Shown here in pieces: positions 1-43,653 of a stretch of 43,653 nt of DNA. Origin of the DNA: Bdellovibrio sp. ArHS (GTDB lineage Bacteria; Bdellovibrionota; Bdellovibrionia; Bdellovibrionales; Bdellovibrionaceae); contig NZ_JTEV01000017.1 of assembly GCF_000786105.1 (NCBI RefSeq), forward strand, positions 1 through 43,653, given 5' to 3'. Numbering within the stretch: the stretch's first letter is position 1; each line of letters opens with the position of its first letter. The notes under the pieces are model-generated. The model was not told the origin of the DNA. It was given only the letters and a program-made list of their open reading frames with translations, and did no database searches. The translations under genes were made by a program, and so were the position numbers.

Positions 1-28
1 GCTGAGACATATATATCGCTGTCTCAGC
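1..28. terminator. Perfect 9-bp stem-loop at left edge
   Basis: GCTGAGACA (1-9) and TGTCTCAGC (20-28) form a perfect inverted repeat around a 10-nt AT-rich loop. It lies about 100 bp downstream of the leftward gene ending at 133, so it may terminate that transcript, but any T-run on the minus strand would fall outside the window. The plus-strand flank is not T-rich. An operator is the alternative. Confidence 0.4.
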
Positions 29-132
29 AAAGAGTGTTCAGGGTTAAGGCACAATAGAAATCAAAAGCAACCAAGGTCCGGTCCGAGGATCAGACTTGGT
101 ATTGAGCGGCAGCACCAGGCAAGTGGTGCAGT

Positions 133-456
133 TTATTCCGTTTTCTGCTCTTCGCGTTTTTTATCAAAATAGTCTTGGCGGTTGCTTTCAGTGCGGTCGG
201 TTTGCAATTGCGCCTTTGCTTTGCCAATTTCTTGGGGCGATTTTCCTTCGCGAATTTTCGTCTCTAAATCATATTTGCGGTTTTCAACACGGTCATGCGC
301 CTCTTTTTTGGCTTCTTCGCTGGGTACCTGCTGCGGTGGCTTCGGCAGTTTAGAGGCGTTGACGGGTTTCTGTTTGGGGCGCGAAAGCTGCTGTGCCATC
401 GTTGCGTGCCCCAAAAAAGCTAGAGACATTGCGAGTAAGATCTTTGTAAGACGCAT
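133..456 (-). CDS. Small secreted, charged protein of unknown function
   Basis: 107 residues. The N-terminus (about residues 1-21) is a typical signal peptide: a basic start, a hydrophobic core and an Ala-rich cleavage region ending ATMAQ. The mature part is very hydrophilic, with many Lys, Glu, Gln and Arg and a Pro-rich stretch near residues 27-45, and looks helical and probably partly disordered. There are no cysteines after the signal peptide and no recognisable domain. On the minus strand GGGGAAATC precedes the ATG and serves as a weak ribosome site. I do not recognise the family; export to the periplasm is inferred from the signal peptide only. Confidence 0.7.
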   Translation of the reverse strand: MRLTKILLAMSLAFLGHATMAQQLSRPKQKPVNASKLPKPPQQVPSEEAKKEAHDRVENRKYDLETKIREGKSPQEIGKAKAQLQTDRTESNRQDYFDKKREEQKTE

Positions 457-650
457 GATTTCCCCTTTTTATTTTCATTTTTCTCTGTGGATTCCGCGGC
501 GGCAAAGTGTATTAAAACAAAGCCATCTAGAGGGCCCTGCGCGAATTAGGCGGGGATGGCGGTCTTAGATTTGTTGTGCATTGCTTCTTTCTTGAAACAC
601 GCTCTAAAGACATGTTACGAGGCTCTTAAATTTTCGCCAGAGGAGTATTC

Positions 651-947
651 ATGAGAAATCTAATCGTCGCTATCGCAGGCTTTATGCTTCCTTCATTGGG
701 TTTTGCTTGGTGGGTTCCGCAAATGCAATTCCAAGTCACTCCTCAATGGGCTGCAGTTCAAGTGTATAACTACACAGGCGTCAATGCCTTCTGCCAAGGG
801 CAAGTATTTGGCCTTACACAAACGGGTGTGTGGATGAATTCTTGGTTTCAAGTGTGGGTTCCCGCAGGCGGCTTCCAGTACGCCTACGTTTATGCGAATG
901 GTCCGTACTACTTCGTAAATGCCACAGCCAATGTTCAATGTCAGTAA
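651..947 (+). CDS. Small secreted aromatic-rich protein
   Basis: 98 residues with a signal peptide (about 1-19, cleavage near GFA). The mature chain of about 79 residues is rich in Trp, Tyr, Phe, Val and Gln and has two cysteines (one central, one the penultimate residue), which could form a disulfide. The alternating pattern suggests a small beta-sandwich. AGGAG at 641-645 lies a suitable distance before the ATG. A strong hairpin terminator follows at 957, so this is a single-gene unit. I do not recognise the family. A periplasmic or surface location is inferred. Confidence 0.75.
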   Translation: MRNLIVAIAGFMLPSLGFAWWVPQMQFQVTPQWAAVQVYNYTGVNAFCQGQVFGLTQTGVWMNSWFQVWVPAGGFQYAYVYANGPYYFVNATANVQCQ

Positions 948-956
948 ACTGGCAGT

Positions 957-986
957 AGGGAGCCGTCTCAGGCTCCCTCTCTTTTA
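957..986 (+). terminator. Rho-independent terminator after the 98-aa secreted protein
   Basis: AGGGAGCC (957-964) pairs perfectly with GGCTCCCT (971-978) across a 6-nt loop and is followed by CTCTTTTA. It lies 10 bp after the stop codon. Confidence 0.75.
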
Positions 987-1135
987 AGCCCACCTGGCCC
1001 CCCATAAAGACGAATAGTTATGAACCAATAATCAGTTTTGCGGCCCTCTTCTTTTTTGCAACCCTCTGCATAAAACGCGTGCATTTGCGTTGATTCACTT
1101 TCCGGCGTCTTTCAGACTTAGAGGCAGGGGGAACT

Positions 1136-1522
1136 ATGATGAAGCTTATCGTTTTTATGTCTTTAATTTTCACGACGGCCATGGCTTCGGCCAGCGACGT
1201 CACAGCGTTGGTCGCCGACTCAGAAAAACAACAGGATCAGTATTACAGCTATAACTTTGGCTCTACTTGGGTGAATAGCCGTATGTACGCGGACTTTTCT
1301 TTGACGGCGGGCGAGCAGCAAATTGATCTTCAAGGTGTTTCTATTCGTGGGCAGGCTTTCGATGCAACGACGAACTGCCCAAGAGTTTTGCCTCCGCGCC
1401 AGACTTGTTGGACTCGCGTTTTCTTCTGGCCCGCATTCGAAGGCCATTACTATGGCGATTTGATGTTCTATCTTAAGAACAGCACAATCTATGTTCGCCT
1501 TTACGGATGGGCCCACAGATAA
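1136..1522 (+). CDS. Secreted single-domain ASH / choice-of-anchor-like protein
   Basis: 128 residues. Residues 1-19 form a signal peptide ending in Ala-Ser-Ala. The mature part follows the pattern of one ASPM-SPD-2-Hydin-type immunoglobulin-like domain: an initial N-F-G-S strand, an F-D-A-T-T-N-C-P segment, L-P-P-R-Q-T-C, then V-F-F-W-P-A-F-E-G-H-Y-Y-G-D-L, and a closing V-R-L-Y-G-W-A strand. The two cysteines match the pair seen in these domains. AGGGGGA lies just upstream; the second ATG (1139) has the better spacing, so the protein may begin one residue later. The fold assignment is by eye. Function is unknown, perhaps a surface or periplasmic binding module. Confidence 0.7.
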   Translation: MMKLIVFMSLIFTTAMASASDVTALVADSEKQQDQYYSYNFGSTWVNSRMYADFSLTAGEQQIDLQGVSIRGQAFDATTNCPRVLPPRQTCWTRVFFWPAFEGHYYGDLMFYLKNSTIYVRLYGWAHR

Positions 1523-1523
1523 C

Positions 1524-1554
1524 AAAAAAGGGAGCGGCAAGCTCCCTTTTTTTT
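1524..1554. terminator. Bidirectional terminator between convergent genes
   Basis: GGGAGC (1530-1535) and GCTCCC (1541-1546) are flanked by an A-run on the left and eight Ts on the right (1547-1554). The element serves the rightward gene ending at 1522 and the leftward gene ending at 1553; the T-run overlaps the stop codon of the latter. Confidence 0.85.
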
Positions 1555-2170
1555 ATGGAACTATAAATGGAAAGGCTTCTTCCTCTGCGGCCTTTTCTTC
1601 ACCCGTCAGAGGACAGCGTAAGACCGGCGTATACACCGGAAATACACCTTGCAGCTTGGATTCATAAAGCACGATTTCATTGACATGTATTTTCCCGAAG
1701 CTTTTTCTTTTAAACGGAGAAATCATATCTTTCACACTGCGGGGATTGCGAAGGCGCCCGAAGGTCAGGTGAGGCTTGAATTCACGTGCATCCGGATGAT
1801 CCAGCAGACCGCGCTCTAAAAGAAGATCATCTAGGGCATATTTAAATTCACCTAAATATCTTTTGTTCTGAACACCCAACCATAAAACGCGGGCGTCGTG
1901 TTCATTGGAAAAGGCGCCCATATCTTCGATCTTAAGATCAAAGGGCGTAAACTGAGCACAGACTTCGCGCAGGGTCTCTGCCAGCGCGGGCAGTCTTTCT
2001 TCAGGCTGCTCGCCCAAAAAGCTGACGGTGATATGGAAGTTATCAACGGGCACCCACTTCACATTGATTTCGCGCCGATCGGCGTTGATTTTCAATTTTT
2101 TGTAAGTGGGTAGGAAGGATTCGGAAAGAGGATCCGTGGCATTAAGAGCGAAGAACAGTCTTCTATTCAT
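1553..2170 (-). CDS. thpR: RNA 2',3'-cyclic phosphodiesterase (2'-5' RNA ligase family)
   Basis: 205 residues, the usual length. The 2H phosphoesterase fold is shown by two H-x-T motifs, His46-Ile-Thr48 in the HITVSFLG strand and His134-Leu-Thr136 in KPHLTFGRL. These supply the catalytic pairs that open 2',3'-cyclic phosphates at RNA ends. The start RRLFFAL is typical of the family. A cytosolic role in tRNA or RNA end repair follows from family knowledge; the substrate here is unknown. The start codon abuts the T-run of the upstream terC terminator, and the only good Shine-Dalgarno (AGGGGG) lies inside the 3' arm of that hairpin, so translation from read-through RNA may be poor. The C-terminal tail is Glu-rich. 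Confidence 0.85.
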   Translation of the reverse strand: MNRRLFFALNATDPLSESFLPTYKKLKINADRREINVKWVPVDNFHITVSFLGEQPEERLPALAETLREVCAQFTPFDLKIEDMGAFSNEHDARVLWLGVQNKRYLGEFKYALDDLLLERGLLDHPDAREFKPHLTFGRLRNPRSVKDMISPFKRKSFGKIHVNEIVLYESKLQGVFPVYTPVLRCPLTGEEKAAEEEAFPFIVP

Positions 2171-2208
2171 AAAAAGCCCCCTAAGATCATTATCAGGATC
2201 TTAGGGGC
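2171..2208 (-). terminator. terC terminator whose 3' arm carries the thpR Shine-Dalgarno
   Basis: An 11-bp stem pairs 2178-2188 with 2197-2207 around an 8-nt loop. On the minus strand it is followed by five Ts (2175-2171) that directly abut the thpR ATG. The AGGGGG that would serve as the thpR ribosome site is part of the stem. Confidence 0.75.
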
Positions 2209-2213
2209 GCTTG

Positions 2214-3188
2214 TCATTTATTCTTTGGTTTAATTAGTAAAGAAAGAACAACGGAACCACCGATAAAGAAGGCAATAATGCCTAAGGACCAAAGAATCGG
2301 GAAGTGACCGTCAAAGAGTTTGTTCAGCCATACCATCTTTAGGCCAACGAAAATAAGGACTAAGGCTAGACCATACTTCAACAGATGGAATTTATCGACA
2401 ACCCCGGCTAGGAGGAAATAAAGCGAACGCAAGCCCAGGATGGCGAAGATATTCGAAGTGAAGACCAACAAAGGTTCATTGGTAATCGCAAAAATAGCGG
2501 GTACTGAATCGACCGCAAAAATAATGTCCGTCGCTTCCAGAAAGATCAAGGCGACAAATAAAGGAGTCGCATAACGAATACCATTTTCGATAACGAAGAA
2601 ACGGTCTTCATGCATACGCTCGTGAATGCGAACGTATTTTCTCATGAATTTGATAAGCCAGTTTTGAGTGGGATCTATTTCCCGCTCGGGTTGAATCATC
2701 ATTTTTAAACCGGTGATAATCAGGAAGACACCGAAGACCATAACAACCGTTTGGTACTGCATAAGCACAGAGCCCAGGGCGATAAATATCGCACGGAAGA
2801 TCAAGGCGCCCAGAATTCCATAAAAAAGAACACGGTGTTGGTATTTGGGAGGAACTCCAAAGAATCCGAAAACCACCACAAAGACGAAGATATTATCAAT
2901 CGAGAGCGACTTTTCGATAACATAACCGGTCAGAAACTGCAGGGCGACGTCCTTGGCGGTCGTGGGATCGGGAAACTTATTAAGCGCGTAAAAGTACAGG
3001 CCGGCGTTGAACAGCAAGGCTAAGCTGACCCAAACGATAGACCAAATCGTGGCTTCTCTGAAACCCACGGTATGAGAATGTTTATGAAATACTCCAAGGT
3101 CCAAGGCAAGCATCGCCAAAACGAAAGCGATAAATCCAGCGTAAAACCACCAATAGTCTGCAAAAGGGAACAAAAGAATCTGTGTCAC
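2214..3188 (-). CDS. TerC / Alx family integral membrane protein
   Basis: 324 residues, close to E. coli Alx (321). It has about eight hydrophobic segments and the acidic membrane motifs of the family: LALDLGVFHKHSH near the N-terminus, the EKSLSIDNIFVF segment, and the EATDIIFAVDSVPAIFAIT segment. TerC-family proteins are linked to manganese export and to tellurite or pH responses. The start is GTG at 3188, supported by GGAGG about 8 nt upstream; no earlier start has a ribosome site. The gene diverges from an NhaR-like regulator 95 bp away, which suggests ion or alkali-stress control. That space is too short for a full yybP-ykoY manganese riboswitch and none was seen. The ion is not determined. 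Confidence 0.88.
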   Translation of the reverse strand: MTQILLFPFADYWWFYAGFIAFVLAMLALDLGVFHKHSHTVGFREATIWSIVWVSLALLFNAGLYFYALNKFPDPTTAKDVALQFLTGYVIEKSLSIDNIFVFVVVFGFFGVPPKYQHRVLFYGILGALIFRAIFIALGSVLMQYQTVVMVFGVFLIITGLKMMIQPEREIDPTQNWLIKFMRKYVRIHERMHEDRFFVIENGIRYATPLFVALIFLEATDIIFAVDSVPAIFAITNEPLLVFTSNIFAILGLRSLYFLLAGVVDKFHLLKYGLALVLIFVGLKMVWLNKLFDGHFPILWSLGIIAFFIGGSVVLSLLIKPKNK

Positions 3189-3228
3189 AAAAAAGGCCTC
3201 CGGACTCAGAGTATAAGGGCTTTCCCAA

Positions 3229-3247
3229 ATTATAAAAAATCGATAAT
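3229..3247. promoter_or_regulatory. Possible LysR-type operator between terC and the lysR gene
   Basis: ATTAT (3229-3233) and ATAAT (3243-3247), separated by 9 bp, form a partial dyad in the 95-bp divergent intergenic region. LysR proteins bind T-N11-A type sites, and this is the only symmetric candidate seen here. It is weak because the region is AT-rich. Confidence 0.3.
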
Positions 3248-3283
3248 CTTTAACAAGTTATTTGATTTTAACGAAGAGGTCTC

Positions 3284-4186
3284 ATGCCTGTAAAAGTAGC
3301 AAACCAAATGCAGTGGCTTAATTATCACCATCTCCACTATTTCTACACAATAGCAAAAGAGGGAAGTATCGCAAAGGCTGCCGAAAAACTGAAGATGGGT
3401 CAACCTTCGTTAAGCACGCAGCTTCGGCAACTGGAAGAGTCATTGGGCAAAAATCTTTTTGAACGACGCAAACAAAGACTGCATCTGACAGAGGCCGGTA
3501 AGCTGGCTTTTGAATATGCGGATCAAGTTTTTCGTTTGGGTGCGGAAATGGTCGAAGCCTTGCATGACCGCCTTCAGAACAACCGTGTGCATGTGCAGAT
3601 CGGCGCACTGGACAGCGTGCCTAAGCACATTCTTTTGGAAATTATTTTGCAAGCCCATCAACAGGGTAACTGTTCAGTGTCAGTTGTCGAAGGTGGGGGC
3701 GGAGAACTGTTGCGCGAACTCAGCGCCCATCAGATTGATTTGCTTTTGGCCAATTACCCACCCAACGTCGATACGCAAAGTATTCATGCTCGCGCCATTG
3801 CTAAATTGGACGTTGTGGTTTGTGCTTCCGAAAAATTTAAGCATCTGAAAAAAGATTTTCCACGATCGTTGGAGGGACAGCCCTTCGTTTTTCCGACGGT
3901 GCACAGCAAACTCCGTCGTGATTTAGATCACTATTTTAAAGTCAATAGTATCTGGGTAGACCGAATTGCCGAAACTCAAGATACCAGCTTGCAAAAGCTG
4001 CTGGGGCAGGAAGGCGTGGGGTTGATACCGATCTCGTTGATGGCCGCTGATGAGCTTATCAAAGAAAAAAAGTTGGTGGTTTTAGGTAAACTTAAAGGAG
4101 TGACGGAAGAAATCTGGTTGGCTTCGGCCGACCGGAAAATCAGTAATCCGGTGGCCGCGAAACTTATGAAAAGTTTTACCTTATAA
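3284..4186 (+). CDS. LysR-family transcriptional regulator, NhaR-like
   Basis: 300 residues. The N-terminal winged helix (about residues 8-70) begins LNYHHLHYFYTIAKEGS and continues AAEKLKMGQPSLSTQLRQLEE. The NYHHL-YYF style opening is characteristic of NhaR, the sodium/proton antiporter activator. The C-terminal substrate-binding region (about 95-295) has the usual two-lobe pattern. GAAGAGG precedes the ATG by about 5 nt; a second Met at residue 9 begins the conserved region and is an alternative start. The gene is transcribed away from terC, the normal LysR arrangement, so terC is the likely target. The final 6 bp overlap the convergent gene ending at 4181. Confidence 0.85.
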   Translation: MPVKVANQMQWLNYHHLHYFYTIAKEGSIAKAAEKLKMGQPSLSTQLRQLEESLGKNLFERRKQRLHLTEAGKLAFEYADQVFRLGAEMVEALHDRLQNNRVHVQIGALDSVPKHILLEIILQAHQQGNCSVSVVEGGGGELLRELSAHQIDLLLANYPPNVDTQSIHARAIAKLDVVVCASEKFKHLKKDFPRSLEGQPFVFPTVHSKLRRDLDHYFKVNSIWVDRIAETQDTSLQKLLGQEGVGLIPISLMAADELIKEKKLVVLGKLKGVTEEIWLASADRKISNPVAAKLMKSFTL

Positions 4187-4600
4187 ATTATGGCAAAGAG
4201 CCGCTAGCACCTTCATCGCTTCGGCTGCCTCTGGCACAACGATTTCGCCTTCACGGCTTGTGGCATTGGTAATACGAATCTTCATGCGTCCACACGAAGT
4301 CGAAGTGATGTCTTTCATGTAGATCAAATTGATGTAGTTGTCGTATTCAGTCAGGCTGCGATATTCTTCGAAGGCGGGATCGTCTTCCGGTGTCGTAGCC
4401 ACGTCGGGAATCTCGATCGTATTTAAACGTTGGAAAAGGAACTGTTTAAATGTTTCCAGGTCGCGCAGGCGAAGAGCGGGATTTTCCTGGCGCTGCAGGT
4501 GAACGATAAGGTTATCAGCCGCCTGTACGGTGATAGAGTCGGTAAAAGCCAAAACGGACTGGGACGTCAGTAAACAAATCATCAGAATTAATTTACGCAT
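4181..4600 (-). CDS. Secreted protein coupled to the lytic transglycosylase gene
   Basis: 139 residues with a signal peptide (about 1-18, cleavage after VLA). The mature part is helical at first (HLQRQENPALRLRDLETFKQFL) and ends in a beta-rich segment with two cysteines (positions 103 and 137). No known domain was recognised. The start overlaps the end of the upstream transglycosylase gene by 13 bp, so the two are co-translated and probably act in the same compartment. The 3' end overlaps the convergent regulator gene by 6 bp. A periplasmic accessory role beside the transglycosylase is inference from position. Confidence 0.7.
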   Translation of the reverse strand: MRKLILMICLLTSQSVLAFTDSITVQAADNLIVHLQRQENPALRLRDLETFKQFLFQRLNTIEIPDVATTPEDDPAFEEYRSLTEYDNYINLIYMKDITSTSCGRMKIRITNATSREGEIVVPEAAEAMKVLAALCHNL

Positions 4601-5868
4601 GATCCACCTCCAGCGTTCTTTTCGATATCGTTAAGAGTTTTTGTGATTGCGGGGAAATAAGAGGACGTTTCTTTGCGTCGCGCGGAACTTTTATTCGCGC
4701 TGGCTGGAAACTTTTGCATGTACTGTTGCATCTGATTGATAAACTCGTCAGCATTCGTCACGGGACGATTGCGGTAATAGGTATTCAGAAGGGTTTTGGC
4801 AGGCGTCCACGTTCCCGCCGGGCCGGTGTTGTGGGACCAAACCATAAGTGCGCGTTTGACTTTATTCATATCAAATTCAGAAAGACGAAATTTCGCGCGA
4901 TAATTTTTGTTATTAAAAATCATTGTGTTCATGTCTTTCTTAACACCCTTTAGATACGCGTAGGTGTAAATCATGTTCGTCACGGGGTTGCCCTTTTTCA
5001 AAGAGATCCGATCGCAGGCATAACTTTTTTGCGGACGGATCGGATTCATGGAATCCAAGAACTCTAGGGATAACTTTGAACAGACGCGGTTCGGGTTGCT
5101 TTCTAAAGAGATGCGCACCTCATTAAGTTCATTCATGTTGACGTCTTGGATTGCCGGTTGGGTGAACTGACCGATGCCACCGGCCCCGGTTCCACTCATA
5201 GCGTTGACGTGAAAGCCAGACTCAACATTGATCAAAGCATAAACGGCACGGATATCCAGCTTTTGCATTTCTTCGCTTTCACCTGGAGCAATAAAGTCCT
5301 TCATACATGAACTAACAACATCAAAACTGTTGTTCACAAGTTTAAAATAGTTTTCAGAGATACAAGGGCGGAATGTTTGCGAAAGGGTGCCCGCTGCTGA
5401 ACATTGGCGGAAAGATTTGCTGCTAGCGGAAAACTTCGCCTCCATTGACATGCGCATGCAAGTCGGCTTGATGATCGAATTTGCACGAACCGGAGATCGG
5501 GTCAGGGTCGAAAGCAAAGAACTCCCTTGGGTTGTTTGTTGGAGCTCTTTTTCCAAATAGTCATTCTGACGGTTGCACTGATTGTAACGCAGGTTTGTGA
5601 CTTGCTGTTCGCAATCGGGACAATTTCGATTGGCCACGTTGTTCACATTGCCCATAATGTTTTGCACGTTTTTCGCCTTATCGATTTGATCCAGAGCGTG
5701 CTCAATAATCGGAGCTGCTGGTTCATCAATATTGAAAGGCACGGACAGGCCTTTTTCGCTCGAAGCCAGATCGGATGTTGAAAAAACAGGGGATCCTAGA
5801 CTCCAACCTGCGGTGAAACACAGGTTCAACAGCAACAATTTATATAATAGTGGCGTGCCAGTTTTCAT
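4588..5868 (-). CDS. Secreted lytic transglycosylase (SLT/LysM-less, Cys-rich N-terminal region)
   Basis: 426 residues with a signal peptide (about 1-25). Residues 205-390 form a lysozyme-like SLT domain: catalytic Glu216 in N-V-E-S-G-F, then GTGAGGIGQFTQPA (226-239) and a later MVWSHNTGP motif, in the family order. Such enzymes cleave the MurNAc-GlcNAc bond to leave 1,6-anhydro ends. The first 200 residues are unusual: they contain many cysteines, including C-P-D-C, implying a disulfide-linked accessory region. AAGGAGA precedes the ATG by about 9 nt. A good sigma-54-like promoter lies at 5906-5921. In a predator the enzyme could serve self wall growth or prey wall entry; the sequence does not decide. 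Confidence 0.82.
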   Translation of the reverse strand: MKTGTPLLYKLLLLNLCFTAGWSLGSPVFSTSDLASSEKGLSVPFNIDEPAAPIIEHALDQIDKAKNVQNIMGNVNNVANRNCPDCEQQVTNLRYNQCNRQNDYLEKELQQTTQGSSLLSTLTRSPVRANSIIKPTCMRMSMEAKFSASSKSFRQCSAAGTLSQTFRPCISENYFKLVNNSFDVVSSCMKDFIAPGESEEMQKLDIRAVYALINVESGFHVNAMSGTGAGGIGQFTQPAIQDVNMNELNEVRISLESNPNRVCSKLSLEFLDSMNPIRPQKSYACDRISLKKGNPVTNMIYTYAYLKGVKKDMNTMIFNNKNYRAKFRLSEFDMNKVKRALMVWSHNTGPAGTWTPAKTLLNTYYRNRPVTNADEFINQMQQYMQKFPASANKSSARRKETSSYFPAITKTLNDIEKNAGGGSCVN

Positions 5869-5905
5869 CAGCAGGTCTCCTTAGGGTTGTACCCAGCAAG
5901 AGCTC

Positions 5906-5921
5906 TGCCAAGCAGGCGCCA
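5906..5921 (-). promoter_or_regulatory. Sigma-54-type (-24/-12) promoter candidate for the lytic transglycosylase
   Basis: Read on the minus strand the site is TGGCGC-CTGCT-TGGCA, which matches the consensus TGGCAC-N5-TTGCW at 9 of 11 fixed positions, including the essential GG and GC at the right spacing. Transcription would begin near 5895, giving a leader of about 27 nt that contains the Shine-Dalgarno. No activator site was identified. Confidence 0.4.
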
Positions 5922-5952
5922 GTGATTTCAACAAATTACACTCTTTGTACGT

Positions 5953-5967
5953 GTCTCAATTTGAGAC
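5953..5967. promoter_or_regulatory. Perfect 15-bp palindrome in a divergent intergenic region
   Basis: GTCTCAA (5953-5959) and TTGAGAC (5961-5967) flank a single T, forming a perfect dyad too tight to be an RNA hairpin, which favours a dimeric protein binding site. It lies between the divergent transglycosylase and YiiX-like lipoprotein genes and could control either. The left half extends to GTGTCTCA, a motif seen again at 12189 and 29492. Confidence 0.45.
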
Positions 5968-6106
5968 TCTGTAAGAACGATGCCCAAACGGTCATGACTC
6001 CGTCCAAGGCTTAGACACTTGCACAACGGGCTCATCGCATCTCGCCGATGGTCCAGTTAGGAAACCGAAGAAAGTTTCCGAAGAAGCAGGAATGGGGGAA
6101 TTCCTA

Positions 6107-7645
6107 ATGAAAAAGTGCTTACTTCTCGGCTCTGCATTTCTGACGCTGACAGCCTGTCAGAGTCCCTTTTTTAAATCGAACGACATCGCTTCCTATAGAC
6201 GTCCCGCGAACACAGAAGAACTTCTGAGCGGAAGTCAAAAGGTGTTGAGCGATTTAAACAATCCACAAATTTTCAATCCGAAAACCTGTGCGACTTTTGT
6301 GAATCAGGTGACGGACTATCTTTTCTATCTTCCGTCTGACCATTTCGTTCCGAAAACGCCTGCGGAAGTGGAACAATTGAAAGCCCGCGGCAGTGAAGCC
6401 ATGGATACCATTTTCCAGATCCGGGTTGTGCTGCACGATAAGCTGCAACAGTTTGATTCTCGGAATGAGCTTTCCAAAGAATGTATTACGGAGATCCGCG
6501 AAGGCTTTCAGTACGCTCGCTTCGCAGAAGAGTATCTTTTAGAGTGGTTGCATAACCAAAAAGTTTTTAAGTTTGAAAAAACACCGATCTTGGTGAATTC
6601 AAAACCCAGCACATGGACTAATCCACGCTTCGCAGACTTTAAATTGAAAAGTGGGGATGTAATGCTCATCCGTGGTAAGTCGCATGTTTCGGCAATGATC
6701 GCGCGCATCGGCGATGAGGAAGGCAATTTTTCTCACTTGGCTTTGGTGGGCGAAGATAAAAACGGCAAACTTTTCGTCGTGGAATCTTTGATTCAATATG
6801 GCGTTATTGTAACGCCTTTGGAGCAGTGGAGAAAAGCGGAAGACGCCCGTGTGGCGTTGTACCGACAACCTGACGAAGCCTTAGGTAAAGCAGCCGCGCG
6901 AAAAATGTACGATATTGCCAAAGAGGCCTTAGACAAGAAAAAAGGTATTCGCTATGACTTCGCGATGGATGATGATGACTATTCTTCCATTTTTTGTTCC
7001 GAAGTGATCCGGATGGCATATGACAGAGCCTCTAATGGTCAGTTCATGGTGCCCAAGTATCGCAGTGGCGCCACGAAGTTTAAAAACACCGACTACCTAA
7101 AGAATATGGGTGTGGCAAAAACGTCTTTGTTTGCGCCTTACGATATTGAAGTGGACCCGCGTTTTGATTTCGTTGCGGAATATCGCTGGTATCCTCTGCT
7201 TCGACAAGTTCGTGCGCAGGATGCGGTTCTTCAGAGCGTCTACGATTGGATGATTGACAAGGGTTATGAGTATCACTGGGCGCCTCAACACTCCGTGAAG
7301 TCCTATTTTGCCAAATTCGTACGCCAATTTGGTGTGGCGGCAGATACTCTTCCTAAATACATGCCGTTGGGAAGTATTAAAACCAACGTGCAATTTGAAG
7401 CAGTCGCAAAAACACTGGAAAAGAATTTGTATGCCAAAGAGGCTGAGTTCTATAAGAAAAATGGATATCTTCCGTCATTCCAGGACATGATGGCGATGAA
7501 TGAAGAATATCGTTATCAGGATTGCATGAAGGAGAAAGCCTTCAAAGAGTCCGGCAGATTCCCTAATGACAGGGATATTGGGGCTTCTGTGGACTCCTCA
7601 AATTTTCATTTCTTTTTCTACAATAAGTCGAAGGACTGTAAATAA
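6107..7645 (+). CDS. YiiX-like permuted NlpC/P60 lipoprotein
   Basis: 512 residues from this start. The signal peptide ends in lipobox Leu-Thr-Ala-Cys with acylated Cys17. Residues about 178-310 match the permuted papain-like YiiX/YebB family: L-K-S-G-D-V-M-L-I-R-G, catalytic His210 in N-F-S-H-L-A-L-V, a Glu at about 226 in F-V-V-E-S, and catalytic Cys297 in S-I-F-C-S-E-V-I. Relatives are peptidases, amidases or lipid hydrolases; the substrate here is unknown. Some 170 residues before and 200 after the domain are unassigned. I chose the ATG at 6107 over 6092 because GGGGGAA sits 6 nt before it and it begins the lipoprotein signal. The gene diverges from the lytic transglycosylase, suggesting wall or envelope work. 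Confidence 0.8.
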   Translation: MKKCLLLGSAFLTLTACQSPFFKSNDIASYRRPANTEELLSGSQKVLSDLNNPQIFNPKTCATFVNQVTDYLFYLPSDHFVPKTPAEVEQLKARGSEAMDTIFQIRVVLHDKLQQFDSRNELSKECITEIREGFQYARFAEEYLLEWLHNQKVFKFEKTPILVNSKPSTWTNPRFADFKLKSGDVMLIRGKSHVSAMIARIGDEEGNFSHLALVGEDKNGKLFVVESLIQYGVIVTPLEQWRKAEDARVALYRQPDEALGKAAARKMYDIAKEALDKKKGIRYDFAMDDDDYSSIFCSEVIRMAYDRASNGQFMVPKYRSGATKFKNTDYLKNMGVAKTSLFAPYDIEVDPRFDFVAEYRWYPLLRQVRAQDAVLQSVYDWMIDKGYEYHWAPQHSVKSYFAKFVRQFGVAADTLPKYMPLGSIKTNVQFEAVAKTLEKNLYAKEAEFYKKNGYLPSFQDMMAMNEEYRYQDCMKEKAFKESGRFPNDRDIGASVDSSNFHFFFYNKSKDCK

Positions 7646-7675
7646 AAAAAAGGGAGCGTAAGCTCCCTTTTTCAT
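7646..7675. terminator. Terminator between convergent genes
   Basis: GGGAGC (7652-7657) and GCTCCC (7662-7667) with a 4-nt loop are flanked by an A-run on one side and Ts on the other, so the element can work in both directions. It ends the lipoprotein transcript and probably also the leftward desaturase transcript. Confidence 0.85.
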
Positions 7676-7691
7676 TTCTGAAGAATCACTT

Positions 7692-8798
7692 TTAGACAGA
7701 TCTCAAACATACTTGCCATTGCTTCATTCCCATTTGGAATTCCAGCTTGGCAATTTCCATCTCACGTTTGATCTCGGCCAGTTTCAGATCATAAGCCTCT
7801 TTCAGTTCCTCGCGTTTACGAGCGGCGTCGACCTTAAATTGTTCGTAGTCTTCACGAAGCTTTTTCATCTTGTTCTGCGCTTCCAGAATTTTTTCTCTCA
7901 TCGCCTGCAGTTTGTCTTCCGCAAAACCATGTTGGGTCAGCTCAGCGGCTTCCGCTTGTAAGCGAGCCTTCAAGATTTCAGCGTTGGAAATCTGACGCAA
8001 CTTAGTCGCAAGACCCATGAAGTTCAGGGACTTGATCACCCATTTAGTAGGGTCCCACTGGTACCACTTGATGCCATTTCGATAATCGATTTGAAACTTG
8101 TGATGGAAGTTATGGTAGCCCTCACCGTGGGTCAGAATCGCAACAAACCAAGAGTCCCGAGCGGAAATCTCTTTCGAATACGTCTGTTTACCTAGAGTGT
8201 GGCACAGGGAATTGACGAAGAAGGTACTTTGCTGAGTCAAAGCAATGCGTAGGCCGCCAGCGATAACAAAACCACCTAAAGCCGATCCCATCGCCCAGCC
8301 AATCAGCGTAGGTACTGCAAAGCCCATGAAGATCGCTAATGGCACATAATATTTATGTTGAAATTGGACCATCCAGTCTTTTTCCAGATCCGGGGCGTGA
8401 ATCTTTTGATCAACAGAATCTTTGAAAAATAGCCAGCCCATGTGGGCATACCAAAAACCATTGTTGATATTGTAAGGATCTTTTTCTCCATCAATATGCG
8501 TGTGATGACGGCGATGATCCGAAGACCATTTCAAAGCAGAACCTTGAAAGCCGGACGCGCCCACCAAAAGAAATAGAGCTTTTGCAACGGGATGCGCATC
8601 ATAACTTTTGTGTGAAAACAAACGATGATAGCCCGCCGTAATACTTAGATTTGTCGCGGCAGCGAAGATCAAAGCAAATAAAAGAATATCTAACTGAAAG
8701 CCATAAAAATAAAAATAAATTGGCGTAAGAATCAACGTGGCCAGAGGATTCAATACCAGGAATAAAGCTACTGGCCATTCAATACGTTTTTTTGTCAT
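7692..8798 (-). CDS. Membrane fatty-acid (acyl-CoA delta-9 type) desaturase with coiled-coil tail
   Basis: 368 residues from the ATG at 8798. Four membrane segments and the three histidine boxes that bind the di-iron centre are present: H-R-L-F-S-H (58-63), H-R-R-H-H (95-99) and H-N-F-H-H (229-233). This is the stearoyl-CoA desaturase layout, so it should put a cis double bond into membrane acyl chains and so adjust fluidity. Beyond the catalytic domain, residues about 270-360 form a long charged coiled coil rich in Ala, Glu, Lys and Leu, not usual for bacterial desaturases. A GTG at 8804 is in frame, but GAGG is placed correctly only for the ATG. A dimerisation or docking role for the tail is inference. 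Confidence 0.87.
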   Translation of the reverse strand: MTKKRIEWPVALFLVLNPLATLILTPIYFYFYGFQLDILLFALIFAAATNLSITAGYHRLFSHKSYDAHPVAKALFLLVGASGFQGSALKWSSDHRRHHTHIDGEKDPYNINNGFWYAHMGWLFFKDSVDQKIHAPDLEKDWMVQFQHKYYVPLAIFMGFAVPTLIGWAMGSALGGFVIAGGLRIALTQQSTFFVNSLCHTLGKQTYSKEISARDSWFVAILTHGEGYHNFHHKFQIDYRNGIKWYQWDPTKWVIKSLNFMGLATKLRQISNAEILKARLQAEAAELTQHGFAEDKLQAMREKILEAQNKMKKLREDYEQFKVDAARKREELKEAYDLKLAEIKREMEIAKLEFQMGMKQWQVCLRSV

Positions 8799-8846
8799 GA
8801 GCACCTCACAGATACAAGTCTAACAGAGGTGTGTAGATTTCGACAC

Positions 8847-9470
8847 TTAAATAGAAAAGCCAAGGATAATTTTAGCGTAAGTTCCACTCATATTAATATC
8901 TTGCGTGGCTGCGTTACCCGTTGCATCGGTGGCACCGTCCCAGCGAAAATCAAGGTAGCCTACTTCAGCTCCGACGACAAAGCCTGTCAGCTTAACGCCG
9001 CCCTCTAGGCCAAGGCTGTATGATTTGACGGAATCACTAGAAAAATCTGCTTTTAAGACGCCACCTTCTTCTGTCTTGAGACGAGTCGAGTGTGACAGTC
9101 CCCAAGAAAAAATGGGGCCCAAAAAGAACAAATTATCAATGGGGCGCCAATTAAATAGCAGCGCGGTTCTTGTGTAATCCATTTTATATTCAGCGGCACC
9201 GTTGGCTGTGAAACTCAAATTTTCATAGCGCAATCCTATGCCGGGAATAAGCGGAAAAGGAAGCGTCAAAACGCCATCAACGCCAAGACCATAAGAGGCC
9301 GTCACCGAAGGAGCTGCCGAGCCACAAGAGGGACAAAGAGGGTCGAGCGCAGGATTGTTGGCAAGGAGTCCGTAGGTCACACGAGTTTCAAAAAGTGCCT
9401 GGGCCGAAAGAGACGTAAACAGACCCAACACAAACAATAAAAATGCGGACGCCAACTTATTCCATTTCAT
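8847..9470 (-). CDS. Outer-membrane beta-barrel protein
   Basis: 207 residues with a signal peptide (about 1-25, cleavage after AQA). The mature chain alternates polar and hydrophobic residues in about eight strands and ends in a C-terminal Phe-Ser-Ile with an aromatic strand (AKIILGFSI), as for small barrels inserted by the BAM complex. A C-P-S-C pair sits in an early loop near residues 45-50. It resembles OmpW/OmpA-like barrels in size only. The ATG is preceded by GGAGAGCG. The gene lies behind the desaturase gene on the same strand (48 bp gap), so they may be co-transcribed. Function is unknown. Confidence 0.7.
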   Translation of the reverse strand: MKWNKLASAFLLFVLGLFTSLSAQALFETRVTYGLLANNPALDPLCPSCGSAAPSVTASYGLGVDGVLTLPFPLIPGIGLRYENLSFTANGAAEYKMDYTRTALLFNWRPIDNLFFLGPIFSWGLSHSTRLKTEEGGVLKADFSSDSVKSYSLGLEGGVKLTGFVVGAEVGYLDFRWDGATDATGNAATQDINMSGTYAKIILGFSI

Positions 9471-9595
9471 AAACGCTCTCCTGAAACTATCGATTTCATA
9501 AGTTTACTTGGTGCCGACGGGTAGACTCAAATTCCTGGTGAAAATAAGACCTTCGTCGCACTCTCTTTTATGAGGGAATCTGATAAATTTGGAGG

Positions 9596-10582
9596 ATGTT
9601 TATCGACGTTGTACGACCGGAAGCTTGGGAAGAACTAAATGATCAAGTCAAAACGGCCTTAGGGTTGGACCCCAAGTCACGTGCACGTTGTTTTTCTGGT
9701 ATTGCCGCCGCGGTTTTTGAAATTTCGCAAAGTACAGCGCAGTTCATGTCTCACAAAAAAGCCATCGGCGTGATTTTGGGGCAGACTTCTGCTTTCGAAG
9801 GATTGTTGCCTTACTATTACAAAGAAACTTACGAGGTGGCCGCACTTTCGCATTTGCAACTGCACGATGTTAAGGGCTGGGTGGATGCTTTGAAGAAGGA
9901 CACCAACTTCGTGCTTTTCGCTGAAGACCATCCAGTGACTGGTGAAGTTTATCCATTCGCCGAGGAATTGGATAAATTGCTCAATGAAAAACGCATTTTC
10001 TCGTTCCGGGTTTCTCATGCCCATCATCACCACCAAAGTTTTTCTGTTCGTCCTTACACGGTCCGGTTGTGTTCGTACTCGCCGACAGCGGCGGTGGCAG
10101 TTACGGGTGAGCGTTTTCGCTCTCCCGCCATGGTGGCGCAAAACATGAGTTGGGATAATACGGATTTTCTAAAGCAGATCTCGGATTCTCGTGGGTTGCA
10201 CCAAAACAATCCTTTATTAGTCGAAAAGTTTGAAAAGGAAATGTCGCCTACGGCATCCTTGTATTTTGCCGCAGGGACTTCGCGTCTTTACGACCGCGCC
10301 GTGATCAGTTTTCACGATGTCAGTGCCGAAGCCGTTGCGGAAAATCTTTTTAAAAAAATCGGCCTGACCTCGCACGAAGGATGGCAGCAGTTGGCCAGCA
10401 CAAACATGTGCCATTGGTCAGCCATTAAAATGTTCCGGCATTGGTGGGAGCCGACGCCGACCCAGGATCAGCTGCGGGGCCTGTTGATTGTAGGATTGAA
10501 TCTTTTGAATACAAAAGACTTTGCCAAGCTAATGATATCTTCGTATGAAGAGGTAAAAGCACAGCAAAGTTGGGATGTGTGA
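9596..10582 (+). CDS. Unknown protein coupled to recO; possible degenerate PLP-enzyme fold
   Basis: 328 residues, cytosolic (no signal or membrane segment). Parts resemble fold-type I PLP transferases: VLFAEDHPVTGEVYPFAEEL (107-126) looks like the strand and loop before the cofactor Asp, and the following IFSFRVSHAHHHH (134-146) occupies the place where the Asp and later the Lys should be. I see no convincing cofactor lysine, so if related it is probably not a standard PLP enzyme. The four-histidine run could bind metal. A GGAGG directly touches the ATG (no spacer), which is odd, but an in-frame stop lies just upstream and no better start exists. Its stop codon overlaps the recO GTG, implying translational coupling. 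Confidence 0.65.
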   Translation: MFIDVVRPEAWEELNDQVKTALGLDPKSRARCFSGIAAAVFEISQSTAQFMSHKKAIGVILGQTSAFEGLLPYYYKETYEVAALSHLQLHDVKGWVDALKKDTNFVLFAEDHPVTGEVYPFAEELDKLLNEKRIFSFRVSHAHHHHQSFSVRPYTVRLCSYSPTAAVAVTGERFRSPAMVAQNMSWDNTDFLKQISDSRGLHQNNPLLVEKFEKEMSPTASLYFAAGTSRLYDRAVISFHDVSAEAVAENLFKKIGLTSHEGWQQLASTNMCHWSAIKMFRHWWEPTPTQDQLRGLLIVGLNLLNTKDFAKLMISSYEEVKAQQSWDV

Positions 10583-11175
10583 CGCAAGGTAAAGACCGCT
10601 TTATCATTCTTAGAAAAATCAAATATTCGGAAGCCGATTTGATTCTGCACGCCTTGTCGCCGGTGGGGGAAAAGCTGTCATTCATCGCTCGAGGCGCGCT
10701 GAAAAGTAAAAAGCGTTTTGGTGGGGGCGTCTTAGAACCCACGCATTTCGTCAGTTTCACTTATAAGCAAGCGGAACAGGGACAATTGAATGTTCTTCAG
10801 GAAGCGACCTTGTTGAACGATTTTCCCGGACTGCGCCAGGATTATGATCGATTGGAACTGGCACTTCATATGATTGATTGTGTAAGCAAGGTCAGTCAGG
10901 AAGGCGACAAGTCCTCTGAATTTCTTTTCAATTTACTGGGGAATGCGTTGAAGACAGCAGAGATCGCCAAAGACCCTCTGGTTTTAAAAATGCATTTCTA
11001 TATTAAGTTTCTTTTGCAGCAAGGGGTCGTCAATGCAGAGCCCTGGATGGCGCCTTTCTTTAAAGCCAATCTGGCAGAGACCGACAGACTTCTGACCTAT
11101 CGTGAACTTGTTGATGAAGAACTTCGCAATGTCGAAGCTATGATCCGTCACTATCTTGAGCATGCAACGCTTTAG
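10579..11175 (+). CDS. recO: DNA repair protein RecO
   Basis: 198 residues from GTG at 10579. The N-terminal OB-fold has the RecO pattern (F-I-I-L-R-K-I-K-Y-S-E-A-D-L-I-L, then G-E-K-L-S-F-I-A-R-G-A-L-K-S-K-K-R-F-G-G), followed by the helical part with L-R-Q-D-Y-D-R-L. RecO anneals SSB-coated single strands and, with RecR, loads RecA at gaps. It is somewhat shorter than E. coli RecO (242), and I see no zinc-binding Cys cluster. A TTG at 10570 is also in frame, but GTG overlapping the upstream TGA (GTGA) is the classic coupled start. The stop directly abuts that of the convergent Xer gene with no spacer. Confidence 0.85.
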   Translation: MTQGKDRFIILRKIKYSEADLILHALSPVGEKLSFIARGALKSKKRFGGGVLEPTHFVSFTYKQAEQGQLNVLQEATLLNDFPGLRQDYDRLELALHMIDCVSKVSQEGDKSSEFLFNLLGNALKTAEIAKDPLVLKMHFYIKFLLQQGVVNAEPWMAPFFKANLAETDRLLTYRELVDEELRNVEAMIRHYLEHATL

Positions 11176-12051
11176 TTATTTGCGTTTGCCTAAAGGATGC
11201 ATGCTTTCCATGGTTCTCGCTAATTGATCAATGCCCAGATGCGTGTACTTTTCGGTGGCCTGCAGACTCTCATGACCTAAAAGCTCTTGCAGGGTTCGCA
11301 GGTTAGCGCCACTTGAAAGAAGATGAGTGGCAAAACTATGGCGAAGAGCATGAGGGTGCAACGGTTTCAGAAGGCCGGCTCGCTGGCCGCTGATTTTTAC
11401 CATGTCATAAGCGGTGCGGGGATTTAGGGGCTCTTCGCCAAAAACAAATTCGCTAAAACCACTTTGCTTTTTCCATGCTTGTAAAGCTTGAATGGTCAAT
11501 GAGGGCAGGGCGATCACTCGTTCCTTGGAGCCTTTTCCCGTTACGCGAAGAACTTTCTGTGAAGTGAAAACCTGGGCCCATTTGAGCTGACACGCTTCAC
11601 TCACCCGCAGGCCTCCACCATAAAGCAACAAGAAGAGTACTTTCTCTTTTAGTGAAGCTTCGGCGCCGGTATTAAAACTTTTAAGAACAGCCAAAGCTTC
11701 ATCCACACTCAGGAAATGCGGAATTTTTTTGGGAACTCGAGGACAGGTGATTTGCAGTGAAAGGTCTCGTTCTGTAAGACCCTCGGCAAAGGCCCAGGAA
11801 AAAAAGCTCTTCAGGGTGGCCGCTTTGCGATTGCGGGAGGCTAAAGAAAGGTGAGCCCACTGATTGAATGCGCCCCGAGCAGTTGCCAGGAGTTCAGCCT
11901 CCGACAAAGAAGATGAGGATTTTTCGTAATTAAAAGCCTGCCTCAGATCTAAACTATAGTGTTTGATGGTTAACGGCGAAGCTGACTTCACAAAAGTCAT
12001 GAATTTCAAATATTTATCAATGTTTTCGGCCAACTTAAACGGCTGTCCCAT
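11176..12051 (-). CDS. Tyrosine recombinase XerC/XerD family
   Basis: 291 residues, the usual Xer length. A SAM-like core-binding domain (about 8-90) is followed by the catalytic domain (about 110-285). All catalytic residues are present: Arg149 (GLRVSEAC), Lys173 (GKGSKER), His234 and Arg237 (HALRHSFATH), His260 (LLGHESLQATEKYTHL) and nucleophile Tyr269. It should cut and rejoin DNA, in the host to resolve chromosome dimers at dif. XerC versus XerD cannot be settled without the partner gene. No att sites, repeats or cargo lie nearby, so an integrase role is not supported. The gene converges with recO with no gap. Confidence 0.85.
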   Translation of the reverse strand: MGQPFKLAENIDKYLKFMTFVKSASPLTIKHYSLDLRQAFNYEKSSSSLSEAELLATARGAFNQWAHLSLASRNRKAATLKSFFSWAFAEGLTERDLSLQITCPRVPKKIPHFLSVDEALAVLKSFNTGAEASLKEKVLFLLLYGGGLRVSEACQLKWAQVFTSQKVLRVTGKGSKERVIALPSLTIQALQAWKKQSGFSEFVFGEEPLNPRTAYDMVKISGQRAGLLKPLHPHALRHSFATHLLSSGANLRTLQELLGHESLQATEKYTHLGIDQLARTMESMHPLGKRK

Positions 12052-12101
12052 GATGCTGAAATCCTATTGGTTGAAGCCTGCGCCCTAAAAAAAATCTAAC
12101 G

Positions 12102-12134
12102 CCATGCAAAATTTTACTTGCAAAACTTACACGA
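12102..12134 (+). repeat. Short direct repeat upstream of the sigma-54 activator
   Basis: TGCAAAATTTTAC is followed 14 bp later by TGCAAAACTTACA, giving two near-identical units about one and a third helical turns apart. They lie about 110 bp before the activator's ATG and could be a regulator site; they could also reflect AT-rich chance. Confidence 0.3.
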
Positions 12135-12188
12135 CCAAAGTTATAACTCAATGCGTTGCTGCGGTGTATCAGAACGAGATATTCAATC

Positions 12189-12196
12189 TGAGACAC
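12189..12196 (-). promoter_or_regulatory. GTGTCTCA motif upstream of the sigma-54 activator
   Basis: TGAGACAC on the plus strand (GTGTCTCA on the minus) lies 41 bp before the ATG at 12237. The same 8-mer occurs in intergenic DNA at 5951 and 29492. A shared regulator is speculative. Confidence 0.3.
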
Positions 12197-12236
12197 CCAC
12201 CCAGATTTTTAAGTACGTTACCGAAAGGTGGAACCC

Positions 12237-13292
12237 ATGAACGATAACAACTCTACGATCTTGCCCTCTTCTCAGAATGCAAATCAAGTGATGTGGAATA
12301 CAAATACAACTTCCAAAGTTTTGGAAAACAAGACTATCGTCTACCAATCTGAGGTGATGGGAAGCTTGATGAAGATGATCGACCGCGTGGCGCCTTCAAC
12401 GGCGAACATCTTGGTTCTTGGTGAGTCTGGAACAGGGAAGGAACTTATCGCTCGTTCTATCCACGATCGTTCTAATCGTAAAAACAAAGCTTTCGTAGCA
12501 ATCAACTGCGGTGCTCTTCGCGAGACTCTTCTTGAGTCAGAACTTTTCGGTCATGAAAAAGGATCATTCACGGGCGCTTATACTCGTAAAATCGGTTTGG
12601 CTGAAGCGGCCAACGGCGGAACGTTGTTCCTGGATGAAATCGGTGAGTTGGATCCTGCTATCCAGGCAAAACTTCTGCGCTTCATCCAAGAAGGTGAAAT
12701 CTATCGTGTGGGTGGTAAAGACCCTATCAAAGTTGATATCCGTTTGATCTGTGCAACGAACAGAGAATTGGATCAAGAGGTAATCAAAGGCAATTTCCGT
12801 GAAGACTTGTTCTATCGTATCAATACGATCGTGGTTAGTGCTCCGCCTCTTCGTCGTCGTAAAGAAGACATCCCGGCGTTGATCAACCACTTCTTGAACA
12901 ACTCGCAACATGCCTATCTGAACCGTGGTCGTTCTGTGAATGAAGAAGCGATGAAAGCTTTGGTTCGTTATGACTGGCCGGGAAATATTCGTGAACTTCA
13001 AAACGTGTGCGAAAGACTGCAGATCCTTTCTGATGGCCACATGATTATGTTGAACGATATTCCCGAGAATATCCGCAACGGCGAGGCTGAAAAGGACGTG
13101 ATCGAGTACGATCCTGGTATGACTTTACACGATCTAGAGAAGCGTTATATCTTAAAAGCTCTAGCGCACTTTGGCGGTAATAAAACTCAAGCGGCCAACA
13201 ACTTGGGTATTACGATCAAAACTCTTTATAACAAACTTCATGAGTACGGCGAGTTTGAAAAATTCGCGGTTCACACGAAGCCCATGAAATAA
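12237..13292 (+). CDS. Stand-alone sigma-54-dependent transcription activator (AAA+ plus Fis HTH)
   Basis: 351 residues. A short N-terminus of about 35 residues carries no receiver, GAF or PAS domain, so activity is probably controlled by partner proteins or amount. The AAA+ core is intact: Walker A GESGTGKE (62-69), the sigma-54 contact loop GSFTGA (109-114; Ser in place of Ala), Walker B FLDEI (131-135) and the arginine-finger region REDLFYRIN. A Fis-type helix-turn-helix follows (GGNKTQAANNLGITIKTLYNKL, about 310-331). The start is ATG 12237, with AAAGGTGG 5 nt upstream; an in-frame GTG at 12228 lies inside that site and is rejected. A strong terminator follows. Flagellar or attack-phase genes are plausible targets but not shown. 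Confidence 0.88.
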   Translation: MNDNNSTILPSSQNANQVMWNTNTTSKVLENKTIVYQSEVMGSLMKMIDRVAPSTANILVLGESGTGKELIARSIHDRSNRKNKAFVAINCGALRETLLESELFGHEKGSFTGAYTRKIGLAEAANGGTLFLDEIGELDPAIQAKLLRFIQEGEIYRVGGKDPIKVDIRLICATNRELDQEVIKGNFREDLFYRINTIVVSAPPLRRRKEDIPALINHFLNNSQHAYLNRGRSVNEEAMKALVRYDWPGNIRELQNVCERLQILSDGHMIMLNDIPENIRNGEAEKDVIEYDPGMTLHDLEKRYILKALAHFGGNKTQAANNLGITIKTLYNKLHEYGEFEKFAVHTKPMK

Positions 13293-13317
13293 GAATTAAA
13301 TAGAACGTTACTAGCTG

Positions 13318-13359
13318 GCCCGAGGTGGTTTTCTCTCTTCCCACCTCGGGCTTTTTTTT
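13318..13359 (+). terminator. Strong terminator after the sigma-54 activator
   Basis: An 11-bp perfect GC-rich stem (13318-13328 with 13341-13351) around a 12-nt loop is followed by eight Ts. It isolates the activator gene from the next gene. Confidence 0.9.
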
Positions 13360-13488
13360 GCCCAAAGGTTCTCTTGAAGAACGTCACCCTGTAAAAAGCC
13401 TAAGCAGTCACAGTCGCTTAAAAGTGTATTAATTCGAGATGGCGTGGTCCTGCTCTTGCAATTCCTTCTCGTGGATTAAGAGGTTTAT

Positions 13489-14316
13489 ATGAAACTCGTT
13501 TTAGGCATGTGGCTCTCAGTTTTGTTCTTATCTGTGAATGCAAATGCTTACGTCGTTGCCGATGATGACAGCGATTCCAGCATTTATGTAGACGAAGATA
13601 CAATGTCGTACCAACAGCGTGAATGTTCTGATTTCCTCTATCAGAACCTTAGCACAATGTCGTCTAAAACGGATGTTGCCTGTACTCGGGGCCGCACAGA
13701 TATGCGTTTCCAGGATTGCACCATCTACTTGACTAAACATTTGAACAGCCGCGCCTTTGATAAGAACGGCTATCCTCATAAGAAAAACGTTATTTACGCG
13801 GCCGAAGCTTGTTTGAATACCAATTCATTTGAGGTGGCCGTATGCGCCTCAGAACTTTTCCTTCGTGGTGGTCTTTATGTTTCTAATCCGCGAGACGCCA
13901 CAGATGCGATGCGAATTTGCAGCACCCCTCAGGCCGCCTTGGTTAAGAACTGTGTGATTAATAAAGCGGACCGCGGCCAATATGGTGTTCAGCAGGCGAT
14001 GAAATGCGTGGAAGAGTATGATCCCGAAATTAAAGCGCGCCGCGAGGCTCAGCGTCGGGCGGAGCAGGAACGTCTCGAAGCGCAAAGAATCGCAGAACAG
14101 CGTAAGATCGAAGCTCAGCGTCGAGCGGAAGAACAACGCCGCCAAAATCAAGAGCAGGTTCGCAAACAGGAAGAGCTAAGAAAACAAGAAGAAGCTCGTA
14201 AGCAAGAAGAAAAACGCCAACAGGACGCTCAGAAGGGAACGAAGACGGAAGAGCCAGGAGTCATTCCTCCTCCTCCAACGGCGACTATCGAAGACTTGCC
14301 GGCTTTTGAAGAATAA
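13489..14316 (+). CDS. Secreted Cys-rich protein with long charged coiled coil
   Basis: 275 residues with a signal peptide (about 1-20, ending NANA). Residues 20-178 form a compact region with about nine cysteines in paired spacing, likely disulfide-bonded in the periplasm. Residues 178-250 are a long helix made of imperfect Arg/Glu/Gln/Ala heptads (REAQRRAEQERLEAQ and similar), predicted as a coiled coil. The end is Pro-rich (PPPP) with a short acidic tail. TAAGAGG sits 5 nt before the ATG. Terminators on both sides make it a single-gene unit. The family is not recognised; a periplasm-spanning or scaffold role is inference. Confidence 0.75.
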   Translation: MKLVLGMWLSVLFLSVNANAYVVADDDSDSSIYVDEDTMSYQQRECSDFLYQNLSTMSSKTDVACTRGRTDMRFQDCTIYLTKHLNSRAFDKNGYPHKKNVIYAAEACLNTNSFEVAVCASELFLRGGLYVSNPRDATDAMRICSTPQAALVKNCVINKADRGQYGVQQAMKCVEEYDPEIKARREAQRRAEQERLEAQRIAEQRKIEAQRRAEEQRRQNQEQVRKQEELRKQEEARKQEEKRQQDAQKGTKTEEPGVIPPPPTATIEDLPAFEE

Positions 14317-14320
14317 AAAT

Positions 14321-14352
14321 AAAAAACCCACAGTTTCAGCTGTGGGTTTTTT
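14321..14352. terminator. Bidirectional terminator between convergent genes
   Basis: CCCACAG (14327-14333) pairs with CTGTGGG (14340-14346), extended by flanking A and T runs. It serves both the rightward coiled-coil gene and the leftward tetR gene. Confidence 0.85.
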
Positions 14353-14373
14353 ACTTAAAGCCCTACCAGGAAT

Positions 14374-15021
14374 TTATTTATCGTAAAGCTTCGCATAGAC
14401 CTGCACAAAACGAATGGCCTTTTTCTTTAAAAACTCTTCAGACTCTTCGTGCAGAATATGATCAAAGAAGAAAACTCCATCCAGAAAAGAATCAATGTGT
14501 TCGCAAACTTCGGTAAGATCCACGCCAGGTTTCAATCTTCCGTCTTGTATTAGAAGTTGAACACGCTCGAGAAGTTTTGGATCGATCGTTAAGGGGATTG
14601 TTTCACGGACCTTCTTTTTAAATTTTCTATCAACTAAAGCTTGAGAAAAAACAATTCGCGCAAAATCTTCGTGCATACACCCTTGTTGCATGCGGTAAGT
14701 GACATACAGCTCAAGTTCTTCCGACAAAGTTTTTTGCGGAGGATAGGGAAGAGCCTCGTGAGTCATTTGTTCCAGGAATTTTTCAATGATAGCGACAAGC
14801 AGACCTTCTTTTCCATCGAAGTAGCGACCAATGAGCGACTCATTGACGTCGGCTTTCTTGGCAATCATCTTCGTCGTGGCCCCATTAAAACCATGTTTGG
14901 CAAAGGTCTCAAGACCCGCCTGAATCAGGCGTTCTTCTGAAGCCGATCGATCTCTTTTTTTGCCCTTTATTTGAGCAGGACTTTCGTCGCCGGGGGTCTT
15001 TAATTGAGATGTTTCACTCAT
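14374..15021 (-). CDS. TetR-family repressor, probable regulator of the adjacent RND pump
   Basis: 215 residues. A Lys/Arg-rich N-terminal extension of about 22 residues precedes the TetR helix-turn-helix (about 25-72): RLIQAGLETFAKHGFNGATTKMIAKKADVNES followed by LIGRYFDGKEGLL. The C-terminal ligand domain (about 80-210) is helical and variable as expected. AGGAGA lies upstream of the ATG. It is divergent from tolC, with a dyad in the shared 155-bp space, the usual layout of a local efflux repressor released by a pump substrate. The ligand is unknown. Confidence 0.87.
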   Translation of the reverse strand: MSETSQLKTPGDESPAQIKGKKRDRSASEERLIQAGLETFAKHGFNGATTKMIAKKADVNESLIGRYFDGKEGLLVAIIEKFLEQMTHEALPYPPQKTLSEELELYVTYRMQQGCMHEDFARIVFSQALVDRKFKKKVRETIPLTIDPKLLERVQLLIQDGRLKPGVDLTEVCEHIDSFLDGVFFFDHILHEESEEFLKKKAIRFVQVYAKLYDK

Positions 15022-15116
15022 TGATAATCTCCTGACAATTGCCTAACTATATGAAAACTCTTGTCTTTATATAATGTATCATAAGCCTTTAGAGGACGCA
15101 AGAAAGTAATTGATTG

Positions 15117-15149
15117 CATACTTAAGCGTCTTCCGCTACTTTAAGTATG
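15117..15149. promoter_or_regulatory. Candidate TetR operator overlapping the efflux operon promoter
   Basis: CATACTTAA (15117-15125) and TTAAGTATG (15141-15149) form a perfect 9-bp inverted repeat with a 15-bp spacer; AGCG and CGCT form an inner pair. It lies about 30 bp before the tolC ATG in the tetR-tolC intergenic region, where a repressor would block initiation. Confidence 0.5.
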
Positions 15150-15176
15150 TAAGCGATTACATAACGGAGTTATGAA

Positions 15177-16622
15177 ATGAAAAGATCCGATTTATTAAAC
15201 GTTGCAAGCTTCTCGTTGATTCTTGCCGCCACCCTGGTTGGAAATTCGGCGTCCGCCATGAATCTGAACGAGTACTTAGAGCAAGTGAAACAACATAGTT
15301 TAGGGTACAAAGCCAGCTCTGAGCAGGCCGAAGCTTCGCAGTTGAAAGCCCGTGAAGCTGACCTGTTCTTTACGCCGCGCCTTTTTGCGAATGCCAGAAT
15401 TGGCTACGATGGCAAAGAGCCTTTTGCCTCAACCATTTCTTATGATGAGTTGAAAATGCAGAACTACTCTTTGGGTTTATCTCAAGAGTTTAACTTTGGT
15501 CTGCAGACAAAACTATCTTACGCCATGGACCGCACTGAAGTTGTCGGTGCCAGTCTTCCTGCCGGCGTTCCCAACAGTTTTTGGGATGCGACGCCACTTC
15601 TTGAACTGACAATGCCGGTTTGGGGAAATGGATTTGGTCGAACCGCTCGCGCTAATGAGGAACTTACAAGACAACAAAACGTCGCGGAAAAATTCGGGGC
15701 AGATGCTCAGTCAGTTTCAACTTTAGTTGAAGCGGAAGCAGCCTACTGGACGCTGGCCTCATCCCAAGAGTTGGTGCAAGTGCAGAAGCGGGCCTTGAAG
15801 CAGGCGCAAAGTATTTTGGACTATGTTTCCCGCAAAGCCCGCATGAACTTGGGTGAAAATGCCGACGTTCTGCAAGCCAAAGCCATGGTGGAAGCCACAC
15901 TGTTTGGCGTTCAGCAGGCGGAAAATCGCGAAAAAGCGGCTCGTCGCGCATTCAATACCTTCCTGAATAAAAATGCGGAAGAGTCCGCTCCGTCTTTGGA
16001 GGGGATCAACTACGCTTCTTTAGGAACGATCGAAGTCCCAAAGGCCAGACCCGGAGATCGCTATGACGTGAAAGCTGCCGAGGCGCAAGCGCGCTTGGCT
16101 CAGGCTTCAGCGCAAGTGACGGAAGAAAAAAACAAACCCACTTTGGATCTTTACGGAAGCTATGCTTTGAACGGGCGCAATGAAGAGTTGAACGAAGCCT
16201 TGAAAGCTGCTGGTGAAGATGGTCGAGACACTGCTTTTGTGGGAGTGCGTTTTAATCTCCCTTTGAATGTCTTTGCCTTGAATGATGCGAAGGCCGGGGC
16301 TTTAAAAGCTCGCAAAGCGGCGGAGTATTCTTACCAAGCCAAACAATTCAATCAAGAGCAAGAATGGACGAACTTGGCGGAGCAAATGATCGAGGCAAAA
16401 GAAAGCCTTCGTTTAGCCACAAATATCGTCAATGCGCAAAAAGCTAAACTAGAAAATGAGCGCACTCGTCTTCGTCAGGGAAGAACCACGACGTATCAGG
16501 TTCTTCTTTTTGAACAAGACTTTTCACAATCTGAAGTCAACCGCGTGCAAGCGGCGGCACAGATACTGGGACTGCAAGCAAGAGTTAAACTTTACCAAGC
16601 CTCTGTTGAAGGAGGAAACTAA
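15177..16622 (+). CDS. TolC-family outer membrane efflux protein
   Basis: 481 residues with a signal peptide (about 1-27, ending ASA). Two outer-membrane efflux (OEP) repeats follow, each with long alpha-helical coiled hairpins (for example VEAEAAYWTLASSQELVQVQ and later ENERTRLRQGRTTTYQVLLFEQD) and beta-strand segments. This is the trimeric channel-tunnel that spans the outer membrane and periplasm. GGAG lies just before the ATG. The stop is 2 bp before the RND pump start, whose Shine-Dalgarno is inside this gene, so they are co-translated. The operon lacks the usual membrane fusion protein gene. Confidence 0.88.
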   Translation: MKRSDLLNVASFSLILAATLVGNSASAMNLNEYLEQVKQHSLGYKASSEQAEASQLKAREADLFFTPRLFANARIGYDGKEPFASTISYDELKMQNYSLGLSQEFNFGLQTKLSYAMDRTEVVGASLPAGVPNSFWDATPLLELTMPVWGNGFGRTARANEELTRQQNVAEKFGADAQSVSTLVEAEAAYWTLASSQELVQVQKRALKQAQSILDYVSRKARMNLGENADVLQAKAMVEATLFGVQQAENREKAARRAFNTFLNKNAEESAPSLEGINYASLGTIEVPKARPGDRYDVKAAEAQARLAQASAQVTEEKNKPTLDLYGSYALNGRNEELNEALKAAGEDGRDTAFVGVRFNLPLNVFALNDAKAGALKARKAAEYSYQAKQFNQEQEWTNLAEQMIEAKESLRLATNIVNAQKAKLENERTRLRQGRTTTYQVLLFEQDFSQSEVNRVQAAAQILGLQARVKLYQASVEGGN

Positions 16623-16624
16623 TC

Positions 16625-19600
16625 ATGAGCTTACCTAAGATATCCATTAGCAGACCGATCTTTATTGCCTGCGTGACGATCGCGATCATCGTTGTCGGCT
16701 GGGCCTCGTTCAAATCAATGAGCGTGGATTTGTTCCCCGACGTCAGTGTTCCGGTCGTCACTGTACAGACAACTTATCCGGGGGCGGGGCCTTCAGAGAT
16801 AGAAACTCTGGTCAGCCGTCCGATCGAAGAAGAAGTCAGCACGATTTCAGGCATCAAACGTTTGACGTCAAAAAGCTTGGAAGGTGTTTCTCAAGTAATC
16901 GTCGAATTCAATAGTTCGGTGGATGTGAAATACGCAGAACAGCAAGTGCGCGATAAGGTGAATATCGCTAAGCCGAAGCTTCCTGACGAAGCCGAAGACT
17001 CTGTGATCAGAAAATTTGACCCGTCTGATACACCGATTTTAATGGTGTCATTGACGGCGAATAATTTGAATGATGCGCAGTTGTTCGATATCGCAGATCA
17101 ATATATTAAACCTCGCTTAGAGCAAGTGAACAACGTCGGCGCCATCGAAATTTTCGGGGGCCGCGAGCGTGAGATTCATGTCATTTTGGATCGCAATAAA
17201 CTGCGTGCGCGCGAAATTTCCGTTAGCCAAGTGGCGGCACAGGTCGGCGCTTCCGGCGAAAATATTCCAAGCGGTAAAGTAGAACAGCAAGGCGGTAAAG
17301 AACTGGTCTTCCGTGGTTTGGGAGAGTTTCAATCCGTACCGGAAATTGCCGATACGTTAGTAAATCTGTATGGCAATGAGGTTCCTACACGAGTCGCGGA
17401 TTTGGGCCAAGTGGTCGATACCATGCAGGATGAAAAATCTCGCGCCTTTCTGAATGGCGAAAAAGCCTTATTCTTACAAGTTTATCGTCAGTCGGGTTCA
17501 AACACTGTGCGTGTCGCTGATGATGTGATCAAACAATTGGATCGTATTGGGCCGGAATTGGCGAAGCTGGACGGAGCTCCCAAGGTTCAAGTCGTCACAA
17601 ATGGTTCCACAAAAATCAAAAACAATATCTATGATGTTAAAGAAACTATCATCATCGGTATCATTTTGACGGTTATTACGGTTTTCTTCTTCTTGGGAAG
17701 CGCGCGTTCCACTTTGATTACAGCGCTGTCTTTGCCGATTTCTTTGATCGGTGCTTTCATGATTATGAAGATCGCCGGGTTTTCAATTAACATCGTTTCT
17801 ATGCTGGCTTTGACGTTGGCGGTGGGTCTTTTAATCGACGACGCCATTGTGGTTATCGAAAATATCTATCGTCGGATGGAGTTGGGAGAAGACTCTTTAA
17901 CAGCCGCGGAAAAAGGAACTACGGAAATTCAAATGGCGGTTATGGCCATCACTTTGGTGGTGATCGCGGTTTTCGTTCCGGTCGGCACGATGTCAGGAAC
18001 GATCGGTCAATTTTTGAAACAGTTCGGTATGACTGTTGTTTTTTCTATGGCCATCAGTTGGTTCGTCGCGATGACGATCATTCCGATGCTGACAGCTTAC
18101 TTCGGTGGCTCGGGGCATGGTGGTGGTCACGGCGCGAAACCTCAAAACGGTCTTTATGACAAAACTTTAGGCCGTCTGGTGCGCGGTTTTGATCGCTTCC
18201 AAAGCTGGTTGGAAACCATTTACGAAAAACTGTTGCGTGTGACTTTACGTCATCCTTTGATGACGATCGCGGCGACTTTCCTAGTTTTCGTTCTTAGTAT
18301 CTACACAGTGACTAAAGTTCCCGGCGCCTTCATCACAGACGACGACGCGGGTGAGTTCTCAGTCACTTTAGAAATGGAGCCGGGCACAAGCTTGGAGGGG
18401 ATGAATAAAGTTGCCGACGAGGTCGATCAAGTGATTCGTGCGAATCCTGAGGTCAACTACACCGCGATGATCGTAGGTAGTTTGTACGGCGAATCTAACA
18501 AGTCCCAATTCTACGTCCGCATGAAAGACGGCAAAGAACGGGGAAAACTGACGACAGAACAGTTCCGTGATAAAGTTCGTCAGCAGCTCGTCGGATTTAC
18601 CAATGCCAATCCTGTAGTTAAGAAATATGATGCCAGCGGCGGTATGGGCCAACAGCCTTTCGTGTTGAATATCATTTCTGCCGATCCTCAAGCCTTGGAA
18701 GCTTCGGCTACGACAGTTTTGAAAAAAATGAAAGCGGACCCTCGTTTTAAAGACGTGGATTCAAACTTCCGTCCCGGAAAACCCGAATTGCAGGTGCATG
18801 TAAAACCGGGTGCCGCGAAGCTTTATGGAATAAATACGAAAACCATGGGTGGCGAGCTGCGCGCGCAGGTGGAAGGATTGACTCCAGCGAAGTTCCGCGA
18901 AAAAGGCCGTGAATATGAAGTGCGCGTTCGTTTGTTGCCAGAGCAGCGGGATATCAAACAAAGCTTTAGTCAGGTTTACGTACCGAACGTGAATAGAAAG
19001 CTTGTGAAGCTTTCTGATGTCGCGACAGGGGACTTGGCGACTGGTCCGGCCTCTATCGAGCGTCAAGACCGCGGTCGTTATATCCAGATCACTGCGGGGC
19101 TGGCTCCGGGTGTGGGCTTAAGCACTGTTGTTAACGATGTTGTGAAGTCGATGAGTTCAGGGCCTGAAGCTTTTCCACCAAGTGTGCGTTACACCTTCGG
19201 TGGTGATGCTGAAAACATGCAAGAGTTGATGACATCGACTGTTTTAGCCTTGGGCTTTGCGATCATGTTCATCTACTTGATCCTGGCTAGTTTGTACGAG
19301 TCGTTTATCACACCAATCACCATCATGGTGGCCTTGCCACTGGCTCTTTGTGGAGCCTTCTTGGGGCTTTTCCTGATGGGCGAAACCATGACGATCTTTG
19401 CGATCTTCGGTTTCTTTATGTTGATCGGTGTCGCTGGTAAGAACGGGATTCTTTTGGTCGACTACACTAATCAAATGATGGCTCAGGGAAAATCCAGAGC
19501 CGAGGCCTTGGTCGAAGCTGGTAAGACACGTCTTCGTCCAATTCTGATGACGTCTTTTGCTTTGATTGCGGGGACCTTGCCGGTGGCTATCGGTCTTAAT

Positions 19601-19852
19601 GAAGCGTCGAAGTCCCGCACAGCCATGGGGGTTGCGATTATCGGTGGTATGATCTCGTCAACGATCCTGACGCTGATTGTGGTTCCTGCCGTGTTTACTT
19701 ATGTCGATCGTTTTAGAATTTGGGCAAATGGCCTAGGCACTCGTTTTACGACACATGAAAAAAAGAAGGCCGACCGTCACGTCGAAGTGAAGTTGGGTTC
19801 TGAAGCCAAAGGCGGTACAGAATCCACCGAAGTCGGTTTGTCAGAAGGATAA
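16625..19852 (+). CDS. RND-family (HAE-1/AcrB-like) efflux pump inner-membrane subunit
   Basis: 1075 residues, the normal length. The pattern is TM1 near residue 10-30, a large periplasmic loop, six TM segments, a second large loop and six more TMs. The proton-relay residues are present: the Asp-Asp pair in G-L-L-I-D-D-A-I-V-V-I-E-N (TM4) and the Lys in G-V-A-G-K-N-G-I-L-L-V-D-Y (TM10). The opening SISRPIF and Y-P-G-A-G-P-S-E-I-E are typical of multidrug HAE-1 pumps. It should expel drugs, dyes or lipids using proton influx. GGAGGA precedes the ATG. Such pumps need a periplasmic adaptor, not encoded here. The Gly/His-rich cytosolic loop after TM6 (GGSGHGGGHG) is unusual. Confidence 0.9.
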   Translation: MSLPKISISRPIFIACVTIAIIVVGWASFKSMSVDLFPDVSVPVVTVQTTYPGAGPSEIETLVSRPIEEEVSTISGIKRLTSKSLEGVSQVIVEFNSSVDVKYAEQQVRDKVNIAKPKLPDEAEDSVIRKFDPSDTPILMVSLTANNLNDAQLFDIADQYIKPRLEQVNNVGAIEIFGGREREIHVILDRNKLRAREISVSQVAAQVGASGENIPSGKVEQQGGKELVFRGLGEFQSVPEIADTLVNLYGNEVPTRVADLGQVVDTMQDEKSRAFLNGEKALFLQVYRQSGSNTVRVADDVIKQLDRIGPELAKLDGAPKVQVVTNGSTKIKNNIYDVKETIIIGIILTVITVFFFLGSARSTLITALSLPISLIGAFMIMKIAGFSINIVSMLALTLAVGLLIDDAIVVIENIYRRMELGEDSLTAAEKGTTEIQMAVMAITLVVIAVFVPVGTMSGTIGQFLKQFGMTVVFSMAISWFVAMTIIPMLTAYFGGSGHGGGHGAKPQNGLYDKTLGRLVRGFDRFQSWLETIYEKLLRVTLRHPLMTIAATFLVFVLSIYTVTKVPGAFITDDDAGEFSVTLEMEPGTSLEGMNKVADEVDQVIRANPEVNYTAMIVGSLYGESNKSQFYVRMKDGKERGKLTTEQFRDKVRQQLVGFTNANPVVKKYDASGGMGQQPFVLNIISADPQALEASATTVLKKMKADPRFKDVDSNFRPGKPELQVHVKPGAAKLYGINTKTMGGELRAQVEGLTPAKFREKGREYEVRVRLLPEQRDIKQSFSQVYVPNVNRKLVKLSDVATGDLATGPASIERQDRGRYIQITAGLAPGVGLSTVVNDVVKSMSSGPEAFPPSVRYTFGGDAENMQELMTSTVLALGFAIMFIYLILASLYESFITPITIMVALPLALCGAFLGLFLMGETMTIFAIFGFFMLIGVAGKNGILLVDYTNQMMAQGKSRAEALVEAGKTRLRPILMTSFALIAGTLPVAIGLNEASKSRTAMGVAIIGGMISSTILTLIVVPAVFTYVDRFRIWANGLGTRFTTHEKKKADRHVEVKLGSEAKGGTESTEVGLSEG

Positions 19853-19869
19853 AGAGATAGGAGTATTTT

Positions 19870-20382
19870 ATGGCTAAGTTATTCATACAAACTCTGCCTT
19901 CGAAAGAAGAGTTAAAAGCTTCGGCGTCACGCATTCACGACGCCGTGGATTCTCAGGCGTTGTATTCAAATCTACTTTTTATGAAAGTGGCCAATGATCT
20001 GGAAAATTATATGGAAAGCCTGCTTGCGCCCCACAACTTGTCCAGCGGTCGTTTTACGCTGCTGTATATGTTGGGCGACTCGCCCGAGGGTTTGATGCCT
20101 TCAGAACTTTCCAATCGAGTCGGAGTCACTCAAGCCACGATTTCTGGACTGATCAACGGTCTTGAGAAAGCGGAGTTAGTCAAACGCGAGATGCACGAAA
20201 AGGATGGGCGTTCGTTCGTAATTAAAATCACGGACAAAGGGCTTTCTTTGGTAAAAGAAATTTTCCCGCAATGGGCGCCCAAGATTTCGGCATTTTGGAA
20301 TCAAATCAGCCACGACGAGCTGAATAGTTTCAGTGGGACTTTGGAGAAAATGGTTCATAGCACCAGCGTTCTGACGAAATAA
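19870..20382 (+). CDS. MarR-family transcriptional regulator
   Basis: 170 residues. The winged helix (about 65-125) shows the MarR pattern: MPSELSNRVGVTQATISGLINGLEKAELVKRE followed by the wing D-G-R-S-F-V-I-K-I-T-D-K-G. Helices at both ends form the dimer interface. TAGGAG is well placed. It lies 17 bp after the pump gene and ends in a terminator, so it is the last gene of the efflux operon. Together with the divergent TetR, the pump has two candidate regulators, which could sense different compounds. Confidence 0.87.
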   Translation: MAKLFIQTLPSKEELKASASRIHDAVDSQALYSNLLFMKVANDLENYMESLLAPHNLSSGRFTLLYMLGDSPEGLMPSELSNRVGVTQATISGLINGLEKAELVKREMHEKDGRSFVIKITDKGLSLVKEIFPQWAPKISAFWNQISHDELNSFSGTLEKMVHSTSVLTK

Positions 20383-20384
20383 TT

Positions 20385-20412
20385 AAAAAGCCTCCTGCGA
20401 AGGAGGCTTTTT
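20385..20412. terminator. Terminator of the efflux operon
   Basis: GCCTCCT (20390-20396) and AGGAGGC (20401-20407) with a GCGA loop are flanked by A and T runs. It can also serve the leftward gene ending at 20422. Confidence 0.9.
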
Positions 20413-20421
20413 ATTACCCAA

Positions 20422-20898
20422 TTAGTACTTTCCTTTATTCAATTCGTAACAGGAAAATTTTGTGCCGTTGGAATCGATAAGTGTGTAAGAGTCGTCACCA
20501 TTCGTTGCTAGCAAAGTTCCTGTTCCAGCATCGAAGACCAACCCATAGGGATTGTCCCCAGGATAAGATTTCACCTCAAGATATACACGACCTGTTTGTC
20601 GTGACGTCAGCTTGTGAATGTATAACTCGTCACTGCTGTCATTGAACTGCTCTTGGATTTCCGCAAAAGTATATGTTCTAGCTTCTTCGAAGCTGATGTA
20701 GTTCATATGCTGGTTGAGCATCTCTAGTTCTGATGCGGATACAGATGTGGCCGTGCGAATGTCAAAAACCTCTTCCGCGGCAAAAAGAGCTTCACTTTCC
20801 TCATAAAGCTCTAAAGTGCACAGCTCTACGTCGGCAGGCTTCGCTTGAGCAGGGGATGTAGAAGCTAAAATTAGCAAAAGAGAGACAAGTGTTTTCAT
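20422..20898 (-). CDS. Small secreted protein of unknown function
   Basis: 158 residues with a signal peptide (about 1-19, cleavage after AQA). The mature part has two cysteines (Cys27 and one near the C-terminus), an acidic helical first half and a beta-rich second half (YLEVKSYPGDNPYGLVFDAGTG). No known domain was recognised. The ATG is preceded by GGAGTTTCT on the minus strand. It stands alone, 98 bp downstream of the kynureninase-like gene. A periplasmic location is inferred from the signal. Confidence 0.68.
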   Translation of the reverse strand: MKTLVSLLLILASTSPAQAKPADVELCTLELYEESEALFAAEEVFDIRTATSVSASELEMLNQHMNYISFEEARTYTFAEIQEQFNDSSDELYIHKLTSRQTGRVYLEVKSYPGDNPYGLVFDAGTGTLLATNGDDSYTLIDSNGTKFSCYELNKGKY

Positions 20899-20996
20899 AG
20901 AAACTCCGTTTTATTAATGACGAGGTATCTATCGTGAATAGGCACTTTGCGACAACTGAATATAAAGAAACTATATATTCTATAAATGCATGATGA

Positions 20997-22235
20997 CTAT
21001 GAGCTGAGGCGCGAAATTCTAGAAACAAGCTCCTGAATATCATCGGCATCATGATAAAGGCCAAAGCCAAAGCGCAAGCGCGTCGAGCGAGAGTCTGTCT
21101 GGACGTGATGCCGTTTCAGCTCGGCAACCAGGGTCTGGGTTCTTTCCACGCTCGGGCATTCGAAAGTTAAAAAATGTCCCCGATCCAATCCGGATATCTC
21201 AGGATTTACTAAGTTCTGCGCATTCAAAACCGGATGCGGATTTTTCTCCAGAGCTGCGAGAAAAGACTGCTGATTTCTTTTTACGATCTGATGGATGTTG
21301 GCGACGCTTAAGCCTTCGGACTTAAACTTTTCAAGAACTGCGATTAGACGGTAAAGTCCCGAAAAGTCCATGGTGCTGCCGGCATATTGAAGGGCGTCTT
21401 CGGGATAACCCACTTGATTTCCGACGGCGGCAAGATGCGAAAGTTCAGCAAACCAACCCGTATGAAAAGGACGATGCCGTGTACCGGGAGGAACATAAAG
21501 AAAACAGGCCCCTTCACCACCTTGTGCATACTTGTACGAACCGGCCAGATAGAAGACTTTTTTCTGCAAAGGCGCAAGATCCACCGGAACCGCCAGGAAG
21601 CTGTGATACCCATCGATCACAAAAAGACTGTCTGAGGGGGCTTTCTGCGCCAGCCTTTTGATATCGCAGGCCAGGCCTGAGTTGAAAAAGACATGGCTGA
21701 TGAAAACCATATCCCAAGCACCTTGTTGCAATTCTTTTTCGAAGCGTTCGTGAAAACTCGCAAAAGGGAGGGTCGGTACTTTCACCACTTCAAAATTTCC
21801 CAGTTCAGACAGGCGATTGATCTGCCGATCAAAACTGTAGAACTCAGAATCTGTGGTAAGAATTCTAAGCTTTCTATTCCAGTCCAAAGAACTTAGCAGA
21901 CGAAAAACAAACTCATGAGTATTCGGTGCAAAGACGATTTGTTCCGGGTGGGAAAGATTTAAGGCTTCAGCGATAAGCTTTTGCGCCTGAGGCACCTTTG
22001 TAGAAAAAATATGCTCCCACTTATTATCAACGAATTTCGCCGAGTCATCCCAGTATTGCATGTGGGCCTCTCGTGAAATATCGGGCCAGTAGTGATGGCT
22101 ATGACATGCGAAGTGAAGTTCCTGAGGATGAGCCTTTAAAAACCGCTGATAAAGGTGTTTATACATGGGGAAATCATAATCAAAACGGGGGGCGTTGACT
22201 ATCAAAGACTTTTGCGTCGAACCTAGCTGAGGCAT
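20997..22235 (-). CDS. Kynureninase-like PLP-dependent enzyme (aminotransferase class V fold)
   Basis: 412 residues. Fold-type I features are present: H-S-H-H-Y-W-P-D near the N-terminus, F-A-P-N-T-H-E-F (102-109), cofactor-binding Asp208 and His211 in V-I-D-G-Y-H-S-F, and Schiff-base Lys235 in A-G-S-Y-K-Y-A-Q-G-G-E-G-A. The order and spacing resemble kynureninase (hydrolysis of kynurenine to anthranilate), but no other tryptophan-catabolism gene is nearby, so the substrate is uncertain. The ATG at 22235 directly follows the T-run of the upstream terminator and has no ribosome site. Met24 (22166) begins the conserved part and may be the true start, although it too lacks a clear Shine-Dalgarno. 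Confidence 0.78.
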   Translation of the reverse strand: MPQLGSTQKSLIVNAPRFDYDFPMYKHLYQRFLKAHPQELHFACHSHHYWPDISREAHMQYWDDSAKFVDNKWEHIFSTKVPQAQKLIAEALNLSHPEQIVFAPNTHEFVFRLLSSLDWNRKLRILTTDSEFYSFDRQINRLSELGNFEVVKVPTLPFASFHERFEKELQQGAWDMVFISHVFFNSGLACDIKRLAQKAPSDSLFVIDGYHSFLAVPVDLAPLQKKVFYLAGSYKYAQGGEGACFLYVPPGTRHRPFHTGWFAELSHLAAVGNQVGYPEDALQYAGSTMDFSGLYRLIAVLEKFKSEGLSVANIHQIVKRNQQSFLAALEKNPHPVLNAQNLVNPEISGLDRGHFLTFECPSVERTQTLVAELKRHHVQTDSRSTRLRFGFGLYHDADDIQELVSRISRLSS

Positions 22236-22274
22236 ATAAAAAAAGCGCTCTTGATTTTATCAAAGAGCGCTTTT
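22236..22274 (-). terminator. Terminator of the H1-like gene
   Basis: AAAAGCGCTCTT (22241-22252) pairs with AAGAGCGCTTTT (22263-22274) in a 12-bp stem. On the minus strand a T-run follows and touches the first ATG of the kynureninase-like gene. Confidence 0.85.
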
Positions 22275-22321
22275 CAATTTTAAACCTATTCGAAGATACC
22301 TCTTCGAAGTGATTTCAGTGA

Positions 22322-22903
22322 CTAGAAGTAACCTTCGTCATCTCCGAAGTCTTCATCGTCATCGTCATCATCATCGTCGTCGTCATCATCATCAGATGAA
22401 GAAATGTCATCTTCAGACTCTTCGTCCTCGATGGAACCTTCTTCTTCCTCTTCAGACTCCGTGTCCTCATCAGATTCAGTTTCCCACTCGTCGTCAGAAC
22501 CAGTGTCTTCTTCCTCGATGTCGATCATGCTGTCCATTTCCGCTTCGTCGTCGAAATCAGAAGAAATTTCTTCGATCGCAGGAGAAGTGGAAGGCTTCAA
22601 TACTTCAGCAGCACCCGCGCCAACAGCAGCGGCTTTAGCTACTTTTTCTTTCTTTGGGGCCGCTTTCTTTGCAGCAGGCTTTTTCGCAGCTTTTTTGGGA
22701 GCTGCCTTTTTAGTAGCGGCTTTTTTCGTCGCCGCTTTTTTAGCAGGCTTGGCTGCTTTTTTTGTTGCGGCTTTTTTAGCAGCTTTCTTCGCAGGTTTTG
22801 CGGTTTTCTTAGTTGCTTTTTTTGCAGCAGCTTTTTTAGCAGGCTTTTTCGCTGCTTTTTTAGTTGCGGCTTTCTTAGCTGTTTTCGCTTTTTTCTTTGC
22901 CAT
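22322..22903 (-). CDS. Histone H1-like lysine/alanine repeat protein with a poly-aspartate tail
   Basis: 193 residues from the ATG at 22903, which is preceded by AGGGAG. Residues 1-90 are almost only Lys, Ala, Pro and Thr, in repeats such as A-A-T-K-K-A-A and K-P-A-K-K-A, like bacterial H1/AlgP-type tails that bind DNA. A short neutral linker (91-110) follows. Residues 111-193 are extremely acidic, with Glu/Ser/Asp clusters, 13 consecutive Asp (171-183) and a final G-Y-F. It is thus a charge-bipolar, probably disordered protein: the acidic half could shield the basic half or bind another basic partner. The long plus-strand reading frame here is only the repeat read backwards. A nucleoid role is inference. 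Confidence 0.85.
   Translation of the reverse strand: MAKKKAKTAKKAATKKAAKKPAKKAAAKKATKKTAKPAKKAAKKAATKKAAKPAKKAATKKAATKKAAPKKAAKKPAAKKAAPKKEKVAKAAAVGAGAAEVLKPSTSPAIEEISSDFDDEAEMDSMIDIEEEDTGSDDEWETESDEDTESEEEEEGSIEDEESEDDISSSDDDDDDDDDDDDDEDFGDDEGYF
22331..22395. repeat. Trinucleotide (GAT/GAC) run encoding poly-Asp
   Basis: A run of CAT/CGT/ATC triplets on the plus strand encodes the Asp-rich tail of the H1-like protein. Such a run can change length by slippage in whole codons, altering tail length without a frameshift. Confidence 0.6.
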
Positions 22904-23022
22904 TGATCGCTCCCTAAAAATGCTAGAAGTCAAACTTCGTTCAAAAATGATTAGCCCCCTTAGACTAGCGACATTTAAGGGGGCAGGCAAAGAAAATTAG
23001 AATGAGATTTCGACGGTCTTGT

Positions 23023-23784
23023 TTAGTTGATAATACCACTCAAGTGATCGTCGATGATTGCAGCCAGGTCATTGGGCAGCAGGAAAGACAGGAATAGACC
23101 ACCTTTATTGCTGCCTTGCTTAGGAACGATGGTGAAATATCCCAAAGTGCGTGTTTGCGCCTGATTCTTGATGGGGGCTGTAATGCCGACATATTCCGGA
23201 AAGAAGGAGCTTTCCACAAACAAACCGACCGCATTGACACCCATGTACAGGTAGATCTTGTTGTCAGAGTTCTGATTAAGACCCAGGGCTAGGGACGGGT
23301 ACTCTCCGCTAGGCATCATCGGCAATGCGCGTCCACCGGGCAATGTTGTCGCCGGCGGCAGAGTGACTTTGTCTTTGACGATCAGACGTAACGGAATGCT
23401 GACGGCCACGCGGGCTTTCTGCTGAGAGTCTAAAACAGTTTGAATCTTCACGCCCTTAGCACTTGGAACATCAATATAGACAGAACTAAAAGGTCCAGGG
23501 GGTAAGGGAAGATATAGAAGTAGCGCGTTATTGGCTTTATCTAGCGCCACGACCTGTTCATTTTCGTAAGTCCCACTTCCTACATAAGCATTCATATCCA
23601 GCTTATCGAACTGACTTGGTACGGAGGGGGGAGGGGTATCCTGGCCTGAATTGTCGCCAGAAGAACCTTGGCTGCTATTGCCATCTGTTGCGAGTGTTTC
23701 AAAACCACCTTTACTACAGGCTGCAAGCAGGGATGTAGATAGAAGGGCCATCACCAGAAGTCTTGCTGTTTGAGTTGTGATCAT
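23023..23784 (-). CDS. Putative lipoprotein with Ser/Gly/Pro linker
   Basis: 253 residues from the ATG at 23784. The signal peptide ends Leu-Leu-Ala-Ala-Cys, acylated at Cys23. A disordered Ser/Gly/Asn/Gln/Asp-rich linker (about 30-55, ending TPPPSVPSQ) tethers a beta-rich globular domain (about 58-253) of unknown family, with hydrophobic strands such as ALLLYLPL and KIYLYMGVNAVGLFV. GGAGGAA is 7 nt before this ATG; the upstream in-frame start at 23844 has no such site and would disrupt the signal. A sigma-28-like promoter candidate lies at 23855-23882. Location is probably the outer membrane. Confidence 0.78.
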   Translation of the reverse strand: MITTQTARLLVMALLSTSLLAACSKGGFETLATDGNSSQGSSGDNSGQDTPPPSVPSQFDKLDMNAYVGSGTYENEQVVALDKANNALLLYLPLPPGPFSSVYIDVPSAKGVKIQTVLDSQQKARVAVSIPLRLIVKDKVTLPPATTLPGGRALPMMPSGEYPSLALGLNQNSDNKIYLYMGVNAVGLFVESSFFPEYVGITAPIKNQAQTRTLGYFTIVPKQGSNKGGLFLSFLLPNDLAAIIDDHLSGIIN

Positions 23785-23854
23785 AGAAATTCCTCCGTGT
23801 TCTTTGTGTGGCAACTCAAATGGGGTTGGCCATTCAGTTATCACTCGTTACATA

Positions 23855-23882
23855 ATTTCGGCGGAAATTCCCGGATACTTTA
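23855..23882 (-). promoter_or_regulatory. Sigma-28 (FliA)-like promoter candidate for the lipoprotein gene
   Basis: On the minus strand TAAAGTAT, a 12-bp spacer and GCCGAAAT resemble the flagellar consensus TAAAGTTT-N11-GCCGATAA (7 of 8 and 6 of 8 matches), with the spacer one base longer than usual. Transcription would start near 23848, about 64 nt before the ATG. Confidence 0.35.
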
Positions 23883-24012
23883 GCTAAATATTTGAAATTA
23901 TTGGTAAAAAAGTTTTACAGTTTTTTGCGAAAATTAAATCTTAAGACGGGTGGTGTTTAAACTTTTTACGGAATCAAAATTCTTCGCTGAATAAGGCTTG
24001 GTCAAAAAAAGA

Positions 24013-24047
24013 AAACCCGATGAGCAAGAACTCATCGGGTTTATTTT
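24013..24047. terminator. Flagellin terminator
   Basis: AAACCCGATGAG (24013-24024) pairs with CTCATCGGGTTT (24031-24042), a 12-bp stem with a 6-nt loop, flanked by A-rich and T-rich runs. It lies 70 bp after the flagellin stop. Confidence 0.85.
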
Positions 24048-24111
24048 TAGAACTTTTCAGTCACTTCAGTTGCGGGCGAGCCTGTCGCCCTCACTGTGTG
24101 CGCTCGGCTTA

Positions 24112-24945
24112 TTAACCGATCAACTTAAGAGCAAGTTGATTTGATTGGTTCGCTTGAGCCAATGTTGAAGTACCAGCTTGCAACAAGATGTTGTTACGAG
24201 TCATCTCAGAAGAAGCCTGAGCTACGTCAGTATCACGGATACGGCTGTTAGCTGCAGACAAGTTCTCTTGAGCCACACCCAAGTTGTCAACTGTCGAAGT
24301 CAATCTGTTCTGAAGGGCACCAAGATTAGCGCGTGTTCCAGAGATTGAAGTCTGAGCGTTGTCCAACATTGCAAGTGAATCCTGAGCGCCTTCTTTGGAA
24401 GAGAAGTCAATGCCTGACAATCCTAGAGCGTCCAAAGTAGCTACGTTCTCACTCGCGTTGAAAGAGATACGATCTTCTTCAGCGTTGTTGAACAAACCAA
24501 CTTGGAAATCAAACTTCGGAGATGAACCATCTAGAAGTTTAGTAGTACCCCAAGTAGTTACAGAAGCGATACGTTGAATCTCAGATTTCAATTGTTGAAC
24601 CTCTTTATTCAACATGCCACGCTCTGTCTCACCAACAGTGTCAGAAGCTGCCTGGATGCCCAACTCACGAAGACGAACCACGATGTTACCGATCTCATTC
24701 AAGCCACCCTCAGCAGTTTGAACCATGGAGATACCATCGTTCGCGTTACGTTGAGCTTGAGTCGCAGAGCGGATTTGAGCTTTCAAACCTTCAGAGATCG
24801 CTAGACCAGCAGCATCGTCAGCAGCTTTATTAATACGGCTGCCAGAAGCCAGTTTCGCCATTGAATCGTTGATCGCTCTTTGTGAACCTACTAGGTTACG
24901 TTGTGCATTGATCGCGCTAATGTTAGTTGTTACTCTCATTCCCAT
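24112..24945 (-). CDS. fliC: Flagellin
   Basis: 277 residues, a short flagellin. The conserved N-terminal D0/D1 region opens M-R-V-T-T-N-I-S-A-I-N-A-Q-R-N-L and includes LASGSRINKAADDAAGLAISEGLKAQIR; the C-terminal region has AQENLSAANSRIRDTDVA and ends NQLALKLIG. The variable D2/D3 part is nearly absent, as in minimal filaments. It polymerises outside the cell to form the filament; in Bdellovibrio this lies inside a membrane sheath. Such genomes often have several flagellin genes; only one is here. GGAGGA is 7 nt before the ATG at 24945. A long leader with two mini-ORFs precedes it. Export is by the flagellar type III system, hence no signal peptide. Confidence 0.93.
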   Translation of the reverse strand: MGMRVTTNISAINAQRNLVGSQRAINDSMAKLASGSRINKAADDAAGLAISEGLKAQIRSATQAQRNANDGISMVQTAEGGLNEIGNIVVRLRELGIQAASDTVGETERGMLNKEVQQLKSEIQRIASVTTWGTTKLLDGSSPKFDFQVGLFNNAEEDRISFNASENVATLDALGLSGIDFSSKEGAQDSLAMLDNAQTSISGTRANLGALQNRLTSTVDNLGVAQENLSAANSRIRDTDVAQASSEMTRNNILLQAGTSTLAQANQSNQLALKLIG

Positions 24946-24959
24946 TTTAAATTCCTCCG

Positions 24960-24977
24960 TTAATATTTATTTTTCAT
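24960..24977 (-). CDS. Mini-ORF (Met-Lys-Asn-Lys-Tyr) in the flagellin leader
   Basis: Five codons plus TAA, preceded by AAGGAGGG (24986-24993) at 8-nt spacing. The stop codon ends just before the flagellin Shine-Dalgarno (24953-24958), so a terminating ribosome would sit over it. A leader peptide is possible; alternatively the upstream Shine-Dalgarno is a ribosome loading site only. Confidence 0.35.
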   Translation of the reverse strand: MKNKY

Positions 24978-25172
24978 TTTCAATACCCTCCTTGATTTGT
25001 TTTTTTGGCTAGGCAGAACCTACTCTGCTTTGCCGAGCACTGACATCCGAGTCTGTGCTTAAGTTAATGGCCTTTTTATTTTTCGGTTCTAAGAACCTTC
25101 GCTGGATCGTTCCGGTAGAGTTTCCTCTCGTTGTTCCTGCATCCCAGCGCTTGAACAATCTGTTGTTCTTTT

Positions 25173-25181
25173 TTATTTCAT
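25173..25181 (-). CDS. Minimal ORF (Met-Lys-stop) in the flagellin leader
   Basis: ATG-AAA-TAA preceded by AAAGGAGGG (25191-25199) at 9-nt spacing. Too short to code for a useful peptide; if read, it would act by placing ribosomes on the leader RNA. It may be chance. Confidence 0.25.
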   Translation of the reverse strand: MK

Positions 25182-25263
25182 CCTTGAAGGCCCTCCTTTC
25201 GGTAATACAGAGAGAGTGACCATCTCTCTCTGACTCCTTCTGAGTGAATCATTGATAGTCATA

Positions 25264-25321
25264 AGATCGGGATTTGAGACGATGTCTTGACAGGACGTCA
25301 GGCGGGTTTTGTTTTTTTTTT
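25264..25321 (-). promoter_or_regulatory. Candidate flagellin promoter with A-tract
   Basis: On the minus strand TCAA, 15 bp, then CCCGATCT (25271-25264) partly matches the sigma-28 pattern TAAA-N15-GCCGATAA. Ten consecutive As (25312-25321) lie just upstream, where an UP-like element would be. The match is moderate (8 of 12). Confidence 0.35.
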
Positions 25322-25352
25322 ACAATACTAGTCTAACGATAGATCGGGATTT
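25264..25352 (-). repeat. 12-bp direct repeat upstream of flagellin
   Basis: AGATCGGGATTT occurs at 25264-25275 and again at 25341-25352, 77 bp apart. Dyads flank both copies; beside the second is TTCAGGAC-N8-GTCCTGAA (25351-25374). Possibly tandem promoters or regulator sites. Confidence 0.45.
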
Positions 25353-25428
25353 CAGGACGTAAGATTGTCCTGAACCACTTAGATACAATACTTTCAGAGG
25401 GAAAAAAGGTGATTTACTGGCCGTAGGC

Positions 25429-25695
25429 TCAGTCAATTTCTAGAAAGCGACAAAAGGCCATATTGCCCGCAGTTTCATACTGATGAGTTTGTACGGCTTT
25501 CAGGTGATGTTGCGGGTTGTAGCCAATGGTGCAAACGACTTTTTCACCATCAAAGTGTGAACAGTCTTCGCAGGAAAAGCGCGTTTCATAGCGCAAATAG
25601 TCTTGAGGATTCACAGTGTCTTTTTTGATCGAAGGCGTGATGCGGGGCTGGGATTTCTTGCCATTTCCCTTGCGATTCACAATACCTGCATTCAT
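25429..25695 (-). CDS. Small cytosolic four-cysteine protein
   Basis: 88 residues. The N-terminal 35 are basic and probably disordered. The rest has four cysteines: a C-x2-C pair in S-C-E-D-C-S-H-F, a single Cys in V-V-C-T-I-G-Y, and one near the end in F-C-R-F-L-E, with H-H between. The spacing suggests a zinc or iron-sulfur site, as in small treble-clef or rubredoxin-like proteins. The family is not recognised. It shares a short divergent intergenic region with clpB (62 bp) and lies upstream of flagellin on the same strand, separated by the long leader region. Confidence 0.65.
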   Translation of the reverse strand: MNAGIVNRKGNGKKSQPRITPSIKKDTVNPQDYLRYETRFSCEDCSHFDGEKVVCTIGYNPQHHLKAVQTHQYETAGNMAFCRFLEID

Positions 25696-25757
25696 TCACA
25701 AACCCCTCATTGACAAAGTCAAAATAAGACTCATCCTTTATTCCAGATGGAGGTTGT

Positions 25758-28343
25758 ATGAGCAACGATATTGAAAAAATGACGCGAAAAAGCCAGGAGG
25801 CCATGCAGGCGGCCGCAAAATTGGCCGAGCGTAAAAGCAGCCCCTCTGTCGAGCCAGAACATCTTCTGATGGAGCTGGTGCAGCAGTCCGAAGGCATTGT
25901 CCCGCGCTTGCTGGATAAAGTGGGCGTCCAACAAGCCCAGTTCCTGAACGATCTCAGGGCTAAAATCGACCGCTTTCCACAAGTAACGGGTGGCGGCCAG
26001 AAGATGTTCGCCAGTGCCAGATTAGAAAAAATCTTTAAACTTGCCGAAGATGAAGCCAATCAGTGGGGCGACTCCTATATATCCACTGAACACTTTTTTT
26101 TAGCGATGCTGAAAAGCGGGGATACGGAACTTTCCGGCCTCTTTAAGAAAGCTAAGATCAATGGTGATGCGATCAAGCAAGCGTTGCAGGAAATGCGTGG
26201 CAGCCAAAAGGTCACGGACGACGATCCTGAAAACAAATATGAAGTCTTAAATAAATATGGACGTGATTTGACTGCTCTGGCGGCCGAGGGCAAACTTGAC
26301 CCCGTGGTTGGTCGCGATGAAGAGATTCGTCGTGTGGTGCAGGTTCTTTCCCGTCGGACAAAGAACAATCCCGTTTTGATCGGCGAGCCCGGGGTGGGTA
26401 AGACCGCGATTGCGGAAGGCTTGGCTTTAAGAATCATCAAACATGACGTTCCCGATAACTTAGTCGGAAAAAAACTAATGTCCCTGGATATGGGAGCCTT
26501 GATCGCGGGTGCGAAGTATCGCGGCGAGTTCGAAGATCGCTTGAAGGCTGTCATCAAAGAAGTCACTTCGAGTGACGGTCAGATCATCCTCTTCATCGAC
26601 GAGCTGCATACTCTTGTCGGCGCGGGTAAGACCGAAGGCGCCATGGATGCCGGACAATTGTTGAAGCCGGCTCTTGCGCGCGGAGAGTTGCGTTGTATCG
26701 GCGCGACGACTTTGGATGAGTATCGTAAATACATTGAAAAAGACGCCGCTTTGGAAAGACGCTTCCAGACGGTCATGGTGGAAGAGCCCAGCGTGGACGA
26801 TGCCATCACGATCTTGCGGGGCCTGAAGGAAAAGTACGAAGTCCATCACGGAATTCGTATCACTGATTCTGCTTTAGTTGCGGCGGTGAAGTTATCCCAT
26901 CGTTATATTACCAATCGGTTCCTTCCGGATAAGGCGATTGACCTTATCGATGAAGCGGCCAGCAAGTTGGGAATTGAAACCCGTTCTGTGCCGGAAGAGA
27001 TCGATAAGATCGAGCGCGAACTCATGCAGCTTCGTATCGAAAAAGAAGCTCTAAAAAAAGAAAAAGATGAAGGCTCCAAAGAACGCCTAGGGGTTATTGA
27101 AAAAGAGCTGTCCCGCTTAAACGCGCAGAACCAACTGTTGCGCGAACAATGGGAGTTCGAAAAGGGCGGCATCGACCAGATTAAAAAATTAAAATCGGAT
27201 ATCGAAGATTTGAAATTGGCAGTCTCTCGCGCGGAACGCGAAGGGGATTTAGGGAAAGCGGCTGAATTAAAATACGGCAAACTTCCCGAAGCCGAAAAGA
27301 AGCTTAAAGGTTTGGAAGAGCGAAGCAAAGAGCAAAAGTCCGCCACCGAAGAGCGCATGCTCAAGGAAGAGGTGGGGCCTGAAGACGTGGCTGAAGTCGT
27401 GGCAAAGTGGACGGGAATTCCTGTCAGCAAAATGTTGGAAAGCGAATCGCAAAAGCTTTTGAGCATGGAAGAGGCTTTGCAAAAACGCGTTGTTGGTCAA
27501 GACCACGCTTTAACGATTGTATCCGATGCTATTCGCCGTGCACGTGCGGAAATTTCCGATCCAAATCGTCCGATTGGAACCTTTATGTTCCTGGGACCGA
27601 CGGGGGTCGGGAAGACCGAAACCGTGAAGGCCTTGGCCGAGTTCTTGTTTGATGACGAGCAGGCCGTCGTGCGTATTGATATGAGTGAGTACATGGAAAA
27701 ACATGCCGTCGCTCGTTTGATCGGTGCTCCTCCGGGATATGTGGGATATGAAGAGGGCGGTCAGTTGACAGAAGCTGTTCGTCGCCGACCTTACAGTGTT
27801 GTTCTTTTGGATGAGGTAGAAAAAGCGCACCCCGATGTCTTCAATATCCTGCTGCAGGTGTTGGATGACGGACGCTTGACCGATGGTCAGGGGCGCACGG
27901 TGGATTTTAAGAACACGGTTTTGATCATGACGTCGAACGTGGGATCGCAGTCCATCTTGGCTCCAGGTATGAACGAAAATGACAAACGTGCTGCCGTGAA
28001 TGAAGCTTTGCGCGAACGCTTCCGTCCCGAGTTTTTAAATCGTATTGATGAAATCGTGATGTTCCACTCGTTGGGTGAATCGCAAATCTCAGGCATCGTG
28101 AAGGTGCAACTGGATCTGGTTGCGCAACGTTTGAAAGCAAAGAAAATCAGCATCGACTTCGATCAAAGCGCGGTCGATTTCCTGGCGAAGAAAGGTTACG
28201 ATCCTATTTACGGTGCCCGGCCTTTAAAACGTGTGATTCAAACAGAACTTTTGAATCCGCTTTCTAAAGAAATTATTTCCGGCAAAGTCAAAGCTGGCGA
28301 TAGCGTGCACGTCAAAGGAAGCGATCAAAAACTGAGCTTTTAA
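25758..28343 (+). CDS. clpB: ATP-dependent disaggregase ClpB
   Basis: 861 residues, full length. The N-terminal Clp repeat domain (1-145) precedes AAA-1 with Walker A GEPGVGKT, the coiled-coil middle domain (about 400-530) that distinguishes ClpB from ClpA/ClpC, and AAA-2 with Walker A GPTGVGKT, Walker [12 protein letters not shown] and arginine-finger region. It works as a hexamer with DnaK to pull proteins out of aggregates after heat or other stress. GGAGG is 4 nt before the ATG. A perfect -35 TTGACA (25710-25715) lies upstream, but the -10 is poor; no clear sigma-32 promoter was seen. The next gene starts 14 bp later. Confidence 0.95.
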
Positions 28344-28357
28344 AGGATGAGCGAACT

Positions 28358-28798
28358 ATGTCAGGCCTGCGAGTCATAGCACTGTTTGAATTCTTAAAAG
28401 GGTTGACGGTGTTGACAGCGGGCCTGGGCTTTCTGGAGCTTCTGCATTATCGGGCTCAGCATGTCGGAGAACAATTCCTGGCTCACGCGGGCTTGAACGC
28501 GCATCATCAGATTCCCAAACCCTTGGCTCAGTACCTTTCCGGCATCTCGGATCACAACATGCAAATTTTAGCCATCGGAGTTGTGGCTTACTGCGCACTT
28601 CGGTGGGTTGAGGCCTACGGGCTTTGGCGGGAACGGTCCTGGGCTCAGTGGTTGGGGATTGTGTCTGGAGGCATTTATCTGCCCTATGAATTTTATGAAT
28701 CGTGGTTTCATTTTTCATGGATCAAGGTGGCTATTACTTTAGTCAATATCGTCGTGGTGGTCTATTTAGTGCGGACGCGCGAACAAAAAAAAGTTTGA
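28358..28798 (+). CDS. DUF2127-family membrane protein
   Basis: 146 residues with four hydrophobic segments (about 5-25, 68-85, 92-112 and 118-140). The motif R-W-V-E-A-Y-G-L-W-R-E-R-S-W-A-Q-W followed by S-G-G-I-Y-L-P-Y-E is the hallmark of the DUF2127 family of small inner-membrane proteins, whose function is unknown. AAGGA lies upstream. It starts 14 bp after clpB and is likely read through from it, but a functional link is not established. Confidence 0.78.
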   Translation: MSGLRVIALFEFLKGLTVLTAGLGFLELLHYRAQHVGEQFLAHAGLNAHHQIPKPLAQYLSGISDHNMQILAIGVVAYCALRWVEAYGLWRERSWAQWLGIVSGGIYLPYEFYESWFHFSWIKVAITLVNIVVVVYLVRTREQKKV

Positions 28799-28830
28799 CC
28801 TTTTTTTGCGCCCGTTCGCAAAATAGTTTT

Positions 28831-29328
28831 ATGAAAAAATCAGCCGTTGTTTTCGTTGTAAGCTTGTTGCTGTCTACAGTCGCCTTTGCGCAAAATCATT
28901 TTTCCTACGATGTCAGTGGATCGTCGGGTTCGCGCGACGGCGAAAGCTATTCAGAAATTCACTTAGGGCTGAACTACTACGCGACCAACTGGCTGAATTG
29001 GCGCAATTCTTTATTCACGCAGTTTGGAAGCGAAATCAAAACTGTCTATGGTCTGGATTCTGCGGCCCTTTTGAACTACGATCTTTACACGCAAAATCGC
29101 GCCTTTGGTGTCGAGTTTTTTGCGGGACCCGGTGTGCGATTGGCAACAGAAAAGTCGAATGCGGTTTTCGGCAAAGCCGGAATCACTTTTGGCTTGGGGG
29201 GACTGCGTATCGGTGGTGGTGTGCAGGCTTTTCATTATTTAGAGGATCGCACGGATAAGAATGATTTTGTTCTGGGCAAGGATGAAGTGCAGTACTTCAT
29301 CACCCTTTCCGGCGGCGGAACTTTTTAG
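28831..29328 (+). CDS. Small outer-membrane beta-barrel protein
   Basis: 165 residues with a signal peptide (about 1-20, ending AFA). The mature chain has about eight alternating strands (for example YSEIHLGLNYY, FGVEFFAGPGVRLA, FGLGGLRIGGGVQAF) and ends in Gly-Gly-Thr-Phe, with the terminal aromatic residue typical of barrel insertion. The in-frame start at 28702 lies inside the preceding gene and would bury the signal peptide, so it is rejected. No clear Shine-Dalgarno precedes 28831. Function is unknown. Confidence 0.72.
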   Translation: MKKSAVVFVVSLLLSTVAFAQNHFSYDVSGSSGSRDGESYSEIHLGLNYYATNWLNWRNSLFTQFGSEIKTVYGLDSAALLNYDLYTQNRAFGVEFFAGPGVRLATEKSNAVFGKAGITFGLGGLRIGGGVQAFHYLEDRTDKNDFVLGKDEVQYFITLSGGGTF

Positions 29329-29373
29329 CGTGAAGCATTTCCCAAGTTTCTGAAAAAGAGTTTTACATTCCAA

Positions 29374-29546
29374 GTGAACACTTCGCGAACAGTCCGTATA
29401 AAGTTTAGTGAAACAGTTCAAAGTTTCGACACATCCATTTTTTTTAGTGAATGCGAATTTTTTAGGATGCAATTGATTTCAACAACTTAGCGTGTCTCAT
29501 AACGATATCGGTTTTGTTTTTGCAAGTCGCTTCGAACACTTAGCGT
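29374..29546 (+). repeat. Recurring ACTTNGCG motifs in an intergenic region
   Basis: GAACACTTCGCG (near 29374), ACTTAGCGT (29485-29493, preceded by CAACA) and ACTTAGCGT (29538-29546, preceded by GAAC) recur in the 299-bp gap before the secreted protein gene. The last two are 53 bp apart, about five helical turns. They may be binding sites of one regulator. The rest of the gap is AT-rich with no gene. Confidence 0.35.
29492..29499 (+). promoter_or_regulatory. GTGTCTCA motif upstream of a secreted protein gene
   Basis: This is the same 8-mer as at 5951 and (inverted) 12189, 128 bp before the ATG at 29628 and directly joined to an ACTTAGCGT repeat. Confidence 0.3.
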
Positions 29547-29574
29547 AAGTTTAAGGTCTAGCAGTTCTATTCCG

Positions 29575-29580
29575 TATACT
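29575..29580 (+). promoter_or_regulatory. Possible -10 box before the secreted protein
   Basis: TATACT matches TATAAT at 5 of 6 positions, 47 bp before the ATG at 29628. The -35 region (TAAGGT at 17-bp spacing) is poor. Confidence 0.3.
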
Positions 29581-29627
29581 GTGCCTGTACAGCAGATGGC
29601 GCAATGAGTGGAAAGGGATGGAACCTC

Positions 29628-30803
29628 ATGAAAGCACAAAATTTATCAAAGAAGATTTTTAAAGCATCGATTCTAGTGGCGGGAGCCGCCATGACGATGG
29701 GAAATCAAAAGTGCGAGCAACAACAGCAAGCAGTGACACCGCCTCGCGCTTTGAAAAAAATTGTTGAGCTGGGCTCCATCCGCTCCAGTCCGGTCATGTT
29801 TCCCGGTGGTGGCGCTTTCGACTTTCAATTTGTGGCCAATCAACAGATCTATAGTGTTCTTTTAGACAGCAAAGAATTTACTTTGAAGTACAACCCGCCG
29901 ATTGCCGTGCCGCCTTCGCAAGCTGTGCCTGGCGATGTGGGATTTTTCAATCTTACCAAAGCAGACGGTCAGATGATGAAAGCCTTTGCCGAAGCTGCAG
30001 GTAAAGACAATTACAACGTACAGTACGCCAAGACAGCCTGGTGTATGGTGAATATTCCCCAAGCGAAAATCTCTGGCTCCGTGAATTCTTTCGAATTGAT
30101 TGGCGGCGGCGGTATCACCTTGGGTTTCAATCCTAGCGGCGCTTATCCGACAAATGGTTTGGCGTCAGCGGGAATCAACTTGGAGTGGGCGCAGTTGGAT
30201 CTTTCCATGGTGGCGACACGTCCTTTAACTTCAAAAGTCATTGCGGCGGCTAACGTGACTTCGAAACAAACTAAAACCAAAGTAAGCTTTGGTTTGAACT
30301 TCGGCGCTTTCACTTTAGGACCCAGCGCCTACTATCAAACTCCTTTGGCGAATGTTACGAAGAACGCGCTGAATTTAGGTGTGACTTCCGTGAATCAACA
30401 GCTCAAGTCTGAAGAGTGGTACACCCGAGTGATGGCAAATCACGACACTCATCTTATCATTGTCGGTGGATCAGACGTGAAACTGGAAGCCGGTGACCAA
30501 TTGTTGGTTTACAACGAAGACTACTATTGGGAAGGCGAACCCTGTAATTCCCATTATCTGGGCGGTGGGGCACAAGCAAGCTCTGCGGTTGCAAAAATCG
30601 AAATCGACTGGGTGGGTGATGAGATTTCGCGCGGTCGAGTGATTGAACAAAATGACGAGAACGCCGTGATCGGCGCAAAAGTTAAATTATTCAAGTTCCA
30701 CGCGGCCGACTATAAACCCGCAGATCCTGGTGTAACGCCAGTCACTCCCGTGGTGACAAATCCCGGTTCAGGTTCCTCCAATCCGACCAAGCCAGGTCGC
30801 TAA
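29628..30803 (+). CDS. Large secreted beta-rich protein of unknown function
   Basis: 391 residues from the ATG at 29628, chosen because the signal-like segment (K-K-I-F-K-A-S-I-L-V-A-G-A-A-M-T-M-G) starts there and AAAGGGATGG precedes it; the upstream ATG at 29604 is less suitable. A Cys soon after the hydrophobic core (G-N-Q-K-C) does not fit the lipobox rule, so lipidation is doubtful. The mature part begins with a Gln-rich stretch, is mostly beta with many Gly, Val and Thr, and ends in a Pro/Thr/Ser-rich tail (about 365-391) like an extracellular linker. No domain was recognised. Its long upstream region carries repeated motifs and a terminator follows, so it is a single-gene unit. Confidence 0.7.
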   Translation: MKAQNLSKKIFKASILVAGAAMTMGNQKCEQQQQAVTPPRALKKIVELGSIRSSPVMFPGGGAFDFQFVANQQIYSVLLDSKEFTLKYNPPIAVPPSQAVPGDVGFFNLTKADGQMMKAFAEAAGKDNYNVQYAKTAWCMVNIPQAKISGSVNSFELIGGGGITLGFNPSGAYPTNGLASAGINLEWAQLDLSMVATRPLTSKVIAAANVTSKQTKTKVSFGLNFGAFTLGPSAYYQTPLANVTKNALNLGVTSVNQQLKSEEWYTRVMANHDTHLIIVGGSDVKLEAGDQLLVYNEDYYWEGEPCNSHYLGGGAQASSAVAKIEIDWVGDEISRGRVIEQNDENAVIGAKVKLFKFHAADYKPADPGVTPVTPVVTNPGSGSSNPTKPGR

Positions 30804-30808
30804 AGCAA

Positions 30809-30845
30809 AAAGGGAGAGTTGAAGAACTCTCCCTTTCTTTTTTCT
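30809..30845 (+). terminator. Terminator before the riboflavin operon leader
   Basis: AAAGGGAGAGTT (30809-30820) and AACTCTCCCTTT (30825-30836) form a 12-bp stem with a GAAG loop, followed by a T-rich run. Confidence 0.9.
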
Positions 30846-30886
30846 CAATTCGAAAGCATCTTGAAAGCCGTTTCTTTCATGTTCTT

Positions 30887-31030
30887 GGCCTGAGGCCGCG
30901 TTATATTTGATTTGGCGGCAAAAAAACGCGAGTTGGGGCGGCCTCTGTATAACGTCTGGGAACAGGGAACGAGTTCCTTGCCTTCAAGAGGGCAAGAGTG
31001 TAGTTTCACGGGCATCAAACCGAGGCCGTT
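30887..31030 (+). promoter_or_regulatory. Structured leader of the riboflavin operon with alternative pairings
   Basis: GAGGCCGC (30892-30899) pairs perfectly with GCGGCCTC (30938-30945). The same CGGCCTC can instead pair with GAGGCCG at 31022-31028, which contains the ribE Shine-Dalgarno GAGG. Two further hairpins lie between them, GGAAC/GTTCC (30966-30977) and CTTGCC/GGCAAG (30977-30996). The conserved FMN-riboswitch core (GGGGCAGGGTGAAATTCCC) is absent, so this is not a canonical RFN element. Confidence 0.5.
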
Positions 31031-31630
31031 ATGTTTTCAGGAATTGTCGAAGCGGTGATGCCTATTGTAAGTTCTGAGGAACTTCATAATGCCTTCCGCA
31101 TTCAAGTTAAAAAACCTAAAGAATTCAATGATATAAAATTGGGCGACAGTATTGCCTGCGACGGTGTTTGCCTGACGGTGGAAGCCTTCAGCGACGACCT
31201 GATGACCTTTGCTTTGGCCGCCGAGACGATCAAAGTTTTGAATTGGAATCCGCAAAGCTGGATTGGCAAAAAAATGAACCTGGAAAGGTCTCTTCGTTTT
31301 GGTGATCGTATCCACGGCCATCTCGTGACCGGTCATGTGGACAGCCTTGGTGAAGTTCTGCGGTCTGATCTTGATGGCGAGTCGTTGTTTATCGACGTCA
31401 AAGTGCAAGACAGCATTCTACCATTTGTTTGGAAAAAGGGCAGCATCACTCTGAATGGAGTCAGTCTGACCGTCAACGAATTGCAAGACCATGTGGTCTC
31501 GGTGTGTTTAATTCCGGAAACCATCAAACGCACGAATTTGGGCGAGTTGAAAAAAGGTTCCTCGGTGAATGTCGAGCCTGATTATATGGCGCGAGCGATC
31601 CAGCGTTCTCTTGAAGTAAGGAAAGACTAA
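31031..31630 (+). CDS. ribE: Riboflavin synthase
   Basis: 199 residues, normal length. The family start M-F-S-G-I-V-E is present, followed by two lumazine-binding barrels: the first (1-95) with [14 protein letters not shown] and the second (96-190) with G-H-L-V-T-G-H-V-D and [12 protein letters not shown]. The enzyme dismutates two 6,7-dimethyl-8-ribityllumazine molecules into riboflavin and a pyrimidine. GAGG is 5 nt before the ATG and lies in a possible switching stem. The stop codon overlaps the ribBA ATG by one base, so the two are co-translated. Some bacteria name this gene ribC. Confidence 0.93.
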
Positions 31631-32760
31631 TGTCATTTAATACTATTCCAGAAATCATCGAAGATATTCGCAACGGAAAGATGGTCATCCTTGTCGATGA
31701 CGAAGATCGTGAAAACGAAGGCGATCTGATTCTTGCGACGGACCATGTGACGACTCAAGCGGTGAATTTTATGATCACCGAAGCACGCGGTCTGGTGTGT
31801 CTGACAGTGACGGCCCAGCAGATCGAGCGTTTGCAATTGCCGCTCATGGTTCGTGATGACATGAACTTTGCTCCCAACAAAACAGCATTCACTGTCAGCA
31901 TTGAAGCCTCAGAGGGCATTTCGACGGGGATTTCCGCTGCCGACCGAGCGCACACTTTGCGAGTGGCCGCGAACCCGCATGCAAAGCCTTCAGACATTCA
32001 TATGCCGGGACATATTTTCCCGATCCGCGCTCAGCAAGGCGGGGTTCTTAAACGCGCGGGACATACCGAAGCCAGCGTAGATTTGGCTCGTTTGGCGGGG
32101 CTGAATCCTGCGGCCGTCATTTGTGAGGTCATGAATCCTGACGGGAGCATGGCGCGTGTGACGGATCTGAAAGAGTTCGCCAAGAAACACGGCTTAAAAA
32201 TCGGCACCATCGTCGATTTGATCGCCTACCGTTTGGCGAATGAAACTTTGGTCGAAGAGCTTTCGGCCATTGATCTGCCGTCTTCTTTTGGTGAAGGTTT
32301 AAAGGCACGCATTTTCCGCAGCACTGTAGATGGACTTGAACATTTGGTGATCCAGAAGGGCGAGATTTCCCCGGATCAGGAAACCTTGGTGCGTGTGCAT
32401 GTCGATAATTTCACCCGGGACTTTATGGCGGTATTACAAAGAGGTGCGTCGACAGTTCTGGAAAGTCTGAAGCTGATCAGCGAACAAAAATCGGGCGCCT
32501 TTGTCTTGCTTCGTGGTAACAACCGCACGCATGGTTTGACTCAAGAGCTGAATATGCTGGCGGGAATGGAAGATGTTCGTCCATCAACGCCGTTGATGGA
32601 TGAGCGGGATTACGGCATTGGGGCGCAAATTCTGCGTGAAATCGGTGCGCACAAGATTCGTCTTCTAACGAACAAACCTGAAAAGAAAGTGGGCCTGAAG
32701 GCCTTCGGAATCGAAATTGTAGAAATCGTAGCTATTGAAAATGTAAAGGGGCACAAGTAA
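31630..32760 (+). CDS. ribBA: RibBA: DHBP synthase with a degenerate GTP cyclohydrolase II domain
   Basis: 376 residues. Residues 1-200 are an intact 3,4-dihydroxy-2-butanone 4-phosphate synthase: [10 protein letters not shown] (23-32) binds metal and substrate and H-T-E-A-S-V-D-L-A lies near 145. Residues about 206-370 align in length with GTP cyclohydrolase II but lack its zinc-binding cysteines: the region equivalent to S-E-C-L-T-G-D...C-D-C reads [18 protein letters not shown] with no Cys. The second domain should thus be inactive for GTP ring opening, as known for some proteobacterial fusions. The start overlaps the ribE stop, and the stop overlaps the ribH start. A true ribA and ribD must lie elsewhere. 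Confidence 0.9.
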
Positions 32761-33284
32761 TGGGTCTTAAAGTTGGTGTAGTCACAGCTCGTTTTAATAA
32801 TGAAATCACGGAAAAACTGGAAGAAGGAGCAATCTCTTATCTTGAGTCTTGTGAAGGCGTTGAAATCTTCGCGGCTCTTGTTCCTGGTGCAGTCGAGTTG
32901 CCTTTGGCTTGTCAGGCTTTCCTGGATGCTGGTTGTGATGGCGTCGTGGCCCTGGGAGCCGTGATTCGTGGCGAAACTTCTCATTACGACTATGTCTGCA
33001 ATTCGGTAACGGATGGAATCACTCGGTTGATGCTTGATTACAAAAAACCTATCGGGTTTGGTGTTTTGACGACTGAGAACGAAGAGCAGGCCTTGGCTCG
33101 TGCGGGTGGTGCTCACGGTAATAAAGGTGAAGAAGCCGCTCAGGTGGTTATGGAAATGATCGGTTTGACTCAAGAGATTCCGGCGACTTTGAAAACCGCG
33201 GCGATCTTGGCCAAACCTAAGGCGGCCAAGTCCTCGAAAGCTGCATCAAAAACACAAAAAAAGAAGAAAAATGCTAAAAAGTAA
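32760..33284 (+). CDS. ribH: Lumazine synthase with a lysine-rich C-terminal tail
   Basis: 174 residues, about 20 longer than usual. The core (1-150) contains A-R-F-N, P-G-A-V-E-L-P, G-A-V-I-R-G-E-T and catalytic His75 in S-H-Y-D-Y-V-C, then G-V-L-T-T-E-N-E-E-Q-A. It joins the RibB product with 5-amino-6-ribitylaminouracil to make lumazine. Residues 152-174 form a basic tail with 11 Lys in 23 residues, ending KKKKNAKK and similar in flavour to H1 tails. Family members form pentamers or 60-subunit shells, so the tail would be multiplied many times. Its ATG overlaps the ribBA stop by one base. The ntrY gene begins 15 bp later. Confidence 0.93.
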   Translation: MGLKVGVVTARFNNEITEKLEEGAISYLESCEGVEIFAALVPGAVELPLACQAFLDAGCDGVVALGAVIRGETSHYDYVCNSVTDGITRLMLDYKKPIGFGVLTTENEEQALARAGGAHGNKGEEAAQVVMEMIGLTQEIPATLKTAAILAKPKAAKSSKAASKTQKKKKNAKK

Positions 33285-33299
33285 TCTAGCATAAGGGGG

Positions 33300-35504
33300 A
33301 TGGAAAACACCCCCGTAAACGACGATTTTCAGCCTCCTGGTCCTCAGGAATTTAAGAAGCGACGCCGCGAGATCTTTCTGGTTCTTTTGGTGTCGTTTTT
33401 ATTCGGTCTTCTGACTTGGTTTGAAATTCGTCTTTTCGCCACCAGCCAACAACTGCCATTCGTGCACAGTATTTTCTTCTTTGGTCTGGTGAACTTCAAT
33501 ATCATCCTGCTATTGCTTTTGCTGTTCATGATCTTCCGCAATGTCGTGAAGGTTTTCGTCGAACGACAGGGCAAGGTTTTCGGAAGCAGTCTGAAAGCGA
33601 AGTTGATTGCCGCGTTTGTGGCCTTCAGTTTCGTTCCGACTGTGCTGATGTTCATTATTTCAGTCTTCTACATCAACTCCAGTTTCGACAAATGGTTCAG
33701 CGCCAAGATGGCGGGGGTTCTAAAAAGCTCTATTGAAGTGACCAATGCCTACTATTTCAATGCGAAGAAGGACAACTATCACTTCGCACACAAAATCGCA
33801 GATTCCATTCGCAATGTGCAGAACCCGAACGAAATAAAAAAGCGCATTGAAAATCTTCGGGAAGAATTCAGTTTGGATGCCGTCGAATATTATCCCTCGC
33901 TCTTTGGTAAGCGCGTGGTGGTGGCGGCGGAAGACGACACGGTTCCGAACGTTCCTGCAGTCTCTTTAGAGTTCTTGCAAAAAGGGATTAAATTGCAGGC
34001 GGAAGCCAGCATCATCCATCAGTTCGGGGACGGCAATCTGGTGCGTGTGATTGTCCCCGTGCAAGAAGGGGCGGAAAAAGGCGCGGTCGTTGTCTCTAGC
34101 TTTCTGCCTTTGTCACTGATCTCAAAGATGAATGATATTTCGACGGCTTATGATGAGTTTCGTGATATCAACCCTCTTGAATATCCTTTGAAGTCGATCT
34201 ATCTGTACATTCTTGTTCTGATGACTTTCGTGATCTTGCTAGCCGCGACCTGGTTCGGGTTCTATTTAGCGAAGCAGTTGTCGATTCCCATCGTGCAATT
34301 GGGACGAGCCACTCGTCGTGTCGCGGGCGGCGACTATACACCCCTGCAAATTCAGTCGGGTTCAGAGGAAATCAATGATTTGATTTCAAGTTTTAACCAA
34401 ATGACGGTGACTCTCGAAAAGACGCTGGAAGAATTGGATCAGCATGCGCGTTATACCGATACCGTCCTGAAGAACGTCAGTGCCGGAGTGATTTCGGTGG
34501 ATGAGCATGGTGTCGTCTCTACGATCAACCGTCATGCGGCTCATCTATTGAAAATTGATCCTGACAGGTACATTGGAAAATCGGTGCGTGATCTTTTAAC
34601 ATTAGAGTACTTCCGCACCTTCGCAGAGCTGCAAAAAACCATGGTGGATCACAAGGTTGAAAGTATCCAAAAAGAACTTCGTTTGAACGTCCAGGGCGAA
34701 GCTTTGCCACTCTTGATGACTCTTTCAATTTTGAAAGATGAAAGAGGTCACGAGATGGGTAAGATTTTGGTTTTTGACGATTTAACTCCGATTGCCAATG
34801 CTCAACGGGCTGCGGCCTGGACTGAAGTGGCCCGCCGTATCGCCCATGAAATCAAGAACCCTTTGACGCCGATCAAACTTTCCGCAGAACGTCTGCAAAG
34901 AAAGTTTGGTGCCACTGTGACCGATCCGGCTTTCCGTGAATGCACGACGATGATCGTAAAGCAGGTCGATGGCTTGAAAAACTTGGTGAACGAGTTCAGT
35001 AATTTTGCACGTCTGCCGCAAGCTCGTCCTGTGGTCGCCAATCTTAATAGCGTGGTTGAGGAATCACTGGGCCTTTATCGGCAAGCGCATGGTAACGTCA
35101 AATTTGTTTTTTCGAAGGATGCTGAATTGCCGGACTTCAAATTTGACCCTGACCAGATTAAACGCGTGATCGTAAATTTGGTCGACAATTCGGTTTCAGC
35201 TGTTGCAAAAGAGCCACAGGCCACAGTGGAAATCGTGACTCGATACGACAAGGATATCAAAACTGTCCGTTTAACGGTGTCTGATAATGGCGAAGGTATT
35301 CCTGCGGCAGATCGAAGTCGCATTTTTGAGCCATACTACTCTACAAAAGAGGGCGGAACTGGGCTAGGCTTAGCCATTGTGAAAAGGATCATCGAAGATC
35401 ATAATGGTTTCATTCGTGCGACAGCCAATGAACCCAAAGGGGTCAAAATGGTGATCGAAATGCCAGTCAATGAAGTGGGTGCTTGGAAACCTGCTGGCGA
35501 GTAG
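33300..35504 (+). CDS. NtrY-like membrane sensor histidine kinase
   Basis: 734 residues. Three hydrophobic segments lie near the N-terminus (about 25-45, 58-80 and 95-120), then a periplasmic sensor region (about 120-295), another TM (about 300-325), HAMP (about 325-380), PAS (about 385-490), HisKA with phospho-acceptor His516 in A-R-R-I-A-H-E-I-K-N-P-L-T-P-I-K, and HATPase with N-box VDNSVSA, D-N-G-E-G-I-P and the G-G-T-G-L-G-L-A lid. This is the NtrY layout, linked elsewhere to nitrogen, redox or envelope sensing. AAGGGGG directly touches the ATG with no spacer, but no later in-frame start is credible. The partner gene follows at 14 bp. Confidence 0.9.
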   Translation: MENTPVNDDFQPPGPQEFKKRRREIFLVLLVSFLFGLLTWFEIRLFATSQQLPFVHSIFFFGLVNFNIILLLLLLFMIFRNVVKVFVERQGKVFGSSLKAKLIAAFVAFSFVPTVLMFIISVFYINSSFDKWFSAKMAGVLKSSIEVTNAYYFNAKKDNYHFAHKIADSIRNVQNPNEIKKRIENLREEFSLDAVEYYPSLFGKRVVVAAEDDTVPNVPAVSLEFLQKGIKLQAEASIIHQFGDGNLVRVIVPVQEGAEKGAVVVSSFLPLSLISKMNDISTAYDEFRDINPLEYPLKSIYLYILVLMTFVILLAATWFGFYLAKQLSIPIVQLGRATRRVAGGDYTPLQIQSGSEEINDLISSFNQMTVTLEKTLEELDQHARYTDTVLKNVSAGVISVDEHGVVSTINRHAAHLLKIDPDRYIGKSVRDLLTLEYFRTFAELQKTMVDHKVESIQKELRLNVQGEALPLLMTLSILKDERGHEMGKILVFDDLTPIANAQRAAAWTEVARRIAHEIKNPLTPIKLSAERLQRKFGATVTDPAFRECTTMIVKQVDGLKNLVNEFSNFARLPQARPVVANLNSVVEESLGLYRQAHGNVKFVFSKDAELPDFKFDPDQIKRVIVNLVDNSVSAVAKEPQATVEIVTRYDKDIKTVRLTVSDNGEGIPAADRSRIFEPYYSTKEGGTGLGLAIVKRIIEDHNGFIRATANEPKGVKMVIEMPVNEVGAWKPAGE

Positions 35505-35517
35505 AAAGAGGTCCTAG

Positions 35518-36894
35518 ATGACAGCTCAAAATACAAAAATTCTGATTATTGATGACGAAGCTCCGATTCGTGATGTGCTCTCGGCTTCATTGAAGGACGA
35601 AGGCTATCAAGTTTTCCTTGCCCATGACGGAGAGTCAGGACTCAAAGCCATTCGCGAAGTTCAACCTGATATCGTGTTTCAGGATATCTGGATGCCGGGT
35701 AAATACGATGGCATCGAAGTGTTAACGATGGCTCGTAAAGAATTCCCCCAACTCGAGTTCGTGATGATTTCGGGTCATGGGACGATCGAAACAGCCGTGA
35801 AGTCCACAAAGCTGGGCGCCTGGGATTTCATCGAAAAGCCTCTGTCCATGGATAAAATCCTGATCGTGATTTCGAATATTTTAAGTTACCAGCAACAAAA
35901 AGAAGAAAAGGCGTTGTTATTAAACAAACTTCGTAAGTCGATTGCACTTATCGGAGAAGCCGCTTCGATTATGCAAACAAAGCAGATCATTGCCCGCGTG
36001 GCGCCGACCAATTCATGGATTTTAATCCAGGGGGAAGTCGGCACCGGCAAAGAGCTGGTCGCGCAGAACGTGCACTATATGAGCGCGCGCGCCAGCCGTC
36101 CTTTTGTTGAAATCAATTGTGGCGGTATCCCGGAGGACCTTCTTGATTCCGAAATCTTCGGTATCGAAAAGGGCGCTATGCCAGGCGTGGACCGAGTAAA
36201 AAAAGGCAAACTCGATCTGGCCCAAGGGGGAACACTTTATATCGCCGAGATCTGCGAGATGAATAAAGAATGTCAGGCGAAACTTTTAAAATATCTTGAT
36301 GAAAAGAAGTACTCCCGCGTTGGTGGTCATGAACTGATCGAAAATGATGTTCGTGTTATTGCTGCTTCTTCCAAAGATCTCGAGAAAGAGGTTAAGGAGG
36401 GGCGCTTCCGCGAAGACCTTTATTATCGTCTGAACGTTATTCCTTTCCGCATTCCTGCACTTCGTGAACATGTCGAAGACATCCCAGTATTGGTGTCTTA
36501 CTTCTCTGACAACGTGGCACGTGAAAGCGGTTATTTGAAAAAAGTATTTTCTGAAAAAGCGATCGAAAAAATGATTGCCTACACTTGGCCAGGCAATGTG
36601 CGCGAGCTGAAAAATTTTATTGAGCGCGTTTACATCCTGACTCCGGGTGAATTCGTGGACGTGCATGATGTGCGCTTTGCCGGTCTGATTGACAAAGACG
36701 ATGAAAAAGCGGTCGAGATGCAGGATCTTTCCACATTCCGCGAAGCCCGCGCTCAATTTGAAAAAGATTATCTGCTTCGCAAGATTTCCGAAAATAGCGG
36801 TAACATCAGTAAAACAGCAGAAGTGATCGGTCTGGAAAGAAGTTATCTTCACAGAAAGATCAAAGCATACGGTATTGATACTAAAGACAACTAG
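35518..36894 (+). CDS. NtrX-like response regulator with a degenerate sigma-54 AAA+ domain
   Basis: 458 residues. The receiver domain (1-125) is intact: Asp12-Asp13 pocket (I-I-D-D-E), phospho-acceptor Asp56 (F-Q-D-I-W-M-P-G) and the K-P pair near 107. The AAA+ domain (about 145-380) keeps Walker A GEVGTGKE (172-179), but the Walker B Asp is replaced by Ala243 (L-Y-I-A-E-I), and the sigma-54 contact loop GAFTGA reads GAMPGV (219-224). A Fis-type helix-turn-helix closes the protein (NISKTAEVIGLERSYLHRKI). It should be phosphorylated by the upstream kinase, yet probably does not remodel sigma-54 polymerase; it may act as an ordinary DNA-binding activator or repressor. proS follows after 47 bp. 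Confidence 0.9.
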   Translation: MTAQNTKILIIDDEAPIRDVLSASLKDEGYQVFLAHDGESGLKAIREVQPDIVFQDIWMPGKYDGIEVLTMARKEFPQLEFVMISGHGTIETAVKSTKLGAWDFIEKPLSMDKILIVISNILSYQQQKEEKALLLNKLRKSIALIGEAASIMQTKQIIARVAPTNSWILIQGEVGTGKELVAQNVHYMSARASRPFVEINCGGIPEDLLDSEIFGIEKGAMPGVDRVKKGKLDLAQGGTLYIAEICEMNKECQAKLLKYLDEKKYSRVGGHELIENDVRVIAASSKDLEKEVKEGRFREDLYYRLNVIPFRIPALREHVEDIPVLVSYFSDNVARESGYLKKVFSEKAIEKMIAYTWPGNVRELKNFIERVYILTPGEFVDVHDVRFAGLIDKDDEKAVEMQDLSTFREARAQFEKDYLLRKISENSGNISKTAEVIGLERSYLHRKIKAYGIDTKDN

Positions 36895-36941
36895 GGGAAA
36901 AAGGATCCCAAAGACTTTTTTCACGAGAAAGAGACAAAAAA

Positions 36942-38441
36942 ATGGCAGATACAGCGATTGTTCCTACACGAGCACAAAATTATCCTGAGTGGTACCAACA
37001 GGTCATCACTGCGGCTGACATGGCGGAAAATTCTCCGGTTCGCGGTTGCATGGTGATCAAACCTTGGGGCTACGCTGTTTGGGAAAACATGCAGGCTGTT
37101 TTAGATCGTATGTTCAAAGACACCGGGCATGTGAATGCTTACTTTCCTTTGTTGATTCCGCTCAGCTTCCTAGAAAAAGAAGCGGCTCACGTCGAAGGTT
37201 TTGCGAAAGAATGTGCGGTGGTGACTCATCACCGTCTTAAAGGCGATGGGACCGGAAAGCTTGTTCCGGACGGAGAACTGGAAGAGCCTCTTATCATTCG
37301 CCCAACCTCTGAAACTATCATTGGCCACCAATTCGCAAAATGGGTGAAATCTTATCGTGACTTACCGATTTTGGTGAACCAGTGGTGTAACGTGATGAGA
37401 TGGGAAATGCGTACGCGCATGTTCCTAAGAACGGCAGAGTTCCTATGGCAGGAAGGACATACCGTTCACGCGACGGCGAAAGAGGCTCAGGAAGAAACTT
37501 TGCAGATGCTGGACGTCTATTCCGAGTTTGCTGAAAAGTATATGGCGATGCCGGTTATTAAAGGTATGAAAACGCCAGACGAAAGATTTCCGGGCGCGGT
37601 AGATACTTATACAATCGAAGCGTTGATGCAAGATCGTAAGGCCCTGCAAGCAGGGACATCGCATTTCTTAGGTCAAAATTTCGCAAAAGCTTCTGAGATC
37701 AAATATCTCAGTGCGGAAGGAAAAGAAGAGTTCGCATGGACGACGTCCTGGGGTGTTTCAACCCGTCTTATCGGCGGTTTGATCATGACCCACAGTGATG
37801 ATAATGGCTTTGTGGCTCCTCCAAGAATTGCGCCTTTGCACGTTGTCATCATTCCGATCTATCGCAATGACGAAGAAAAGGCACAAGTTCTTGATTATGT
37901 ACAAACTTTGGCCAAAGAACTTAAGCAACAAAACTTCTCAGGCTCTGCGGTGCGCGTGAAAATCGACGATCGTGATCTGCGCGGCGGAGAAAAAGCATGG
38001 CAGTACATCAAACAGGGTGTTCCATTGCGCGTGGAAGTGGGTCCTCGGGACATGGCTAAGGGTGAAGTTTTCGTCGGTCGTCGTGACCGTGGTCCTAAAG
38101 AAAAGGCTTCACAAACGAAGGCGGATTTTGTTGCGAATATTGGAAATCTTCTGCAAGAAATCCAAGATGGGCTTTTCGAGAAAGCAAAAAAGTTCCGTGA
38201 TGAGAACATTAAGCGCATCACTTCTTTACAAGACTTTGAAAAGTACTTCTCTGGCGACGAGGCCTCGGCTCCGGGATTCGCGATGGTGCCTTGGTGTGAA
38301 GAGGGAATGGGACATGACTTGTTAGCGAAGCTGAAAGTAACGCCACGTTGTGCGCCTTTGCAGCAAGAAGCGGTGACGGGGAATTGTATATTCTCGGGAA
38401 AACCGGCGACCAAGTGGGTCCTGTTCGCGAAATCATACTAA
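36942..38441 (+). CDS. proS: Prolyl-tRNA synthetase, archaeal/eukaryal-type (ProS type 3)
   Basis: 499 residues, lacking the editing INS domain of bacterial-type ProRS (about 570). Class II motifs are present: R-P-T-S-E-T-I-I-G (motif 2 region), W-E-M-R-T-R-M-F-L-R-T-A-E-F-L-W-Q-E-G-H-T, and G-V-S-T-R-L-I-G-G-L-I-M-T-H-S-D-D (motif 3). The anticodon-binding domain and a C-terminal region with Cys residues (W-C-E-E-G and R-C-A-P) ending in Tyr follow, as in the archaeal/eukaryal class. It charges tRNA-Pro with proline. GAGAAAGAGAC precedes the ATG. It may be the last gene of the transcript that starts at ribE; a terminator follows. Confidence 0.95.
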   Translation: MADTAIVPTRAQNYPEWYQQVITAADMAENSPVRGCMVIKPWGYAVWENMQAVLDRMFKDTGHVNAYFPLLIPLSFLEKEAAHVEGFAKECAVVTHHRLKGDGTGKLVPDGELEEPLIIRPTSETIIGHQFAKWVKSYRDLPILVNQWCNVMRWEMRTRMFLRTAEFLWQEGHTVHATAKEAQEETLQMLDVYSEFAEKYMAMPVIKGMKTPDERFPGAVDTYTIEALMQDRKALQAGTSHFLGQNFAKASEIKYLSAEGKEEFAWTTSWGVSTRLIGGLIMTHSDDNGFVAPPRIAPLHVVIIPIYRNDEEKAQVLDYVQTLAKELKQQNFSGSAVRVKIDDRDLRGGEKAWQYIKQGVPLRVEVGPRDMAKGEVFVGRRDRGPKEKASQTKADFVANIGNLLQEIQDGLFEKAKKFRDENIKRITSLQDFEKYFSGDEASAPGFAMVPWCEEGMGHDLLAKLKVTPRCAPLQQEAVTGNCIFSGKPATKWVLFAKSY

Positions 38442-38467
38442 GCGGAATTTGAATATTAGATATCCTA

Positions 38468-38498
38468 AAAGCCTCGGCGTCGGCCGGGGCTTTTTTTA
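38468..38498 (+). terminator. Terminator after proS
   Basis: GCCTCGGC (38471-38478) pairs with GCCGGGGC (38483-38490), one G-U pair, followed by seven Ts. A-run upstream makes it potentially bidirectional for the gene ending at 38496. Confidence 0.85.
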
Positions 38499-39134
38499 TT
38501 TAAGAAGTTCTTCGCGGGGAGTGTTCTGGCCCTGGAAGAAGTAGCGCAGAACAATCATGAACCCGTATTGATCCGAAAACTCATCATGATTTTTTGTTAA
38601 GGCCCAGGAATAGCGCGCTTCTGTCGTCAGGGCATAGCGTCCTTGGGCCCAAAGTTCGGCTTGTGCGCCGAAGTCCAAGCCGGTTTCGGCATTTTCGTGC
38701 GCATATGTTTTTACAGGATCGACGGGGAAAGAGTTATAGACCTTTTCTGAATCTCCCAAGGGATAAGAAGTATACAGTGACATCACGGCGCTATAGCGAC
38801 TGCCGAACCAGCGCCGATATCCTGCCGCCGCATGGACCACTTGAGTGTCTTCGATAACTACATAGCCGTCTTTGCGTCCCACAAAACTTTTGTTCATAAA
38901 TGTAGTTGTGAACTCCAGGCTGCCTCGATCATTCACATCGCCAATAATCACCCAATTCAAACCAGTCCGATATCCACGCTCAGCCCCTTCCCCATCGTAG
39001 TTTGTCCGATAGAAATAAGGCCCCATTGAGGTGTGAACATTTCCTCTTTGCGGAGTATAGGCCTCAGCGTCCTCTAAAAAAGAAAACAACAAAATAAAGG
39101 ACAAGATACTAAAAACTAGTTTACAGTGGTCCAT
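38496..39134 (-). CDS. Probable outer-membrane beta-barrel protein
   Basis: 212 residues with a signal peptide (about 1-25, ending AEA). The mature chain consists of alternating amphipathic strands with many Tyr, Arg and Gly (for example VHAAAGYRRWFG, YSAVMSLYTSYPLG, YALTTEARYSWAL, YGFMIVLRYFF), consistent with a barrel of about ten strands. A short Gln/Thr/Pro-rich end (QNTPREELLK) follows the last aromatic strand, so the usual terminal Phe is not the final residue. No good Shine-Dalgarno precedes the ATG. Divergent from the next gene across 16 bp; the promoters must overlap. Function unknown. Confidence 0.68.
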   Translation of the reverse strand: MDHCKLVFSILSFILLFSFLEDAEAYTPQRGNVHTSMGPYFYRTNYDGEGAERGYRTGLNWVIIGDVNDRGSLEFTTTFMNKSFVGRKDGYVVIEDTQVVHAAAGYRRWFGSRYSAVMSLYTSYPLGDSEKVYNSFPVDPVKTYAHENAETGLDFGAQAELWAQGRYALTTEARYSWALTKNHDEFSDQYGFMIVLRYFFQGQNTPREELLK

Positions 39135-39150
39135 GTAGGGAGATTAAGTT

Positions 39151-40098
39151 TTGATCGGAAAAATACAATCAAAATTTTCAATGAGACGGCAATGGCGGGC
39201 GTTTCTCTGCGCCGGCATTGTTTCGCTGTCTTCGGTCTCGGGTCAGGCCGCCTACGAGACTGTCGAAGAAACTCTCATTCGTCAGAATATCAATGTATCA
39301 GAGTGGCTGGATAGCGTGGCTGACGGTCTGGACTTGTTTTTAGCGGGTGAGCGCTACACGACTAGGCCCAATAAGACAGCGGTGACTCTGGAAAACTCTG
39401 GTTATTACACCGAGGCGGATGGGGTTTCCGGGGCGTTCAACTTCAATATAGATTTGCGTCTTCCCAATGTGGAAGAATATTGGCAGCTGACCTTTACAAG
39501 TTACGACGAAAACGAAGAGCGGGACGCCAAAACCAAATATCTTCGGACAGAACCCCGCGAAAGAAATTATGGAGCGTCGCTAAGTCTTTTTAAAAGAATG
39601 GGTGAAATCAGAACGTCTTTTCAGCCACGGATTACCTTCGAGGGTACGCCGGCAATATCGCATTCACTGAAATTTGAAACCATTATTGAACAAAAGAAAT
39701 ATCGAATTAATCCCCATTTAGAATTTTATGCCACCCCTGGGAAAGGGGCCGGTATCTTTGAGGCTTTGAACTTCAACTGGCCCTTAAGTGCCATGTACTC
39801 TTTGACTTTGATTAATGAAGGCGACTATCAAAGTCGACCCCATGTCTTTACCGCAACGAATGGTTTATCCCTGGGGCAGAGTTTCACGAAAAGCAGGTCT
39901 TTGTCTTACGCCATATTCGTAACCTCGTCCAATCGTCCGAACTACCAGTTGGCTGGATATAACTTTTCTGTGACCTGGAGGCATATTCTCTTAAAAAGAA
40001 TTTTGGACTACGATGTCATTCCCAATTTGGATTTTGTGCGTGAAAGAAACTTCGCCGTGAATCCGGGACTGACTGTTAACGTGAATTTGCATTTTTAG
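39151..40098 (+). CDS. Secreted outer-membrane-type protein, TTG start
   Basis: 315 residues from TTG at 39151, supported by AGGGAG (39137-39142) at 8-nt spacing; an ATG at 39181 starts closer to the signal peptide but has no ribosome site. The signal peptide hydrophobic core (A-F-L-C-A-G-I-V-S-L-S-S-V-S) ends at G-Q-A. The mature part has a short helical start and then long alternating strands ending in Val-Asn-Leu-His-Phe, the terminal aromatic typical of outer-membrane barrels. Predicted barrel size is about 12-14 strands. The family is not recognised. It is divergent from another barrel gene. Confidence 0.7.
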   Translation: MIGKIQSKFSMRRQWRAFLCAGIVSLSSVSGQAAYETVEETLIRQNINVSEWLDSVADGLDLFLAGERYTTRPNKTAVTLENSGYYTEADGVSGAFNFNIDLRLPNVEEYWQLTFTSYDENEERDAKTKYLRTEPRERNYGASLSLFKRMGEIRTSFQPRITFEGTPAISHSLKFETIIEQKKYRINPHLEFYATPGKGAGIFEALNFNWPLSAMYSLTLINEGDYQSRPHVFTATNGLSLGQSFTKSRSLSYAIFVTSSNRPNYQLAGYNFSVTWRHILLKRILDYDVIPNLDFVRERNFAVNPGLTVNVNLHF

Positions 40099-40246
40099 AT
40101 GCTGCCTTTGCGGCCATCTTATTAAATTAGTCAGAACTTTATTCAGACAAAATCAGCAATAGTTTCTTGAGTGTTTCTAAAACCCGGGGTTAGCGTCTGA
40201 GATCCAGTCATTTTGACGACTCAGAAAAACTTACGAAGGAGACACC

Positions 40247-40939
40247 GTGAAAAAGTACCTAATGTCATTCATGCTCTTGATGTCATTGACGACAAACGCC
40301 CAAGAGTCCGCCGATTATCGACCGCTAGATGACTTGATGTCACCGGATGAAATCGCCGAGGAAAATGGCTTTCCCCGCACTGAAATCCCCCTGGTCATAA
40401 AAACAGTAGAGGACGTCGCTCGTACAGAGGCCTTGGATATATTCCGCGAGTATCCGGTGATACTGATCATTAATAAGAAGGAAAGTGGGCCTGGTGCTCA
40501 GCGCATGAAAGTCTATTTGAACGGCTATCTGACTTATGATTGGCCCGTTTCGACCGGAAGAGAAAGATGGGAAACTGCTAAAAGTGGGCGCACTTATTTT
40601 TCCGTCACTCCCGCGGGCTTCTTCTATCCTTATATGTTGAACAAAGATCACTATTCAGAAACTTGGCAAACGCCGATGCCCTACAGCGTGTTCTTTAATG
40701 GTGGCATTGCTGTTCATGCGACGACTCCAGGACTTTATAAATACTTGGGCACTCGAGCTTCGGGCGGATGCGTGCGCCTTCATCACGAAAATGCCGCGTT
40801 TGTCTTTAATCGCATTCAGTCGGAAGGCCGAGGCCTGGTTCCTGTGATCAATCGCAATGGCACGGTCTCTCGTGATCGCCGCGGCAATGTGATACGCAGG
40901 GTCAACTATCGTACGCTCGTCATCGTCGAAGATCGATAG
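40247..40939 (+). CDS. L,D-transpeptidase (YkuD family)
   Basis: 230 residues with a signal peptide (about 1-18). The catalytic YkuD domain (about 70-227) includes the motif with His157 (I-A-V-H-A-T-T) and S-G-G-C-V-R-L containing Cys175 and Arg177. It should make or exchange L,D (3-3) cross-links or attach proteins to meso-diaminopimelate in peptidoglycan. The start is GTG at 40247, with GAAGGAG upstream at a good distance. In Bdellovibrio, L,D-transpeptidases have been reported to reinforce the prey wall during invasion; whether this one acts on self or prey is unknown. A basic, Arg-rich C-terminal part (RDRRGNVIRRVNYR) is notable. Confidence 0.9.
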   Translation: MKKYLMSFMLLMSLTTNAQESADYRPLDDLMSPDEIAEENGFPRTEIPLVIKTVEDVARTEALDIFREYPVILIINKKESGPGAQRMKVYLNGYLTYDWPVSTGRERWETAKSGRTYFSVTPAGFFYPYMLNKDHYSETWQTPMPYSVFFNGGIAVHATTPGLYKYLGTRASGGCVRLHHENAAFVFNRIQSEGRGLVPVINRNGTVSRDRRGNVIRRVNYRTLVIVEDR

Positions 40940-40984
40940 TGAAGGTGACTTGTCAGGTGTCAGCTTTTGCAGTAAAAATTTTGA

Positions 40985-41491
40985 ATGAGCCATTCCCTAC
41001 AAGATGAATTCAAGCTTCACAAAGATTTATCTCCCGAGGGAGCGGCTTTTCTAGCGGAACTGGAAAGAAATATTGCTCAAGATCTTTGGCAGAGCGCCGG
41101 AGGAATCTGGAGCCGTGAATCCACAGAAAAGTTCAGAAAAGCTGCTATGCAAAAGCTGGCTGGCGAAGTCCAAGGAAAGACGCAGGCTGATTTTCAAGCA
41201 GCCTGGGTTGCGGTAATTCGGGATTTTCATCTGGCGCACTGGGGTGAGAAAAGACTCCAAAAAAAAGAAAAGAAACCCGAGACCCAGGAAGATCGCGTTT
41301 TCTGGGAGATGTTTTCCTATATTTGGATTCTACTTCAGGCGACCTTTGTCACGAAAACAGCGATTTTCTATTTTGGAATTAAGTCCGCACAGGATGATAC
41401 AGCAGAAGGCCGCGTGTACGTGATTCTGGCCATTGCCTTTTCATTTATTTCTTTAGGTTGGTTCGCGTATCGTAAATCGAAAAAGAAATAA
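40985..41491 (+). CDS. Small membrane protein with cytosolic helical domain
   Basis: 168 residues. Residues 1-105 are charged and helical with no signal peptide. Two hydrophobic segments follow (about 109-131 and 143-161), a helical hairpin that places the tail Y-R-K-S-K-K-K in the cytosol. The family is not recognised. No clear Shine-Dalgarno precedes the ATG. It starts 45 bp after the L,D-transpeptidase on the same strand and ends in a terminator, so the two may form a unit. An inner-membrane partner role is only positional inference. Confidence 0.65.
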   Translation: MSHSLQDEFKLHKDLSPEGAAFLAELERNIAQDLWQSAGGIWSRESTEKFRKAAMQKLAGEVQGKTQADFQAAWVAVIRDFHLAHWGEKRLQKKEKKPETQEDRVFWEMFSYIWILLQATFVTKTAIFYFGIKSAQDDTAEGRVYVILAIAFSFISLGWFAYRKSKKK

Positions 41492-41510
41492 AAAGCGATG
41501 CAATTTTAAA

Positions 41511-41540
41511 AAAAAAGGCCGGGGATACCGGCCTTTTCTA
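41511..41540. terminator. Bidirectional terminator between convergent genes
   Basis: AAAAGGCCGG (41513-41522) and CCGGCCTTTT (41528-41537) form a 10-bp perfect stem with a 5-nt loop. It serves the rightward membrane protein gene and the large leftward gene ending at 41559. Confidence 0.9.
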
Positions 41541-41558
41541 TTTCTATGATGCAGATTC

Positions 41559-43653
41559 TTACGGAGCTACTGGAGCACCAAAGGATGGAAGAGTAGAAAC
41601 CCCGCCACTTGCGTTAGTGCCAGCGCGCGCTGGAAGACTGATCAATGGATTTTGCACGAATGTCTTCACGTATTTTCCAGGAACGCCTGTTGTCGTCAAC
41701 TGGATGTTGTAAGAAGACAAGTAAGTGTTGTTGATAGAGTAGTTCATTTGCACATCTGAACCAGCAAGCTCAAGAACAGTTTGGAACAAGAAAGGATTCT
41801 TCAACATAGCTTTACCGAAATCGGCATAAGCCATCACGAAGCCCTTATCGTAAGACTGACGGTAGTGATATTCCATCACGTTGATAGCTTGGAACATGTC
41901 TGCCGCAGCACTGCGAGTTTCGCCTTCGATACGGCTTTCGCAGTTGTCGTTCTCTTGTTCAGAAGAAAAACAGATTTCATAGGGATCTGCTTTAGAAACG
42001 AAGTAAGCACGAGATTTCTTAGTCGCAAGAGCACGTACTTCATTCGCAGAAAGAGACGTAAAGCGTTTGATCAAACGGAATGTTTGTTCTTCATTCAACG
42101 TTACTTGGAAGCTCACCTTTGAATATTGAAGGTCTTTTAGCGATGGCACGTTGATAGACAATTCGCGGACCAGACCCGTTTTTCTGATAAGACCTTTAAC
42201 TGCTGAACGGATGTCGCCATGGCTTGAAGAATCATCATCAGAAGTCCAAGTATACTGACCGAAAACACCTTTAGTAAGAGGACGGTTTGCGAAGTCAGTG
42301 ACTTTAAAGATACCGCCGTAGAAGGCCTCAGTTGTTGCGCTATGAGTATTCCATAGGCGAGAACGTTTTTCCTTCAAGTAGATACCGTATTGAACAGTGG
42401 ACTTCGTGTTGTCATAGAACGCCTGGGTATTTGAAATGTCGTATGTTTTACCCGCTGACCAACTATTGTAAGCCAAGATAGGGATACCGAAGTAGAAGTT
42501 GTTCATTCTGCCGACTTGTTTATGCGTCAGTTTTTCGTACTTCTTCACAGAAGCAATATTCTTTTCGGCTAACTGTTGGATCGCTGCAACGTTACCTTTG
42601 ACAAGGTCGTTGAATGCCTTAGCTCCAGTCGTGTCATTGAAGTTAATAAGGAATGACATACCTTGATCAACTTGCTTGAACTTGCTTGTGCTCAAAGTCG
42701 CTAAGGAAGCTGAAGTCTGAACTGAGAACGTATTAACGTTAATATCAGTCAAACGGACGTACACACTGTTTTGATCCACTTTCTCAACATAAGTTTGGAA
42801 AGAACCTTGCGCTACATAAGAGTTGCCCAATCCCGCAATTGCGGCACCGATGCTTGAAGAGAAGATCACGCCACCATTTGACGCATAAGTAACGGAATCA
42901 CCAGGAGCCCAAGTGTTCAACTCGCTGGCTTTTTGCGGCACAGTCAAAGCTTTAAGTTCGTACGCCTGTTGAAGCGTTTTTGCGGAACGCACAGACACCA
43001 CATCGCGACCCGCATAAGGGATCAAACCGACAGACGCCCATAGAGCTTTTTGCAGGCCCGTGGCATTTTCGAAATAGAAAAGAATGTTGGCGCCTAAGCC
43101 ACCCGCAAGAGTCGAGAATTTAGTGACTTGGAAACCACCTGCATAGTCACCGTAAACCATGGTGTCCAAAACAGGGTTGTAGTTTGCAACTGTGTTCGGT
43201 TTAGCCTTAGTTGCATCGTATTGAGTTAGATTTACGATCTGAGTGCCGAAGTCAAAGTTCAAGAAGAAAGCAGGAAGCAATTTTGCTTTTAGCTTTTTCT
43301 TAGCTTCTTCTTTTTGAGCTGGAGGCTGATTGGTTTCACCACCGTTATCGCCGCCGTCGTCATCGCCATTGGAATTACCATCGGCATTTCCGTCTCCGTT
43401 GCCATTCGAGTTTCCATCGCTATTGCCGTTGGAGTTACCGTCCGAATTTCCATTTGAGTTGCCGTCAGAGTTTCCATTGGAGTTACCATCAGAGTTTCCG
43501 TTGGAGTTCCCGTTAGAGTTTCCGTTGGAGTTACCATCAGAGTGTCCATTGGAATTGCCATTGGAGTTTCCGTTGGAATTGCCATTGGAGTTACCGTTGG
43601 AGTTTCCGTTAGAGTTTCCATTGGAGTTTCCATTGGAGTTTCCATTGGAGTTT
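41559..43653 (-). CDS. Large secreted protein with Asn-Ser-Asn-Gly repeat region (5' end outside window)
   Basis: Partial: the frame stays open to the right edge, giving about 697 residues without the start. In protein order the window shows about 23 tetrapeptides of the form N-S-N-G or N-S-D-G, an Asp/Gly-rich stretch (N-S-N-G-D-D-D-G-G-D-N-G-G), a Lys/Glu segment (Q-K-E-E-A-K-K-K-L-K-A-K) and then about 575 residues of globular, beta-rich sequence from L-P-A-F-F-L-N-F. The first ATG-free 'start' at 43280 is a TTG (Leu) inside the frame and is not real. No known domain was recognised. The C-terminus is Gly/Pro/Ala-rich (ending S-F-G-A-P-V-A-P). The repeat resembles an extended surface linker that may bind calcium; this and surface exposure are inference. 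Confidence 0.75.
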   Translation of the reverse strand, partial: NSNGNSNGNSNGNSNGNSNGNSNGNSNGNSNGNSNGHSDGNSNGNSNGNSNGNSDGNSNGNSDGNSNGNSDGNSNGNSDGNSNGNGDGNADGNSNGDDDGGDNGGETNQPPAQKEEAKKKLKAKLLPAFFLNFDFGTQIVNLTQYDATKAKPNTVANYNPVLDTMVYGDYAGGFQVTKFSTLAGGLGANILFYFENATGLQKALWASVGLIPYAGRDVVSVRSAKTLQQAYELKALTVPQKASELNTWAPGDSVTYASNGGVIFSSSIGAAIAGLGNSYVAQGSFQTYVEKVDQNSVYVRLTDINVNTFSVQTSASLATLSTSKFKQVDQGMSFLINFNDTTGAKAFNDLVKGNVAAIQQLAEKNIASVKKYEKLTHKQVGRMNNFYFGIPILAYNSWSAGKTYDISNTQAFYDNTKSTVQYGIYLKEKRSRLWNTHSATTEAFYGGIFKVTDFANRPLTKGVFGQYTWTSDDDSSSHGDIRSAVKGLIRKTGLVRELSINVPSLKDLQYSKVSFQVTLNEEQTFRLIKRFTSLSANEVRALATKKSRAYFVSKADPYEICFSSEQENDNCESRIEGETRSAAADMFQAINVMEYHYRQSYDKGFVMAYADFGKAMLKNPFLFQTVLELAGSDVQMNYSINNTYLSSYNIQLTTTGVPGKYVKTFVQNPLISLPARAGTNASGGVSTLPSFGAPVAP
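43369..43653. repeat. 12-bp tandem repeat encoding N-S-N-G / N-S-D-G
   Basis: About 23 imperfect 12-bp units (plus-strand forms such as TTTCCATTGGAG) run to the window edge, in frame with the leftward gene. Third-base differences between units are common, so the array is not brand new, but runs of near-identical units at the right end could change copy number without frameshift. Confidence 0.85.

Follow-up and report, generated by a model that had tools for sequence, protein, structure and literature searches.

The closest described systems are flagellin leaders bound by CsrA and a leader with CsrA-controlled upstream open reading frames (uORFs). In Bacillus subtilis, a GGA overlaps the Shine-Dalgarno (SD) sequence of hag, CsrA is reported to occlude this SD itself, and csrA and fliW lie in a flagellar operon (PMC6529632). 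In Campylobacter jejuni, the 45-nt 5'UTR of flaA folds into two hairpins whose neighbouring hexaloops present GGA and which show compensatory changes, a further GGA is found at the SD, and csrA and fliW are both present (PMC4894983). The non-flagellar iraD leader of E. coli, which operates without FliW, contains several ORFs, the last of which has CsrA sites at its SD and a stop that overlaps the iraD start (PMC5574718). The CsrA site selected by SELEX, RUACARGGAUGU, usually lies in a hexaloop with AC/GU as the closing pairs (PMC7652899).

Here, we analysed a 43,653-nt stretch of the genome of Bdellovibrio sp. ArHS (the window), which carries one of the six flagellin genes of this organism preceded by an unusual leader. 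This gene is the orthologue of fliC5 (bd3052), for which RT-PCR primers have been published and whose deletion leads to shorter flagella and slower swimming (PMC3464611). The name rests on exact primer matches, both primers being found unchanged in the orthologue of another genome (G006), while the names fliC2, fliC3 and fliC4 are used below by resemblance to published primers and gene neighbourhood, with no formal test. The fliC5 leader resembles hag in being a flagellin leader in which GGA overlaps an SD, with csrA and fliW in a flagellar setting, but it is longer and multi-hairpin, its CsrA sites are predicted from sequence, and the best candidate sites are a hairpin (H4) and the SD of a uORF rather than the flagellin SD. 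It shares with flaA the GGA-containing hexaloop, the compensatory changes and the GGA at an SD, yet differs by its length (~310 nt), its five hairpins and its uORFs; the Bdellovibrio leader that closely resembles that of flaA is the one of fliC4. The likeness to iraD lies in the presence of more than one leader ORF and in a short uORF whose own SD (CAAGGAGGG) contains a CsrA-type site; the stop of this uORF is situated 14 nt upstream of the flagellin start in most fliC5 leaders and 1 nt upstream in fliC4, whereas it overlaps the start in iraD. The features of the locus are as follows:

24112-24945, minus strand: flagellin gene, fliC5 orthologue, 277 aa, ATG at 24945
24954-24958, minus strand: flagellin SD, GGAGG
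24960-24977, minus strand: mini-ORF2, ATG-AAA-AAT-AAA-TAT-TAA (MKNKY-stop), proposed coupled uORF
24986-24993, minus strand: SD of mini-ORF2, AAGGAGGG, also a CAAGGA motif
25007-25034, minus strand: hairpin H5, AGUAGGU loop, covarying two-part stem
25037-25058, minus strand: hairpin H4, GGA in the hexaloop of GAC-UCGGAU-GUC, covarying, candidate CsrA site
25069-25074, minus strand: AAGGCC, complementary to GGCCUU at 25192-25187, possible long-range helix closing a 5' domain
25153-25168, minus strand: hairpin H3, GAACAA-CAGA-UUGUUC
25173-25181, minus strand: mini-ORF1, ATG AAA TAA, 2 codons (4 codons in four genomes)
25178-25199, minus strand: block AAAGGAGGGCCUUCAAGGAUGA, comprising the mini-ORF1 SD and a CAAGGA motif
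25208-25232, minus strand: hairpin H2, conserved loop GGUCA
25232-25250, minus strand: hairpin H1, loop AGAAGGA in the genus
25265-25290, minus strand: sigma28 (FliA)-type promoter, TCAAG-N15-CCGATC, predicted start near 25258

By DNA search, each of the 24 genus genomes examined proved to contain the leader, with 73-89% identity to the window. In the alignment, near-invariant blocks surround a freely diverging middle, and this highly variable segment serves as an internal control for the conservation of the blocks. Searching with the block AAAGGRGGGCYYTCARGGA retrieved the leader, re-diverged, from 8 genomes of 6 other genera and 2 families. All but one of the block matches in the order precede flagellin genes, the sole exception being a chance match inside a coding gene, and a scan of GTDB genomes with the block pattern returned 10 Bdellovibrio-group records and 2 chance matches, unrelated, which lie in or against open frames. 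The same search of viral contigs gave no match; chance matches aside, the 25178-25199 block was found only in Bdellovibrionales flagellin leaders. When 141 genomes were scanned with a model of the H4/H5 twin hairpin, the only sites were those in fliC5 leaders (low-scoring matches in the ArHS genome were taken as chance), and an Rfam search of the leader gave no match at gathering score, with chance matches only at permissive scores.

The sigma28-type box sets the predicted transcription start near 25258, so that the leader length of about 310 nt given in an earlier note on this DNA is right. Among the 24 aligned genus genomes, GTCCTGTCAA is invariant in this promoter and CCCGATC almost so, and GTCCTGTCAAGA is retained in most other genera; the consensus of attack-phase promoters is TTAAG-N16-CCGATA (PMC3627812). 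No conserved promoter-like box was seen between 24994 and the flagellin gene. Further upstream, at 25351-25374 of the window, an inverted repeat (TTCAGGAC-N8-GTCCTGAA) is kept in most of the genus and possibly corresponds to the terminator of the upstream gene or to a protein site. Other flagellin promoters are preceded by GGTCTAG..TGGAC repeats about 21 bp apart (5' of the sigma28 box at locus L003, and at loci L089-L094), elements which also occur in other families of the order and are possibly activator sites.

The earlier note had described three SDs, two mini-ORFs and the flagellin start in this leader, at positions that all hold on the minus strand, and had called the ribosome sites near-perfect. 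SD strength was computed as the hybridisation of the 20 nt upstream of a start to the anti-SD: the mini-ORF1 SD (AAAGGAGGG, 25199-25191, minus strand) reaches -12.4 kcal/mol and that of mini-ORF2 -11.7 kcal/mol, both stronger than the SD of flagellin itself (-9.5 kcal/mol). The window contains 1,299 ATGs, of which only 0.23% and 0.69% have an upstream sequence at least as strong as that of mini-ORF1 and mini-ORF2, respectively.

The two mini-ORFs have distinct evolutionary fates. Mini-ORF2 and its SD are kept in 24/24 genus genomes and in 8/8 leaders outside the genus, the frame being open and short in every genus. Without exception it is five codons long in the 24 genus members, where codons 3-5 vary. 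Of the seven genera taken together, four have exactly five codons (P ~6e-4 given the base composition) and the remaining ones 6-9. Outside the genus the encoded peptides are MKFKY, MKKTN, MKKINY, MELKT (twice), MKDLNKLTL, MIKTN and MNDFNGG, all of them preceded by an SD-like sequence. The stop lies 1-11 nt from the flagellin SD in the genus (1 nt in most members) and 14 nt before the flagellin AUG in most leaders, without overlapping it; in two genus members this distance reaches as much as 24 nt. A frame that persists while its peptide changes would be expected of coupling and not of a sensing peptide; the translational coupling proposed in the earlier note is thus supported for mini-ORF2, which has its own SD, is short in every genus and, in most of the Bdellovibrio genus, stops 1 nt before the flagellin SD, and it is further backed by the fliC4 uORF, whose stop comes one base before the AUG. 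The fliC5 SD is predicted to pair with the 5' end of the leader in only about 17 of the 24 genus genomes; coupling by unfolding is therefore not general, and we make no claim of such a pairing.

Every genus member has mini-ORF1, either as ATG-x-stop or with two additional codons, and TAA, TAG and TGA all occur as its stop. The conservation of its SD/ATG pair holds within the genus but only in part beyond: the ATG is absent from three of the eight outside leaders (L155-L157) and from a second fliC5 copy in G019 (L125), while the CAAGGA motif stays, and a displaced start-stop pair is found nearby in two of these four leaders. This makes mini-ORF1 the weaker half of the finding: it is probably a by-product or a component of an RNA block that contains GGA, and not an essential ribosome site. 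At L125 (C1:1159080), the second gene is fliC5-like and the leader copy in front of it is degenerate.

H4 and H5 (25058-25007) are predicted to comprise three helices with 17 pairs in total, a fold supported by compensatory changes. Within the genus, standard pairs make up 98.7% of the alignment cells concerned, versus 25-46% when partners are slid, and 10 of the 17 pairs have changed on both sides; the loops UCGGAU (H4) and GUAGG (H5) are nearly invariant. Outside the genus, H4 retains an NGGA loop, but the stem that carries it is unrelated: in place of GAC/GUC, seven leaders have GGC/GCC and one has CGCA/UGCG; H5, which lacks GGA, is not kept, and other hairpins, some with GGA, are found instead. 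The H1 loop is a clean AGGA in most leaders outside the genus (e.g. GGAUCC-AGGA-GGAUCC), whereas its GGA is not cleanly presented inside. The possible AAGGCC/GGCCUU helix forms standard pairs in 22-24 of the 24 genus members with almost no covariation. A hairpin with the AGUAGGU loop is near invariant in fliC2-type leaders (L003, ~1450-1470) as well as in fliC5 leaders (25007-25034); an H4 look-alike in the fliC2 leader, GACUCGGAUG, was dropped since it is not conserved there.

Several observations point to CsrA as a probable ligand of this RNA: (i), in the genus, H4 reads AC-UCGGAU-GU, i.e. the shape of the CsrA consensus, and its GGA is predicted to be unpaired at 0.99-1.00; in G080, the H4 GGA is predicted to be paired. 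(ii), the next GGA after H4 lies within the mini-ORF2 SD, 57 nt away start to start, a spacing that falls inside the reported range of CsrA bridging (10-63 nt), and GGA is present both in this SD and in that of flagellin. (iii), csrA was found in 26/26 and fliW in 25/26 of the genomes searched, both adjoining flgL in the ArHS genome, and the CsrA sequence matches solved CsrA structures, including 1t3o and 5dmb chain D. The number of GGA in genus leaders is only slightly above chance and not significant in most members, and GGA-loop hairpins counted by a simple rule are not enriched, genus leaders not being separated from shuffles. Since such counts do not discriminate, the case for CsrA rests on position, loop exposure and covariation. 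A tie between flagellin output and filament assembly, as the earlier note had suggested, is plausible from these sequence data, through CsrA/FliW-type GGA hairpins that it had missed and not through a leader peptide. In the literature searched, which leaves out most subscription journals, we found no paper that links Bdellovibrio flagellins to CsrA or to regulation by their leaders, nor one on a CsrA/FliW system in this lineage.

The leaders of other flagellin genes give an independent view. At 16 fliC4 loci of the genus, tandem GGA-loop hairpins are found 20 nt apart, one stem showing compensatory changes. An SD comes next, and then a uORF; the start of this uORF shifts only by multiples of three, and its UAG stop lies 1 nt before the AUG. 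In the ArHS genome, this leader lies on contig C11 (~76806-76880, L004), and its uORF, of 4-6 codons, encodes the fliC4 SD. The fliC3 leaders of the genus carry a covarying AAGGAU-loop hairpin before the SD. With these independent cases, the argument for CsrA is much stronger than it would be from fliC5 alone; comparison across flagellins, which the earlier note had called for, thus extends the pattern to fliC3 and fliC4 but not clearly to the other three leaders of this genome.

A swimming predator makes few proteins as heavily as flagellin, and needs it only while filaments grow. We consider it probable that the fliC5 leader is a conserved regulatory RNA in which CsrA, antagonised by FliW, sets FliC5 translation, partly via the five-codon uORF. 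The transcript would start near 25258 from the FliA promoter, and CsrA dimers would occupy GGA sites in the H4 hexaloop and in the mini-ORF2 SD, the CAAGGA and AGGA sites further upstream being probably bound as well. Bound CsrA would stop ribosome loading at mini-ORF2, so that no ribosomes would terminate there and pass on to the flagellin SD, 1 nt further on in most of the genus. Export of flagellin would free FliW, which would remove CsrA, so that mini-ORF2 could be loaded and ribosomes could re-initiate on fliC5. The sequences themselves show the conservation, the RNA structure, the GGA positions, the persistence of mini-ORF2 and the presence of csrA and fliW, while CsrA binding, translation of mini-ORF2, the coupling and its direction are inferred.

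Strong upstream SDs and mini-ORFs could also merely gather ribosomes at a highly expressed gene, without any contribution of CsrA. That both mini-ORF SDs exceed the flagellin SD in strength, and that mini-ORF2 persists in all genera though its peptide changes, would fit such ribosome loading, but it leaves unexplained the conserved GGA hexaloops with covarying stems, likewise the fliC3 and fliC4 hairpins, and the SD1 block survives the loss of its AUG in several relatives; we therefore regard it as unlikely. The latter observation would rather suit the opposite scheme, in which CsrA or another protein binds the leader and the mini-ORFs are inert, their SD-like sequences being protein sites: CAAGGA persists where the mini-ORF1 AUG is gone (L155-L157 and L125), and the SELEX consensus contains GGAUG, so that an ATG can arise from a CsrA site. 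Inert mini-ORFs are at odds with the finding that no genus has lost the short open frame of mini-ORF2 and with a fliC4 uORF whose start moves only in frame, and we give this scheme slightly less credit than loading alone.

Two further explanations deserve much less weight. The invariant loops GGUCA, AGUAGGU and UCGGAU might act as a riboswitch or as pairing sites for a small RNA, since the GGA-less loops (H2 and H5) are as invariant as that of H4 and the AGUAGGU hairpin recurs in the fliC2 leader. Such a sensor is improbable: no Rfam match was obtained at a useful score, H5 is lost outside the genus and there is no compact common core. A c-di-GMP riboswitch and terminator control were likewise considered and dropped. 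Attenuation by stalling on the encoded peptide, for which the strong SDs of the mini-ORFs might speak, is refuted in its usual form and scarcely credible, as the peptides vary between genera and no leader hairpin is followed by a U run; the leader-peptide control evoked in the earlier note, if it acted through peptide sequence, is not supported on the same grounds.

If CsrA and FliW do act on the fliC5 leader as we favour, the Bdellovibrio lineage would possess a CsrA/FliW control system, and flagellin homeostasis and uORF coupling, each known from other systems, would be combined in a single leader. The fliC5 leader constitutes a new structured RNA family for annotation and lends itself to exact single-site tests. 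It is tempting to speculate, although this is rather doubtful, that the checkpoint acts on the coupled micro-ORF and not on the flagellin start, and that the abundant fliC5 leader, with its approximately nine GGA, also titrates CsrA and thereby helps the switch between attack and growth. Elsewhere in the window, an ORF at 22322-22990 (minus strand) is rich in alanine and lysine and has a long acidic tail, a composition that is histone-like.
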